From: Alphaproteobacteria bacterium | Lineage (GTDB): Bacteria; Pseudomonadota; Alphaproteobacteria; Caulobacterales; Maricaulaceae | DNA: 64,000 bases | Direction of reading: 5' to 3' | NCBI GenBank assembly: GCA_018222865.1 | Contig: JAAEZM010000005.1 | Coordinates: 1 to 64,000, forward strand | Notes under the pieces: model-generated | Seen by the model: the letters and a program-made list of their open reading frames with translations, nothing else | What the model was told of the DNA's origin: nothing | Databases searched by the model: none | Program-made: the position numbers and the translations under genes | Part shown: in pieces, positions 1-64,000 of the stretch | Numbering within the stretch: position 1 is the first letter of the stretch | How the letters are laid out: every line of letters starts with the position of its first letter

Positions 1-119
1 TCACCCCGCTCTACACACGCTATGAAGACGTCTGGCGGGCGGTGCTCGAGATGTCAGATATAATGCAAGACGGAAGCTGGCGAGACCCACGCTACGCCGT
101 GCGCGGTGCCGTCACTTAA
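1..119 (+). CDS. kynU: Kynureninase, C-terminal end (partial)
   Basis: Only the last 38 codons are in the window, read in the frame starting at base 3 and ending with TAA at 117-119. The tail begins TPLYTRYEDVWRAV, carries a GSWRDPRY stretch and ends AVRGAVT. This matches my memory of the C-terminus of kynureninase, the PLP enzyme that splits kynurenine or 3-hydroxykynurenine into anthranilate (or its 3-hydroxy form) and alanine. The call rests on this short tail alone. The next gene starts 12 bases later on the same strand, so the two probably share a transcript. Confidence 0.65.
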   Translation, partial: TPLYTRYEDVWRAVLEMSDIMQDGSWRDPRYAVRGAVT

Positions 120-131
120 GGGGAGATAGAT

Positions 132-2201
132 ATGCAAGTGGTCAGTCACGCTCTCGAAGGGGCCGTCCTCGTCATCACTGTCGACAATCCGCCCGTCAAC
201 GCGCTGAGCCATGCGGTGCGCGAGGGTATTGTCAATGCGCTCAGCGATTTACCGTCTGAGGCCGAAGCTGTTCTGATTGTCTGTGCCGGCCGGACCTTTA
301 TCGCCGGTGCTGATATTTCCGAGTTTGGAAAACCGCCGCTATCGCCCGGCTTGGCAGACGTTCTGGAAGCCCTTGAAAACTGCCCGCTCCCTGTTGTCGC
401 CGCGATTCATGGCCAAGCGCTTGGTGGCGGTCTTGAGCTTTCCTTGGCCTGCGACTATCGCGTTTTGGACAGCAAGGCACGCGTGGGGCTACCCGAGGTC
501 AATCTGGGCCTGATCCCGGGGGCCGGTGGGACCCAACGTCTGCAACGCCTGGCTGGTGTGGACACGGGGTTGAAACTCGCCGTGAGCGGTAAACCGATCA
601 GTGCGAATGAAGCACTGGATGTCGGGATTGCAGATGCTGTGTTCCAAGACCAGCTGGTCACGAATGCCGTCGCTTTTGCCGCTGAGACAGCAAAACAGAA
701 ACGTTGTTTGCGAGATGCCCCGGCACCCCCAATGGATACGGATGCCTTTGATCGTTGGACGGGGTATGCACACAAGAAAATGCGCGGTCAGGCGGCCCCT
801 CTGGCAGTTATCGACGCGGTCAGGCACGGCTTGGAGAACGGGTTTGAAGCCGGTTTAAAGCACGAGCGCGCTCTGTTTGAGGACTTGGTCAGCTCACATC
901 AAAGCAAAGCCATGCGCCATCTTTTCTTTGCTGAAAGGCTTGCGGGGAAACCACCGCGCGGTGTGGAAGGGAAGCCCATCGCCCTTTCGCAGGCTGGCGT
1001 TGTGGGTGCGGGAACAATGGGTGTCGGCATTGCCCTCTCGCTCCTGGCCGCAGGCAAGGACGTGGTCCTGTTTGATGTCAAACCCGCTGCATTGTCTGTG
1101 GGTTATGATCGTATACGCGCCGTCATTGATGGAGATCTCGCCAAAGGCCGGATCTCCGAAACGGAGGCGGCCAGTCGGCGCCAGCGCCTGACGAAAGCTG
1201 AAGACTGGAGCGGTTTCGATCAATGCGACATCATCATCGAGGCCGTCTTCGAAGATATGGAGATCAAGAAAACCGTCTTCGCAGCACTCGCTGAACGGGT
1301 CCGGGCCGATGCGATCCTGGCAACCAACACCTCTTATCTCGATATTGATGAGCTCGCGCGTTCTGTGCCCCATCCAAACAGGGTTCTGGGACTTCACTTC
1401 TTCAGCCCGGCTCACATTATGAAACTGCTGGAGATTGTTCGCGGTGAGGCGACCAGCGATGATGTGCTTGTGACCGCGCTCGCGCTCGGCAAGCAGATGG
1501 GCAAGATTTCGGTCGTATCCGGTGTCTGCCATGGTTTCATTGGCAATCGGATGATCTCCGCCTATGGCCGGGAAGCTGGTCTGCTTTTGCTGGAGGGGGC
1601 CAGCCCTCAAGCCATCGATAAAGCTGTTACCGATTTTGGAATGCCTATGGGGCCTTTCACCATGGCCGACATGGCCGGTCTGGACATTGGTTATTCGAAC
1701 CGCAAGAAGCTCAGCCCGGACCAATATGAAACGCGCGCCGTACTGGTTCATGACCAGCTCGTTGAGATGGGGCGCAAGGGACAAAAAACCGGTTCGGGTT
1801 TTTATCGTTATGAAGACGGCAATCGGACCCCGCTTCATGATGCTAAAACCGACGAGATCATCGCCGCTGTCCGCACTCGCGAAGGCATTACGCCCCGGGA
1901 AATCGATGCGGAAGAGATCGTCGAGCGCTGCATATTCGCGCTTATCAATGAAGGGGCGGCTCTTCTTGGCGAGGGCATTGCCGCGCGTGGCAGTGATGTC
2001 GATGTCGTCTATGCAAACGGGTATGGATTCCCGCGCTGGCGCGGTGGGCCATTTAGCTATGCCGACCAGGTCGGGCTTGATTATGTTGCTGAACGCATAG
2101 CCAGTTTCGCGGAACGCTTTGGCACGCGCTGGTGGACACCGGCTCCGTTACTGATCGAGCTCGCCAAATCAGGTGGCGCCCTTGCGACACACGAAAACTA
2201 G
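132..2201 (+). CDS. Bifunctional enoyl-CoA hydratase / 3-hydroxyacyl-CoA dehydrogenase
   Basis: A 689-residue fatty-acid beta-oxidation enzyme that hydrates trans-2-enoyl-CoA and oxidises the 3-hydroxyacyl-CoA with NAD. The N-terminal crotonase domain has both catalytic glutamates, in GGGLELS (Glu102) and LPEVNLG (Glu122), plus PGAGGTQRL. The dehydrogenase half starts with the Rossmann motif GAGTMG at 292-297 and has the catalytic histidine in LHFFSPAH (His422), followed by two C-terminal dimerisation domains. Gene and domain order resemble FadJ or peroxisomal-type multifunctional enzymes. No thiolase gene is adjacent, so it may serve a specialised acyl-CoA. A GGGGAGATA ribosome site precedes the ATG. 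The SDR gene follows after 23 bases. Confidence 0.92.
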
Positions 2202-2224
2202 ACACAAAACCCGGGGGGAAACTT

Positions 2225-2977
2225 ATGCTCGAAGGACGCCGCGCCGTGATTACCGGAGGAGGCACCGGGATAGGACTTGCCTGTGCTGAGGACCTCGCAA
2301 AGCAAGGTGTGCACACCGTTTTGATGGGGCGCAATCTGGAGCGCCTTCAAGCAGCGGCTGACCGGATCCCCGGCGCCCAGGCCGTCCAGCTGGATGTCAC
2401 TGATGACACGAGCGTTCGCAACGCTTTCTCGCACGCCTATCAGGACGGAGCTGTCGATATTCTCGTCAATAATGCCGGAATAGCGGCCGCCTCCGCCTTT
2501 CACAAAACAACGATGGAGCATTGGCGCGAAATCCAGGCGGTAAATGTCGAAGGCCTGGTCCGGTGCACGCAAGCGGTGATCGACGAGATGCGCAAGGCAG
2601 ACTATGGACGCATCATTAATATCGCCTCTATCGCCGGCATTCGCGGTGGCGCTTACATGTCGCCCTATGTGGCGTCGAAACATGCGGTGGTCGGTTTGAC
2701 CAAGTCGCTCTCACTGGAATACGCCAAAAGCCCTCTGACCGTGAATGCGGTCTGTCCGGGTTATGTCGAGACCGCGATTGTCGAAAACTCGGTCGCGAAC
2801 ATCATGGAAAAGACGGGCCGCTCGCGCGATGAAGCCCTGGCCGAGTTGACCAAGAATAATCCCCAGGGCCGGCTCATCCAGCCCGAGGAGGTCGCGGAAA
2901 CTGTAACATGGCTGTGTTCGCCACGGTCAGCGTCTGTGTGTGGGCAAGCGATTACCGTTGCCGGCGGGGCCATCTGA
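2225..2977 (+). CDS. SDR family NAD(P)-dependent oxidoreductase
   Basis: A 250-residue classical short-chain dehydrogenase. The cofactor motif is TGGGTGIG at 10-17, the structural NNAG is at 82-85, and the catalytic Ser135, Tyr148 and Lys152 are present (YVASK). A longer in-frame reading exists, but ATG 2225 has the ribosome site GGGGGGAAACTT and a normal SDR N-terminus. It probably acts on a 3-hydroxyacyl or similar alcohol, as it sits directly behind the beta-oxidation enzyme. The substrate cannot be read from sequence. Confidence 0.88.
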   Translation: MLEGRRAVITGGGTGIGLACAEDLAKQGVHTVLMGRNLERLQAAADRIPGAQAVQLDVTDDTSVRNAFSHAYQDGAVDILVNNAGIAAASAFHKTTMEHWREIQAVNVEGLVRCTQAVIDEMRKADYGRIINIASIAGIRGGAYMSPYVASKHAVVGLTKSLSLEYAKSPLTVNAVCPGYVETAIVENSVANIMEKTGRSRDEALAELTKNNPQGRLIQPEEVAETVTWLCSPRSASVCGQAITVAGGAI

Positions 2978-3070
2978 GCACCGTGTCTCACATGCTGATA
3001 ACCCTAGGAAAACAGTGTTTCTATTCGGCGACCGATAAGGCTAGTGTCGCTTCAAATCTGGAGAGAATTC

Positions 3071-3337
3071 ATGCGCCAATTCTATGTCTTCATTAAATGC
3101 GAGCTCGGACGCACCTATGATGTCGCGGCAGCTCTTGTTGACGACCTGGAAGCTGCCCCAATGGTCCACTCCATTTCAGGGGCGTTTGATCTACTCGCTC
3201 ATTTCTCACTTGATGATGATGTCGATATCGGTCGCTTCGTAAATCAGGAAGTCCAGACGATTGACGGCATCAAGGACACTCAGACTATTATCTGCTTCAA
3301 CGCGTTTACCCGCGATCGTGGCCTCGGCGAGGTCTAG
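3071..3337 (+). CDS. Stand-alone Lrp/AsnC ligand-binding (RAM) domain protein
   Basis: This 88-residue protein corresponds to only the C-terminal alpha-beta sandwich of Lrp/AsnC regulators. It starts MRQFYVFIKCELG, runs through VHSISGAFDLLAHFS and ends after IKDTQTIICFNAF. There is no helix-turn-helix. The ATG at 3071 has a GGAGAGAA site; the earlier in-frame ATG at 3044 lacks one. Such domains bind amino acids and form oligomers. It lies 11 bases before serine dehydratase, so an amino-acid-sensing role next to serine breakdown is a reasonable inference but unproven. Confidence 0.85.
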   Translation: MRQFYVFIKCELGRTYDVAAALVDDLEAAPMVHSISGAFDLLAHFSLDDDVDIGRFVNQEVQTIDGIKDTQTIICFNAFTRDRGLGEV

Positions 3338-3348
3338 GACAACGCTTC

Positions 3349-4734
3349 ATGCACTTCGGCGTCTTCGATCTATTCAAAATTGGTATCGGCCCCTCAAGCT
3401 CCCACACAGTTGGGCCGATGAAAGCCGCGCGGATTTTCACCGAGCGGGCGATAGCTGATACGGGTGAAGGCGAGATTGTTCGGCTCGAAAGCGAGCTTTA
3501 TGGCTCACTCGCACTCACAGGGCTCGGACACGGGACAAACACGGCCGTTCTATTGGGTCTGGAAGGCGGAGACCCAGCCAGCCTGGATCCTGACAGCGTC
3601 CCTCAACGTCTCGACCGAATTCGCAATGAAAACACGCTCAAGCTTGCCAATGGGCGCGAGATCGAATTCCAGGAGAAACGCGACCTTCAATTCCGCGGCG
3701 ATATACGCTTGCCCTTTCATTCCAACGCCATGAAATTCCGGGCCATCGGGCCCGAAGAAACCGTTATCCGCGAAGAGATCTGGTACTCGATTGGCGGTGG
3801 CTTTGTGATTGATGAGAATGAAGCGGGCAAAAACTCCGCTGCCGATGTGAAAGAGGGCGAGCCCTACCCATTCAACTCCGCAGCGGAACTTCTGGCCATT
3901 GGCGACAAGACTGGCCTGTCCATCCACCGGATCATGCTGGCCAATGAGCGCGCCTTTCTGCCCGAAGATACCATCAGGGCCGGGATAGAGAGTATTTGGC
4001 GCACGATGGAAGACTGTATTGATCGCGGATTGCGTGAAGACGGGATTTTGCCGGGCGGGTTGAATGTCAAACGACGCGCACCACAGCTTTATCGTGATCT
4101 GAAGGCGGAAACTGTTGATCTTGAAAAAGACCCCCTCGCCCCCATGGACTGGATCAATCTATGGGCCATGGCGGTGAATGAAGAAAACGCTGCGGGTGGT
4201 CGCGTGGTGACCGCTCCGACAAATGGTGCTGCCGGGATTATTCCAGCCGTTGCGCGATATTTTCACCGTTATCATCGCGATCCGGACGACGAAGAGGCCC
4301 TGCAGCGCTTTTTCCTCACCGCCGCAGCGATCGGATCCCTCTACAAGAAAAATGCTTCCATATCTGGCGCTGAAGCCGGATGCCAAGGGGAAGTTGGTGT
4401 GGCCTGCTCTATGGCGGCGGGCGCGCTCGCGGCAGCCATGGGAGCCAGCAATCATCAAATCGAGGATGCCGCAGAGATCGGGATGGAACACAATCTCGGC
4501 CTCACCTGTGATCCTGTCGGCGGTCTTGTTCAGATCCCGTGTATCGAACGCAATGCTATCGGCGCTATCAAGGCCATTGATGCGGCCCGCCTGGCCCTGA
4601 GAGCGAATACTGAGGACATGAAAGTCTCACTCGATCAGGTGATTGAAACCATGCGCCAGACCGGTATCGACATGATGGAAAAGTACAAAGAGACGAGCCA
4701 GGGCGGGCTGGCCGTAAATGTCGTCGAGTGCTGA
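3349..4734 (+). CDS. sdaA: L-serine ammonia-lyase (iron-sulfur type, single chain)
   Basis: Converts L-serine to pyruvate and ammonia. The 461-residue chain is the fused beta-alpha form. It begins with the family signature [10 protein letters not shown] at residues 15-24. The cysteines expected to hold the 4Fe-4S cluster are Cys345, Cys387 and Cys398, with the 42- and 11-residue spacing known for this enzyme class. The C-terminus ends near a cysteine (VVEC), as in type II enzymes, where the tail cysteine reaches into the active site. It follows the small RAM-domain gene and ends one base from the convergent DUF6702 gene. Confidence 0.95.
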
Positions 4735-4735
4735 T

Positions 4736-5242
4736 TTAGTCGAAACTCACTCGGACAGGATTACGGCGACCAGGCCCATGCATCGCGGTCCGAACGTGAG
4801 AATCAAACCGGAAATTCGTCATATTGGTCTGATCGGCGAACGTCTCTGCAAGCAGATCATTGTCCACGATAAAGCCAGACGCATCTTCTGGCGCATCAGA
4901 GACAAAATACACCCAAGCGAACTCACCTTCGAGCTCAGCGCCAATATAAGTCGGTTCGTAGAGCATACCCGTGGGATCCGCGAACCGGAAAACACCTTCC
5001 ACATAGCTTCCGATCTCAGCGATATGCGCCGGATCTGAATAGAAGCTTGCTTCATCCATTGTCTCCTCGCCCATCGCCTCCATGAGGTCATGGGCGAACA
5101 TACGGTGCATAATCTCCATCTCTCCGGTGCGTGGATTGATGGCGATTTCGGTGACTGCCGCATGGAGTTCATGCGCGCCCACCGGCGCTGCCATTAAGAC
5201 AGCGCCGGCAAGGCCAGCCAGAATATAATCCAGCCGCATCAA
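4736..5242 (-). CDS. DUF6702 family exported protein
   Basis: A 168-residue protein with a signal peptide (hydrophobic to about residue 23, cleavage near PVGAHE). The mature part starts HELHAAVTEIAINPRTG and continues with a MEIMHRMFAHDLMEAM segment, typical of DUF6702 proteins that often neighbour M1-type peptidases. The role of the family is unknown. It starts 3 bases after the stop of the M1 peptidase gene and is almost certainly co-transcribed and probably coupled with it. The 3' end abuts sdaA with no terminator visible between them. Confidence 0.75.
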   Translation of the reverse strand: MMRLDYILAGLAGAVLMAAPVGAHELHAAVTEIAINPRTGEMEIMHRMFAHDLMEAMGEETMDEASFYSDPAHIAEIGSYVEGVFRFADPTGMLYEPTYIGAELEGEFAWVYFVSDAPEDASGFIVDNDLLAETFADQTNMTNFRFDSHVRTAMHGPGRRNPVRVSFD

Positions 5243-5245
5243 TTT

Positions 5246-7681
5246 TTACTCCGGTCGAGACTGGATGCTGTCACGCGTGACGCGTTGATCCATATCGCTC
5301 ATCTGGTCATCGAAAGACCGGTTCGAGCGATACATTTCCAGACGCGTCGGCAGGATGCGTGGCGGATAATAGTTATCCGTGCGGTCGGCATCTGCGGTCT
5401 CCCAGAGAGGATCGAGCTCGACGGAAACAACCTCCTGCTGGGTACGATAGACCCAGGTAGCTTCCTCTGGATTGTAACGCCAGATCTCGGCTGGTATGCG
5501 GACGAGGTCGGTTTCACCGTTGGCGAAAGTGAATTCCAAGATCACCGGCATGACAACACCGCCCTGATTGGACAGGTCGACATAGTAGAAGCGGTCACCA
5601 CGATCGATGATCTCAGCCTGATAGTCCTCCAGCCCCTCACGGAAACTCTCATAGGCTTCACGCTGGCGATTGGTCACAGCATGCGGATCCGTGCGGGAGT
5701 AAAACTCCAGAACTTCCGGATTACTGTCAGCGTAGAATTCGATACCGGCGGCGACATTATTCACCTGGGTGAGGCTTTCCCCACGCTCAGCGATTTCCTC
5801 ACGCTCGATCTCATTCTCGATTTCCGGATTTTGCGTGTCCAGCTGACCTTCGATTACACGATCGATGGAAATATCGACGTGGTCGGTTGAGTAGAACCAG
5901 CCGCGCCAGAACCAGTCGAGATCAACACCGGAAACCTCTTCCATGGTGCGGAAGAAATCATAAGGCGTCGGACGACGGAAACGCCAGCGACGTGAATACT
6001 CGCGGAAGGCCTCGTCGAAGAGTTCCCGGCCCAGCACGGTTTCGCGAAGGACAACAAGAGCAATCGTCGGCTTGGAGTAGGCATTGGCGCCAAACTGCAA
6101 AATGGAATCCGACTGCGTCATGATCGGCATCTGGTCGGATGAGACCATGTAGGACGTAATGGAATGCGGATCACCGCGGCGGACCGGGAAGTCCTCCTCC
6201 CACTGGCGTTCGGCCTGGAATTGCAGGAAGGAATTCAACCCTTCATCCATCCAGGTCCATTGGCGCTCATCGGAATTCACCACCATCGGGAAGTAGATAT
6301 GTCCGATCTCGTGGATGATGACGCCGATCAGCCCCCGCTTGGCGGTCAGGGAATAGGTCAGATTGCCGTCTTCATCGACCACCGGACGGCCATACGTGCC
6401 GCCATTAAAGGTGATCATCGGATACTCCATCCCGCCCTGCGGTCCGGCAATGGATTGCGCGGTTGGATAGGGATAGGGGAAGGCGAATTCGTTATAGACG
6501 TCGATCGTGTGCTCAACAGCTCGGGTGGAGAAGGTCGACCAGAGTGGTTCGCTTTCATTGGGGTAGAATGACATCGCCATTACGAGGTCAGGCGCAACAC
6601 CCTCCCCGTCCTGCTCAATGCCCTGTGCATCCCAGATAAACTTGCGCGAACCCGCCCAGGCAAAATCCCGGACATTCTCTGCATAGAACTCCCAGGTCGC
6701 TTCCGAACGGGTGCCACGACGCTCATTGGCGCGGGCTTCGGACGGGGTAACAATGAAGACAGGCTCATCAGCCGTCACAGCTTCCTCAAGCCGGTCACGC
6801 TGAGCCTGGGTGAGAACCTCTTCCGGGTTCTGCAATTCACCGGTGGCTGCGACGATGAAGTCCTGCGGCACAGTGATGGCAACATTGTAATTGCCAAACT
6901 CCAGAGCGAACTCGCCGCGGCCGAGGAAGGCCTTATTATGCCATCCCTCATAGTCGGAAAAAACAGCGGCGCGCGGGAACCATTGGGCGATCTGATAGAT
7001 GCAATCACCACCGGTATCTTCGGTAGGTTCAAAACACTCCCAGCCGGCCCGGCCGCCAACAACACCGGTTTCAATCAGGTGATAATTCCACTCGATGGTG
7101 AAGGTGACGCTCTCGCCGGTTTCCAGCGTGTCGTCGAGATCAATCCGCATCAGCGTATCAACAATCGTGTGTTCCAGTGCGCTGCCATCCGCACCGGTCA
7201 CACTGGTGATGTTGAAGCCATAGCCATCATTCTCGAGACGATCACGACGACGGATTGAATAAGCCGACATGCCTTCCGGCATGGAGCCACCTACTCGGGA
7301 GGCTGCGCGTCCGCCACCGCCGACGGTCTCGGTCATTACCGCAATTGAATCCTCACGGAAGCGATTTTGATCGAGTAAGAACCACAGGAAATCCAATTCA
7401 TCCGGCGCGTTATTCGTATAGGTCACCGTTTCCGTACCGGTGAGTATATTCGTACGCTCATTGAGATGAATCTGGATGTCGTAATCGACTTGCTGCTGCC
7501 AGTAGTCCGGTCCAGGCGCGCCAGTCGCACGACGTTCGCGGTTCGGCGACGGCCAATCTTCGTCTTCAAGCTGACGGAAAGCATCCCGCCAGTCATTCGT
7601 GGTCTGGCGGATAGGCTGTGCCGACGCGACATTCAATGTCGCGACGGCCGCTGCCAAAGCGATAAGTGTAAAGCTACGCAT
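5246..7681 (-). CDS. M1 family zinc metallopeptidase, exported
   Basis: An 811-residue peptidase with a signal peptide ending near NVASAQ (residue 21). The zinc site is HEIGH at 457-461 with the third ligand Glu480 in WMDEG. The substrate-anchoring loop is GGMEYP at 416-421 in place of the usual GxMEN. These features place it among the large periplasmic or envelope M1 peptidases rather than cytosolic PepN. It is followed immediately by the DUF6702 gene, suggesting a two-gene unit. A GC-rich hairpin (7729-7759, no T-run) lies just upstream, after the bactofilin-like gene. Confidence 0.9.
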   Translation of the reverse strand: MRSFTLIALAAAVATLNVASAQPIRQTTNDWRDAFRQLEDEDWPSPNRERRATGAPGPDYWQQQVDYDIQIHLNERTNILTGTETVTYTNNAPDELDFLWFLLDQNRFREDSIAVMTETVGGGGRAASRVGGSMPEGMSAYSIRRRDRLENDGYGFNITSVTGADGSALEHTIVDTLMRIDLDDTLETGESVTFTIEWNYHLIETGVVGGRAGWECFEPTEDTGGDCIYQIAQWFPRAAVFSDYEGWHNKAFLGRGEFALEFGNYNVAITVPQDFIVAATGELQNPEEVLTQAQRDRLEEAVTADEPVFIVTPSEARANERRGTRSEATWEFYAENVRDFAWAGSRKFIWDAQGIEQDGEGVAPDLVMAMSFYPNESEPLWSTFSTRAVEHTIDVYNEFAFPYPYPTAQSIAGPQGGMEYPMITFNGGTYGRPVVDEDGNLTYSLTAKRGLIGVIIHEIGHIYFPMVVNSDERQWTWMDEGLNSFLQFQAERQWEEDFPVRRGDPHSITSYMVSSDQMPIMTQSDSILQFGANAYSKPTIALVVLRETVLGRELFDEAFREYSRRWRFRRPTPYDFFRTMEEVSGVDLDWFWRGWFYSTDHVDISIDRVIEGQLDTQNPEIENEIEREEIAERGESLTQVNNVAAGIEFYADSNPEVLEFYSRTDPHAVTNRQREAYESFREGLEDYQAEIIDRGDRFYYVDLSNQGGVVMPVILEFTFANGETDLVRIPAEIWRYNPEEATWVYRTQQEVVSVELDPLWETADADRTDNYYPPRILPTRLEMYRSNRSFDDQMSDMDQRVTRDSIQSRPE

Positions 7682-7771
7682 GTGTCCCCTTGCGCCCTCT
7701 AATGAAGGATTTGCGGTGGGACAGTAGCGCGGGGGTAGGATTCGGTCACCCTACCCCGCTGAAATTTAATG

Positions 7772-9148
7772 TTACTCTGTAACAGGCTCACCCGTCGGGC
7801 TTGCGTCGTCCTTATCCGTTGAAGGCTCAGGGTCACGCTTGCTCGGACGTTCTGCTTCATCATCGGACTGAGAACGATCTTCATTGCGCTTGCGGCCAAA
7901 GGACAGCATCCAGGCACCCAGTCCGATGCTCATGACGATCAGGCCTGCAATCCAACCCAGTCCGGGAACAGCGCCCAACACAACCAGGGCAATCATGACG
8001 ACCAGAAGCGATAGAGCGCGCATGGCCAGCCCCAAACCCTCATTGGGACGCGAACGGTTGAAGATAATATCGCCTACAGCCACGCCACCAAAGATGAAGG
8101 ATAGGAAAAGCATGACCGGATAGAGGAAGATCATCAGCGGGATGAGCGGAATTCCAATGACTGTCACAGCCAGGAGCATCACAAGAACCGCGATTACGAT
8201 CGGAGACAGGGCAAAGGTTACAAAGCCCAAGAAGCCCGAACTTACCGGTCGTTCACGGAAAGCGCTTGCGATATTGCCTACGCTGGATGGCGCAATCAGG
8301 ATGATGAAGAGGCCAAGTAGAAAAGCACTGCCTACGAACATTCCGCCGAAGAATTCAAACGGCGCACCGATGAACTTCCAAGGCCCTTCGATATGGATGT
8401 CCAGGTCTTCCCAGTCTTCCGCACCGAAATTATAGGCCTCATAGCTATAGCTTAGCGTGCCCAGGGACGCGCCGGCATCAACTTCCGGCTCACGCGGGCC
8501 ACGCACAATGATTTCACCGGGGATGACAGCACTCGCGAGGATTCTGACACGCTCAGCCGTGATTTCGACATCACCATTGAAGGTGCCTGCGAGCGTGATC
8601 GTTTCAGCCTCAGCATCCAGCGGCCCGTGAGCCGTACCAAGAAAATCAATCTCGCCGCCAACAATCTCAATTCGACCGTAAAACTCACTGGCTTGAGATA
8701 TTAGAACTGCGCCACCACCAATATGGGCGTCCTCGCGTACGACAACGTCCAATTCGACGCTGCCGCCTGCCGTATTAAGTTCGCCGCCGATCGTGCCGAA
8801 CAGCTCGACATCGCCGGCTGCGACATTGGCGTCTTCACCGATATCCGCGCGGATCGTGATTGCCCCGCCGGCCATATCGACTTCGCCATCAACGCGGCCT
8901 GACACATTCGCCTCGCCGCCGAAGAACTCGATATCGCCAGAGATATTCGCGTCGATATTGGCTTCGCCAGCAATGCCGGAGACCGATCCTTGAATATCAC
9001 CGCGCACGGTGAGTTCGCCGCCGAGGAATGCGACGTCGTCAGAGCTTCCATTGACGGTGACTTCGCCACCAATCATCTGCGCGTGAGAAGCGCCGGTTAG
9101 CAGTGCAACGGCCAGCCCCCCGGCCATTATCATCTTGTTCATGCTCAT
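7772..9148 (-). CDS. Exported bactofilin-like beta-helix protein with C-terminal membrane domain
   Basis: 458 residues. A signal peptide (to about residue 23, SHAQ) leads into roughly 200 residues of repeating GGE/GGA units spaced about 17 residues apart (FLGGELTVRGDI, FFGGEANVSGRV), as in right-handed beta-helices of bactofilin-type polymer-forming proteins. This is followed by four or so hydrophobic helices between about residues 265 and 420, and a charged tail (RKRNEDRSQSDDEAE). The layout implies a periplasmic helix anchored in the inner membrane. The first ATG has a GGGAG site 9 bases upstream. It lies 49 bases after the related lipoprotein gene on the same strand, so they are likely one operon. 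Function unknown. Confidence 0.75.
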   Translation of the reverse strand: MSMNKMIMAGGLAVALLTGASHAQMIGGEVTVNGSSDDVAFLGGELTVRGDIQGSVSGIAGEANIDANISGDIEFFGGEANVSGRVDGEVDMAGGAITIRADIGEDANVAAGDVELFGTIGGELNTAGGSVELDVVVREDAHIGGGAVLISQASEFYGRIEIVGGEIDFLGTAHGPLDAEAETITLAGTFNGDVEITAERVRILASAVIPGEIIVRGPREPEVDAGASLGTLSYSYEAYNFGAEDWEDLDIHIEGPWKFIGAPFEFFGGMFVGSAFLLGLFIILIAPSSVGNIASAFRERPVSSGFLGFVTFALSPIVIAVLVMLLAVTVIGIPLIPLMIFLYPVMLFLSFIFGGVAVGDIIFNRSRPNEGLGLAMRALSLLVVMIALVVLGAVPGLGWIAGLIVMSIGLGAWMLSFGRKRNEDRSQSDDEAERPSKRDPEPSTDKDDASPTGEPVTE

Positions 9149-9197
9149 TTACCTAGCTCCCTGCGCCCCCCGGCGTTCAGGTTGGTTCAAACTCAAC

Positions 9198-9965
9198 TCA
9201 GTCGATATACCGATCACAATCGCGGCCATCGCGCGGATTAAAACGCAGGTCGGCAACGCGTGCGGCGCTATTCACCTGAGGTGCTTCTTCCGCCCAGACC
9301 TCAAGAACGCCGTTGATCTGTGCATCCGGTCCAACGATGAGTGTGCGCGTACAAACTTCGCCGCCATCCGCGACATAGCCATTGAGCTCGATCCGACCGT
9401 GATCGGGTTCATCGCGGCGGCTACGACGGATCTCGTCTGCTGCAATCAATTTAATGCGGTTATTGACGCGTCCAGCGACATACATGTCATCGGCCTGCGC
9501 AACGAGGCGTCCGTCAATCTCGGACTCAATATGCATGCTAGCCGCAGCAAAGGAGCCCTCTCCTTCGACGCGTCCACGCACCATCAACTCTCCGGCCGCT
9601 ATTGATAATTCATCTCCCGCTTCGCCGTCCCAGGTGACATCACCGCCAGCAATGGAGGCCTCACCTTCAACGCGTCCTGTGAAATCGACATCTCCAGCGG
9701 CAATGGAAAGATCACCCTGAATGGTGATTTCATCCATTTCGACATCGCCGCTGATAAGGCTGACATCGCCACCCACGAAGCCGCGTAAATTCGTATCGCC
9801 GCCAATACGGCTATAATCGCCATTGCGGTCGAGAACGATGAAACCATCTTGCCGGTGACCGTCAAAATGCATTTTCGCGGCGTCATCATCAGCCACAACA
9901 ATCACGCATCCTGATGTCATAAGAGCAGCGGTAACAACGCCCGCCGCGAGCCATGCCCTTTGCAT
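9198..9965 (-). CDS. Bactofilin-like beta-helix lipoprotein (first copy)
   Basis: 255 residues beginning MQRAWLAAGVVTAALMTSGC, a lipoprotein signal with the lipobox cysteine at residue 20. The mature protein is a series of beta-helix turns (GGDVSLISGDVEM, IAGGDVTWDGEAG) resembling the exported helix domain of the downstream gene. An in-frame extension to 10028 is rejected because ATG 9965 has a clean AGGAG site. The protein is predicted to sit in a membrane by its lipid and to face the periplasm. It heads a two-gene unit and has three operator-like repeats upstream. Function unknown. Confidence 0.75.
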   Translation of the reverse strand: MQRAWLAAGVVTAALMTSGCVIVVADDDAAKMHFDGHRQDGFIVLDRNGDYSRIGGDTNLRGFVGGDVSLISGDVEMDEITIQGDLSIAAGDVDFTGRVEGEASIAGGDVTWDGEAGDELSIAAGELMVRGRVEGEGSFAAASMHIESEIDGRLVAQADDMYVAGRVNNRIKLIAADEIRRSRRDEPDHGRIELNGYVADGGEVCTRTLIVGPDAQINGVLEVWAEEAPQVNSAARVADLRFNPRDGRDCDRYID

Positions 9966-10043
9966 GTATATCTCCTGTAAGAGGTGGCTGAACGGTTCTG
10001 ATCGCCACCTATTCATGCTCCCCAGCATGATTCAGACCATACA

Positions 10044-10108
10044 TTATCGAAAAACGATATCAAGCGATTTTTTGTTTATCGATAAATATTTCTTGTTTAC
10101 CGAGAAAT
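10044..10108 (-). promoter_or_regulatory. Three operator-like repeats upstream of the lipoprotein gene
   Basis: Three copies of a TTATCGA-like element begin at 10044, 10076 and 10097: TTATCGAAAAA, TTATCGATAAA and TTACCGAGAAA. The first sits in a 5-base inverted repeat (TATCG-N5-CGATA, 10045-10059). The second is the core of a perfect 12-base palindrome (TTTATCGATAAA, 10075-10086). The spacings of 32 and 21 bases are about three and two helical turns, which would put the sites on one face of the DNA. They lie between the lipoprotein gene and the divergent acyl-ACP synthetase gene, so either or both could be controlled. Confidence 0.5.
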
Positions 10109-10227
10109 GCTTTGTGCTGGCACCGTAATTTGATGAGCGATATATCTTCCCTAAGCGGCAAGGCAGGGTAATATCTTCGTCACAAAACAACGGGCGCCGG
10201 AGGGCAAGGCGCGCCTGGGAGGACTAT

Positions 10228-11907
10228 ATGGCTGATGGCCTTACGGACGCTTCCTCTGCCAAACCGGCAGAAGAGGCTAATAATGCTGAAATGATCCCGG
10301 CGAGTATTGAGGATGTGATTCACACAGGCGCAGACTTCAATCTCAACCGGATCCGCAAATCCGTCTTTGAAGCATTGCTGCAATCTCGAAATCGATATGG
10401 TGGCAAGAAGATTGCTGTGGTCGATGCGGATGGGCGAGAGCTATCATACAATGATCTGATCAAGGCGTCCTTTGCGCTGGGCCATGCGCTCAAGCAGGGC
10501 ACCCAGCCTGGAGATTCGGTCGGCATTCTCTTGCCAACCGGCGTCGGCGCGATCATCGCCTTCTTCGCGATCTCCGCCTATGGCCGCGTCCCAGCCATGC
10601 TGAACTTCACGGCCGGCGACAAGGCGTTGAAATCCGCCTGCAAGGCCTCCAAGACCAAGCGTATCGTGACGGCACACCGCTTCATTGAGCTGGGTGAGCT
10701 TGACGCGCTTGAGAGCGAGCTGTCCAAGGACCATGAGCTCATCTATCTTGAGGATGTGCGCGAGAACTTGTCGACAATGGACAAGGTCGCAGCGGCCGGC
10801 GGCATGGTTGCGCCCTGGGCCGTTCGGGCCTGGCCGTCACCAGACGCTCCCGCGGTCTATCTGTTCACATCCGGCACGGAGGGCGAACCGAAAGGCGTTG
10901 TCCTCAGCCATGCCAACCTTCTCGCCAATGTCGAACAGGTCCGTGACCATGTTCCTATCTACGACAATGACGTCGTATTTAACCCATTGCCGACTTTCCA
11001 CTGTTTCGGTCTGACCGGTGGTGTGCTTGTGCCGCTGGGGCTGGGCGTGAAATCCGTCTGTCACCCTACCCCGCTGCAAGCGAAGACCATTGTGAAGCGG
11101 ATTGCTGAGACTGAAGCGACTATTCTTTTCGCGACGGACACTTTCCTCAATCAATACGCCCGCGCTGCTGACGGAGCAGACCTTCAAAGCCTGCGTATGG
11201 CCGTTTGCGGAGCCGAACGGGTCAAGGATGAAACGCGCGCCTCACTGCAAAAGCGCTTCGATCTGGATATTGTCGAGGGCTATGGCCTGACAGAAGCTGC
11301 GCCTGTCCTCGCGGTCAATCAACCTGAAAACAACAAGCCCGGAACAGTTGGCCAATTAATGCCAGGCTGTTCTGCCAAACTGGTTCCGGTACCCGGTATT
11401 GAGGAAGGCGGTCAGCTCCACATCAAGGGGCCGAACATTATGAAGGGCTATATCCGCTCTACTGCCCCGCTTGAGCTGGAGGCTCCTGAAGAGGGCTGGC
11501 ATGATACGGGCGACATCGTCACCATCGACAATGAAGGTTTTTTGCGGATCCGGGGCCGCGTCAAGCGATTTGCAAAGCTCGGCGGCGAAATGGTCTCCCT
11601 CGCCGTTGTAGAGAATTGTGCAACAGCGCTTTGGACCGATGACATGCACGCCGCTGCTACCCTGCCGGACAAGCGCAAAGGCGAGCAAATCATCCTGCTC
11701 ACCACCTATAAAAAAGCGGAACGGGTGGATTTCGTCTCTTTCGCCAAGAACCATGGCGTGACTGAATTGGCGATTCCGAAAAAGATTATCGTTGTCGATG
11801 AGATCCCTGTTCTGGGAACCGGTAAAACCAATTATGGCCAGGTCCAGCGGATGGCGGAGGAAGCCATGGCGGTTTCCAGCGCACCCGCTCCTGCGCCTGC
11901 CGAATAG
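10228..11907 (+). CDS. AMP-binding acyl-ACP/acyl-CoA synthetase (Aas-like)
   Basis: A 559-residue adenylate-forming enzyme that should activate a fatty acid with ATP and pass it to ACP or CoA. The P-loop motif is YLFTSGTEGEPKGV, with EGYGLTE and GWHDTGD motifs downstream. Several blocks (AMLNFTAG, then a YLEDVRENLSTMDKV stretch) resemble the synthetase half of E. coli Aas, the enzyme that reacylates lysophospholipid. The acyltransferase half of Aas is absent. The first 40 residues are low-complexity and the end is Ala/Pro-rich. It is monocistronic: a strong terminator follows. The start has a GGGAGGAC site. Confidence 0.85.
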   Translation: MADGLTDASSAKPAEEANNAEMIPASIEDVIHTGADFNLNRIRKSVFEALLQSRNRYGGKKIAVVDADGRELSYNDLIKASFALGHALKQGTQPGDSVGILLPTGVGAIIAFFAISAYGRVPAMLNFTAGDKALKSACKASKTKRIVTAHRFIELGELDALESELSKDHELIYLEDVRENLSTMDKVAAAGGMVAPWAVRAWPSPDAPAVYLFTSGTEGEPKGVVLSHANLLANVEQVRDHVPIYDNDVVFNPLPTFHCFGLTGGVLVPLGLGVKSVCHPTPLQAKTIVKRIAETEATILFATDTFLNQYARAADGADLQSLRMAVCGAERVKDETRASLQKRFDLDIVEGYGLTEAAPVLAVNQPENNKPGTVGQLMPGCSAKLVPVPGIEEGGQLHIKGPNIMKGYIRSTAPLELEAPEEGWHDTGDIVTIDNEGFLRIRGRVKRFAKLGGEMVSLAVVENCATALWTDDMHAAATLPDKRKGEQIILLTTYKKAERVDFVSFAKNHGVTELAIPKKIIVVDEIPVLGTGKTNYGQVQRMAEEAMAVSSAPAPAPAE

Positions 11908-11930
11908 GATCAAGCAATCCATGAAGCAGA

Positions 11931-11960
11931 AAAGCCCGGCGATCGACGCCGGGCTTTTTT
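11931..11960 (+). terminator. Rho-independent terminator
   Basis: A 10-base stem, AAAGCCCGGC paired with GCCGGGCTTT (11931-11940 and 11948-11957), ends in a run of T to 11960. It begins 24 bases after the acyl-ACP synthetase stop. The opposite strand has only four A/T on the far side, so it would be a weaker terminator for the convergent lipoprotein gene that ends at 11980. Confidence 0.9.
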
Positions 11961-11979
11961 ATTGAGCTGTCTTTGCGAT

Positions 11980-12666
11980 TTAGCGGTCGAAGTCATCCTG
12001 GCAACTACGACCGTCGAGTGCTTCATACCGGGCATTATCCGGCAGACCAGAAGGTCGGGTTTGGGAGATGAACTCAAACGCGCCATCGAACTCGGCGGAC
12101 CGTTCAATATCGATATAGGTTGCGCAGAAAATCCCACCATCGCGGAAACGACCGGAGAGAATTGCGCGCCCGCTGCCATCATCGGATCCTGCACCAAAGA
12201 CAGCAATCGGGCCGTGAAAATCGCCGTCGAGCATCATGCGCGCACCGTCGATTTCAGTTGGCCCGTGAACTTCGCCGTCTACGGTGAGACGCGCGCCCGC
12301 CATTTCCAGACGCCCTTCAATAATCGCATTGATTTCCGTTGTTGCAGCAGCAATTTCAGCGTCACCGCCAACACGGCCACGGAAGCGAACGCGGGCCCCT
12401 TCCGCCAGAAGGTCCTCGCCGACATCCACATGACCGCGAACGCTCGCGCCAGCCATGTGAAGATCGCCGCCAACCGTCCCGTCGACCCCAACCATCATCC
12501 CTTCAAAGGAAGCATCACCGGGGACATTGACATTACGTGAAGCGACCAAGCCCTGCCCCTCGACGGAGCGTTGATCGCCCGAACCATAGCTGGAATACGT
12601 ACAGGCGGACAAAGCGAGAGCGGAAGCACCGAAAATGGCGGCCCGGAAAAGCATTGCATGCATCAT
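11980..12666 (-). CDS. Bactofilin-like beta-helix lipoprotein (second copy)
   Basis: 228 residues starting MMHAMLFRAAIFGASALALS and then AC, giving a lipobox cysteine at residue 22. The mature part again consists of short glycine-rich beta-helix turns (VGGDLHMAGASV, DGARMMLDGDFHG) and ends in a conserved-looking tail with two cysteines (FCATYIDIE, GRSCQDDF). The same tail pattern (VCTRTLIVG, GRDCDRYID) occurs in the first lipoprotein, so these are paralogues. AGGAG precedes the ATG. Upstream lie two TGCC-N5-GGCA repeats. Function unknown; most likely an envelope structural or stress-related protein. Confidence 0.75.
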   Translation of the reverse strand: MMHAMLFRAAIFGASALALSACTYSSYGSGDQRSVEGQGLVASRNVNVPGDASFEGMMVGVDGTVGGDLHMAGASVRGHVDVGEDLLAEGARVRFRGRVGGDAEIAAATTEINAIIEGRLEMAGARLTVDGEVHGPTEIDGARMMLDGDFHGPIAVFGAGSDDGSGRAILSGRFRDGGIFCATYIDIERSAEFDGAFEFISQTRPSGLPDNARYEALDGRSCQDDFDR

Positions 12667-12678
12667 AAGCGGTCTCCT

Positions 12679-12726
12679 CTAGATGCCGAGATGGCAAGTA
12701 TTCGAAACCTAGATGCCCGACAGGCA
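12679..12726 (-). promoter_or_regulatory. Two TGCC-N5-GGCA repeats upstream of the second lipoprotein
   Basis: On the minus strand, TGCCTGTCGGGCATCTAG (12709-12726) and TGCCATCTCGGCATCTAG (12679-12696) are two direct copies spaced exactly 30 bases, each with an internal TGCC-N5-GGCA inverted repeat. The downstream copy ends next to the ribosome site of the lipoprotein gene. Two identically arranged dyads about three helical turns apart are what a dimeric repressor or activator would bind. The motif differs from the TTATCGA sites of the first lipoprotein. Confidence 0.5.
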
Positions 12727-12757
12727 TGATTCGGATGCACGCCTTGGTCGATTGCGT

Positions 12758-13057
12758 TTACTCGGACCGAATTGTGATCGGACCGACAGGCAGGATCCGT
12801 CCGAATACCTTGAGCAAAAGAGCGCTAAATACCGAGCCGATACCGGTCACGATAAATCCGAGGATGCCCGATATGAGCAATCCAACGATGAAACCGCTCA
12901 CGCCGTGAATATAGGTGCCGTTCCAGGAGACGGTATCCATGCCAGAAAACGCGAGCACACCGGCCAACACACCCCATAAAACGATAAAGGCAAAGGACGG
13001 AATGAAGAGGATCTGGAACAATGATCCAAAGCTGATTTGTCCGACACGAACTTCCAT
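12758..13057 (-). CDS. Small two-helix membrane protein of unknown function
   Basis: 99 residues with a first hydrophobic span at about 14-38 (LFIPSFAFIVLWGVLAGVLAF) and a second at about 52-82 (GFIVGLLISGILGFIV). The start MEVRVGQISFGSLFQILF is conserved-looking, and the C-terminal tail is short (GRILPVGPITIRSE). I do not recognise the family with certainty. The gene lies 30 bases after the lpdA stop on the same strand. The ribosome site is poor (GTGGGG), and an inverted repeat occupies most of the gap, so expression may depend on translation through lpdA. Confidence 0.65.
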   Translation of the reverse strand: MEVRVGQISFGSLFQILFIPSFAFIVLWGVLAGVLAFSGMDTVSWNGTYIHGVSGFIVGLLISGILGFIVTGIGSVFSALLLKVFGRILPVGPITIRSE

Positions 13058-13064
13058 TACAACC

Positions 13065-13087
13065 CCACAGCAAAATACACGCTGTGG
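13065..13087 (-). other. Intercistronic hairpin behind lpdA
   Basis: A perfect 7-base inverted repeat, CCACAGC and GCTGTGG with a 9-base loop, starts directly at the lpdA stop codon and ends 7 bases before the next ATG. It has no T-run, so it is not a canonical terminator. In the mRNA the only Shine-Dalgarno-like bases of the downstream gene overlap the 3' arm, so folding may lower its translation. Confidence 0.45.
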
Positions 13088-14488
13088 TTACATATGAATA
13101 ACCTTGCCATAGGCGTCAAGCACGCTCTCATGCATCATTTCAGACAAGGTCGGATGCGGGAAAACGGTGTGCATCAGATCTTCTTCTGTCGTTTCCAGCT
13201 GGCGGGCCACAACATAACCCTGAATCATTTCCGTCACTTCCGCGCCGACCATATGCGCGCCCAGAAGCTCGCCGGTTTTTGCATCGAAAACGGTTTTGAC
13301 TAGCCCCTGGTCGTCGCCAAGCGCAATGGCCTTGCCATTCCCGACGAATGGAAAACGTCCGACCTTTACGGAGTATCCGGCTTCCTTCGCCTTGGATTCG
13401 GTCAAGCCAACGGAGGCGACTTGCGGATGGCAATAAGTACAGCCCGGAATATTACCGGTTTCGAAGGGGTGAACTTTCAGACCCGCGATATTCTCGATGC
13501 AGACAACGCCTTCATGAGACGCCTTGTGCGCCAGCCAAGGCGGTCCCGCAACATCACCGATCGCATAGAGGCCTTTGATATTCGTGCGCCCGAACCCGTC
13601 ATTGACGACATGGCCACGATCCGTTTTCACGCCAAGCGTTTCCAGGCCGAAATTCTCGATATTCCCCGTGATACCAATCGCGAGAATTACCTTTTCAACC
13701 TCGATGATCTCGACCTTGCCTTTGGCATTTTTCACATGGACTTTTACGGAGTTCGCCGTCTTGTCGAGTTTTTCGACCTGTGCGCCCGTCATGAGCGCCA
13801 TGCCCTGCTTTTTGAAGGCCTTTGCAGCGAAGGCTGAGATTTCCTCATCCTCGACAGGCAGGACACGATCCATCATTTCCACGACCGTCACATCTGCGCC
13901 CATGGTTTTATAGAAGCTGGCAAACTCGATACCGATCGCCCCAGACCCGATCACCAAGAGTGATTTCGGCATGGATTTCGGCGTCATCGCTTCCTTATAG
14001 GTCCAGACCTTATCGCCATCCGGCTCTAGGCCAGCTACCGGGACCGTGCGTGCCCGGGCACCGGTAGCGAGCACGACGTGTTTGGCCGTGTATTTATCCT
14101 TACCCACCATGACGACAGGCGCATCCGAACCTTTTTCCAGCTTGGCTTCACCCTCAATGACGGTGACCTTGTTCTTTTTCAAAAGCATGCCGACACCACC
14201 GGAGAGGCGCCCGGCGACCTTGCGCGAGCGTTTGACCACGGCTTCCGTGTCATATCCTATCTTCTCCGCACTCAGGCCAAACTCACTGGCATGTTGCATC
14301 AGGTGATAGACTTCCGAGCTGCGCAATAAGGCCTTGGTGGGAATACATCCCCAATTCAGGCAGATCCCGCCCAGATGCTCGCGTTCGACGACCGCCGCTT
14401 TCATCCCGAGTTGCGAGGCGCGAATGGCCGCGACATAGCCGCCAGGACCTCCGCCAATAACGATCACGTCGAAAGATTGAGCGGCCAT
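13088..14488 (-). CDS. lpdA: Dihydrolipoyl dehydrogenase (E3)
   Basis: 466-residue FAD enzyme that reoxidises the lipoyl groups of the 2-oxoacid dehydrogenase complexes with NAD. The N-terminal FAD motif is GGGPGG at 12-17. The redox disulfide is Cys43/Cys48 in GGICLNWGCIP, and the C-terminal active-site HPHPTLSE is present. It is separated from pdhC by a thioesterase gene, a cupin gene and an opposite-strand gene, so it has its own promoter region. A good AAGGAG precedes the ATG, and a 14-base palindrome lies just upstream. Confidence 0.96.
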   Translation of the reverse strand: MAAQSFDVIVIGGGPGGYVAAIRASQLGMKAAVVEREHLGGICLNWGCIPTKALLRSSEVYHLMQHASEFGLSAEKIGYDTEAVVKRSRKVAGRLSGGVGMLLKKNKVTVIEGEAKLEKGSDAPVVMVGKDKYTAKHVVLATGARARTVPVAGLEPDGDKVWTYKEAMTPKSMPKSLLVIGSGAIGIEFASFYKTMGADVTVVEMMDRVLPVEDEEISAFAAKAFKKQGMALMTGAQVEKLDKTANSVKVHVKNAKGKVEIIEVEKVILAIGITGNIENFGLETLGVKTDRGHVVNDGFGRTNIKGLYAIGDVAGPPWLAHKASHEGVVCIENIAGLKVHPFETGNIPGCTYCHPQVASVGLTESKAKEAGYSVKVGRFPFVGNGKAIALGDDQGLVKTVFDAKTGELLGAHMVGAEVTEMIQGYVVARQLETTEEDLMHTVFPHPTLSEMMHESVLDAYGKVIHM

Positions 14489-14500
14489 TTCACTCTCCTT

Positions 14501-14514
14501 ATTCGCATGCGAAT
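14501..14514. promoter_or_regulatory. Palindrome upstream of lpdA (TTCGC-N2-GCGAA)
   Basis: ATTCGCATGCGAAT is a perfect 14-base palindrome. It is placed immediately upstream of the lpdA ribosome site, in the divergent gap with the dehalogenase gene. The same core, TTCGC-N2-GCGAA, sits in front of pdhA at 22534-22545. It is a candidate operator for a regulator of the pyruvate dehydrogenase genes. Confidence 0.5.
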
Positions 14515-14641
14515 AGAATACGTCTTAGGTTCGTGTTCTCCCTAACAGCCCTTCCCCCCCTGATCAATGCTGGTCATGGCGCCAAAGACCGGTTTAGGCT
14601 GGACGCGATAACAGGCCAAAGCCTGAGCATGGGAGGACATA

Positions 14642-15553
14642 ATGGTCGATACGAAAGCCGCTGTACTGCGCACACCCGAGGAACGCTTTGCCAACCTGCC
14701 CGGTTGGTCCTTTGCACCGAACTATATCGATGATCTCGCCGGCTATGACGGCATGCGAATGCATTATGTCGACGAAGGACCGAAAGACGGCGCCCCGGTT
14801 TTTCTGTGTCTGCATGGAGAGCCAAGCTGGAGCTATCTCTACCGCAAGATGATCCCGGTTTTCCGTGCGGCAGGCGCCCGGGTCATCGCACCGGATTTCT
14901 TTGGCTTTGGTCGCTCTGACAAGCCGGTTGAAGATGCCCAATACACCTTCCATTTCCATAGAAATATGCTCAAGGCTTTCGTCGAGCGGATGGATATCCA
15001 GGATGTCTGCCTTGTCTGCCAGGACTGGGGAGGATTGTTGGGATTGACCATACCAATGGATTATCCCGACCGCTTCACCCGGCTCATCATAATGAATACC
15101 GCGCTGGGTACAGGCCGCCCCGCCGGTGACGGTTTCAATGCCTGGCGAGATTATGTGGCGAACACGCCTGATTTTAACGTTGGCGCCTTGATGAAACGCT
15201 CAACGCCGATCCTGAGCGAGGCTGAGGTCGACGCCTATGACGCGCCGTTTCCCGGCCCCGAATATAAAGCCGGCGTTCGGCGCTTCCCTGCCCTTGTGCC
15301 CACCGATCCCGATATGGACGGGGTTGACACTGGACTGGCTGCAGCGAGGTTCTGGAAAGACGCCTGGGCCGGCGAGAGCTTCATGGCGATCGGCATGCAG
15401 GACCCCGTCCTCGGCCCACCCGCCATGCGCGCCATTCAAAAACTGATCAGGAATTGCCCGGAACCGATGGAAGTCGCTGATGGCGGCCATTTCGTTCAGG
15501 AATGGGGCGAGGATATTGCCCGAGAGGCTTTAAAGCGTTTCGGCCTCGCCTAG
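14642..15553 (+). CDS. dhmA: Haloalkane dehalogenase, subfamily I (alpha/beta hydrolase)
   Basis: 303-residue alpha/beta hydrolase predicted to cleave carbon-halogen bonds. The oxyanion motif is HGEPSWSY. The nucleophile is Asp128 in QDWGG. The catalytic acid Asp254 follows strand 6 (GMQDPV), and the base is His283 (GGHFVQEW). The halide-binding pair fits the DhlA type: Trp129 beside the nucleophile and Trp168 in GFNAWRDYV. This complete pentad separates it from epoxide hydrolases, which lack the second tryptophan. Start: GGAGG five bases before ATG. It is single and divergent from lpdA; its end overlaps the convergent cupin gene by 4 bases. Confidence 0.85.
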   Translation: MVDTKAAVLRTPEERFANLPGWSFAPNYIDDLAGYDGMRMHYVDEGPKDGAPVFLCLHGEPSWSYLYRKMIPVFRAAGARVIAPDFFGFGRSDKPVEDAQYTFHFHRNMLKAFVERMDIQDVCLVCQDWGGLLGLTIPMDYPDRFTRLIIMNTALGTGRPAGDGFNAWRDYVANTPDFNVGALMKRSTPILSEAEVDAYDAPFPGPEYKAGVRRFPALVPTDPDMDGVDTGLAAARFWKDAWAGESFMAIGMQDPVLGPPAMRAIQKLIRNCPEPMEVADGGHFVQEWGEDIAREALKRFGLA

Positions 15554-15921
15554 AGGTCTTCGATTGTCTGGGTCAGGTCACTATCGGGATTATCCCCGGT
15601 ATTGACCACGCCCTCGCGTTCAATCAGCAGGATATGAACGGACTCGCTTCGAGCAATCGGGCGATGGCTGACGCCTTTGGGGATCACACACAACTCACCG
15701 GGCCCCAATACGACCGGATCCTGGCCTTCAATTTCGATCTCCAGCACGCCCTCCGTGATCAAGAAGAGCTCATCCTCATCTTCATGGCAGTGCCAGTCGA
15801 AACTGCCCTCTGCCTTGGCGAGCTTGAGCTCGTAATTATCGAGCTTTGCAATCCGTTTCGGCGACCATGGTGCTGAGAATTTTGAGTGTTTTTCAGCAAG
15901 CGAAATAGACTCTACGGTCAT
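15550..15921 (-). CDS. Cupin domain protein
   Basis: 123-residue single-cupin protein. The metal-binding motif reads WHCHEDEDELFLITEG, followed by LGPGELCVIPKGVSHRP, so the usual His/His/Glu/His ligands are there. It may bind a metal ion and either catalyse a small reaction or act as a sensor; the substrate is not deducible. ATG 15921 is chosen over an upstream start because AAGGAGG lies six bases before it. It follows the thioesterase gene on the same strand by 75 bases. Confidence 0.8.
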   Translation of the reverse strand: MTVESISLAEKHSKFSAPWSPKRIAKLDNYELKLAKAEGSFDWHCHEDEDELFLITEGVLEIEIEGQDPVVLGPGELCVIPKGVSHRPIARSESVHILLIEREGVVNTGDNPDSDLTQTIEDL

Positions 15922-15996
15922 GCGTGCCTCCTTAGTATTGCCTGGCAAGATCCAGCCTTGATTCCAGAGGCAAGTCTTGAACGATCGTGCTGAACC

Positions 15997-16779
15997 TTAA
16001 ATGCCCGTGACAACTTCAGTGGGCTGGCCCTGCTTGTTCAATGCCACCATGACATACTCCGCCTCACCCACGAGACGCCGTTCAGATGTCATCAGGTTTT
16101 CCGCTTCAGCCCGGACTTTCACCTGCATCGAGGTGCGTCCGACGGAGGTGACATCTGCCGCAACGTCCAGCATCTCGCCCTCCTGCGTCGGCGCAATGAA
16201 GTCGATCTTGTCGGATGCCGCCATGCCGACATCTGTACGGCAGTGACGCGAGGCCGCGATATAGGCCGCCTTGCCCATAACGGACATGGCATTTCCCCCA
16301 AAGAGCTGGCCAAGATGATTGGTATCACCGGGAAAAACCAGCTGAAGCGTCCGCGCCGAGCCTGCCGGGCTGGGAGCAAATCCGGCTTGATCATCCGGCA
16401 CTGCGGGCAGGCGGTCCGGATTGCTCTTGCGATCCGCCGCCACCATGGTGAAGGCGCCGCGCGTACAAATCCACCGCTCACCAGAGCGCATATCTTCTGC
16501 CGCGAGCTCTACATCAACGATCATGGATGATCGCCCCACCATGCGGATCTTGCCCGTCAATTCAATCAGATTGCCAACATGCGCGGGGAGCTTGAAATCG
16601 ATCCGGTCACATGACGCCGTGACAAAGGGGCGACGCGCATGCCGGGCCGCGATCAGGAACGCGATCTTGTCCATTTCCGCCAATGCCGCACCGCCAAAAT
16701 AGGACCCTTGGTGATTGGTCTGTTGCGGGAAAACAAGATCGGTATGACGGATCTCCGCCAATTGAGCAGAATTGGGCAT
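15997..16779 (-). CDS. Acyl-CoA thioesterase with two fused hotdog domains
   Basis: 260 residues containing two 4HBT (hotdog) domains in tandem. Each carries the same motif: NHQGSYFGG in the first and NHLGQLFGG in the second, with matching DKIDF/DRIDF segments. Most bacterial YciA-like thioesterases have one domain and dimerise; here the dimer is a single chain, as in the eukaryotic ACOT7 arrangement. It hydrolyses acyl-CoA to free acid and CoA. The start at 16779 has AAAGGAC before it. It lies 51 bases after pdhC and probably shares its transcript. Confidence 0.85.
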   Translation of the reverse strand: MPNSAQLAEIRHTDLVFPQQTNHQGSYFGGAALAEMDKIAFLIAARHARRPFVTASCDRIDFKLPAHVGNLIELTGKIRMVGRSSMIVDVELAAEDMRSGERWICTRGAFTMVAADRKSNPDRLPAVPDDQAGFAPSPAGSARTLQLVFPGDTNHLGQLFGGNAMSVMGKAAYIAASRHCRTDVGMAASDKIDFIAPTQEGEMLDVAADVTSVGRTSMQVKVRAEAENLMTSERRLVGEAEYVMVALNKQGQPTEVVTGI

Positions 16780-16830
16780 GCTTGTCCTTTGAACCCGGGA
16801 TCTGGGCAAAACGCGGAGCGCTGGCGGGAC

Positions 16831-18135
16831 TTACATCAGCATCGTCATCGGGTCTTCGACGAAGCCCTTGAATGCGGCAAGCCATTTCGCACCCGTTGCG
16901 CCATCTACGACGCGATGATCGCAGGTCAGGGTCACGGTCATGACCGTTGCCATTGCCAGAGCGTCATTTTTCACGACGGGGCGTTTCTCACCTGAGCCAA
17001 CCGACATGATCATACCTTGCGGCGGATTGATGATGGAGGCGAAACTCTTCACACCAAACATGCCCAGATTCGAGAGGGAGAATGTCCCGCCCTGGAATTC
17101 ATGCGGTGCCAGTTTGCGATCTCGTGCTCGCGCGGCAAGGTCCTTGGTTTCCCTGGAAATCTCGACCAGGCCCTTCAGATCCGCATCCACGATGATCGGG
17201 GTAATCAGCCCGCCCTCAATCGCCACAGCCATGGACACATCCGCATGCTTGTGCATTGCGATGCGCCCATCTTCGATCCAGGAGGCATTGGCCTGCGGGA
17301 CGCGCTTGAGCGCCATGCCGGAGCATTTGATCAGGATGTCATTGACGGACACTTTGGCGCCGTCTTTCTCGGCAGCCGCATTCACCCGCTTGCGGAAATC
17401 GAGAAGCTTGTCGATCTCACAATCCACGGTCAGCGGGAAGTGCGGGATATCCCGGAAGCTTTCAGTCAGGCGTTTGGCGGAAATCTTGGTGATATTATCC
17501 GCCTTCACCAGCTCATAGCGCTCTGCCGGGATGCCATAGGCTGCGAGCGGCTCATCTTGATCTATCTCGACAGCGCTAGCCGCAGGTGCCGGCGCACGTG
17601 TGGTCTGGGTCGCCGGCGCGAGAGCGGCATTTTCAACATCCCGCTTGATAATGCGTCCATGAGGACCCGTTCCTGACAATTGTGCGAGATCCAGGCCTTT
17701 ATCGGCCGCGATACGGCGGGCAAGCGGCGAGGCCTTGATTCGCTCACCAGAGCTCGCATCCGTGATCTGACCATTGACCGGTGTTGGAAGCGCATCGACG
17801 ACAGGTGCCGGCTCAGGGCTCATAGGTTCAGGGCTGGTCGGTTCAGGGCTAGCCGGCGTGGCAGAGGCTTGATCAAGCGCGGATGCATCCTCGCCATCCT
17901 CGAGCAGCATGGCGATTACGGCATTGACCTTGACGCCTTCTGCCCCCTCATCAACGAGGATCTTTCCGACCACGCCCTCATCAACCGCTTCGACTTCCAT
18001 CGTCGCCTTGTCGGTCTCGATCTCAGCGATCACATCTCCGCTTTCGACCGTGTCGCCTTCCTTCACATTCCACTTGGCAAGCGTGCCCTCTTCCATAGTC
18101 GGAGAAAGCGCGGGCATGAGGATTTCAATCGGCAT
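16831..18135 (-). CDS. pdhC: Pyruvate dehydrogenase E2, dihydrolipoamide acetyltransferase
   Basis: 434 residues. One N-terminal lipoyl domain carries the modified Lys43 in [11 protein letters not shown] Pro-rich linker (repeated SPEP) is followed by an E3-binding domain ([10 protein letters not shown]) and the catalytic acetyltransferase domain with DHRVVDG (His407) at the C-terminus. It forms the core of the complex that makes acetyl-CoA from pyruvate. MPIEIL at 18135 is the conserved family start, so the upstream extension is rejected. It is separated from pdhB by a GFA-family gene and a CPBP protease gene on the same strand. Confidence 0.95.
17810..17854. repeat. Three 15-base tandem repeats in the E2 linker
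   Basis: Three consecutive units of the type GGTTCAGGGCT plus four bases encode the repeated Ser-Pro-Glu-Pro of the flexible E2 linker. It is a coding microrepeat that can expand or shrink in frame, consistent with a linker of free length. Confidence 0.85.
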
Positions 18136-18237
18136 GGAAGGCCCCCGAGAAGTTTGATTTGCTCCGGGATAGCGCATTCGCCTTGGGGTGACAACATGCT
18201 CGAATTTTTGATTCCGCGAAACTAGTTCGCCAACAAA

Positions 18238-19215
18238 CTATTCGGCTGCAGACCGAGTTTCCCAGGCGCGCACCTTCAAGTCCAGACCCGACCGATCAAT
18301 ACGCCGGATCAGTACCAAGGTGAAGGCCAGCGCAAGCAGTGCCCCGACTGTCCCGGTCAGCCCGCCCTCGACCCCGAAGGCCCCGCCCGTCCAGAGCAGA
18401 GACCCGGCGCTCTCGGGTGAGGTCGGCACGAGATCCGTTATGATCAGGCTGGCATCCGTCGCCTGCCCGGAGTTGGCCATGCCGAACACCGTGTTCTGGG
18501 CGATATTCCAGCCCATATGGAGACCGATCGACCAGCTCAGCCGCCCGGTCAAAACGAATGGAATTCCGAAAACCAGACCCAAAAGGGTGAGATTGGCGGC
18601 CCCGATCAAAGTCGCATTGGGATTGCCAAGGTGCGCAACACCAAAAAGGGCTGATGTCCCGATCAGGCTTATCAGGATTGCGGTCCGCGGATGCAGCCAG
18701 CGTGACCCGAGAAGCTCAGCCAAGGTGCGCAGAAGATAACCGCGCATCAGCAGTTCTTCCATCACCGATCCGGCAAGATAACGTCCGCATTGAACAGCAA
18801 TCGCGCCGGCAATACCAAATCCCAGATAGCTGGCCTGAGGCTCAAAACGTACACTCACCCAGCCCTGGGAGACCATCCATCCCCAGACCAAGGCCATCGC
18901 CACCCCAGCCAGAGCGAGCCCCAGGAAGAGCTCAATGATCCAGCGACGACTTAACGCAATTCCCCAATCCGCCGGCGTGCGACGGTCAATGAAACGACCG
19001 ACCGTCAAGACCGCGATCACCAGCGCGACCGCCACAACGGAGTTGGACAGAGGCCCTTCGACAAATGTCCCTGCTGCACCAAAATCGAAGCGCTCAATGC
19101 CCATGGCCATGGAGATAACCATCACCCCAACCGCGCCATACATCGCTGCAAGGCGAAATGGCGTGCGTAAGCGTGATTGATCGGTTGACCAGAATAGTTG
19201 GCGGACAAAATCCAT
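18238..19215 (-). CDS. CPBP family intramembrane metalloprotease
   Basis: 325 residues with about eight hydrophobic segments. The CPBP (Rce1-like) motifs are all present in the second half: EELLMRG, FGVAHLGN and the final GLHMGWN. These Glu and His residues form the active site in the membrane. Some family members process small secreted peptides and others serve in stress responses; the target here is unknown. It lies between pdhC and the GFA gene in the pyruvate dehydrogenase run, on the same strand, but with about 100 bases on its 3' side and 88 on its 5' side. Confidence 0.88.
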   Translation of the reverse strand: MDFVRQLFWSTDQSRLRTPFRLAAMYGAVGVMVISMAMGIERFDFGAAGTFVEGPLSNSVVAVALVIAVLTVGRFIDRRTPADWGIALSRRWIIELFLGLALAGVAMALVWGWMVSQGWVSVRFEPQASYLGFGIAGAIAVQCGRYLAGSVMEELLMRGYLLRTLAELLGSRWLHPRTAILISLIGTSALFGVAHLGNPNATLIGAANLTLLGLVFGIPFVLTGRLSWSIGLHMGWNIAQNTVFGMANSGQATDASLIITDLVPTSPESAGSLLWTGGAFGVEGGLTGTVGALLALAFTLVLIRRIDRSGLDLKVRAWETRSAAE

Positions 19216-19303
19216 GGATCAGCTCTCCTGCAGCTCGTTTCAGCCTGCAGAATTAGCAGCCACCCATCTTCAAGGATTGGACGCAGGTAACCTCACCGGG
19301 CCG

Positions 19304-19702
19304 TCAGTCATAGCCGGAGATCTCGTCGATATTCTTTTCCCAGTTCGCGCCATCGAATTCCTCGAAGCGCAGCTGAAGATTGGAATCTGCGTCCAGGCAG
19401 CGAAGATTGACCGACCAGCCATCAGGATGCGAGCGCGGGACATAGAAAGGTTTCACGCCGCATGTCTTGCAAAAGAAATGCTTCGCCGTCTTTGAGCCGA
19501 ACTGGTAATTCGTCAGGCTTTCCGCGCCGCGTTCAATCTGGAAATCATCCTTCTGCACAATGAGATGGATGAAACCCGTCTTGGCGCACATGGAGCAATT
19601 GCACGACAGGGCGACGACATTGTCGGGCAGGTTCACCTTGAAGGCGACCTCACCACAATGACACTCGCCATGGCGCCAGGACTTTGAAGGGGAAACGCTC
19701 AT
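19304..19702 (-). CDS. GFA family zinc protein (CENP-V/GFA-like)
   Basis: 132 residues with the zinc-binding cysteine pattern of the GFA family: CHCGEVAF near the start, CNCSMCAKTG in the middle and FCKTCGVKPFY after it. The name comes from a glutathione-dependent formaldehyde-activating enzyme, but most members have no proven reaction. It starts 3 bases after the pdhB stop, so it is surely co-translated with pdhB. What it does for the complex, if anything, is unknown. Confidence 0.88.
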   Translation of the reverse strand: MSVSPSKSWRHGECHCGEVAFKVNLPDNVVALSCNCSMCAKTGFIHLIVQKDDFQIERGAESLTNYQFGSKTAKHFFCKTCGVKPFYVPRSHPDGWSVNLRCLDADSNLQLRFEEFDGANWEKNIDEISGYD

Positions 19703-19705
19703 CCC

Positions 19706-21091
19706 CTACTCCGCGTAGCAAACAGCTTTCGCCGCCGCGACAATGTCCTGCGTGTTCGGCAGGGAGAGCGCTTCCAGATTGCCGGCATAGGGCAGCGGCA
19801 CATCCTTCTGGTGGACGCGGGCGGGCGGAGCGTCGAGATAATCGAAGGCCTCGGCGGTAACGACGGCGGCGATCTCAGCGCCGACACCCATACGGCCCCA
19901 GCCTTCTTCTGTGGCAACCAGACGATTGGTCTTCATCACCGATTGCACCACCGTGTCCGTGTCGAGCGGGCGAATGGTGCGCAGATCGATCACTTCGGCG
20001 GAAATGCCCTCGCCTGCCAGGATTTCAGCGGCTTCCAGCGCGAAACCAACCATGCGCGAATGCGCTGTAATGGTCACATCCGTGCCTTCACGGCGGATCT
20101 TCGCCTTGCCGATCGGCAGGACATAATCATCGAGATCCGGAACATCAAAGCTCTCGCCATAGATGAGCTCATGCTCGAGGAAAACCACCGGGTTGGGATC
20201 ACGAATGGCGGCTTTGAGCAGGCCCTTCGCATCAGCAGCATCATAGGGCGCGATGACTTTGAGGCCGGGCACATTGCCATACCAGGCGGAATAATCCTGG
20301 GAATGCTGGGCGCCCACGCGGCTGGCGGCCGAGTTCGGTCCGCGGAAAACAATCGGACAGCCCATCTGACCGCCGGACATGTAAAGGGTTTTCGCGGCGG
20401 AATTGATGATGTGGTCGATCGCCTGCATGGCGAAGTTGAAGGTCATGAATTCGACGATCGGCTTAAGACCGTTAAACGCCGCACCTACACCCAGACCGGC
20501 AAAGCCATGCTCGGTGATCGGCGTGTCCACCACGCGCTTGGGGCCGAATTCCTGCAGCAGCTCACGGGTGACCTTATAGGCGCCCTGATACTCAGCGACT
20601 TCCTCGCCCATGACGAAGACCGTGTCGTCGCGGCGCATTTCTTCCGCCATGGCATCGCGCAGCGCATCGCGCACCGTGGTGGAGGTGAAGCTTGTCCCGC
20701 TCGGGATATCCGGATCCTGCACGGATGCAACAGCCGCAGCGGCCATGGCCGGGCGCTCATCAATCGCCGGCGTCACAGCGGCAGGTTCAACGGCTGGAGC
20801 CGCTGCCGGTGCAGGCGCTCCACCGCTGGCGGCCGCGCTGACATCCTCGCCGTCTTCAGCCAGGATAGCGATGACCGCATTGACCTTGACGTTTTCAGCG
20901 CCCTCTTCAACCAGAAGCTTGGCGACAACCCCTTCTTCGACGGCTTCGACTTCCATCGTCGCCTTATCGGTCTCGATTTCGGCAATGACGTCACCGCTCT
21001 CGACGGTATCGCCTTCCTTGATATTCCACTTTGCGAGCGTGCCCTCTTCCATGGTCGGAGAGAGCGCAGGCATCAGGATTTCAATCGACAT
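19706..21091 (-). CDS. pdhB: Pyruvate dehydrogenase E1 beta with N-terminal lipoyl domain
   Basis: 461 residues. Residues 1-80 are a lipoyl domain with Lys43 in [10 protein letters not shown], nearly identical to that of pdhC. An Ala/Pro linker follows, and from about residue 135 comes the transketolase-like E1 beta ([15 protein letters not shown], then a [16 protein letters not shown] segment and ITEHGFAG). It pairs with PdhA to decarboxylate pyruvate with thiamine diphosphate. Lipoyl-bearing E1 beta subunits are known in alphaproteobacteria. It is preceded by a small NTF2-like gene and followed at 3 bases by the GFA gene. Confidence 0.96.
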
Positions 21092-21127
21092 TATAATGCG
21101 TCCTGTTCTCGGATATCTTTGAAAGGC

Positions 21128-21538
21128 CTAGCCGTTCGCGGCTTCAGGCTTGTAGCGCAAGGCATGTTCGCGCATGCGGGTGGCGAATTCGATCAGCGTG
21201 TTGAGCGGGCGCATCATCACCTCGATACGCACCATCTTGCCCTCGTCATTGAGCGTGATCCGGTCGATCGCCGTTAGCCCCTTGCCATCGACGGTTCCAG
21301 CGAATTCCAGAATGATTTCATTCTCTTTCACCCATTCATCGCGGTAATGGAAACCCTCAATATTCTCGATCACACCCATCAGAATGTGCAGGAGGTAATG
21401 CTTGTCCTGGGTCGGCTTCCAGACCACAGGCGAGTTCAGCTCACAGCCCTCGGCAATGATGCCATCGAGCCGGTCACGATCACGGGTTTCTACGGCGCCG
21501 TGCCATTCGGCCAGGAAATGTTTGACTTGCGGTGTCAT
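21128..21538 (-). CDS. NTF2/SnoaL-like small protein in the pdh operon
   Basis: 136 residues, single domain. The N-terminus VKHFLAEWHGAVETRDRDRLDG and the segment LEFAGTVDGKGLTAIDRI fit the SnoaL-like/NTF2 cone fold, which is used for small-molecule binding or isomerisation. No catalytic residues can be named with confidence. Its ATG directly follows the pdhA stop codon and it ends 36 bases before pdhB, so it is locked into the operon between the two E1 subunits. Function unknown. Confidence 0.75.
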   Translation of the reverse strand: MTPQVKHFLAEWHGAVETRDRDRLDGIIAEGCELNSPVVWKPTQDKHYLLHILMGVIENIEGFHYRDEWVKENEIILEFAGTVDGKGLTAIDRITLNDEGKMVRIEVMMRPLNTLIEFATRMREHALRYKPEAANG

Positions 21539-22531
21539 CTAAGCCTCCACCAGCACATCCGTGTAAAGTTCGGACGGATCCGGCTCGGGCGAGGTCTTGG
21601 AGAATTCCGCCGCTTCATTGACGATGGCCTTCACATCCTTGTCGATCGCCTTGAGGTCCTCCTCGGAGAATTTCTTGGTGGCCAGGAGCTTTTCCTTGAC
21701 CATATCGATCGGATCGTGGTGTGAGCGGACCTCGTCCACCTCATCGCGCGTGCGGTACTTCGCCGGGTCGGACATGGAGTGGCCGCGATAGCGATAGGTC
21801 TTCATTTCCAGGATATACGGACCTTTGCCTGTGCGAGCGTGTTTGGCCGCTTTGTGAGCGGCTTTACGGACAGCCTCGACATCCATCCCGTCAACCTCTT
21901 CGCCAGGAATGCCGAATGAAGCGCCGCGCTTGTAAAGATGGGTTTCCGAGGAAGCCCGCTTTACCGATGTGCCCATGGCATACTGGTTATTCTCGATCAC
22001 ATAGATGACCGGCAGGTTCCAGAGCTTGGCCATGTTGAAGCTCTCATAGACCTGGCCCTGATTGGCCGCGCCATCGCCGAAATAGGCTACGGAGATCTTG
22101 CCGTTGTCTTTATACCAGTTGGCAAAGCCAAGCCCCGTTCCGAGTGCCACCTGCGCACCGACAATGCCATGACCGCCATAGAAATTCTTCTCGCGCGAGA
22201 ACATGTGCATGGAGCCACCCTTACCACGCGAATACCCGCCTTCACGGCCGGTGAGCTCCGCCATCACGCCTTTGGGATCCATGCCGCAAGCCAGCATGTG
22301 CGCGTGATCGCGATAGCCGGTAATGATCTGATCGCCCTCTTCCAGCACGGCCTGCACACCTGTCACAACGGCTTCCTGGCCGATATAGAGATGACAGAAA
22401 CCGGCAATCAAACCCATGCCGTAAAGCTGACCCGCCTTTTCCTCAAAACGCCGCATCAGCAACATTTCACGATAGAACTCTAGGATTTGATCCTGGGTCG
22501 CCGGTTTAAAGGCAGCGCTTTTAGCTGGCAT
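21539..22531 (-). CDS. pdhA: Pyruvate dehydrogenase E1 alpha
   Basis: 330 residues. The thiamine diphosphate motif runs from GDGAANQG to ENNQYAMG. RRFEEKAGQLYGMG near residue 30 and the phosphorylation-loop region YRYRGHSMSDP are typical. It forms the E1 heterotetramer with PdhB. The start MPAKSAAF at 22531 matches the usual family length; a 26-residue upstream extension is rejected. No Shine-Dalgarno is visible; instead a palindrome occupies that position. Head of the operon. Confidence 0.95.
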   Translation of the reverse strand: MPAKSAAFKPATQDQILEFYREMLLMRRFEEKAGQLYGMGLIAGFCHLYIGQEAVVTGVQAVLEEGDQIITGYRDHAHMLACGMDPKGVMAELTGREGGYSRGKGGSMHMFSREKNFYGGHGIVGAQVALGTGLGFANWYKDNGKISVAYFGDGAANQGQVYESFNMAKLWNLPVIYVIENNQYAMGTSVKRASSETHLYKRGASFGIPGEEVDGMDVEAVRKAAHKAAKHARTGKGPYILEMKTYRYRGHSMSDPAKYRTRDEVDEVRSHHDPIDMVKEKLLATKKFSEEDLKAIDKDVKAIVNEAAEFSKTSPEPDPSELYTDVLVEA

Positions 22532-22533
22532 AT

Positions 22534-22545
22534 TTCGCTTGCGAA
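22534..22545. promoter_or_regulatory. Palindrome upstream of pdhA (TTCGC-N2-GCGAA)
   Basis: TTCGCTTGCGAA lies 2 bases before the pdhA ATG. It has the same core as the lpdA palindrome at 14501-14514, identical in 11 of 12 bases. Placed over the expected ribosome site, it could act as an operator or as an RNA element. Confidence 0.45.
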
Positions 22546-22654
22546 GGTATCCCCTCACACTCCCTATGGTTTGAACAGGCCCATAACAGAATTCCCCATC
22601 TGCCTGCAAGCAGCGAGCGAAGACTGGACCGATTTTGCGTAGGAACTGGCGTTA

Positions 22655-22960
22655 TTACCGGTAAGCGTCCGGCTCGATTTCAACAATGAAATCGCGTGGA
22701 TGGGCGACGTTTAAAACAGCACGTGCGCGTTCATCGAGATAATCGAGATCGAGGCTCTCATTGGAGAGACGCGCTTTAATGCTTTCCAGCCGTTCACGTT
22801 CCGCAACAGCCAGTGCCAGCTCGTCTTCAACACCGCGAATCTCGTTTTCAACAACGATCCAGTTGAGCAGTCCCTGCTCACCGGTCAACGCGTGATAACC
22901 AAAATAGGAAATCACCATCGCGAGAATAAAACTGGGAATGAAGCGCCGAATCGCGTTCAC
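22655..22960 (-). CDS. FtsB/DivIC-family septum formation initiator
   Basis: About 101 residues from the GTG at 22960, which has GGTGAG just before it; a TTG at 23011 gives a longer 118-residue reading without a ribosome site. One transmembrane helix near the start (FILAMVISYFGYHAL) is followed by a coiled-coil (ENEIRGVEDELALAVAERER) and a small C-terminal tail, the FtsB/DivIC layout. Such proteins join FtsL and FtsQ at the division septum. It follows eno on the same strand, a common arrangement in proteobacteria. Confidence 0.85.
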   Translation of the reverse strand: MNAIRRFIPSFILAMVISYFGYHALTGEQGLLNWIVVENEIRGVEDELALAVAERERLESIKARLSNESLDLDYLDERARAVLNVAHPRDFIVEIEPDAYR

Positions 22961-23071
22961 CGTCTCACCATCCTGAAAGCCGAGCTTTGAACTCGTGTTG
23001 ATGGAGGACAATAAACGCGATCAGCGTGAAAGAAGCGTTACCTGCGCGGTAAAGCCTTGTTAGTGCTTGGC

Positions 23072-24376
<1,305 letters not shown>

Positions 24377-24533
24377 TTAATAACCTAGGAAAAACCCAGT
24401 GCAAGCACCGCATTCCGCGATTGCCGATGTTAACGGAAACATGGGTGTTTTGGGCTGTCATTATCCGGCGAGACCGAAGGGCTCGAACGCGCGACCAGAA
24501 CGTCTGACCTGACCTCCCGCCCCACTTCCATAA

Positions 24534-24564
24534 GAAAAACGCGGCTGGCAACGACCAACCGCGT
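24534..24564 (-). terminator. Rho-independent terminator after rpmF
   Basis: On the minus strand a 10-base stem (ACGCGGTTGG with CCAGCCGCGT, one G-T wobble) closes a 6-base loop and is followed by TTTTTC. It starts 26 bases after the rpmF stop, isolating rpmF from eno. Confidence 0.9.
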
Positions 24565-24590
24565 CTTTCTACGCATAACTGGAAGCAGGA

Positions 24591-24773
24591 TTAATCGTCC
24601 TGCGGGTCCAGGATCTGGCGGCCGCGATACATGCCGGACTTCAGATCGATATGGTGCGGACGGCGCAGTTCACCGCTATCCTTGTCTTCCACGTAGGAAG
24701 CAGCGGTAAGGGCGTCGTGGCTACGGCGGAAGCCGCGCTTCATCTTGGTGATTTTACTCTTAGGGACGGCCAT
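24591..24773 (-). CDS. rpmF: 50S ribosomal protein L32
   Basis: 60 residues beginning [20 protein letters not shown], the invariant L32 start, and continuing with [19 protein letters not shown]. It lacks the zinc-binding cysteines, as is normal for alphaproteobacterial L32. It is monocistronic with its own terminator. The 133 bases upstream hold a 5-base inverted repeat (GTGGT/ACCAC at 24807-24822), but I cannot define a promoter. Confidence 0.95.
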
Positions 24774-24907
24774 GAGCCTCTCCACTTACGTGTAATTCTT
24801 GTGTCAGTGGTCGTAAAACCACGTGTTCGAGCCGCGCCGTATACCTGCTTCATACGCTAAGTGCAAGTACTGCTCTGCTTATACTTGTTTGAAGCGCAGT
24901 GGCTAAC

Positions 24908-25546
24908 CTAGTCGCTGGAAACCACCCGCACCGAGCCGCCCATGCTGGAGCGAAGATCGCGGCGCTCAGGATTGCCATAGACCCGCAGGCTTGCCCCCAT
25001 GCTCGCACGCCCTTCAATACTGCTGGTCGCTGTGACACGCATTGAGGAGCCGGTCGAGCCCCCCGCTTCAACCATCTGACACTCCAGGGCACGCGCATCA
25101 ACGACTGAACCCGTATTGGTCTCCAGGTCCATTTCACCGCATGCACCCGACAGCTCCAATTCTGCACCGGTTGATACGCGGACGCGGAGCTGATCCGCAT
25201 CAAGTCCGGAAATTTCAGCAATCGCGCCGCGACGCACTTCAATGTCATCTACCTGTGCGCCGGTGACATAAACGCGCGCATCAATGCGCTCATTGCTGCC
25301 AAACCAGTTAGTGTCCCGGCTGACGGTCAGCTCGCCATTGTGGACATCAATCTCAATCAGCTCGAAATCGCTGGCATCGCCTTCGATTCGCACACCGGGT
25401 TCTCCACCGAGCTCGACATAAACCCGCATCCCGTTCTGGATATCGAGCGAATCAAACGCGCTCACATCAATATTCTGCTCGTCCTGAGCGCTGGCTGCCG
25501 CGGAGACTGCGAGTGCGATCGCAGTGCTGGTCATGAATTTGAGCAT
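24908..25546 (-). CDS. DUF2807 (head GIN domain) exported protein
   Basis: 212 residues. A signal peptide MLKFMTSTAIALAVSAAASA leads to a beta-rich repetitive domain (ISGLDADQLRVRVSTGAELELSG, split here at VRRGAIAEISG) of the DUF2807 'auto-transporter adhesin, head GIN' type: a short beta-helix in which each turn alternates hydrophobic residues with Gly/Ser. The start at 25546 has a strong GGAGGG. The fold is similar in style to the bactofilin-like proteins at 8-12 kb. Function unknown. Confidence 0.75.
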   Translation of the reverse strand: MLKFMTSTAIALAVSAAASAQDEQNIDVSAFDSLDIQNGMRVYVELGGEPGVRIEGDASDFELIEIDVHNGELTVSRDTNWFGSNERIDARVYVTGAQVDDIEVRRGAIAEISGLDADQLRVRVSTGAELELSGACGEMDLETNTGSVVDARALECQMVEAGGSTGSSMRVTATSSIEGRASMGASLRVYGNPERRDLRSSMGGSVRVVSSD

Positions 25547-25549
25547 ATG

Positions 25550-25621
25550 TCCCTCCTGCCCTGAACCGGGTCTGCCTGATTGAGCGCACACTACGCCCTT
25601 TAGGACGAGATGCAGGAGGGA
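25550..25621 (-). promoter_or_regulatory. Ribosome-site-sequestering stem of the DUF2807 gene
   Basis: On the minus strand TCCCTCCTGC (25612-25621) is perfectly complementary over 10 bases to GCAGGAGGGA (25550-25559), which contains the ribosome binding site of the gene starting at 25546. If the transcript begins upstream of 25621, this stem would hide the site and block translation until opened. The 52-base loop between them has no obvious further pairing. Confidence 0.5.
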
Positions 25622-25656
25622 ATAGGTTTGGATGCATCCCGGACGAGATTCTTCCA

Positions 25657-25680
25657 GTGACTTGGCTGTGACTTGGCTGT
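25657..25680. repeat. 11-base tandem repeat
   Basis: GTGACTTGGCT occurs twice in a row, followed by GT, in the divergent gap before the decarboxylase gene. The 11-base period is one helical turn. It could be a pair of protein contact sites or a slippage product. Confidence 0.6.
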
Positions 25681-25751
25681 CGGAATGATTTACAGCGCCC
25701 GGCTCGCCTCCTTACATATCTCGAGCTGAGTTTTAAAAACCGGGGGAGAGC

Positions 25752-28849
<3,098 letters not shown>

Positions 28850-28884
28850 TTAGACTGAATTTTAAATGCGGAGGCGGTGGAAAA

Positions 28885-29199
28885 TTAGCCGTCGGTTGGG
28901 ACCGGAGCCGCGTCTTCCTCGATTTCTTCGATCAACGGCGCATCGACCTGTTGATCAAAAACGCTCGTGCCATCTTCCGACACACCGGTCACGACAGCCA
29001 GAGCGATGGAGTTGCCGATGAACACGGCGGCCAGCACCATGGTCGTTCGGGTCAAAAGATTGGCCGCGCCACGCCCGCTCATCATTCCACCGGAACCGCC
29101 ACCAATGCCCAAGGCGCCGCCTTCAGAGCGCTGCATGAGAATGACACCGACCAGGCCCACAGCGGCCAGAAGCTGAATGATAAGAAGAACAGTCGTCAT
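28885..29199 (-). CDS. secG: Preprotein translocase subunit SecG
   Basis: 104 residues. The first helix is LLIIQLLAAVGLVGVILMQ, the conserved cytoplasmic loop SEGGALGIGGGSGG follows, and the second helix covers TTMVLAAVFIGNSIALAVV. An acidic, proline-ended tail (EEIEEDAAPVPTDG) makes it slightly long. SecG assists SecYE in protein export. It lies between the receiver-domain gene and pyrG. Confidence 0.95.
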   Translation of the reverse strand: MTTVLLIIQLLAAVGLVGVILMQRSEGGALGIGGGSGGMMSGRGAANLLTRTTMVLAAVFIGNSIALAVVTGVSEDGTSVFDQQVDAPLIEEIEEDAAPVPTDG

Positions 29200-29248
29200 G
29201 AAAATCGCCGTATTTTGACTTCAACCCGGCGCGTCTCGCACGAGCTGA

Positions 29249-30289
29249 TCACATGGCGGCGCGTTTTAGCTCAGAGGCGGCGTCTTGACCACCCTCATCC
29301 GCTTCAGCTTCAACAGCTGCGATTTCGGCACGGCGCTTTGCGTCTTCAGCGCGCTGGGCCAGTCGCTTCTTCAAATTCGAAACCGTCCGGCCAATTTCAT
29401 CGCGCGAACGCTCCAAAGAGTCGCCATTGGCGTAGGCCGCATAAGCCCCCATCGCGAGCTCTTTGATGAGTTTGAGGGAATCTGCAGGCGGACGCTTTCC
29501 ATCGCTTTGCATCGCGCCCACCTGGTCGATAAGGGCTTCCGCGATTTCCGCCGCTTCTCGGCGCTCAGCCTTAACGAGGAGTGTTTTTAACTCGCGGCCA
29601 GACTTCAAAACATCATCCGCATCAAACTGCACCGGGTTCTCACCATCGGATTTCGAGATCACCAGTTCGACATTCACGACGATGCGCATGGCGACGCGGC
29701 GAATGCGCTCTCCGGAAACAGCGGCTTTCGCCTCTCTGATCCATTGACTTCCGCGGGACAACGCTTCGCGGTCGTGCTCAACCATCGCCTGAAGCAGGTT
29801 GGGCACCTCAATCGATTGTGCGTTCGACGAGCGATCATTCACCTGTTTACGGCGGTCGGGGCCTATGTAGTCACTGGTGACGATAAATTCTTTGCGGGCC
29901 TTGATGAGCGTTCGAACCCGCTCTTCTGCAAACATGGTGGAAAACGGCCGAACGATTAAATCATCGGCGCCGCATTCGATCGCGCGACGAATATGAACCG
30001 TATCGCGGCTCCAAGTCGTCAGAAGAATAACGACGAACGGATTATTGCCGAGTTCTCCGCGACGGATTGCACGGACGACCTTAAAGACATCAGCATCCGT
30101 CGCACTGCTTTCAGCGACCACCATTACCGGATTGCCTTCGGTCAACCCACCTTTGAGGTCTCGCAGGCTGGCGACGCAATCGATTTTGCGAAAACCGATC
30201 TCATGAAGCGCATAGCGTGTCGTGCGCTGGTTCGCGTGGACCGGATCAAACAACAGAACTGGTGCGCGGCTATAGTCGGTTTCGGCCAT
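29249..30289 (-). CDS. Atypical receiver-domain protein with C-terminal helical region
   Basis: 346 residues. Residues 1-125 fit a response-regulator receiver (PVLLFDPVHANQRT, FVVILLTTWS, ADDLIVRPFS), but the phosphorylated Asp after strand 3 is replaced (VMVVAESS) and the strand-5 Lys is Arg. It is therefore probably a pseudo-receiver that is not switched by phosphate. The remainder is helical and strongly charged, ending in an Arg/Ala/Glu coiled coil (RLAQRAEDAKRRAEIA). No DNA-binding or enzyme domain is recognisable. Start MAETDYSR is chosen at 30289. It lies between tpiA and secG on their strand; its role is unknown. Confidence 0.7.
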   Translation of the reverse strand: MAETDYSRAPVLLFDPVHANQRTTRYALHEIGFRKIDCVASLRDLKGGLTEGNPVMVVAESSATDADVFKVVRAIRRGELGNNPFVVILLTTWSRDTVHIRRAIECGADDLIVRPFSTMFAEERVRTLIKARKEFIVTSDYIGPDRRKQVNDRSSNAQSIEVPNLLQAMVEHDREALSRGSQWIREAKAAVSGERIRRVAMRIVVNVELVISKSDGENPVQFDADDVLKSGRELKTLLVKAERREAAEIAEALIDQVGAMQSDGKRPPADSLKLIKELAMGAYAAYANGDSLERSRDEIGRTVSNLKKRLAQRAEDAKRRAEIAAVEAEADEGGQDAASELKRAAM

Positions 30290-30373
30290 TCGGTTTCGGC
30301 TCTTTTTAGTGTTCACCCAGATACTCAATCTCGGATGATGACCGAAAGAAGTTTCGAGCCCGTTACTCGCCGC

Positions 30374-31096
30374 TTAACCCAATGTATTTTTTATGATCTC
30401 AGCGAAGGATTGTGCTTTGAGACTGGCACCACCGACGAGTGCCCCATCCACATCATCGAGCAGCATAAGAGCGTGACAATTGTCTGGCTTCACTGAACCA
30501 CCGTACAAAATACGCGTGGTTTCTCCGCGTGTTAGCCTAGATCTTATCTCGTCATGCATTTGAGCAATGTCTTCGAGTTCAGCGACCAAACCGGTTCCAA
30601 TCGCCCAGACCGGTTCGTACGCAACAACATACTCGCCAGTCTTGGGCACCGAACCCGCAAGTTGGGCTGCGACGACCTCGACCGCCTGGCCGGCCTGTCT
30701 TTGTTCGAGTGTCTCACCCACGCAAATGATGGGTATCAGACCCGCCTCGATCGCTGCCTCTGCCTTTGACCGGATCATGGCGTCTGTTTCACCGTGATCT
30801 GCGCGGCGCTCCGAATGCCCCACGATAACATACTGCACACCTAGCACAGCAAGGAGCCTGGCTGAGACGTCCCCGGTGTGAGCGCCGCTTGATGCTCCGT
30901 GGCAATCCTGAGCCCCAATCACAATGAAAGACGTCTTCGCGGCTTCAATCGAGGCTGGCAGAAGTGGAAATGGCGGGCAGACGATGATCTCAGCATCCGG
31001 TGTCGACACCTGTTCCGGCAGGTTCGAAAAATAGCCCAGATCAGAGAGCTGGCCATTCATTTTCCAATTCCCTGCGATCAACATTCGCCGCGACAT
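30374..31096 (-). CDS. tpiA: Triosephosphate isomerase
   Basis: 240 residues, slightly short for the family (about 250) but complete. Active-site Asn10 and Lys12 are in AGNWKMN, His94 in VGHSERR and Glu161 in YEPVWAIGTG. The phosphate loop ILYGGSVKP is intact. It interconverts dihydroxyacetone phosphate and glyceraldehyde 3-phosphate. ATG 31096 has GGGGAGAG upstream. Divergent from ppiD. Confidence 0.97.
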   Translation of the reverse strand: MSRRMLIAGNWKMNGQLSDLGYFSNLPEQVSTPDAEIIVCPPFPLLPASIEAAKTSFIVIGAQDCHGASSGAHTGDVSARLLAVLGVQYVIVGHSERRADHGETDAMIRSKAEAAIEAGLIPIICVGETLEQRQAGQAVEVVAAQLAGSVPKTGEYVVAYEPVWAIGTGLVAELEDIAQMHDEIRSRLTRGETTRILYGGSVKPDNCHALMLLDDVDGALVGGASLKAQSFAEIIKNTLG

Positions 31097-31135
31097 AGAC
31101 GTCTCTCCCCAGAGCATTTCGAGTGTCCGCAAGGC

Positions 31136-31165
31136 TTAGAGTGCAATGGGTTAGTGTGCAATGGG
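31136..31165. repeat. 15-base tandem duplication in the tpiA-ppiD gap
   Basis: TTAGAGTGCAATGGG is followed directly by TTAGTGTGCAATGGG, one mismatch in 15. It lies in the divergent promoter region, 40 bases upstream of tpiA. It could be a recent duplication or a double binding site. Confidence 0.6.
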
Positions 31166-31262
31166 GCCTGTGTGAGCGGAATTACAGCCACCGGCGCTTG
31201 TGTAGCTGAATCACGCCCGCTACCTTCCGCTCGACATTCACCAGCCTGCTTTGTTCTCGATC

Positions 31263-33206
31263 ATGATCACCTTATTCCGGAATTTCGCGAAATCGCCCTT
31301 CGCCTACGTCATCATCGGCCTCTTGGTCGCGGCCTTTGCCTTTTATGGCGTTGGCGGGATTTTCACCGGAAGCGGCACCGCAGTTGCCATTGTCGGCAAG
31401 GAACAGGTCAGCGTGACCGAGCTTCGCGGCGCCTATGAGCGCGAAATCTCGATGCTGCAGGAACAATATCCCGATTTCACCCGTGAACAGGCCACAGAAT
31501 TCGGGCTTGGTGACCAGGTCCTTCAGCGCCTCATCTCCGAGGCTGCCTTTTCGTCGAAATCCCAGGAGCTCGGCTTGGCCGTGTCCGACGATACGCTGGT
31601 CAATTCTGCAGCTCAGATTCCGGCTTTCCGCAATCCGATCACCGGTCAGTATGATTTCAACACGATGCGCGAAATCCTGCAGCTGAACGGATATACGGTG
31701 GATCAGTTCCAGAGTGAGCATCGAGGCAATCTTCTTCGAGCGCAGTTGACCGCGGCGATCGGCACGGGTGTGAACGCTCCAGACGCCATCACTCAGACCC
31801 GTTTCACCGTCAGTGGTGAGCAGCGCTCGCTGCGCGGCCTCTTCATCGACGCCAATGCGGCTCAAGACGTTGAAGCCCCTGATGAAGAAACGTTGCGCGC
31901 CTTTATCGAAAGCAATCGCGGCGCAACTGACCCGCAAACCGGACTGCCCATCTTCCTCGCGCCTGAAATGCGTGCCATCTCCCTGGTTCGCTTCCAGCTG
32001 GAAGACTTCCTCCGGGATGTTGAAGTCGATGAGGCGCCGCTCCGCGAGTTTTACGAATTCCAGCTTGAAAGCGGTCAGATCGGTACGCCGGCTCAGCGCA
32101 CTTTCTCGCAGGTCAATGTGAACGATGAGGCCACAGCGAATGCCATTGTCGCGCGCATTGCCGGCGGTGAGGCTCTCGCTGACATTGCAGACGAGCTGGG
32201 CTTGGGCGCTCCTTTTGCACAGGATGACGTCCAGCTCTATGAAGTGCCCGACGAGGGTCTCGGCAATGCCGTCTTCGAAGCGGCTGTCGGCGACAGCTTC
32301 GCCGTCGAAGGAACTTTTGGCTGGTATGCGGTCGATGTCACCGGCGGTATTGAGGCCGACCTTCCCAGTTTTGAAGAGCAATTGCCGGAGCTGCGAGAAG
32401 CAGCAGCGCGGGATGAAGCCCTCAACGCGCTTTATGATCGCGTCGGAGCTTTTACGGATGCTCGTGATGCGGGCGCCACGCTCGAGGATGCGGCCCAGCA
32501 GGCTGGCACACCGATCGAGATTTTTGCGGCCATGGACCGATTTGGCCGCGATATGAGCCTGGAAATCGACTTTACGCGCTATGCCAGTCTTGGGCCAGAG
32601 ATCCTGCCGTTTGCCTTTGAACAATTTGAAGGCATCGAATCAGAACTCGAGCAGTTCAACGAGACCGACTTCTTCGTGCTCCGGGTAGACGAGGTTGTAG
32701 AAGAGCAATTGCGACCCTTCGAGGATGTAAGCGATATCGCAGCAGGCTATTGGCGCGCCGAACGTGTCGATGCTCAACTCGATGAGCTCGCCGATGAGGC
32801 GCTGGCCCAGCTACAGGCCGGCGAGAATATGGATGTCGTCGCCCTAACCTCTGGCGGGCGCGTCGAAGTCGCAACGCTGAGCCGCGAGCAAACTGCCGGA
32901 TTATTCAGCCAGGCGGTCGTCGGTCAGGCTTTCAACCAAAATGTAGGTGAGTTTGGCCTCGTAGTCGGTACCGGCACTGGCGTTAAAGCGATTGTGGTTG
33001 TCGATGAGGTGATGATCCCGGATCTCGACAGCGCTGATGCAGCTTCCCTCGCGACCTTCAGCGAGGAAATCGATAATGCGATTTCGACGGATATCCTTCT
33101 CGCGGCACAAAATGCGCTCTACGCGGAATACGGTTTGAATGATGGCGGTGTGGATCCGCGGCTGCGTGCCTTGGCGCTCGGTGAAAGCGATCAGACCTTT
33201 CAATGA
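31263..33206 (+). CDS. ppiD: PpiD-like periplasmic folding factor (SurA_N / PPIC type)
   Basis: 647 residues. A single N-terminal transmembrane helix (FAYVIIGLLVAAFAFYGVGGIF) anchors a periplasmic chain with a SurA-type N-terminal chaperone region and a degenerate parvulin-like domain around residues 220-380 (RTFSQVNVNDEATAN, ADIADELGLGAPFAQDD). PpiD helps newly exported outer-membrane proteins at the SecYEG exit. The ATG at 31263 fits the membrane-anchor start better than the upstream TTG. The stop overlaps trpE as ATGA. Confidence 0.88.
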   Translation: MITLFRNFAKSPFAYVIIGLLVAAFAFYGVGGIFTGSGTAVAIVGKEQVSVTELRGAYEREISMLQEQYPDFTREQATEFGLGDQVLQRLISEAAFSSKSQELGLAVSDDTLVNSAAQIPAFRNPITGQYDFNTMREILQLNGYTVDQFQSEHRGNLLRAQLTAAIGTGVNAPDAITQTRFTVSGEQRSLRGLFIDANAAQDVEAPDEETLRAFIESNRGATDPQTGLPIFLAPEMRAISLVRFQLEDFLRDVEVDEAPLREFYEFQLESGQIGTPAQRTFSQVNVNDEATANAIVARIAGGEALADIADELGLGAPFAQDDVQLYEVPDEGLGNAVFEAAVGDSFAVEGTFGWYAVDVTGGIEADLPSFEEQLPELREAAARDEALNALYDRVGAFTDARDAGATLEDAAQQAGTPIEIFAAMDRFGRDMSLEIDFTRYASLGPEILPFAFEQFEGIESELEQFNETDFFVLRVDEVVEEQLRPFEDVSDIAAGYWRAERVDAQLDELADEALAQLQAGENMDVVALTSGGRVEVATLSREQTAGLFSQAVVGQAFNQNVGEFGLVVGTGTGVKAIVVVDEVMIPDLDSADAASLATFSEEIDNAISTDILLAAQNALYAEYGLNDGGVDPRLRALALGESDQTFQ

Positions 33207-34699
33207 TGACACCAGCACGCATTGAACCAGGCTTCGACAAAGTCGAGGCGGCCTTTGCGCGCGGCGAAACGGTTGTTCTGACAGCCCGTCAGCCTGATGA
33301 TCTTTTGACGCCGGTTGGCGCCTATCTTTCACTCGCCGGCACAGATCCGAACACGTTCCTGCTCGAATCCGTCGAAGGCGGATCCTTCCGCGGGCGTTAT
33401 TCGGCGATCGGCTTGGATCCAGATCTGATTTGGCGTTGCCAGAACGGTCAGGTCGAGGAAGCGCGCGGGACTGATGTCGCCACCCGCAATTTCAAACCCG
33501 TTGATGGCGCTCCCATGGACGCGCTGCGAGCCGTGATCGAGGATGCGCGCTGCCCCCTACCGCCAGGCGCCCCGTCTATTGCGTCCGGTCTGTTTGGGTA
33601 TTTGGGCTATGACATGGTGCGTTATCTGGAGACGCTTCCAGAGCATGCCCAAGCTGAACCGCTTGACCTGCCCGAAGCAGTGTTGATCCGGCCGCGTCTG
33701 ATGGTTGTTTTCGATGCCCTCACGCAGGAAATCCAAATTTACTGCCCGATCCGTCCCGGTGAGTATTCAGCACGCGAAGCCTATGATGCCGCGCGCGAGC
33801 GTATGGAGGCAGCCCTTCAGGCCTTGCGCCGCCCTGCGCCTGTGCTCACACCGCCAGAGGGTGAATTGGGCCAGATCCAGTCAAACCGCACACCGGAGAA
33901 TTACGGTGAAGCCGTCAATCAGGCTCGCGACTACATTCGTGCGGGAGATGCGTTTCAGATCGTCCCGAGCCAACGCTTCAGCGCAGACTATCCCGCCGAT
34001 CCGTTTTGGCTCTATCGCACGCTGAGGCGATTAAACCCGTCGCCTTTCCTGTTTTTCTTCCGCCTGGACGATCTCGCTATCGCAGGCTCCAGCCCTGAAA
34101 TCCTGGTTCGGCTGCGTGATGGTGTCGCCACAATCCGGCCGATCGCTGGCACACGAAAGCGCGGCGCAACACCAGCAGAAGATGACGCGCTGGAAGCGGA
34201 TTTGTTGTCAGACCCGAAAGAACGCTCAGAACACTTGATGCTGCTGGACCTCGGTCGCAATGATGTCGGGCGTATATCCAAGCCTGGATCGGTGCGGATA
34301 ACATCGCGGGAAAATGTCGAGCGATATTCTCATGTAATGCACATCGTCTCGAATGTTGAAGGTGATCTCGCCGACGGTGAAGATGCGGTCTCGGCCTTGT
34401 TTGCCGGTTTTCCGGCCGGAACGGTTTCTGGTGCACCGAAAGTGCGGGCCATGGAAATCATTGACGAGCTCGAACCGCACCGGCGCGGGGTCTATGCAGG
34501 GGCGGTCGGGTATTTCTCCGCCGATGGCGGTATGGATACGTGTATTGCCCTGCGTACTGCTGTCATCAAAGACGGCCGCATGCATGTTCAAGCCGGTGCT
34601 GGAGTGGTTCTGGACAGTGACCCCGTGGCCGAGCATGAGGAATGCGTCAACAAGGCCGCAGCACTTTTCCGGGCCGCAGAAGCATCCCTGGAAAATTAA
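33203..34699 (+). CDS. trpE: Anthranilate synthase component I
   Basis: 498 residues. It makes anthranilate from chorismate with ammonia supplied by TrpG. The C-terminal chorismate-binding domain has SPFLFFFRLDDLAIAGSSPE, RPIAGTRKRG, LDLGRNDVGR and FPAGTVSGAPKVRAM. It starts within the ppiD stop (ATGA), so the two are translationally coupled. The partner trpG is 1.1 kb downstream, with an oppositely oriented deacetylase gene between them. Confidence 0.96.
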   Translation: MMTPARIEPGFDKVEAAFARGETVVLTARQPDDLLTPVGAYLSLAGTDPNTFLLESVEGGSFRGRYSAIGLDPDLIWRCQNGQVEEARGTDVATRNFKPVDGAPMDALRAVIEDARCPLPPGAPSIASGLFGYLGYDMVRYLETLPEHAQAEPLDLPEAVLIRPRLMVVFDALTQEIQIYCPIRPGEYSAREAYDAARERMEAALQALRRPAPVLTPPEGELGQIQSNRTPENYGEAVNQARDYIRAGDAFQIVPSQRFSADYPADPFWLYRTLRRLNPSPFLFFFRLDDLAIAGSSPEILVRLRDGVATIRPIAGTRKRGATPAEDDALEADLLSDPKERSEHLMLLDLGRNDVGRISKPGSVRITSRENVERYSHVMHIVSNVEGDLADGEDAVSALFAGFPAGTVSGAPKVRAMEIIDELEPHRRGVYAGAVGYFSADGGMDTCIALRTAVIKDGRMHVQAGAGVVLDSDPVAEHEECVNKAAALFRAAEASLEN

Positions 34700-34717
34700 A
34701 TCCGGGCGGATCCAGCC

Positions 34718-35731
34718 TCAGCGCGCCAAAGATGCTTCGATCTGCGGGTTTGGCTCGGCTTCAAGATGCGCCGCCAGCGCGCTGATCGTCACGAACTGCA
34801 CCCCGCGCGCCTGAGCTTCATCGATCCAGCTGCTCAACGCCTCCAGCGTCGCGTCGTGCGGATGGCCTATGGCGATTGACCAGCCTCTAAGCTCGGCCAA
34901 ACGCTCAGCATCCTCTAGGCGTGAAGCGATGACGGTGGGATCGACGACATGATCCAGAAAGATATCTCGCTCTAGCGCAATCAGGCCCAATCCACGCGCA
35001 ACAGCGGCACCGCGGCTGTCACCCGTCGTCATGGAGTCCAGATAAAGCGGGATCTCATCTCGCACCGCATTCAAGGCAACGCGCATGGCCCGCGGGTCCT
35101 GAGTAAACCGGCTGCCCATATGATTGTTAAGACCAACCGCTCCGGGGACACGCGCAAGGGCCCAACGTGCGCGAGCCGCGATATCGCTATCGGACAAGGC
35201 AAGCTGAAGCGCATTCGGACCAGGATCTGCCAAGCCGAGCGGTTCCATCGGCAGATGGACGATGACGTCATGGCCTTGAATACTGGCGTGATGCGCTGTT
35301 TCCGCGGCCCCGCTCGCATAGGGCAAGATCGCCATGGTCAGTGGAACTTCTAGCGCGGCTACCCTCTGGGCCACGTCCAGATCAAAGCCCAAATCATCGA
35401 TCACCAGGGCGATAATCGGCGCGCGGCGATCAAGTCTAGCATCGCTCGCCGCGGGATTGCTGGACGACGCGCTCTGAGCCGCGCGCGGGCGCGCTTCAGC
35501 CGGCGAAGTGACCTCAGAGGCTGTAATGATAGCGCGGGTTGTCGGCCCCGACGAGGTGGAAGCAGCGACAGGCTGAAGCAAAACTTGATCTGGCAGGGCC
35601 AGAGGGGCTGTCGCATCTGCAAAGGAAAAGACAATCGCGCCGAGACCATAAGCTGCCGCCGCGATGACACTGGCCAGAGCAGGCGTCGCGGAGCGCATAA
35701 CGCGCGAGAGCGGATTCGGCTTGCGATTCAT
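34718..35731 (-). CDS. Divergent polysaccharide deacetylase (YibQ-like), envelope
   Basis: 337 residues. An N-terminal signal-anchor (about residues 12-37) and an Ala/Ser/Pro linker precede a divergent polysaccharide deacetylase domain from about residue 108: IALVIDDLGFDLD, then TMAILPYASG, DVIVHLPMEP, LNNHMGSRF and SIAIGHPHDAT. The metal-binding motifs are retained. In E. coli the yibQ relative lies next to envC, a septal amidase activator, so a peptidoglycan role is possible. Start MNRKPNPL is chosen because it begins right before the anchor. It is inserted head-to-head against trpG, with a CtrA-type box in the gap. Confidence 0.85.
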   Translation of the reverse strand: MNRKPNPLSRVMRSATPALASVIAAAAYGLGAIVFSFADATAPLALPDQVLLQPVAASTSSGPTTRAIITASEVTSPAEARPRAAQSASSSNPAASDARLDRRAPIIALVIDDLGFDLDVAQRVAALEVPLTMAILPYASGAAETAHHASIQGHDVIVHLPMEPLGLADPGPNALQLALSDSDIAARARWALARVPGAVGLNNHMGSRFTQDPRAMRVALNAVRDEIPLYLDSMTTGDSRGAAVARGLGLIALERDIFLDHVVDPTVIASRLEDAERLAELRGWSIAIGHPHDATLEALSSWIDEAQARGVQFVTISALAAHLEAEPNPQIEASLAR

Positions 35732-35754
35732 GCCCTGACAAGGCGGGGAGTCGG

Positions 35755-35769
35755 TTAAACGGGCGTTAA
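35755..35769. promoter_or_regulatory. CtrA-type box TTAA-N7-TTAA
   Basis: TTAAACGGGCGTTAA lies 24 bases upstream of the deacetylase start and 63 bases upstream of trpG. It is the only full TTAA-N7-TTAA I found in an intergenic region of the window. CtrA is the cell-cycle master regulator of Caulobacter-like bacteria. Confidence 0.5.
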
Positions 35770-35811
35770 ACTGAAATCCGGATTGGCCTAATTCACTAAA
35801 CCGCTTAGCTT

Positions 35812-35830
35812 GCGCAGCAGGAGGCTGCGC
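35812..35830 (+). promoter_or_regulatory. Hairpin displaying the trpG ribosome site in its loop
   Basis: GCGCAGC (35812-35818) and GCTGCGC (35824-35830) form a perfect 7-base GC-rich stem whose loop AGGAG is the core of the trpG Shine-Dalgarno. The stem ends one base before the ATG at 35832. An RNA-binding regulator or ribosome access would be affected by this fold. No leader peptide with tryptophan codons is visible. Confidence 0.55.
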
Positions 35831-35831
35831 C

Positions 35832-36422
35832 ATGCTTTTAATGATAGACAATTACGACAGCTTCACCTTCAACCTGGTGCATTATTTCCAGGAATTGGGG
35901 TGTGAGCTGGCCGTGCACCGCAATGACGCGCTTACCGTCGAGGGCGCACTTAGCCTCAATCCTGAAGCCATCATAATCTCTCCGGGCCCTTGCGATCCCG
36001 ACCGTGCCGGGATCTGCCTCGATCTGATTGCTCAATCCCCACAAGACCTGCCCATCCTTGGCGTCTGCCTGGGGCATCAGTCCATCGGCCAGGTTTTTGG
36101 TGGGGAAGTCATAGCGGCCAAAGAGATCATGCACGGCAAGACCAGCCCGATCGTCCATGACGGGACGGGCGTCTTTGCGGGCCTGCCCTCCCCGTTTGAA
36201 GCAACGCGTTATCACAGCCTGGCGATCCGGCCGGAAAGCCTGCCTGCGACCCTGATCGCCAACGCCCATACTGCGGATGGCGAGATTATGGGCGTAAGGC
36301 ATAAAGAGCGTCCTATACATGGCGTGCAATTCCACCCCGAATCCATCGCTTCGGAGCACGGTCATGCTTTGCTGAAGAACTTTCTGGACATCGCCCGACC
36401 GAGCACTGCCAAAGCAGCCTGA
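35832..36422 (+). CDS. trpG: Anthranilate synthase component II (glutamine amidotransferase)
   Basis: 196 residues. Class I glutamine amidotransferase: the nucleophile cysteine is in GVCLGHQSIGQ, and the His/Glu of the triad are in VQFHPESI. The N-terminus LMIDNYDSFTFNLVHYF is the TrpG/PabA signature. It supplies ammonia to TrpE and may also serve PabB. First gene of trpG-trpD-trpC; trpD follows after 26 bases. Confidence 0.96.
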   Translation: MLLMIDNYDSFTFNLVHYFQELGCELAVHRNDALTVEGALSLNPEAIIISPGPCDPDRAGICLDLIAQSPQDLPILGVCLGHQSIGQVFGGEVIAAKEIMHGKTSPIVHDGTGVFAGLPSPFEATRYHSLAIRPESLPATLIANAHTADGEIMGVRHKERPIHGVQFHPESIASEHGHALLKNFLDIARPSTAKAA

Positions 36423-36448
36423 TTACCCTTCGACACGAACGCCTGATC

Positions 36449-37468
36449 ATGACCGAACTTGCCGATTGCCTACTCGCCCTCAGTCAAGGGCAGCGCCCCT
36501 CCACGGCCCAGATTGAAGGAGCTTTCGATCAGCTCATGCAAGGGGATGGGACGGATGCAGCTATTGGCGGTTTCCTGATGGGCCTTGCAGCGCTGGGGGA
36601 AACGCCCTCGGACATCGCTGCGGGTGCCCGGGTCATGAGGAGCCGTATGACGCGCATCAACGCGCCTGATGGCGCGATTGATACATGCGGCACAGGCGGT
36701 GATGGCAAGGGGGCATATAACATCTCGACCGCATCGGCGATTGTCGCGGCGGGCGCAGGAGCCAAGGTTGCCAAGCATGGCAATCGCGCTGCCTCATCAA
36801 AATCAGGCTCGTCTGACGTGCTTGGCGCTTTGGGTATCGCGCTGGAAGCCACCCCGGAGCAGGTTGAGCGCTCCTTGCAGGAGGCCGGTGCAGGCTTTTT
36901 GTTCGCGCCCTCGCACCACTCGGCGGTGCGTCATGTCGCCAGCGCTCGCAAGGGGCTTGGCGTTCGAACCCTGTTCAACCTATTGGGTCCACTGGCCAAT
37001 CCCGCCGGCGTGAAACGCCAACTTCTCGGTGTTTACTCGCGCCGCTGGCTGGTGCCGATGGCGCAAGCCCTTCGCGACCTCGGGTGCGAGCGGGCCTGGG
37101 TGATGTGTGGTTCTGACGGCATGGACGAAATCACCACGACCGGGGACACCTATCTGGCCGAGCTCAAGGATGGCGAGATCACCGAGTTCACGCTGAACCC
37201 GGCGGATTTCGGCATCGCGCTGGCCAGCGAAGAAGCCCTCAAAGGCGGCGATCCAGAACACAATGCCCAGGCCATTCGCGATCTTTTGGGCGGAGCCAAA
37301 GGGGCGTTCCGGGATATTGTCCTGATGAATGCAGGGGCGGCCCTGGTGATCGCGGATCAGGCGGGGTCCCTGGAGGAAGGCATCGAAAAAGCCCGCGCCT
37401 CCATCGACTCCGGCGCAGCAGCCCATACGCTTGAACGCATGATCGCCATTTCAAAGGGAGAGGCCTGA
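36449..37468 (+). CDS. trpD: Anthranilate phosphoribosyltransferase
   Basis: 339 residues. It transfers phosphoribosyl from PRPP to anthranilate. The PRPP/anthranilate site motifs [15 protein letters not shown] and [18 protein letters not shown] are intact, as is [10 protein letters not shown]. Its stop overlaps the trpC start (TGATG), which indicates translational coupling. Confidence 0.96.
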
Positions 37469-38283
37469 TGAGCCCGAATCTGCCCGACGCCCTCGCCCGG
37501 ATCACCGCCTACAAGCTCGAACACATCGAGGCGTGCAAGCAATCGCTCTCCTTTGCTGAAGTCAGCGCCCGGGCCCGCGATGTTGACCCGGTCCGCGGGT
37601 TCGAAGCGGCACTCAAGCGCGATGCGAGCCGGTTTGGACAAGGCCTCATCGCGGAAGTGAAAAAGGCCAGCCCGTCGAAAGGTCTGATCCGCGAAGACTT
37701 CAATCCGCCGGATCTTGCCTCGGCCTATGAGCGCGGTGGCGCGACCTGTTTGTCCGTCCTAACGGACGGACCCAGCTTCCAGGGCGATGACAGCTATCTG
37801 GCTGCGGCACGAAATGCGACCAAGCTCCCGGCCCTGCGCAAGGACTTTCTCTACGACATTTATCAAGTCGCAGAGGCTCGAATGCTGGGGGCAGATGCGA
37901 TCTTGATAATCCTGGCAGCTGTCGCGGATGACACGGCGAAAGCGCTTATGGAAGAAGCGCGAAATTGGTCTTTAGATGTCTTGATGGAGGTCCATGACGC
38001 GCCAGAAATGGAACGCGCCATTGCCCTCGATGCGAACCTGATTGGGGTCAATAATCGCAATCTCAAAACCTTTGAGACCAGCCTCGAAACATTCGAAACC
38101 CTTGCGCCCATGGTTCCGAGTGATCGGCTGCTGGTTGCCGAAAGCGGTATATTCTCACCTGAAGACGTGGCCCGCTTGGGCGAAGCAGGTGCCCAGGCGC
38201 TGCTTGTCGGCGAAAGCCTGATGCGTCAAGCCGATGTCGAAACGGCGACACGTCAGCTCCTGACAGGACGGACCCGCGCTTGA
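37468..38283 (+). CDS. trpC: Indole-3-glycerol-phosphate synthase
   Basis: 271 residues, monofunctional (no fused TrpF). The catalytic lysine and phosphate motifs are seen in [38 protein letters not shown] and LVGESLM. It closes the indole ring of the tryptophan pathway. Last trp gene here; trpF, trpB and trpA must lie elsewhere. lexA follows 84 bases later on the same strand. Confidence 0.96.
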
Positions 38284-38293
38284 CGCTCGAGTA

Positions 38294-38308
38294 GAACACT
38301 TGTAGAAC
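38294..38308 (+). promoter_or_regulatory. LexA (SOS) box of lexA
   Basis: GAACACTTGTAGAAC, i.e. GAAC-N7-GAAC (GTTC-N7-GTTC on the other strand), the direct-repeat operator of alphaproteobacterial LexA. It is 59 bases upstream of the lexA GTG, as expected for self-repression. Confidence 0.88.
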
Positions 38309-38367
38309 ACTTTCGATTTTCCTGATTTGTTCCGGCACGGTGTCGGACTAAAAGCGAGGTCGGACCA

Positions 38368-39069
38368 GTGCTCACGCGTAAGCAGCATGAACTTCTTCTC
38401 TTCATCCACCAGCGGATCCGTGAAACCGGCGTCTCGCCCTCTTTTGACGAGATGAAGGGAGCGCTTCAGCTCGCTTCCAAATCCGGTGTTCACCGATTGA
38501 TCACGGCGTTGGAAGAACGCGGTTTCATCCGCCGCCTCGCCCACCGGGCCCGTGCGCTTGAAGTTCTCAAGCTTCCGGAGAGTGCCGCTGCTGAGGATCC
38601 AACACCGCAAACCCCGGCCGATCTCGGGCCGAATGTGGTGCGCGGGAATTTCGCTAAGGACGACGAGGCAGAAACACCACCAGATACAGTCGAGGTGCCC
38701 TTGCTGGGCCGGATCGCTGCCGGTGTACCGATATCCGCCATCCAACATGAGACGGACAAGATATCCGTTGCATCGAGCATGCTCGGCAATGGCGAGCATT
38801 TTGCGCTGGAGGTCAAAGGCGACTCGATGATCGAAGCGGGCATTCTTGATGGTGACACCGTGATTATCCGTCGGGGCCAATCCGCCGAAAGCGGTGAGAT
38901 CGTCGTTGCCCTGGTCGATGATGAGGAAGCGACACTCAAGCGTCTGAGAAAAAAGGGCGGCTCAATCGCTCTGGAAGCCGCGAACCCAGAATATGAAACG
39001 CGTATTTTCGGTCCGGACCGCGTTAAAGTCCAAGGCAAGCTTGTTGGGCTCTTCCGCCACTATCATTAG
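38368..39069 (+). CDS. lexA: SOS repressor LexA
   Basis: 233 residues from a GTG start with GAGGT upstream. The winged-helix N-terminus reads [19 protein letters not shown]. The self-cleavage bond is Ala118-Gly119 in RIAAGVP, with the catalytic Ser153 (GDSM) and Lys191 (ATLKRL). Activated RecA would trigger cleavage and release SOS genes. The inter-domain linker (Pro/Asp/Glu-rich, about 70-105) is long, as in other alphaproteobacteria. Confidence 0.97.
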
Positions 39070-39160
39070 ACACCTCGTCGATTGACGTGGCATAGGCGCC
39101 CCCTCTCCCGCTCTTGGGTGAGACCTGCTCGGATGCTTCCGCTCGCATTGCCTGATGGTG

Positions 39161-41224
39161 CTATTGCCAGGGTCGGTCTGGAACACGTGCCGAATCCTCG
39201 ACGCGCACCATCCTGGCAATTGTACGGCCCCTGGCCCGGTTCGCTTCCGCAAGCCAGAGCAAGTGGCCACCAAAAGCCGCCAGGGCGTGTCCATCAATAA
39301 TCTCCGCGTCGCATGCACGCGCGATCCAGGGCTCAATCGTCTGCGGTGTGACAATCAAAGAGGCGCGGCGACAATCCTCATCCAGCGTTTCGGCAAGACG
39401 GCTCCAAATCAGGATTTGCCCGTCCAGCTCAAATCCGCAGCCGGACGGATCGCAATGGGGCTGTGAAAACTCACCCTGCCCGTACCTTTCCAGAAACACG
39501 CGTTCAGCGAATGCACCCCGCCGCCCTGGCGATGCCGACCATCGGGTGTGGGTAGCACTCGCGCCTGAGCTTCTCTGCGCAACGATCATCCGGCCGGTCT
39601 CACTAATGAAAACATCAGGCCCCGGTAAACATGCCCACAACCCCATACTCCCCAGCACAATAGCCAGCCCGTAAAGTCGGACAGCTTTTCGGCCAAGCAG
39701 CACAAGAAGATAGCCGCTGATGAAAATGGCCAACACCCAGCCCGGCGCGGACGGAATAGGTGTCAGTGAACCCGGCCAGGACGTCACCCAGGCTGCACTC
39801 CAGAAAATAAAGTCCAGCCCGGCCGACATGATTGCCAGAGCCAGCGCCTCCAGCCCGAAAGGCATGAAGATCAGGGCCAAGACACCCATGGGCATTACCA
39901 TGAATGTGAATACCGGCATGGCGAGGATGTTTGCCGCAAGCCCGTATTGCGCCAGCCGGTGGAAGTGAAACGCGGCTATGGCCGATGTGGCCGTGCCCGC
40001 AATAAGACTGGTGACCACCAATCCGCTGGCAATCGACACCGGCCCTCGCGGAAACCAGGCGTGACCGCCGCGTTCGCGCAAATACTCAGCCATGGCTATG
40101 AGTGCGCCTGCCGCCGCAAAAGACATCTGAAAACCGGGTGACACAGCGCTTTCAGGCTGAAAGATCAACACCGCTATCAAAGCCAGGGCCAGTGTATGCA
40201 TGGAAAAGGCGCGGCGCCCTGCCAGTGCCGCCAGAAGCAGGGCTGCCGTCATTATGAAGGCGCGCTGGGTTGGAATCGCTCCCCCCGAGACGATTAAATA
40301 GAGGACGCCAGCAAGCAGGCCGGAGATTGCTGCCGGAGCGATCGTATTGCCGCGTCGAGACCAGGGAAAAAGCATTGCGCTTAAGAGACGAATAGCGAAG
40401 AAAACCCCGCCCGCTACAAGCCCCATATGCAGCCCGGAGATGGCCAGGATATGGCCCAGCCCAGACCTCCGTAGGAGCTCGGCGTCTTCCGGTTCGATAT
40501 GCGAACGATCCCCGGTCAGAAGCGCTGCTGCTATCGCTCCATTCCGTTCCGGTAAATGGTTCCGGATGCGCTCGGAGAGCTGTCCGCGAAAGCGCGCCAG
40601 AGATCGTGCAAGCGCAGCGGTTTCCGGAGCGGTACCAGTCGGCGATCCTTGCTCCAACCGACTGATCGCATAACCGCTAAGGGCGACCCGTCTGAAGAAG
40701 AGCGGTAACCGACTATCATAGGCGCCCGGGACGGCTGCGCGGGCGGGTGTGAAGAGTTGTGCTCGCAGTTGAACATAATCACCGGGTCGAACCGCATCCG
40801 CTCTCACAACAATGCGCAAGCGGCAGACGGATTCATCCGGGCGGACATAGATGCGTGTTCGGCCGCTCGAGGACCGGTCGATCATTTCAATCCAGCCGGA
40901 AACCTCTTGTGGGCCGGCTTGCCAATCCTCATTGCAGCCAGCAGACCCAACCCGACTCTGCGCGGCTAGAAGCGCCGTCAGATACCCGACAGCGATCATG
41001 GCCGTGAGCCAACTCGCCAGACTTGGCCGAAGCAGGGGCAGCGCCGACACCGCTATCGCCAGCAAAGCGAATACGCCTCGCACATTCTCCGGTACTGAAA
41101 AATACACAGCGCACCCGGCCAATACACCGACAGCAAATCCCTGCACGCCTCGCGAAAAAGTGAATTCCCCTTTTAATGCAGGGATTAAAGCGTTTGGAAC
41201 CTTGATTGGGCGCGCTCTAGACAT
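39161..41224 (-). CDS. comEC: ComEC/Rec2 family DNA-uptake channel protein
   Basis: 687 residues. A DUF4131-type soluble region (about 110-200) is followed by the Competence domain with the signature LGHILAISGLHMGLVAGGV, GAIPTQRAFIM and many transmembrane helices (about 210-540). The C-terminal tail (VFISETGRMIVAQRSSG) is a remnant of the usual metallo-beta-lactamase-like nuclease domain and is short, lacking a clear zinc motif. It probably imports single-stranded DNA. Opposite to lexA and divergent from gltX. Confidence 0.9.
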   Translation of the reverse strand: MSRARPIKVPNALIPALKGEFTFSRGVQGFAVGVLAGCAVYFSVPENVRGVFALLAIAVSALPLLRPSLASWLTAMIAVGYLTALLAAQSRVGSAGCNEDWQAGPQEVSGWIEMIDRSSSGRTRIYVRPDESVCRLRIVVRADAVRPGDYVQLRAQLFTPARAAVPGAYDSRLPLFFRRVALSGYAISRLEQGSPTGTAPETAALARSLARFRGQLSERIRNHLPERNGAIAAALLTGDRSHIEPEDAELLRRSGLGHILAISGLHMGLVAGGVFFAIRLLSAMLFPWSRRGNTIAPAAISGLLAGVLYLIVSGGAIPTQRAFIMTAALLLAALAGRRAFSMHTLALALIAVLIFQPESAVSPGFQMSFAAAGALIAMAEYLRERGGHAWFPRGPVSIASGLVVTSLIAGTATSAIAAFHFHRLAQYGLAANILAMPVFTFMVMPMGVLALIFMPFGLEALALAIMSAGLDFIFWSAAWVTSWPGSLTPIPSAPGWVLAIFISGYLLVLLGRKAVRLYGLAIVLGSMGLWACLPGPDVFISETGRMIVAQRSSGASATHTRWSASPGRRGAFAERVFLERYGQGEFSQPHCDPSGCGFELDGQILIWSRLAETLDEDCRRASLIVTPQTIEPWIARACDAEIIDGHALAAFGGHLLWLAEANRARGRTIARMVRVEDSARVPDRPWQ

Positions 41225-41336
41225 AGCTGCTGTCTTGCCGCAGGTGAGGCCCTTACGTCGGTGATGCTAATCATGCTAACACCCTGTTTCCCTCCCGCAG
41301 CGCAACATGCGTTCGCACGCGCAACAGAAAGTCCTT

Positions 41337-42737
41337 ATGATTCGCACTCGCTTCGCGCCCTCACCAACCGGTTTCCTGCACATTGGCGGAGCCCGTACCG
41401 CCTTGTTCAATTGGTTATTCGCCAAGCATCATGGTGGCGAATTCCTGCTGCGTATTGAGGACACAGATCGCGAACGCTCCACAGACGCTGCGATTGAAGC
41501 GATTTTGGATGGGCTTGGTTGGCTCGGCCTGGATTGGACCGGTGAGGCGGTTTCGCAGTTCTCGCGTGCTGATCGCCATAAGGAAATCGCGGACCAGCTG
41601 ATCGAAAACGGTCACGCTTTTCGGTGTTACTGCACCCCTGACGAAGTCAGCGCGCTGCGTGAACAAGCTTTTGCGGATGGTCGTGCACTGCGCTCGCCCT
41701 GGCGAGACCGGGACAGTTCCCAAGCCCCTGCGGGCGCCGACTATGTTGTTCGTTTCCGCGCGAGCGATGCAGACATGGTCATTGAAGACGCGGTGCAAGG
41801 TCGTGTCACCTGGGCAGCAAAAGAATTCGACGACCTTGTGATCCTGCGTTCAGATGGCACGCCCACATATAACCTGGCCGTTGTCGTCGATGACCATGAT
41901 ATGGAAATCACCCATATCATTCGCGGTGATGATCACTTGATCAATGCCGGACGCCAAAGCCAGATCTATGATGCGATGGGCTGGGACCGCCCTGTTTTCG
42001 CGCACATCCCCCTTATTCACGGTGATGACGGCAAGAAGCTGTCAAAACGCCACGGCGCGCTCGGTGCGGAGGCTTACCGCGATATGGGCTATCTTCCGGA
42101 GGGGCTGCGCAATTACCTTCTGCGCCTCGGCTGGGCCAAGGGTGACCAGGAATTCTTCACCGATGCTGACGCAATTGCCGCATTTTCCATGGATGGGCTG
42201 AAGAAATCCCCGGCCCGGCTCGACCTGGAAAAAATGGCGCATATCAACAGCCTCCACCTCGAGAAGGCTGATGATGCTCGTTTGCTAGAGCTGGCCTGGC
42301 CCTGGATCGAGGCACTTGAAGAGCGCGAAACACGGAGCGACCTGATCGAGGCGCGATATCTCGCTGCCCTGCCCGTTTTGAAAACACGGGCATCAACACT
42401 GGAAGAACTCGCCTCTCAGGGTTATTTTCTAATCAAGGCTCGCCCTTACACCTTCACCGGCAAGGCCGCCAAAGCACTCAATGATGAGGCTCGCGCGCGT
42501 CTTAACCGCCTTTTCACAACTCTGTCTGACATCTCCGCATGGACAGAAGATGCATTGGGACAAGCACTCAAAGACTTCGCCGAAACCGAAGAGGTTGGTT
42601 TCGGCAAGGTTGGTCAGCCGCTTCGTGCGGCATTAACTGGCGGAGCTCCGGCTCCGGATTTAGCGCAAGTCATGGTCTTTCTGGGCCGTGAGGAAGCACT
42701 AGATCGCATTAAGGAACAATCCGCACCGGGCCAATAA
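41337..42737 (+). CDS. gltX: Glutamate--tRNA ligase
   Basis: 466 residues. Class I synthetase: the HIGH motif is FLHIGG at 13-18 and the KMSKS motif is KKLSKRHGA near residue 236. RTRFAPSPTG is the invariant N-terminal start. I prefer ATG 41337; ATG 41307 adds ten residues. A weak AGAAAG lies upstream. Alphaproteobacteria often have two GltX paralogues, one of which also charges tRNA-Gln, so the exact tRNA specificity is open. Confidence 0.95.
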   Translation: MIRTRFAPSPTGFLHIGGARTALFNWLFAKHHGGEFLLRIEDTDRERSTDAAIEAILDGLGWLGLDWTGEAVSQFSRADRHKEIADQLIENGHAFRCYCTPDEVSALREQAFADGRALRSPWRDRDSSQAPAGADYVVRFRASDADMVIEDAVQGRVTWAAKEFDDLVILRSDGTPTYNLAVVVDDHDMEITHIIRGDDHLINAGRQSQIYDAMGWDRPVFAHIPLIHGDDGKKLSKRHGALGAEAYRDMGYLPEGLRNYLLRLGWAKGDQEFFTDADAIAAFSMDGLKKSPARLDLEKMAHINSLHLEKADDARLLELAWPWIEALEERETRSDLIEARYLAALPVLKTRASTLEELASQGYFLIKARPYTFTGKAAKALNDEARARLNRLFTTLSDISAWTEDALGQALKDFAETEEVGFGKVGQPLRAALTGGAPAPDLAQVMVFLGREEALDRIKEQSAPGQ

Positions 42738-42767
42738 TCCGGATGCCCGAGTAACGAGGGAAGACAA

Positions 42768-44072
42768 ATGGAAAGCAAAGCAAAGCCGAACGGCACAGCC
42801 ACGCTCAGCTATAATGGGGAGAATTACGACCTTCCGGTATTCTCCGGTGAAATCGGTCCGGATGTTATCGACATCCGCAAGCTGTATGCCCAGACCGGCA
42901 TGTTCACTTATGATCCAGGCTTCACCTCCACGGCGAGCTGCGAGAGCCAGATCACCTATATTGATGGCGATGAAGGCACCCTGCTCTATCGCGGCTATCC
43001 TATCGATCAGCTGGCAGAGAAATCCTCCTTCATCGAGGTCTGCTACCTGCTCATGAATGGCGAGCTGCCGTCCGCGACGGATCTGGAGACGTTCGACTGG
43101 ACGATCCGCCGCCACTCCATGCTGCATGATCAGTTCGAGATGTTCTTCCGTGGTTTCCGCCGCGATGCGCACCCGATGGCGATTATGGTCGGCACGGTCG
43201 GCGCGCTCTCGGCCTTCTACCATGACAGCACGGATATCAATGATCCGCAGGCCCGCACCATTGCAAGCCACCGCATGATCGCGAAAATGCCGACCATTGC
43301 TGCGCGCGCCTTCAAATACGCGATCGGACAGCCTTTCATCAGCCCGCGCAATGAGCTGGACTATGCAGCAAACTTCCTGCGCATGTGTTTCGCTGTTCCG
43401 GCCGAAGATTATGAAAGCAATGAAGTTCTCGCCAAGGCGATGGACAAGATTTTCATTCTCCACGCTGATCACGAACAGAACGCTTCAACCTCTACGGTTC
43501 GCCTGGCCGGTTCTTCCGGTGCCAACCCGTTCGCTTGTATTGCTGCGGGTATCGCATCGCTCTGGGGTCCGGCACATGGTGGCGCCAATGAAGCGGCACT
43601 GAACATGCTCAACCAGATCGGTTCCGTCGACAAAATCCCGGAATATGTCGCTAAGGCCAAGGACAAGTCCGACCCGTTCCGCCTGATGGGCTTCGGTCAC
43701 CGCGTCTATAAAAACTACGATCCGCGCGCGAAAGTCATGCGCGAGACCTGTCACGAGGTTCTCGATGTTCTTGGCGTCCGCAATGACCCGACTCTGCAGG
43801 TCGCCATGGAGCTCGAGCGCATCGCTCTGGAGGACGAATACTTCGTTGAGAAGAAGCTCTACCCGAACATCGACTTCTATTCCGGCATCACGCTGAAAGC
43901 GATGGGCTTCCCGACCGAGATGTTCACGGTTCTCTTCGCCCTCGCTCGCACTGTTGGCTGGATTGCACAATGGTCTGAGATGATTGAGGATCCGTCCCAG
44001 AAAATCGGTCGTCCACGCCAGTTGTTCACCGGTGCAACGTCTCGCGATTACGTTCCGGCAGACAAGCGCTAA
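42768..44072 (+). CDS. gltA: Citrate synthase
   Basis: 434 residues, the type II (hexameric, NADH-sensitive) length. It condenses acetyl-CoA and oxaloacetate in the TCA cycle. Active-site histidines lie in [10 protein letters not shown] and [14 protein letters not shown], with the catalytic Asp in the C-terminal NIDFYSG. The ATG at 42768 has GAGGGAAGA upstream. A terminator follows. It comes 30 bases after gltX. Confidence 0.97.
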
Positions 44073-44091
44073 ACTACGATTTCGATCCAAG

Positions 44092-44122
44092 AAAAAGGCC
44101 GCTCCCAGAGCGGCCTTTTTTT
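44092..44122. terminator. Bidirectional terminator between gltA and lpxB
   Basis: AAAAAGGCCGCT, a 5-base loop and AGCGGCCTTTTT form a 12-base stem with T-runs on both strands. It ends gltA transcription and also reaches the end of lpxB (stop codon 44121-44123). Confidence 0.93.
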
Positions 44123-45284
44123 ATTTCGAACTGACGAGGCGAAGCACTGTCTCAGCGGCGCGCTCACTGGCGTCACCTCTGCCGCGCATGGCCTTCGTCG
44201 TTTCCATCAATCTCGCACTCAGCGCATGCCGGCGTTCGGGGTCTGCGAGGAGATCAGACACGGCCTTGCTCAGCAGGGATGGTCGCACCCGGGTTTGAAC
44301 AAATTCAGGCACCAGCATTTCATCTGCCGCGATATTTACCAGTGAGATAAAGGGCGCCTTCATGATCGAGAATGCGCGAATGATCGCCCAGGTAAACCAG
44401 CCGAGCTTATACCCCGTCACGGTCGGAACACCTGCAGTCGCCAGCTCTGTCACAACCGTTCCGGAACAGGCCAGCGCGACATCCGCGGCGGCGAAGGCAT
44501 CACGCTTTTCCTCTTCTCCAACTACAACCGCGCCGAAAGCCTTGCGGGCGCGCTCTGCATAGGGAGCGAGATGCTCGGCAACCGGCCCCGCAGCAACGAT
44601 AATCGGTGTGATATCGCGCGCGGACTTCAATCGCCGGACCGTTTCATACAAGTCTGGTCCCATACGGTCTATTTCCGACTTGCGGCTGCCAAAGAGAACC
44701 AGAACAGTTTCTGCATCGGCCGCAATTCCGTGCTGGCCCCGGAAGCCTGCACCATCGCCCGGCTCAGTGCGATCAAGAGTTGGATTGCCAACAAAGGTCA
44801 CAGGCAAGCCATGAGGCTCATAATACCGCCCGTCAAAACTCAATATTGTCATGAGATGATCGACAGCGGCCGCCAGGGTTTTCGCTCGCCCCGGCCGCGT
44901 CGCGAAGACCTGCGGGCCGACATATTTGATCAGCTTGATGGAAGGATCGATCGCGCGAACGCCCTGAGCAACGCGTAACATAAAGCCCCAGCTATCGATC
45001 AAAACCACGGCCGATGGCTTATGTTCAACAATGTCGGCGACAAGCTCGGCAACCCGCGACTTGATGCGTCCATAGGCTTTGACACCGTCAAAGAAACCGA
45101 GAATAGACAAGCCTTCGATACTGACTGTGGTCGCCACGCCTTCCTGCGCCATCGCGTCGCCTCCCATGCCGCGAAAAGCGATGTCTGGCCCGCCTTTAGC
45201 GCGCAAAGCCCGTATCAAGCCTGCTCCCAGCAAATCCCCCGAGCGCTCCGCAGCAACCACGTAGATGAGTGGCTCATCAGCCAT
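44121..45284 (-). CDS. lpxB: Lipid-A-disaccharide synthase
   Basis: 387 residues. It joins UDP-2,3-diacylglucosamine and lipid X. The glycosyltransferase-B fold shows AAERSGDLLGAGLI at the N-terminus, YVGPQVFATRPGRAK and the C-terminal ALACSGTVVTELATAGVPTV. ATG 45284 overlaps the lpxI stop by 8 bases; the longer in-frame reading is less likely. Last gene of the lipid A block. Confidence 0.95.
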   Translation of the reverse strand: MADEPLIYVVAAERSGDLLGAGLIRALRAKGGPDIAFRGMGGDAMAQEGVATTVSIEGLSILGFFDGVKAYGRIKSRVAELVADIVEHKPSAVVLIDSWGFMLRVAQGVRAIDPSIKLIKYVGPQVFATRPGRAKTLAAAVDHLMTILSFDGRYYEPHGLPVTFVGNPTLDRTEPGDGAGFRGQHGIAADAETVLVLFGSRKSEIDRMGPDLYETVRRLKSARDITPIIVAAGPVAEHLAPYAERARKAFGAVVVGEEEKRDAFAAADVALACSGTVVTELATAGVPTVTGYKLGWFTWAIIRAFSIMKAPFISLVNIAADEMLVPEFVQTRVRPSLLSKAVSDLLADPERRHALSARLMETTKAMRGRGDASERAAETVLRLVSSK

Positions 45285-46140
45285 CGTCAGGCTCCACAAG
45301 GGTCAAGAACATGCCGTGGTCATTGAGCGCGTTGGCGACGGCCTCACGGTCCAAGATCAACGCCCCTCCCGCTTCAAGCGCGATACCCGCCAAACCGGCC
45401 GCGGCACAACGTTCTACGGTATCGACACCAATAGTCGGCAAATCGACCCGGCGTTCTTGGATTGGTTTCGGCATTTTTGCCAGGATGCCTGCCCGGGCGG
45501 CACGCGTACCGCGAAGGTCAGCACTCAATCCGGCCACGCGGTCAATCATCGCATTCGTGCCTTCCTGCGCTTCCACAGCGAGGATGAGGCCGTTTGCAAT
45601 AATAGCCCCTTGCCCGATATCAAGAGCTCCGATTGCACGCGCGATCTCGCAGGCCTTCGCGATATCTCCTGCATGCGCTTCACTGCCCTGGCCTAACCCA
45701 CCATCATCTATCGTGGGCGCGAGTGCGGCGAGCACATCATTTGCGCCCACCACAGTGAAGCCTTGGCTCTCAAACTCGCCAACAACGACGCGAATGAGTG
45801 CATCATCTCCCTTGCGACCCGCAGCGAGTGCCTTGGGGACCATCAGAAGGCCACGCGCATCCATTTTCAGCCCGCTAATGTCCGGACGGGTCACATATCC
45901 GGCAAAACAAATCGCATCACAGCCAGCGCGCTTGAGCGCTTTTGTCATGCCACCTATTTGACCGACGGACAGTTCAACATTGTCGAACGCCGAATAATCG
46001 CGGTCAGTGAAACCCGTCAGAGTGATTACAAACGGATTGCGTTCGCGCTGGGCCGAAGCCAGTTCCAGCGGTAGATCCCCTCCGCCCGCCAGAATACCCA
46101 GGCGCGTCCAGCGCACATGTTCAGTGCGGGTATCAGTCAT
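45277..46140 (-). CDS. lpxI: UDP-2,3-diacylglucosamine pyrophosphatase LpxI
   Basis: 287 residues. It hydrolyses UDP-2,3-diacylglucosamine to lipid X, replacing LpxH in many alphaproteobacteria. Typical LpxI features: [27 protein letters not shown] and [22 protein letters not shown]. The ATG at 46140 overlaps the lpxA stop by 8 bases, so the longer upstream start is rejected. Confidence 0.93.
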
Positions 46141-46924
46141 GCGGCATGCAAAGTGATCGCTTGGCATCGGCACGGATGAAATCAATGATCTCCTTCACAG
46201 GAGCATTGTCTGAGTAATCACGGGACACATCGTCCAGTCGCTCCTGGAACGTGCCTTCCTCAGCGAAAAGCAAACGATAAGCGGCGCGCAGATCGCGCAG
46301 CGTTTCTCGAGGCATGCCCCGACGCTTCAGGCCGACGACGTTTAGCCCGGCCAGATGCGCGTGATTACCAATCACCGATCCATAGGGAATAACGTCAGAG
46401 GTCACCATGGCCATCGCCCCGATGAAAGCGTGACGGCCGACCCGGCTGTTTTGATGTATGCCAGCATACCCGCCCAGGATGACGTGATCACCGATCGTTG
46501 TGCCACCACCGATCGCCGCACCGTTTGCGAAAACAACCCGATCGCCCACAAGGCTGTCGTGAGACACATGGCTGCCGACCATGAAATACCCGTCATCACC
46601 AACGCGCGTCGAGCCGCGACCCACACTCGTGCCGGGATGCATGGTCACGTTCTCACGCAGGATATTACGCTCGCCAATGATCAGCGTTGTGTCTTCGCCC
46701 TGATATTTGAAATCCTGTGGAGGATGCCCAAGATGAACGCCCGGATATAGAACGCTGTCCGCGCCGAGCTCGGTAAGCCCGGCCACGGTGACATGCGACA
46801 TGACACGAACACGATCCCCCAGCACCACACGTGGTCCGATGATGGAAAACGGGCCGATTTCGACATCGACGCCCAATTGCGCGGCAGGATCCACGAGCGC
46901 GGTGGGGTGAATGATCTGGCTCAT
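46133..46924 (-). CDS. lpxA: UDP-N-acetylglucosamine acyltransferase
   Basis: 263 residues. First committed acyl transfer of lipid A synthesis. The N-terminal left-handed beta-helix consists of hexapeptide repeats ([16 protein letters not shown]). The region [14 protein letters not shown] reads [14 protein letters not shown] here, and the catalytic His region [10 protein letters not shown] is present. It overlaps fabZ by 4 bases and lpxI by 8. Confidence 0.96.
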
Positions 46925-47367
46925 GTGTTCTCAATCGCCTTTGCTGCGAACTCCGCCTGACAGGCCTTCACACCGTCGGCATAGACCTCGCCTTTAAACT
47001 TGAATACGCCATGGCGCATCGCGGTAACCTCGACCGGCATCCGAAGCTGCATGCCGGGCCTTACCGGCGAGCGAAACTTGACCTTGTCGGCTCCCATGAA
47101 GAAAACCGTAGCGCTATCCGGTCCGGCCTTGAGCGTCTTATACATCAAGACTGCCCCCGTCTGCCCAAGCGCCTCGATCATCAAGACGCCCGGCATAACC
47201 GGGTTGCCGGGAAAATGCCCCGGAAAGAAGGGCTCATTGATGGTTACACCCTTAATACCGGTGATGGATTCTCCCTCCACATAGTCTTCTGCAGCGTCCA
47301 CAAGGAGGAAGGGATAACGATGTGGCAGAAGCGTCAGAATTTCAGCGCTTTCGATCCGTGAAGACAT
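46921..47367 (-). CDS. fabZ: 3-hydroxyacyl-ACP dehydratase FabZ
   Basis: 148 residues, hotdog fold. Catalytic His51 and Glu65 are in [14 protein letters not shown] and [10 protein letters not shown]-terminal [11 protein letters not shown] is standard. It dehydrates 3-hydroxyacyl-ACP and competes with LpxA for the same substrate, which explains their coupling. Its ATG directly follows the lpxD stop. Confidence 0.97.
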
Positions 47368-48399
47368 TTAGCTCTTGTCTCTTTTGGTCTTGGGTTTAAC
47401 GAGACGGCGGATTTGAGCCACCTCGCGAAGGTGATCGCGCAGCGGCTGGGCCGGCGCTCCAGCATAAATGCCCGGTTCGGTGAGACTATTCATGACCGCA
47501 GCACCGCCGCCAATCGTCACGTCATCTCCGATTGTGATGTGGTCAGCAAGACCGACACGCCCACCAAACACCACGCGCGCCCCGATCTTGGTACTTCCGG
47601 AGATACCGGCAAACGCCGCCATCAGCGTATCTTCACCCACATCGCAATTATGGGCGATGTGCGAAAGATTATCGACCTTTACGCGATCCCCAATGCGGGT
47701 CGCTCCGAACACGCCGCGATCAATTGTTGAATTCGCGCCAATCGTCACAGCGTCCCCAAGGGACACGGATCCAATATGAGGAACATCGATCGCGCCCGTC
47801 TTCGATATGGCGACGCCGAAACCCGCTTCGCCAATCACGGCTCCGGAGAGGATATTGCACGTCTCACCAATATCGGCGCAACGCAGTGAGGCATTTGCCC
47901 CTATTCGGCTGCCGCGGCCGATACGGCATCCAGGGCCAATAACCGTATTGGCTCCGATGATGACATCTTCCGAGATCACGGCCTCCTGGCCGATCACCAC
48001 ATTTGGCGCAAGACTAGCGGACGGATCGACCTGCGCACTGGCATGAATGGCAGCTTGGCCGTCATGTTCGCGCAGGCGGAACAAAGCCGAGGCCGCCTTT
48101 GCAAAACCCGCGCGCGGCGCCTCGTGAATCAAATGGACTACGCCCAGCGCGTTTAAACCATCTGCCAGGCTTTGAGGCGCCAGGAGGACAATACCGTCCA
48201 TGCGCTGACCTTGGGCCGCATCAAGAAGCTTCGCATTCTCGATATAGCCAAGAGCCCCAGGCCGCAGCGCGTCTAGCGGAGCCACGGTCGTGACTTCAAA
48301 AACGCCATGCCCGGAATCAGAAATCGCTGCGCCGGACAGCGCAGCGATTTCTTGTACCGTTAGCGGGCCCAGCTGGTCGAAAAACCGTTGCTCTGCCAC
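47368..48399 (-). CDS. lpxD: UDP-3-O-acylglucosamine N-acyltransferase
   Basis: 343 residues. N-terminal uridine-binding domain (TVQEIAALSGA), then hexapeptide beta-helix repeats from about residue 115 to 290 with the catalytic His in NLSHIAHNCDVGED. It adds the second acyl chain in lipid A. It sits between the periplasmic chaperone gene and fabZ, the canonical proteobacterial order. Confidence 0.96.
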   Translation of the reverse strand: MAEQRFFDQLGPLTVQEIAALSGAAISDSGHGVFEVTTVAPLDALRPGALGYIENAKLLDAAQGQRMDGIVLLAPQSLADGLNALGVVHLIHEAPRAGFAKAASALFRLREHDGQAAIHASAQVDPSASLAPNVVIGQEAVISEDVIIGANTVIGPGCRIGRGSRIGANASLRCADIGETCNILSGAVIGEAGFGVAISKTGAIDVPHIGSVSLGDAVTIGANSTIDRGVFGATRIGDRVKVDNLSHIAHNCDVGEDTLMAAFAGISGSTKIGARVVFGGRVGLADHITIGDDVTIGGGAAVMNSLTEPGIYAGAPAQPLRDHLREVAQIRRLVKPKTKRDKS

Positions 48400-48413
48400 T
48401 GTGCTAAACCGCT

Positions 48414-48998
48414 TTACTCAGACGCCTCAGCGCCTTCCTGCGGCAGGCGAACCCGGTTGACCGGAACCGTTGGCAGGCGGGTGTTGAGCAATTCAATGAC
48501 CGCATCGGAGATATCGACGTCCGGGCTGGCGAAAACGAGATTGGAACGATCCACCAGGATATCGATGGAGCGCTGCTCTACGACTTCCTCAAGGATAGGG
48601 CCAAGAGATTCATAAACCGGACGCATGGCCTGGCGCTCAGTCGCGACAATTTCTTGCTGACGCACGCGACGTGCGACTTCAAACTGTTGCGCTTGAGTGT
48701 TCAGCGCCTCGATGCGCTGCATCAGGTCCGGGCGCTGCTGTACAGCTGCCGGGGTCATGGACGCGGTCTCGGCATTGAGGGCTTCCGTTTCCTGTTGGAT
48801 CGGTGCGCCCATGGCTGCCAGCTCTGCATCGATTTCCTGAGCGATAGCAGAGATACGCGTTGCAATATGCTGTCCCACGGCACTTTCCCGAAGAACACGC
48901 TCCTCGTTCATGACGGCCACATTCGTCTGGGCCATCGCCGGAGCACCAAGCGCGAAGACCGCGACCGGCAGAAGAAGAAGAGATTTGAGCAGTTTCAT
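48414..48998 (-). CDS. OmpH/Skp family outer-membrane chaperone
   Basis: 194 residues with a signal peptide ending near APAMAQ. The mature part is a long charged helical pair (ALNTQAQQFEVARRVRQQEI) flanked by a small beta body (VAVMNEERVLRES, IDILVDRSNLVF), as in Skp. It escorts outer-membrane proteins to BamA, whose gene starts upstream and ends 3 bases before this one. Homology within the OmpH family is clear; the residue-level match to Skp is loose. Confidence 0.9.
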   Translation of the reverse strand: MKLLKSLLLLPVAVFALGAPAMAQTNVAVMNEERVLRESAVGQHIATRISAIAQEIDAELAAMGAPIQQETEALNAETASMTPAAVQQRPDLMQRIEALNTQAQQFEVARRVRQQEIVATERQAMRPVYESLGPILEEVVEQRSIDILVDRSNLVFASPDVDISDAVIELLNTRLPTVPVNRVRLPQEGAEASE

Positions 48999-49001
48999 AA
49001 C

Positions 49002-51374
49002 TTAGAACCCTGTACGTGTGCTGAAGCGGAAGAATTCACGATGATCGTATTCCTCCGACATGATTGCTTCGGCGAAGTCAAACCGGACCGGCCCGAAGGG
49101 CGAGTCCCAGAAAATGCTGAGGCCAGCGGAGGCACGGAGGGCGAGATCGTCCACCGTGAACAGGCTGCCCGCAGCGCCTTCTGCGACCTGATCGACGGAG
49201 TCGAGCAGGCCGAGTGTGCCGAATTCGGTAAATAGTGCGCCACGAATACCATACTGCTCCGGAAGCCCCGTCGGGAAGGTCAACTCCAGAGCGCCAATTG
49301 CATAAAGCCGGCCACCCAGCGCATCACCGCGGACAATCTCGCCCGTTGTCGTGTCACGCCGAACATTACGGGGGCCGATACCACCGACTTCAAAACCGCG
49401 GAATGAGTTACCACCCTTGAAGAAACGGTCGTTAATACGGACGGATTCGCCGCCCCAGCCGATTGTGAATCCACTGTCGATGGCCAGGCTGGCGGTCCAG
49501 CCCGGAGCGATGCCCCGATAGAAATTGGCTCCCAGCTCAGTGCGTACATATCGCACATCACCGCCAACACCCGCCAGGTCCTGGCTCAAAGTGAAACGGA
49601 AACCGCGTGTCGGCTCGATCGGATCGTTCAGTCGGTTCCAGGCGAAAGTATAGCCGACAACAGAGGTCGTGCGGCGACCGGCCTGGCTCAGCAAGGCCGC
49701 GCTTTGGGCCGAGAAGACCCGAACATCGTCGTTTCGGAGCGTGTAACGAAGCTGAAGATTGGTTGATCCGGTTACGGGGAAGCCGAGACGCAAACTACCG
49801 CCAGTCGATTCTGTCTGGAACGCGGCTTCACTGATGAAGTCTGAATTGACCCGGAATAGATCGAAACCGGCGGCAAGGTTTCGATCAAGGAAACGCGGTT
49901 CGGTAAAGCGGATATCGATTGTTTCTCGCACCCCACTGACGGAAACGCGGAAACGCAGGAACTGGCCGCGACCTCGCAGATTGCGTTCAGAAATCGAGAA
50001 ATCGACCAAGAAGCTATCCGTAGAGGAGAAACCTGCACCAAAGGCGAGCTCACCTGTCGGCTGCTCCGTGACATCGACCGTCAGCCGTGCACGGTCCGGC
50101 GCGGAGCCAGGCGTCTCGGTGATCTCGACTTCCTCGAAGAAGCCCAGGCGGCGAACATTATTGCGCGAACGGTCAATGAGAACCCGGTTAAACGCATCGC
50201 CTTCAACGATGTTCAACTCGCGACGCACAACACGGTCAAGCGTCCGCGTATTGTTCACGATGTCGATCCGCTCGATATAAACCCGCGGGCCCTGATCAAT
50301 GACAAACTCAATATCAACCGTGCGCGTTTCCCGGTTACGGGTGGTCTGTGGGCGCACATTGACGAAGGCATAGCCCGACGCACCAGCTGCGAATGTCAGC
50401 GCATCGACAGAGCTTTCCAGCAAGGACGCGCGGTAAACATCGCCACTGCGAATAGGCAAGATGGCCTGGAGATACTCGTTGGAGAGCTCATCAATCTCGG
50501 AGCGAACCGTGACTTCACCAAAATTATAAACCTCACCCTCATCAATCGTGATGGTGATGTAGAAGTTTTCCTGGTCCGGCGTCAGCTCCGCCACGGAAGA
50601 GAGGACACGGAAGTTTGCATAACCTTGATCCTGGTAGAATTGGCGAAGCAATTCCCGATCATATTCCAGCCGGTCCGGGTCGTAGTTATCGTTGGAGCTG
50701 AAGAAGCGCCACCAGCGCGATTCCTGGGTTACCAATTCGCTGCGCAAACGACGGTCTGAGAAGTTTTCATTCCCGATGAAGTTGATCCGCGTCACACCTG
50801 TGACAGGACCTTCGGAAATCTCGAAGATCAGATCGACCCGGTTTTGCTCCTGCTCGATGATCATCGGCGTCACAGTTGCCGCGAAACGGCCCGAGCGACG
50901 ATAGACCTCGATAATGCGCTGAACATCTGACTGGATGCGTGCACGCGTGAAGATGGCGCGCGGCTGAGCCTGGATCTCGTCAGTGATCTTATCATCAGAG
51001 ATCGCGTTATTCCCTTCAAGGACCACGCGGTTGATGATCGGGTTCTCCTGGACGCGGACTATCAGGATCTCACCGCGATCCTCGATCTGAACATCGGAGA
51101 ACAGGCCGGTCGCAAACAGGGTCTGGATCGAAAGGTTGATGGACTGCGCATCAGCCACCTGCCCAGGCTGGATCAGCAGATAGGAGATCACAGTGTCGGC
51201 TTCGACACGCTGATTCCCCTCCACCAGGATCTGCCGGACGATAGCCGGTTGAGCCAGCAATTGCTGGGAAGCGGATACGTCAGCCTCCGAAGCACTATCG
51301 GATTGGGCTAACGCCCCGGCGGAAAGGCCGAGGGTCATCAAGGCTGCTAACAGCGTACGCAAAGCACTCACCAT
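49002..51374 (-). CDS. bamA: Outer-membrane protein assembly factor BamA
   Basis: 790 residues. A signal peptide (ALAQ) precedes five POTRA domains (about 40-420; e.g. IVRQILVEGNQRVEADTV) and the Omp85 beta-barrel, which ends in the aromatic FRFSTRTGF. The lid motif region includes FFKGGNSFRGFEVGG and GPRNVRRD. It inserts beta-barrel proteins in the outer membrane and is essential. It is co-directional with rseP (27 bases upstream). Confidence 0.97.
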   Translation of the reverse strand: MVSALRTLLAALMTLGLSAGALAQSDSASEADVSASQQLLAQPAIVRQILVEGNQRVEADTVISYLLIQPGQVADAQSINLSIQTLFATGLFSDVQIEDRGEILIVRVQENPIINRVVLEGNNAISDDKITDEIQAQPRAIFTRARIQSDVQRIIEVYRRSGRFAATVTPMIIEQEQNRVDLIFEISEGPVTGVTRINFIGNENFSDRRLRSELVTQESRWWRFFSSNDNYDPDRLEYDRELLRQFYQDQGYANFRVLSSVAELTPDQENFYITITIDEGEVYNFGEVTVRSEIDELSNEYLQAILPIRSGDVYRASLLESSVDALTFAAGASGYAFVNVRPQTTRNRETRTVDIEFVIDQGPRVYIERIDIVNNTRTLDRVVRRELNIVEGDAFNRVLIDRSRNNVRRLGFFEEVEITETPGSAPDRARLTVDVTEQPTGELAFGAGFSSTDSFLVDFSISERNLRGRGQFLRFRVSVSGVRETIDIRFTEPRFLDRNLAAGFDLFRVNSDFISEAAFQTESTGGSLRLGFPVTGSTNLQLRYTLRNDDVRVFSAQSAALLSQAGRRTTSVVGYTFAWNRLNDPIEPTRGFRFTLSQDLAGVGGDVRYVRTELGANFYRGIAPGWTASLAIDSGFTIGWGGESVRINDRFFKGGNSFRGFEVGGIGPRNVRRDTTTGEIVRGDALGGRLYAIGALELTFPTGLPEQYGIRGALFTEFGTLGLLDSVDQVAEGAAGSLFTVDDLALRASAGLSIFWDSPFGPVRFDFAEAIMSEEYDHREFFRFSTRTGF

Positions 51375-51401
51375 GGAAGATCGCCGCTTTCTGGTCCCCG
51401 G

Positions 51402-52850
51402 TCAGAAAAACTGACTGAGCTTGTAGTTAATATCGTTCCACGTGGCTAAAAGCATCATCCCGAGCACAAGTGCAAGCCCCAACTGAAAACCAATCGTCTG
51501 GGCTTTCATGCTGAGCGGGCGACGCGCCACTGCCTCATATGCGTAATACACCAAATGCCCGCCGTCGAGGATTGGAATCGGCAAGAGATTGACTAATCCC
51601 AGTCCGACGGAGAGATAGCCGGCTAACTGGATCAGGTTCAGGATCAGCAGGATAGCGCTTTCCGAGGCGTTTCTACCTGCCTCCACACTGCTCGACGCCG
51701 TTTGACCCGCTGCTTCCGCAATGCCCAACGGCCCGTTGAGTAATTCAGTGGAAGCTCTGCCAGTCACAATGTGACCGACATAACGCCCCGTCATGGAAAC
51801 AGCTGCCCAGGTCCGTTCCGCACCATGCATAACTGCACCAATCGGTCCGAACCGGTCCCGCTGCCAAATATTGCCGACGGTCCGCATTGAGATGCGTCCA
51901 TTCTGCATCACCGCCTCCGGAGCGGCCTCTGCATAATAGGGTAAGCTCGCATCGATGATGCTGCTGCGCCCCTCGCGCTCAATCTCAAAACGTAGAACAT
52001 CACCGTCTGCTGCGGCAACAGCATTGTCGATCTGATGCCAGGACAGAACCGGTTCACCGGACACACTTAGGATACGATCGCCGATCTGGAAACCGGCTGC
52101 CTCGGCAGCACCGCCCGCTTCCAACCGCCCAATGACCGGCTGCAGGAGCGCGCTGAGCCCAACTTGCCCCATACGCCGCGTGCCGCCGAAATTATCGACA
52201 ATCTCGGTCGCACGGGGCGCCACAGGCAGAATCAGGACTTCACCGCCGCGATCAATTTCGAAAGCCAGCTCTTGCCCCGGGCGCCAGATAACTTCCTGGG
52301 TGATGTCCTGAAAACTACTGATCGCCTTGCCATTGATTGACACAATGCGGTCGCCGGACTGGAAGCCCGCTTCCTCCGCAGGCGACCCGGGCAGTGTGTC
52401 GCCTACAAGGGCCGGATTGTGCTGCGGCCCGCCGATCACCATGGCCAGCAGTGCAAACACCAAAATGGCCAGAATGAAATTCGCGACCGGGCCAGCACCG
52501 GTGATAATTGAGCGCTGCCATACAGGTTTGAAATGATAGCACTTGTCTGCGTCCGCACCCATTTGCGCGCGCATCTGGTCAAGCTTTTCGCTGTCCGGCT
52601 CACTGGCCGCACCAGCATCGCCCAGGAAACGGACATAACCGCCCAGGGGGAAGGCCGCGACACGCCAAACCGTTCCGTGCTTATCCCGCCAGGAGAGCAG
52701 TGTCGGTCCGAAGCCAACTGAGAAGGCTTCCGCATGGACACCACACCAGCGACCGGCCCAGTAATGACCAAGCTCGTGGATCACCACGACGATGGAAATC
52801 ACAAAGCCGAAGGAAAAGACGGTCAGAAAGACGCTCTCGATCAAACCCAT
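51402..52850 (-). CDS. rseP: RseP site-2 protease
   Basis: 482 residues. The zinc motif HELGH at 25-29 lies in the first transmembrane helix, and the third ligand is in LLPIPILDGGH near the C-terminus. Two PDZ domains lie between (about 130-210 and 225-310). It cleaves anti-sigma factors and signal-peptide remnants in the membrane. The start MGLIESVFL fits the family. Confidence 0.96.
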   Translation of the reverse strand: MGLIESVFLTVFSFGFVISIVVVIHELGHYWAGRWCGVHAEAFSVGFGPTLLSWRDKHGTVWRVAAFPLGGYVRFLGDAGAASEPDSEKLDQMRAQMGADADKCYHFKPVWQRSIITGAGPVANFILAILVFALLAMVIGGPQHNPALVGDTLPGSPAEEAGFQSGDRIVSINGKAISSFQDITQEVIWRPGQELAFEIDRGGEVLILPVAPRATEIVDNFGGTRRMGQVGLSALLQPVIGRLEAGGAAEAAGFQIGDRILSVSGEPVLSWHQIDNAVAAADGDVLRFEIEREGRSSIIDASLPYYAEAAPEAVMQNGRISMRTVGNIWQRDRFGPIGAVMHGAERTWAAVSMTGRYVGHIVTGRASTELLNGPLGIAEAAGQTASSSVEAGRNASESAILLILNLIQLAGYLSVGLGLVNLLPIPILDGGHLVYYAYEAVARRPLSMKAQTIGFQLGLALVLGMMLLATWNDINYKLSQFF

Positions 52851-52864
52851 TGTGACTTCCTACT

Positions 52865-54052
52865 TCAAACTTGCGCTGGAATGGCCGCAATCAAATCGCG
52901 TGCCAGTATACGCGCCCGCGCATCAATTCGGTAAACATCGTCGAATGCTGTGAGCTTAGACGGTATTTCGTCATCCGCGACCGCTTTGCTCAGTACATCC
53001 TCAACACAGCCCGCAATATCGAGATAGCCGATGCGGTCTGCCAGAAATGCCTCAACCGCAATCTCATTGGCCGCATTCAACACAGCGGGGGCTGCTCCGC
53101 CGGCCTCGATGACCTGGCGTGCCAATCTAAGAGCCGGGAAGCGCTCCTCGCTCGGATTTTCAAAATCAAGACGCGCGAGTTTTGCGAGGTCGAGTGGTTC
53201 AACCGGTGCATCCAGTCGGTTAGGATATGCCAAAGCGTGCGCGATAGGTGTCCGCATGTCGGGCGAGCCTAGCTGCGCCAATACGCTCCCATCGCTGTAA
53301 TGAACCAATCCGTGCACAATGGATTGCGGATGGACCACGACATCAACTTGCTTGTGCGGCAGATCGAACAGCCAGCACGCCTCGATAACCTCGAGCCCCT
53401 TATTCATCATGGTCGCGCTGTCGATAGTGATTTTGGCGCCCATATCCCAAGTCGGGTGCGCTAAAGCGTCCTGGCGTGTTGCGCGGCGCATTTGCTCAAG
53501 TGACCACGACCGAAACGGGCCGCCTGAGGCCGTTAGTGTGATGGCTTGAATACGATCACGCTGATCATCGTCGAAGACCTGGAAGATAGCGTTATGCTCG
53601 CTGTCGACGGGTAGAAGCGCAGTTTCGCAGCGACGCGCTTCTTCCATGAACAAGGCGCCCGCGCACACCAGGCATTCCTTATTTGCAAAAGCCAGAGCAC
53701 TTCCCTGGCGCAGCGCATTCAAGGTCGGAGCAAGGCCCGCCGCACCCACGATTGCTGCCATAATCCAGTCGGCTGGACGCGCGCCGGCCTCAGCAACCGC
53801 CGCGTCTCCCAGTCCCACCTCGACACCCGATCCGGCCAGCGCCGACTTCAATTCATCCCCTTTACTCGCATCTGCGAGGGCGACGAATTCCGGGCGAAAT
53901 TTCAAAGCCAGCCTCGCCAGCTCCTTAACGTTGGCATTGGCAGTCAGAGCCACAATTTCATAGCGGCCTGGCTCTGCACGCTCGACGAGATCAAGCGTCG
54001 CAGCGCCGACAGAACCCGTGGCTCCGAGCACGCTGAGGCGGCGCGCACTCAT
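52865..54052 (-). CDS. dxr: 1-deoxy-D-xylulose 5-phosphate reductoisomerase
   Basis: 395 residues. First committed step of the MEP isoprenoid pathway. The NADPH motif is LGATGSVGAATL, with LPVDSEHNAIFQ, SGGPFR and MGAKITIDSATMMNKGLE further on. ATG 54052 overlaps the cdsA stop as ATGA; an upstream in-frame ATG (54061) is less likely. Lies between rseP and cdsA in the usual order. Confidence 0.96.
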   Translation of the reverse strand: MSARRLSVLGATGSVGAATLDLVERAEPGRYEIVALTANANVKELARLALKFRPEFVALADASKGDELKSALAGSGVEVGLGDAAVAEAGARPADWIMAAIVGAAGLAPTLNALRQGSALAFANKECLVCAGALFMEEARRCETALLPVDSEHNAIFQVFDDDQRDRIQAITLTASGGPFRSWSLEQMRRATRQDALAHPTWDMGAKITIDSATMMNKGLEVIEACWLFDLPHKQVDVVVHPQSIVHGLVHYSDGSVLAQLGSPDMRTPIAHALAYPNRLDAPVEPLDLAKLARLDFENPSEERFPALRLARQVIEAGGAAPAVLNAANEIAVEAFLADRIGYLDIAGCVEDVLSKAVADDEIPSKLTAFDDVYRIDARARILARDLIAAIPAQV

Positions 54053-54849
54053 CCTGCCCAACCCAAATCGATAAATCGCTGAATTAGAACGGCCGCAATA
54101 ACCGCAAGCATCAAAGCATCAACGCGATCAAGGACCCCGCCATGACCGGGGATCAAGGTCCCGGAGTCTTTAACGCCGAAGCTTCGCTTGAACAGCGACA
54201 TGGCTAGATCTCCCATCACCGACGCGGTCGCGACCACCCCGGCAAAAACCAGGACCGCAGCATCATCCAGACCGAAGAAACGCCCGGCCACCCATCCCGC
54301 ACCGATACCGGCCAAGACACCGGCCAGAAAACCTGACCAAGTCTTGTTCGGACTGGCTTGCGGGATCAGTTTAGGGCCACCGATCCATGTCCCGACAAGA
54401 TAAGCGAAACTATCCGCAGCCCAAACGACGGAAAACAGCAGCACGACAGCGGCCAGCCCATGCTCAGGCATGCTCCGCATTGCTGCGAGAAGCCCCGCAG
54501 ACAGAGAGACATAGAGCACACCGAGAACTTCAACCGACCAGCCGCGACGCCAGCGCTCAAGCCCCGACGCTGTCGTGCCCAAAGCGCCCCAAATCAGCGC
54601 GTCCTGAATGCTTGTCTGCCCTGCCAGCAAAACAGCACCGGAGGCCGTCGCACACGCGATCGCATAGGCGACGGGCGGCGCCTTTCGGTCTGACATCTGG
54701 ATCCACTCCCACGCCATGGCAGCAGCAAAGGCTGCGACCCAGGCGGTGAAAAACAGACCGCCAAGCCAGAGAAGGAGAACCGCTAGTGGACCGAGAATAA
54801 GCGCCGAGATTAGCCTGCGGCGAAAGACAGGGTCATGCCGCTCCGGCAT
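54049..54849 (-). CDS. cdsA: Phosphatidate cytidylyltransferase
   Basis: 266 residues with about seven transmembrane helices. The C-terminal signature SLFKRSFGVKDSGTLIPGHG with GVLDRVDAL is complete. It makes CDP-diacylglycerol for phospholipid synthesis. Start 54849 is chosen because GGAGGCGTGG precedes it; the longer reading is unlikely. It overlaps the end of uppS by 17 bases. Confidence 0.95.
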   Translation of the reverse strand: MPERHDPVFRRRLISALILGPLAVLLLWLGGLFFTAWVAAFAAAMAWEWIQMSDRKAPPVAYAIACATASGAVLLAGQTSIQDALIWGALGTTASGLERWRRGWSVEVLGVLYVSLSAGLLAAMRSMPEHGLAAVVLLFSVVWAADSFAYLVGTWIGGPKLIPQASPNKTWSGFLAGVLAGIGAGWVAGRFFGLDDAAVLVFAGVVATASVMGDLAMSLFKRSFGVKDSGTLIPGHGGVLDRVDALMLAVIAAVLIQRFIDLGWAG

Positions 54850-55579
54850 CCACGCCTCCATAACGACGTTCGCGGCGCGCAAACTCGTCGAGGGCATCGC
54901 GCAGATGCTTGGGTGTGAAATCAGGCCAAAGCACATCCATGAAAACAAGCTCCGCATAGGCAGCTTGCCACAACATGAAATTGGATATGCGTTGTTCGCC
55001 GCTGGTCCGGATCAAAAGATCGACATCGGGCAGCTCGGCGGTATCCAGCTCGCCCTCGAAAAGATCGAGCGAAACATCGTCTGGCTTTAATTCGCCGGCT
55101 TCAACGCGTTGAGCGAGCTTCTGGGTCGCTCGAACGATCTCATCCCGCCCGCCATAATTGAACGCGATATTGAGTGTGAAGCGCCGGTTTTCGCGGGTTC
55201 TGTGCTCGGCTTTTTCAATTATCTCGAGAATATCCTCATCGAGATCATCGCGTCGGCCGATGATCCGGATCCGCACGCCCCGGCCGTGCAGGCTTTCCAG
55301 ATCCGCCTGCACATAATGCTTCATGAGTTCGAAGAGCGCGCCGATCTCCGCCTTCGGACGATTCCAGTTCTCCGTCGAAAATGAGAAGACTGTGAGACAG
55401 GTTACCCCAAGATCACCCGCCGCTTGGACGGTCTCGCGAACTGCCTCCACGCCCCGACTATGGCCATAGGAACGAGGACGGTGGCGCTGTTTCGCCCAGC
55501 GACCATTGCCATCCATGATGATCGCAACATGGCGGGGAAGCGGGGCGCTTGCTGGCGCTATCGGAGCGTCCTCGCTCAT
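54833..55579 (-). CDS. uppS: Undecaprenyl diphosphate synthase
   Basis: 248 residues. It extends farnesyl diphosphate with cis double bonds to the C55 carrier of peptidoglycan and O-antigen. The catalytic Asp23 is in IIMDGNGRWAK. Also RPKAEIGALF, FNYGGRDEIV and the final DLLIRTSGEQRISNF. ATG at 55579 is preceded by a G-rich site (GTAGGGGG). Confidence 0.97.
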   Translation of the reverse strand: MSEDAPIAPASAPLPRHVAIIMDGNGRWAKQRHRPRSYGHSRGVEAVRETVQAAGDLGVTCLTVFSFSTENWNRPKAEIGALFELMKHYVQADLESLHGRGVRIRIIGRRDDLDEDILEIIEKAEHRTRENRRFTLNIAFNYGGRDEIVRATQKLAQRVEAGELKPDDVSLDLFEGELDTAELPDVDLLIRTSGEQRISNFMLWQAAYAELVFMDVLWPDFTPKHLRDALDEFARRERRYGGVDAGAA

Positions 55580-55608
55580 TTCAACCCCCTACGGCAATCC
55601 GCGAAGGA

Positions 55609-56175
55609 TCAGACCTGCATGATTTCTTCTTGTTTTTTCTTCAGAGCATCATCGATGGTCTTGATCGTCGCATCGGTCAGTTTCTGAACATCATCAGCAA
55701 AAGCTTTGTGCTCATCTTCTGAGATGACGCCTTCCTTTTCCATCTTTTTCAGCGCTTCCATACCGTCACGGCGAACATTGCGCACCGCGACGCGCGCGTT
55801 TTCCGCGTAACCGCCAGCCAGTTTAGCGATTTCAGCACGACGCTCCTCATTGAGAGGAGGAATCGGAATGCGCAGCAATTGTCCGTCAACCACTGGGTTC
55901 AGACCAAGCGCAGAATTACGAATGGCTTTATCGACGGCCGCGACCATGCCCTTATCCCACACCTGCACAGAAATCATGCGCGGCTCCGGAACGGAAACGG
56001 TACCAACCTGGTTCATCGGCGTCGGGGATCCATAGGCATCAACCTTGATCGGATCGAGCAAGGATGCGCTCGCACGGCCCGTGCGAAGACCGCCGAATTC
56101 TTTCTTCACCGAGTCTACGGCACCATCCATACGGCGCTTAAGATCGTCTTCGTCGAAATCGATATCATCGCTCAT
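55609..56175 (-). CDS. frr: Ribosome recycling factor
   Basis: 188 residues. Two long helices and a small beta domain: [22 protein letters not shown] (residues 15-36, quoted in part), [11 protein letters not shown] and RISIP replaced by [12 protein letters not shown]. It splits post-termination ribosomes with EF-G. GGGGAGA precedes the ATG; 35 bases separate it from pyrH. Confidence 0.97.
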
Positions 56176-56210
56176 CGATCATCTCCCCACTAATCAAAAA
56201 TCGGACGGAT

Positions 56211-56984
56211 TTAGGCGTCCGCAGGAGGCTTCATCTTGCCGATCATGGTGCAGACACCCTGCCCGCTCAGCACTTTGGCAAGACCGCCTTGTTCGTGAAT
56301 ATTAAAGACCACAATCGGGATCGCGTTCTCGCGCATCAAAGTGACGGCTGACGCATCCATCACTTTCAGGTCACGCGTGAGAACGTCGAGATAATCCAAT
56401 TGCTCATAGCGTTCAGCATCAGGATTGGTGCGCGGATCATCGCTATAGACACCATCAACCTGCGTGCCCTTGAACAGGGCATCACAGCCCATCTCCGCTG
56501 CGCGCAATGCAGCGGCTGTATCGGTTGTGAAGAAGGGATTGCCAGTGCCCGCCGCAAAGATGACAACACGGCCCTTTTCCATGTGACGCGTCGCACGGCG
56601 GCGGATATAGGGTTCGCACACCGTCGTCATGGGAATGGCAGATTGAACACGGGTTTGAACGCCGATCTGCTCGAGCGCAGTCTGCATCGCCAGAGCGTTC
56701 ATCACCGTTGCCAGCATGCCCATATAATCGGCGGCCGCGCGGTCCATGCCCTTGGCGGCACCGGACAGTCCGCGGAAGATATTCCCTCCACCGATGACGA
56801 GACACATCTCGACGCCGGCTTCAACAGCTTCTGCGACTTCTTTGGCAATTCGGTCGGCGGTTTCGATGTCGATCCCATATTGCTGGGATCCCATCAAAGC
56901 TTCACCGGAAACCTTGAGAAGAACCCGCCGGAAACGGGGCGGGTTCGGAGCGCCTGACGGCGTGGATGGATCTGAATCAGTCAC
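56211..56984 (-). CDS. pyrH: UMP kinase
   Basis: 257 residues from a GTG at 56984. Amino-acid-kinase fold: [23 protein letters not shown] and [20 protein letters not shown]. It phosphorylates UMP to UDP. The 267-residue reading starting at 57014 would begin inside the tsf terminator hairpin, so I prefer the later GTG, although no clear ribosome site is seen there. Confidence 0.93.
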
Positions 56985-56996
56985 GGTCTGGCAGCA

Positions 56997-57031
56997 TATA
57001 GAAAGCGCCGGCACTTAAGAAGTGCCGGCGC
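56997..57031 (-). terminator. Hairpin between tsf and pyrH, likely terminator or attenuator
   Basis: A perfect 12-base stem, GCGCCGGCACTT and AAGTGCCGGCGC with a 3-base loop (57005-57031), starts 11 bases after the tsf stop. On the minus strand it is followed by TTTCTATA, a weak T-run. It should end most rpsB-tsf transcripts before pyrH. Confidence 0.7.
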
Positions 57032-57042
57032 GGAATAAACAT

Positions 57043-57978
57043 TTAGGCTTGGCCGGTGGCAGCAGCGACTTCAGCAGCGAAGTCTTCTTGCTTTTTCTCG
57101 ACGCCTTCGCCGAGAGCCGTCCGGACAAATCCGGTAATCTCAACCGGAGCACCAAGCTCTTTGGACGCATCAGCGAGGACTTCCTCGATGGTTTTGTCCG
57201 GGTCCATAACGAAGGATTGCTTCAGCAGAACAACCTCTTCGAAGAATTTGCGCATACGGCCTTCAACCATCTTCTCGATGATTTGTTCCGGCTTGCCAGA
57301 GGCGCGCGCCTGCTCAGCGAAGACATTGCGCTCCTTGTCAGCAATCGCACTGTCGACACCGTCAATATCAACGGCAACGGCAACGGACGGAGAACCAGCC
57401 GCAACGTGCATGGCAATCTTGCGACCCAGTTCAGCGAGCTTGCCCGCATCACCTTCAGACTTGAGACCGACGAGAACGCCCAGAGCGCCCATATCATCAG
57501 CCGCTGCATTGTGAACATAGGATGCAACAACACCCGGCTCAGCGGTCACAACAGCGGTACGGCGGAGCGACATGTTCTCGCCGATCGTTGCGATCAGATC
57601 CGTGAGCTTGGCATCGACAGAAACGCCGCCCGGCAGTTCAGCCGTTTTGAGCGCTTCAACATCGCCATTCGTGGTCAGTGCCAGAGCAGCGATGTCTTTA
57701 ACGGCAGCCTGGAAGGTTTCGTTGCGCGCAACGAAGTCCGTTTCAGAGTTCACTTCAACAACAGCGCCCGTGGAACCGGAGGTCGCAACAGCAACCAGGC
57801 CTTCCGCAGCAACGCGGTCAGCTTTTTTCGCAGCCTTTGACAGACCCTTTTTGCGCAGCCAGTCGACGGCTGCTTCAAAATCGCCGTCCGTTTCGTTCAG
57901 CGCCTTTTTGCAGTCCATCATGCCTACGCCGGTTTTTTCGCGCAGTTCTTTAACGAGTGCAGCAGTAATCGCGGCCAT
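57043..57978 (-). CDS. tsf: Elongation factor Ts
   Basis: 311 residues. N-terminal UBA-like domain ([20 protein letters not shown]) with the TDGDFE region, followed by the core ([12 protein letters not shown]). It regenerates EF-Tu-GTP. It follows rpsB by 30 bases, the universal rpsB-tsf pair, and ends with the strong hairpin. Confidence 0.97.
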
Positions 57979-58008
57979 CTTCGTCTCCTGGGGGTTTGAA
58001 TTCGGAGC

Positions 58009-58872
58009 TTACGCTTCGGTGTTTTCAGATTCGGACGACGCTTCCGTGGCAGTTTCCACAGCTTCGTCAGCCGGAGCAGCTTCAGTTTCAGCGGCTTCCG
58101 CCGGTGCTTCGTCACCACCCTCGATGAGGGCTTCGATCGGAGCATCAGCTTCACCCAGATCAACGCCCATCGCCAGCTGGCTGTCGGCCATGCCGTCGAG
58201 CACAGCGTCAGCAATCAGGTCGCAATAGAGCGAAAGAGCACGGGACGCATCGTCATTGCCCGGGATCGGCAGATCGATCGGATCCGGGTCGCAATTCGTG
58301 TCGACAATCGCAACAACCGGGATACCCAACTTCTTGGCTTCCTGGATGGCGATGCTTTCCTTGTTCGTGTCGATCACGAACATCAGATCCGGCGTACCGC
58401 CCATATCCTTGATACCGCCGAGAGAGCGCTCGAGCTTGTCGCGTTCGCGCGTCAGCATCAGCTGCTCTTTCTTGGTCAGACCGTCGAGGCCGCCATCGTT
58501 TTCGAACATGGCTTCCAGCTCGCGCAGACGCGCGATGGAATTGGAGATGGTCCGCCAATTCGTCAGCGTGCCGCCCAGCCAGCGCTGGTTCATGTAGTAT
58601 TGTGCGCAGCGAGATGCAGCCTGAGCGACCGGTTCGGACGCCTGGCGCTTCGTACCGACGAAGAGAACACGACCACCCTTGGCAGCGGTTTCGCGCACTT
58701 TCACCAGGGCCTGGTGCAGCAGCGGGACCGTCTGGGACAGGTCGATAATGTGAATATTGGAGCGTTCGCCGAAGATGTAGTCTTTCATCTTCGGGTTCCA
58801 GCGGTGGGTCTGGTGTCCGAAGTGACAACCAGCTTCAAGCAGCTGGCGCATGCTGAATTCAGGGAGAGCCAT
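58009..58872 (-). CDS. rpsB: 30S ribosomal protein S2
   Basis: 287 residues. It begins [20 protein letters not shown] and contains [21 protein letters not shown]. The core is followed by a C-terminal extension of about 40 residues of Ala, Glu, Thr and Ser, common in alphaproteobacteria but variable. ATG 58872 has AAAGGAT upstream; the long extension to 59016 is non-coding leader. It heads the rpsB-tsf operon. Confidence 0.97.
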
Positions 58873-58898
58873 CGATGTATCCTTTTCCGGTTGGCCTC

Positions 58899-58972
58899 CA
58901 CGGAGCGGAGTCGGTTGTCCCAAAGGGACAAATCCGACACCGGAACGGCGGGTAATCCACCGGAGCTCCGTG
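58899..58972 (-). promoter_or_regulatory. Structured rpsB mRNA leader
   Basis: An outer 8-base stem (CACGGAGC 58899-58906 with GCTCCGTG 58965-58972) encloses an inner hairpin, GTCGG-TTGTCCC-AAA-GGGACAA-AT-CCGAC (58910-58938). The structure ends 26 bases before the rpsB ATG. rpsB leaders are autoregulated by S2 in other proteobacteria, so this is a plausible counterpart; it is not a match I can confirm. Confidence 0.5.
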
Positions 58973-58987
58973 TGCGTGATGGCGCGC

Positions 58988-59016
58988 GATATACGCCCGT
59001 CTTGCGCGCTTGGCAA
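58988..59016 (-). promoter_or_regulatory. Predicted rpsB promoter
   Basis: On the minus strand TTGCCA (59011-59016) and TATATC (58988-58993) are 17 bases apart, a fair sigma-70 pair. It would give a leader of about 108 bases that contains the structured element. Confidence 0.45.
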
Positions 59017-59150
59017 GCCATGCTGTGCTTAGTCAATGCAGGCGTTCGAGAATTAACCTACCCGCCTCATCGCCCCGCTCGCCCATGGAAGGCCAAGCGT
59101 GTCACCGCTCGCCTTGGATACTGGCAGGCGCGCGTTGAGCACATTCCAGA

Positions 59151-62100
59151 TCAATCATGCAGCTCGGCCTCGACCGTTTCGACGCCTTTGACAGCTCTGA
59201 GGGCGGCTTGAACGGCGGCGTCCGCGCAGTGCCGACCGGGCAACCGAATTTCTACCTGGCTGCCATCTCCGACCGGGAAAAACAGCTCGACCTGCGCCTC
59301 TGCACGCGCATCCGAACGGCTATTGGCCCGGTCAAGCCGCGCCTTAATCCCCTCAAGGGCGGCAGCGCTGGCCAGGTGAATACGCAATTGGCTCGCCGCC
59401 ATCCGCATATCCAGCGGCTCCAGACGGTCGGCAAAAAAGCTGATCTGTTCATCGCGCTCATCGACCCGCGCATTGACGAGCACCGCCTGTCCGCTTTCCA
59501 GATCATCACGCGATGTGCGCAATAATTCAGGCGCGACAAACACTTCAAACTCTCCGGTTGGATCGGACAGCGTCACCCAGGCAAAACGCTCACCGGATTT
59601 ATTCGACACGCGTTCCTGGCGCCGGCGGACCACGCCGCACAAGCGCAGCGCAGAGGCCCCTTCCGCGACACGCCCCGCCGCTTCTGCGTGCAGAACCACG
59701 CCGCGTGACGCCAATTGCTCCGTCGCATCATCGAGCGGGTGGCCAGACAGATAGAACCCGATCGCCGACAATTCCTCATCAAGACGCTGTTGCGCTGTAA
59801 ACGGCTCAGGCTCGGGCAGGTTTGGACGCTCCAGCTGCACGGCGCTCTCACCGCCCCCGAACAAGCTGGCCTGCGCGCTTTCCCTTTCCTGTGCAGCATG
59901 CTGCGCCATGGATAAAAGCGTTTCCGCTGAAGCAATCACCTTGGCGCGGTCCGGCTCCATTCCATCAAAGGCACCGGCCTTGGCAAGGTTTTCAAACGTC
60001 CGCCGATTGACATGTTTGGGATCGATGCGTTCAGCAAAATCAAAAAGGGATTTGAACGGGCCCTTCGCATCGCGTTCTTCAACTATGTGTTCCATCGCCG
60101 CGAACCCGACATTGCGGATTGCGCCGAGGGCAAAGCGTACACATCCATCTTCGACGGAGAAGTCGGCCTGGGAGTGGTTCACATCCGGCGGCCGGACCTC
60201 AATACCCATACGCCGGATTTCCTGATGGAAGGCCGCGAGCTTGTCCGTATTGGCACGGTCAAGCGACATCAGAGCCGCCATCAGCTCAACAGGATAATTC
60301 GCCTTTAAATAGGCTGTCCTGTAGGCGATGACCGCATAGGCAGCCGCGTGAGACTTGTTGAAGCCATAGCCGGCAAACTCTGCCACCAGCTCAAATATGA
60401 AAGAGGCCTTGGCCCGGTCCACGCCACGCTTTTCAGCGCCATCAAGGAAACGGACCTTCTGCTTGTCCATTTCCTCTTTCTTCTTTTTGCCCATGGCCCG
60501 ACGCAGAAGGTCGGCCTCCCCCAGTGAATAGCCAGACAGGATCTGCGCGATCTGCATCACCTGTTCCTGGTAAATGATCACGCCATAGGTTTCAGAAAGC
60601 ACGCCTTCGAGATCGGGATGGAGATTATCGACCTCCGCCCGTCCGAATTTACGGTCGACATAGACGTCGATATTCTTCATCGGCCCCGGGCGATAAAGCG
60701 AGATCAGAGCGATCAAGTCCTCGATCGCGTCCGGCTTCATCTTCTTGAGTGTATCGCGCATGCCCGAGCTCTCGAGCTGGAACACGCCGATCGCATTGCC
60801 CGAAGCCAAGAGCTCATAGGTTGGCCGGTCTTCCAGATCGATATTTTCAATATCCGGGACGTCCTTGCCCGCTGACTCGATATAGCCCAGCGCCCGGGCG
60901 ATCACGGTGAGGGTCTTGAGCCCGAGAAAATCGAACTTCACCAGACCCGCAGGCTCAACCCATTTCATATTGAACTGGGTGGCTGGAATATCCGAGCGCG
61001 GATCGAGATAAAGCGGAACGAGTTCGGAGAGCTTCCGGTCGCCAATGACAACGCCAGCCGCATGGGTCGATGCGTTGCGATAAAACCCTTCAAGCTTCAG
61101 CGCGACGCCCAGCAGGCTGTCGACCGCATCATCCTCACGGCGCATCTCGCCCAGTCGCGGCTCTATATCAATTGCCTCAGCGAGCGTTACCGGATTTGCG
61201 GGATTGGCGGGAATGAGCTTGGCCAGCTTGTCGACCAGACCGAAAGGCAATTGCAGAACACGCCCGACATCGCGAACCACGGCGCGCGCCTGCAGCGTAC
61301 CAAAGGTGATGATTTGCGCGACCCGGTCATGTCCGTATTTCTCCTGGACATAGCGGATCACCTCGCCCCGTCTTTCCTGACAGAAATCGACGTCGAAATC
61401 CGGCATAGAGACGCGTTCCGGGTTGAGGAAACGCTCGAACAGCAAACCGAAACGCAGCGGATCAAGATCGGTAATCGTCAGGGCATAGGCCACCAGCGAC
61501 CCCGCACCCGAGCCGCGACCCGGGCCAACGGGGATATCATGCTCCTTGGCCCACTGGATAAAGTCCGAGACGATCAGGAAATAGCCTGGGAACCCCATCT
61601 GCTTGATGATGTTGAGCTCAAAGTCCAAGCGCTCCCGATAAGCTTCTTCCGGCATGGCATTCGCGCCGGCAGCGATACGCTCGGTCAGACCTTCATGGGA
61701 CCGCGCGACGAGCTCTTCCGCCTCGTCTCGCCCGCCCTTGGTTTCGAAACTGGGCAGGATCGGCGCATGCGTCCGGACGCGAAACGCGCATCGCTGCGCA
61801 ATCTCGAGCGTGTTCTCCAGAGCCTCAGGCAGATCCGCGAAACGATCTCGCATTTCATCAGGCGTCGCCAGATGGTGTTGATCTGTGACCCGGCGCCGCT
61901 CATCTACCGAGACATAGGTGCTTCCGGAAATACACAGGAGCGCATCATGAGCCTTGTGCATGCCCGGGTCCGGGAAATAGGCCTCATTTGTGGCCACCAG
62001 TGGCAGGTCCCGCTGATAGGCCTGATCGACCAGCCAGGCCTCGGCATCGCGCTCTTCCGGCCGACCATGACGTTGAAGCTCAACATAGAGCCTGTCACCA

Positions 62101-62615
62101 AAGGCCGAGTGTAGCTGAGACAGATAGGTTCCCGCTTCTGGCACCCGCCCATCCACGATGAGCTTGTTGAGCGCCCCGTCCGGCCCGCCTGTCAGAGCAA
62201 TTAAGCCTTCAGCATGCTCAAGCAGGAATTCCAGCGGAATATGTGGCTCTTCTGCAGGTCCGATATCCAGATAGGCCGCGCTGGAGAGCGCCATGAGGTT
62301 GAGATAGCCGGTCTTCGATTGCGCATAGACAGCAATCGTCCCGTCCGCTTCGGCGCGCTCACCAGGATGTGGCGCACTCAGGCGGATTGAAAGCGTACAC
62401 CCGACGATCGGCTGAATACCGCCGGCCGCCATAACTTCTGAGAATTCCAGAGCGCCGAAGAGATTGTTTGTATCCGTCAGCGCGATGGCGGGCATGCCAT
62501 AAGCCTGGCAAGCCTCGGCCATCTTCTTGACCTTGATCGCGCCTTCCAGAAGCGAATAAGGCGAGCGGACACGCAGATGGACAAAGGGCGTTTTTGCGTC
62601 CGTGCTCCCGTCCAT
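59151..62615 (-). CDS. dnaE: DNA polymerase III alpha subunit
   Basis: 1154 residues, DnaE1 type. An N-terminal PHP domain ([16 protein letters not shown]) is followed by the Pol III palm with the acidic catalytic motif PDFDVDFC near residue 405, the HhH and OB-fold regions ([14 protein letters not shown]) and a short C-terminal tail. It is the replicative polymerase. The start MDGSTDAK is family-compatible. The gap to rpsB is 278 bases and holds only the rpsB promoter and leader. Confidence 0.97.
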
Positions 62616-62663
62616 AATCCTGCTCCCGCTTTGATCGACCGATTCCGGTCAGGCTAGCGCGAT

Positions 62664-62759
62664 CAGGCGACGCCGAGAACACTTCCCCACACAGTGATCA
62701 TCCAGGCAAAGCCCAGAATTGCCGTTGCAGCTGATAAGTCCTTGATAAGATCGAGCATG
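62664..62759 (-). CDS. SidA-like SOS-induced membrane microprotein
   Basis: A 31-codon ORF, too short for routine gene calling: ATG 62757-62759, TGA 62664-62666. It starts MLDLIKDLSAATAIL, then a single hydrophobic helix (LGFAWMITVW) and ends GSVLGVA, so it is a bitopic inner-membrane peptide. GGGAGG lies 5 bases before the ATG. A sigma-70-type promoter and two LexA boxes lie upstream. In Caulobacter, the 29-residue SidA, an SOS-induced inhibitor of division acting on FtsW, has this size and topology, and I recall its gene lying beside dnaE. No symbol is given because residue-level homology is not checked. Confidence 0.75.
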
Positions 62760-62777
62760 AGAACCTCCCAAAACCAT

Positions 62778-62792
62778 GTTCCGGTTTTGTTC
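62778..62792 (-). promoter_or_regulatory. LexA (SOS) box, promoter-overlapping
   Basis: GTTC-N7-GTTC on the plus strand (GTTCCGGTTTTGTTC). It covers the predicted -10 and start site of the microprotein gene, 18 bases upstream of its ATG, the position for direct repression. Confidence 0.85.
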
Positions 62793-62818
62793 TACGCTCA
62801 CCCCATACATTCGGTCAA
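62789..62818 (-). promoter_or_regulatory. Predicted promoter of the microprotein gene
   Basis: On the minus strand TTGACC (62813-62818), an 18-base spacer and TAGAAC (62789-62794) form a good -35 and a weaker -10. The leader would be only about 20 bases long. Confidence 0.5.
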
Positions 62819-62836
62819 GTCCGAATCAACAATTTT

Positions 62837-62851
62837 GTTCTATTATTGTTC
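62837..62851 (-). promoter_or_regulatory. Second LexA (SOS) box, upstream
   Basis: A second perfect GTTC-N7-GTTC (GTTCTATTATTGTTC), overlapping the lolD stop codon. It starts 59 bases from the first box, and the predicted -35 lies between them, so the promoter is bracketed by two LexA sites. Confidence 0.8.
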
Positions 62852-63541
62852 CGCACTCAGTTCGAGCGGACGCAACCCGCCCTTATCCAGCGTCAGGATA
62901 CGATCCATGCGCTTCGCCAGTGCATGATTATGCGTGGCGATTATCGCCGCTGCCCCCTCTTCACGCACGAGCGAGCTCAGCGCGTGGAAGACTGCATCAG
63001 AGGTGGACGGGTCGAGATTGCCCGTAGGCTCATCAGCGAGAAGAATGGAGGGTCGATTGGCCAGGGCACGGGCAATTGCAACACGCTGCTGTTCCCCGCC
63101 TGAGAGCTGCGCTGGATTGTGATTCAGACGTTCGCTCAAACCCAATTGTCCCAGAAGATCCCTCGCCCGGTTATCCGCATCACGTCCACGCCGCGCACCG
63201 ATCAGTTGTGGCAATACCACATTCTCCAGCGCATCAAACTCGGGAAGCAATTGATGGAATTGGTAGACAAAGCCGATATCGCGCCGCCGCAAGGCTGTGC
63301 GCGCACGATCCGTCAATGCTGTCGTCTCCTGCCCCTTGATCAGGACCTCACCGCCATCCGGCCGCTCCAGCAGCCCAGCCGCGTGCAAGAGCGAGGACTT
63401 GCCGGATCCTGACGGACCGACGAGACCAACAATCTCCCCCGGTTCAAGGGTGAGATTGACGCCGCGCAAGACCGGCAGTTCACCGGCCTCGGTCACATAG
63501 GTTCGCTCGATCGAACGTAATTCCAGAACGGGCTTACTCAT
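62843..63541 (-). CDS. lolD: Lipoprotein-releasing ABC transporter ATPase LolD
   Basis: 232 residues. Walker A GPSGSGKS at 42-49, ABC signature [15 protein letters not shown], Walker [13 protein letters not shown] and the switch His in IIATHNHAL. It drives release of outer-membrane lipoproteins to LolA. Its start overlaps the LolC/E stop by 8 bases. Relevant to the two lipoproteins earlier in the window. Confidence 0.95.
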
Positions 63542-64000
63542 ATCGAAGCGCCTCCACAGGATCGAGGCGTGCTGCGCGCCAGGCCGGCGGCAATGTCACC
63601 AGAAGCGAGACGGCGAAACCAAAGACAGACACGAAGACCACCTCGCTCCAATCGAGCTCAGCGGGCACACGATAAAGATAGTACACACTGGGATCCCAGA
63701 CCTGAGCGCCTGTGGTCCAGGTGATGAAGTCCTGGATCGGCCCGATATTCACAACGAAGAGAATGCCCAGAATAATCCCGGCAAACGTCCCCAGCATGCC
63801 AATCGAGGCGCCCACCAGAAGGAATATGCGAAGGATTGAGGCCTGACTCGCCCCCATCGTCCGAAGGACAGCGATATCACGGCTCTTATTCTTCACCAGC
63901 ATGACAAGGCCGGAGATGATGTTCATTGCGGCGATCGCGACCACAATGGCCATGATCAGGCGCATGGCTGTCCGCTCGAATTGCAGGGCGTTGAAGAACG
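63534..64000 (-). CDS. LolC/LolE permease, C-terminal part (runs off the window)
   Basis: The window holds about 155 C-terminal residues, open to base 64000. The sequence [12 protein letters not shown] with a following transmembrane helix, then [15 protein letters not shown] and the final [17 protein letters not shown], is typical of the FtsX-like C-terminal domain of LolC/LolE. It is the membrane partner of LolD. The C and E types cannot be told apart here. Confidence 0.93.

Follow-up and report, generated by a model that had tools for sequence, protein, structure and literature searches.

Can proteins built like bactofilin leave the cytoplasm, and what might they do in the cell envelope? 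Three neighbouring Maricaulis genes, here called A, B and C, raise this question, as they appear to encode related rod-shaped envelope proteins built like bactofilin. They lie in a window of 64,000 nucleotides, by which we mean the whole stretch of DNA that was analysed (positions 1 to 64,000 of contig JAAEZM010000005.1, assembly GCA_018222865.1). Its closest named relatives assign this DNA to Maricaulis. For these genes computation shows a repeat, the fold of A and B, homology, topology signals, a cysteine pair, gene linkage and a clade of B and C.

Gene layout, repeat and fold

All three genes are minus-strand open reading frames (ORF), found in the ORF listing where a preliminary description of this DNA had placed them. 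Gene A (7772..9148, minus strand; 458 aa) has a predicted architecture of signal peptide, bactofilin-like beta-solenoid, linker, about five transmembrane helices and acidic tail. Gene B (9198..9965, minus strand; 255 aa), identified from its ORF, the AGGAG 5' of its ATG and the AlphaFold model, would code for a lipoprotein solenoid, and gene C (11980..12666, minus strand; 228 aa) for a lipoprotein whose solenoid is proposed by homology to B. Putative ribosome sites are GAGGAG 5' of C, AGGAG 5' of B (9965) and GGGAG 5' of A. The B start at 9965 is more likely than that at 10028, given the AGGAG in front of this ATG and the lipobox cysteine that then becomes residue 20.

Between C and B lies a plus-strand gene (10228-11907) for what we take to be an AMP-binding ligase, and B, A, an M1-type peptidase gene and a small gene follow one another on the same strand. 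The names ligase, M1 peptidase, lpd and 'DUF6702' for genes of the window are our presumptions from reading the sequences. Promoter and terminator scans gave no signal over shuffled sequence (4 promoter-like sites against 5.5, sd 2.1; 9 terminator-like sites against 7.9, sd 3.2).

It had been claimed that three proteins within 5 kb are built of the same short turns, and the repeat analysis bears this out. The autocorrelation of residue classes is maximal at lag 17 in all three proteins (0.46 in A, 0.38 in B and 0.41 in C), and 0 of 500 shuffles of each protein reached this value when the best lag of 5-39 was used for every shuffle. The membrane part of A is unremarkable in the repeat test, with 238 of 500 shuffles reaching its value.

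The proposed beta-helical fold is likewise found in the single-chain models of A and B, which both display the beta-solenoid characteristic of the Bactofilin family. AlphaFold returns B as a confident beta-solenoid (mean pLDDT 85.3, pTM 0.79), with pLDDT 93-98 in most blocks of the body and 70-79 in two. The model of A (mean pLDDT 83.5, pTM 0.60) has solenoid strands at 29-236 and helices at 263-432, joined by a linker of low confidence at about 243-265. From lag 17 and the model together, the predicted beta-solenoid of A covers residues 28-236 in 17-residue turns (8441..9067, minus strand). A and B are thus modelled as beta-solenoids, and C would be one by homology.

Of the 101 residues of the bactofilin structure 6rib_A, 98 can be aligned to A (Z 9.0, rmsd 1.9) and 98 to B (Z 8.8, rmsd 2.1). 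By fold, other solenoids outscore bactofilin (for B, 4i84 at 16.4; for A, 4rt6 and 3p4g at 17.2), and Foldseek searches with the models of A and B gave no E-value below 0.1. Since longer solenoids score higher and the Foldseek E-values are at least 0.1, the bactofilin fold match is generic and does not by itself name the family. Solenoids of the GlmU and LpxD type, which are left-handed, fit only at rmsd 10.5-12, suggesting that the solenoids of A and B are right-handed.

Kinship to bactofilin and to each other

Profile alignments connect all pairs, with E-values of 6e-38 for A-B, 8.7e-27 for A-C and 3.8e-45 for B-C, the last covering nearly the whole length at an hhalign probability of 100. 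Judged from these profiles, A, B and C are paralogues. The B-C alignment also confirms the claim that two of the proteins have a cysteine-containing C-terminal tail in common.

The likeness to bactofilin emerges at the level of the family. Of the alignment rows, 16 of 21 for A, 10 of 16 for B and 11 of 13 for C match the Pfam Bactofilin model at E<=0.1, as do 15 of the 19 proteins of a set made up of the window A and 18 distant A-type proteins. The copies in the window stay below the PF04519 cut-off of 27.9 bits (B 26.6-26.7, C 22.9, A no match), and window A has no Pfam match at all at E < 0.1; some relatives exceed the cut-off, such as the A-type frames of genomes G024 (41.2 bits) and G036 (33.4 bits). 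Among solved structures, bactofilin is the best sequence match of both the A profile (E 0.0034) and the B profile (E 0.0026), and the C profile has no such match under E 0.65. By these matches all three types resemble bactofilin at the family level, though not by the window copies alone.

This genome also has a separate canonical cytoplasmic bactofilin, to which the A profile aligns with a probability of 92% (E 7e-7); the B/C profile gives an unconvincing alignment to it (probability 48%, 13 columns). Its frame contains MFNKGNK, which fits the BacA membrane-targeting residues M1, F2, K4 and K7 given in an excerpt of PMC12448750. Of 99 family genomes, 96 have a match above the bactofilin cut-off, including genera without A, so that the exported proteins come on top of the canonical bactofilin.

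The preliminary description had added a protein at 24.9 kb as similar in style. This protein matches PF10988 (DUF2807) at 4.6e-30, a model that matches none of A, B and C in the window. It aligns with the B/C profile at an hhalign probability of 1%, and its best lag in the repeat test is reached by 49 of 500 shuffles; we therefore reject it as a member of the trio. The earlier interpretation thus holds in its fold, kinship, export, anchoring and cysteine tail, and falls in its inclusion of the DUF2807 protein.

Export signals and membrane anchoring

Export signals had been proposed for all three proteins, with one anchored in the membrane and two made as lipoproteins, and our reading agrees: a signal peptide and helices in A, lipoboxes in B and C. 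The putative signal peptide of A, read by eye from the sequence, spans residues 1-23 (9080..9148, minus strand) and consists of MSMNKMIMAGGLAVALLTGASHA, with predicted cleavage after SHA and before Q. Aligned members of the family have a nearly invariant Gln directly after this point. The predicted transmembrane domain (residues 263-420; 7889..8362, minus strand) is based on the helices of the model and the K/R pattern. Over 21 A rows, the mean number of K/R per loop is 3.62 at 285-302, 1.90 at 360-374 and 2.43 at 417-432, and 0.00 in each of the hairpins 327-333 and 390-398, confining K/R to alternate loops. Together with five helices, a number taken from the model where a crude window count gave six, this pattern predicts the solenoid of A outside, in the periplasm, and the tail inside.

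By eye, the lipobox is LMTSGC in B and LALSAC in C. In B the lipobox cysteine C20 (9906..9908, minus strand; Val at +2) and the cysteines C205 (9351..9353, minus strand) and C250 (9216..9218, minus strand) are all invariant in alignment A3. The corresponding C22 of C (12601..12603, minus strand; Thr at +2) is missing from a minority of the rows in alignment A4, where C181 (12124..12126, minus strand) is invariant and C222 (12001..12003, minus strand) nearly so. We propose that C205-C250 and C181-C222 form disulfides, which could cap the C-terminal end of the rod in B and C.

We counted these features in 30 B/C-type frames, namely those of the named loci plus the window. The C-terminal cysteine pair is present in 29, the one frame without it being a 160-aa partial (L087:7479-7958) that also lacks the lipobox. 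The lipobox pattern is found in 27 of the 30, and it also matches 4 of 22 A frames, making it weak evidence by itself. L088 and L091:7037 have no lipobox, and their products may be soluble; the lipobox of L090 is doubtful. Asp at +2 occurs in 0 of the 27 frames, so that B and C have the features of outer-membrane lipoproteins under the +2 Asp sorting rule, which comes from E. coli. By sequence B and C are lipoproteins, and they are probably tied to the outer membrane.

Classical bactofilins are cytoplasmic, have no signal peptide and carry an N-terminal targeting peptide. None of A, B and C fits this description, since each carries a signal peptide or a lipobox (by eye and by pattern), and A has its charge pattern besides. 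The trio shares with bactofilin (PF04519; solved as BacA, 2n3d, and from Thermus, 6rib) the beta-solenoid and the family-level sequence kinship, and differs in the signal peptide and C-terminal multi-helix domain of A, in the lipobox and cysteine pair of B and C, and in a solenoid of roughly double length (209 residues in A against 98 in the family model). A typical bactofilin is bound to the inner face of the membrane by a short N-terminal peptide, as stated in the excerpt of PMC12448750. The same excerpt describes Proteus CcmA, a bactofilin with N-terminal transmembrane helices, which resembles A in the integral membrane anchoring of a bactofilin domain. The anchor of A is C-terminal and follows a signal peptide, whereas that of CcmA is N-terminal, and the solenoid is accordingly predicted on the opposite side of the membrane. 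Haloferax halofilins A and B are likewise several bactofilin-related proteins in different places of the cell, although they are archaeal and are likened here by their description in part of PMC12186497 only. In a search of the openly licensed literature, titles and abstract openings described neither exported bactofilins nor these genes.

Distribution, descent and gene neighbourhood

In a sample of 79 genomes of the family, the A query matches 32, the B query 32 and the C query 31; as the B and C queries cross-match A, match places were read individually. Of the 32 genomes with A, 28 have at least one separate second solenoid frame, which lies close to A on its contig or, in G064, partly on another contig. 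Four of the 32 have A without B or C (G027, G034, G044 and G072), and no A-negative genome of the 79 has a B or C match. At 18 distant A loci no other picked frame matched. A can thus do without B or C.

In the class, the A profile matches 95 of 289 genomes, and 32 of these, the window's own genome among them, reach E<1e-20. The weaker places are mostly short frames of bactofilin size. By this profile A-type proteins are common in the class. At the level of the phylum a broad A profile matches 30 of 299 genomes, of which G381 belongs to a different class and matches strongly (3.9e-81). For the B/C tail outside the family, no match extended beyond profile position 193 of 235 among the capped number of candidates scored per genome, and the cysteine tail is thus absent from all of them; this check covered 32 other matching genomes of the class (190 searched) and, from other families of the order, 22 matching genomes (249 searched), and both searches could miss rare copies of B or C. 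Among the genomes searched, the putative lipoprotein forms are seen only in the window's own family.

We built a midpoint-rooted FastTree tree from the solenoid parts of 68 sequences, bearing in mind that repeats make solenoid trees rough. B and C together form one clade (support 0.998) and the A of the family another (0.73), and family A plus B/C stand apart from distant A (0.85). C-type sequences (15 rows) are a clade at 0.983 inside the B/C clade. B is not one clade: Maricaulis B (7 rows) and the B of other genera (7 rows) each form their own. As the second of these joins C (0.884), what we call B outside Maricaulis may be a different gene from Maricaulis B. Rows L092:6769 and L093:6236 of alignment A3 are C-type by the tree, and the split of B persists without them. 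L097, in which A is cut off, was excluded from alignment A2, and some N-termini in alignment A5 are probably too long. The midpoint root would make A the older form and set the order of descent.

Length changes are often whole turns. In A they amount to 17 residues, one turn, in 14 of 20 rows, and in B to 35 residues, about two turns, in 7 of 15 rows; the two C-type rows in that alignment lack 17. C shows an addition of 19 residues in 1 of 12 rows and of 8, not a whole turn, in 3 of 12.

The order lpd-C-ligase-B-A-peptidase-DUF6702 is conserved in 6 of 6 named Maricaulis loci, including the M1 peptidase and DUF6702-like gene downstream of A, and lpd is close to A in 20 of 20 named loci (L097 is too short to tell). 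These and other links, with lpd, the peptidase and DUF6702, differ among genera, and we rejected gene context as a guide to function: neither the family loci nor the neighbours of distant A have a constant partner pointing to one. Neighbours of 18 located A genes outside the family are mixed, with Guanylate_cyc in 3 and MurJ in 2 of 36 neighbour proteins, counting the nearest picked gene per side out of 72 listed. Gene picking for distant loci was simple and did not recover A in L120 and L122.

A proposed scaffold in the envelope and its alternatives

The anatomy and ancestry of A, B and C are fairly well supported. That these proteins are exported, divergent bactofilin relatives forming an envelope scaffold is a reading we hold tentatively, at slightly less than an even prospect. 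A would be cleaved by signal peptidase I, and its roughly five C-terminal helices would anchor it in the inner membrane, with its beta-solenoid in the periplasm. An A-like ancestor would have dropped its membrane domain and acquired a lipobox and the C-terminal cysteine pair or disulfide before duplicating to yield B and C, which would be sorted to the outer membrane with their solenoids in the periplasm. Bactofilin units assemble end to end, according to the excerpt of PMC12448750. Had this habit been kept, the first turn of A would meet the last turn of B or C, because the inner membrane would hold A by its C-terminus and the outer membrane would hold B and C by their N-termini. For such a scaffold we infer polymerisation, contact among the rods of A, B and C and some mechanical or organising function; that it shapes or protects the envelope, as the preliminary description suggested, would be a guess.

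Conservation of the rod ends, considered as a sign of contact, was apparent in A at first count and vanished with gaps left out (0.55 and 0.62 at the ends, 0.40-0.66 in most of the rod). This slightly lowers the odds of a scaffold and of a rod split between the membranes, and raises those of monomers. The exported parts of A, B and C are all acidic, which we also count against a scaffold, as we do the possible cap that the disulfide would put on B and C.

Somewhat less likely than a scaffold is that each protein is a monomer with a capped solenoid, serving as an envelope sensor, ligand binder or spacer in the manner of toastrack-type stress proteins, and that no scaffold forms. The missing conservation peak at the ends of A would fit such monomers, as would the cysteine pair, which suggests a capped C-terminal end, and a cyclase-like gene that overlaps the A-type gene by one base at four distant loci. 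Weak Pfam links point the same way, to DUF2807 in 4 of 13 C rows (best 0.002) and to DUF4097 in 1 of 16 B rows. These toastrack families are turn-rich beta proteins too, and the local DUF2807 protein is exported as well, but it is unrelated to B and C by profile, without a significant match; and most members match bactofilin, which also heads the solved structures found with the A and B profiles.

That B and C have moved on to the cell surface as adhesive or protective lipoproteins is unlikely. The acidic character of the exported solenoids and the secreted or surface proteins among their solved fold neighbours are in its favour, and the sole point against it is that B and C are linked to a paralogue of the inner membrane, which points to the periplasm.

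Less likely still is that the trio is a rod split across the periplasm. The free end of A would be its N-terminal turn and that of B or C its C-terminal turn, and B or C stacked on A would form a continuous solenoid of one polarity from the outer to the inner membrane. A has about 12 turns, B 11-12 and C 11. Solenoids rise by about 0.48 nm per turn, and the span before linkers would be about 11 nm for A+B and about 16-17 nm for A+B+C. If this were true, whole-turn length changes would tune the span.

Least probable is that these are ordinary cytoplasmic bactofilins with uncleaved N-terminal membrane anchors: a minority of about 3.2% of bactofilins does carry N-terminal transmembrane helices (PMC12448750, in the part consulted), but the lipobox and cysteine pair of B and C, the charge pattern of A and the separate canonical bactofilin with MFNKGNK all stand against it.

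Bactofilins are treated as a cytoplasmic cytoskeleton, and a common exported form with a C-terminal membrane domain would extend the fold to the periplasm. It follows as a warning that automatic 'polymer-forming cytoskeletal' labels can mislead on location. The presence, in one lineage, of putative outer-membrane lipoprotein relatives beside A would make a case for a periplasmic scaffold.

B and its relatives outside Maricaulis

In the tree, B rows from outside Maricaulis (L083-L086, L091, L093 and L094) form a separate clade that groups with C and not with the Maricaulis B (support 0.884), so B in other genera may be a different gene. A partial B-like frame adjoins A at L087:7479-7958 and is perhaps a decayed or misread copy. 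In several genomes of genus g8 (G007, G024 and G074) there is an additional solenoid paralogue, which lies between C and B.

Gene content of the Maricaulis locus

Between lpd and C lies a minus-strand frame of 99 aa with hydrophobic stretches (12758-13057). It may be specific to the species, as the gap from lpd to C in another locus, L077, is only about 100 bp. In two Maricaulis genomes the DUF6702-like gene is followed by a second M1-type peptidase (L077:13078-15516 and L079:13083-15521).

Neighbours of A-type genes in other genomes

At four loci from other genomes of the class (L108, L110, L112 and L114) a cyclase-like frame stands immediately upstream of the A-type gene, with a one-base overlap between the two; within this group the frames are 40-81 % identical to the L108 copy. 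Nearest neighbours on each side of 18 A-type genes outside the family gave 36 proteins, three with a Pfam Guanylate_cyc match and two with a MurJ match. Immediately downstream of the A-type gene, L109 and L125 have a frame that reads by sequence as MurJ-like.

DUF2807 proteins and the canonical bactofilin

The exported DUF2807 protein (24908-25546, minus strand; PF10988, 4.6e-30) showed no relationship to the B and C proteins by profile comparison, and additional DUF2807 matches occur in the same genome at G000:C4:5990-6703. The canonical bactofilin of this genome is encoded outside the window (G000:C6:150504-150788, L001). Its frame contains MFNKGNK, in agreement with the membrane-targeting residues published for BacA (PMC12448750).
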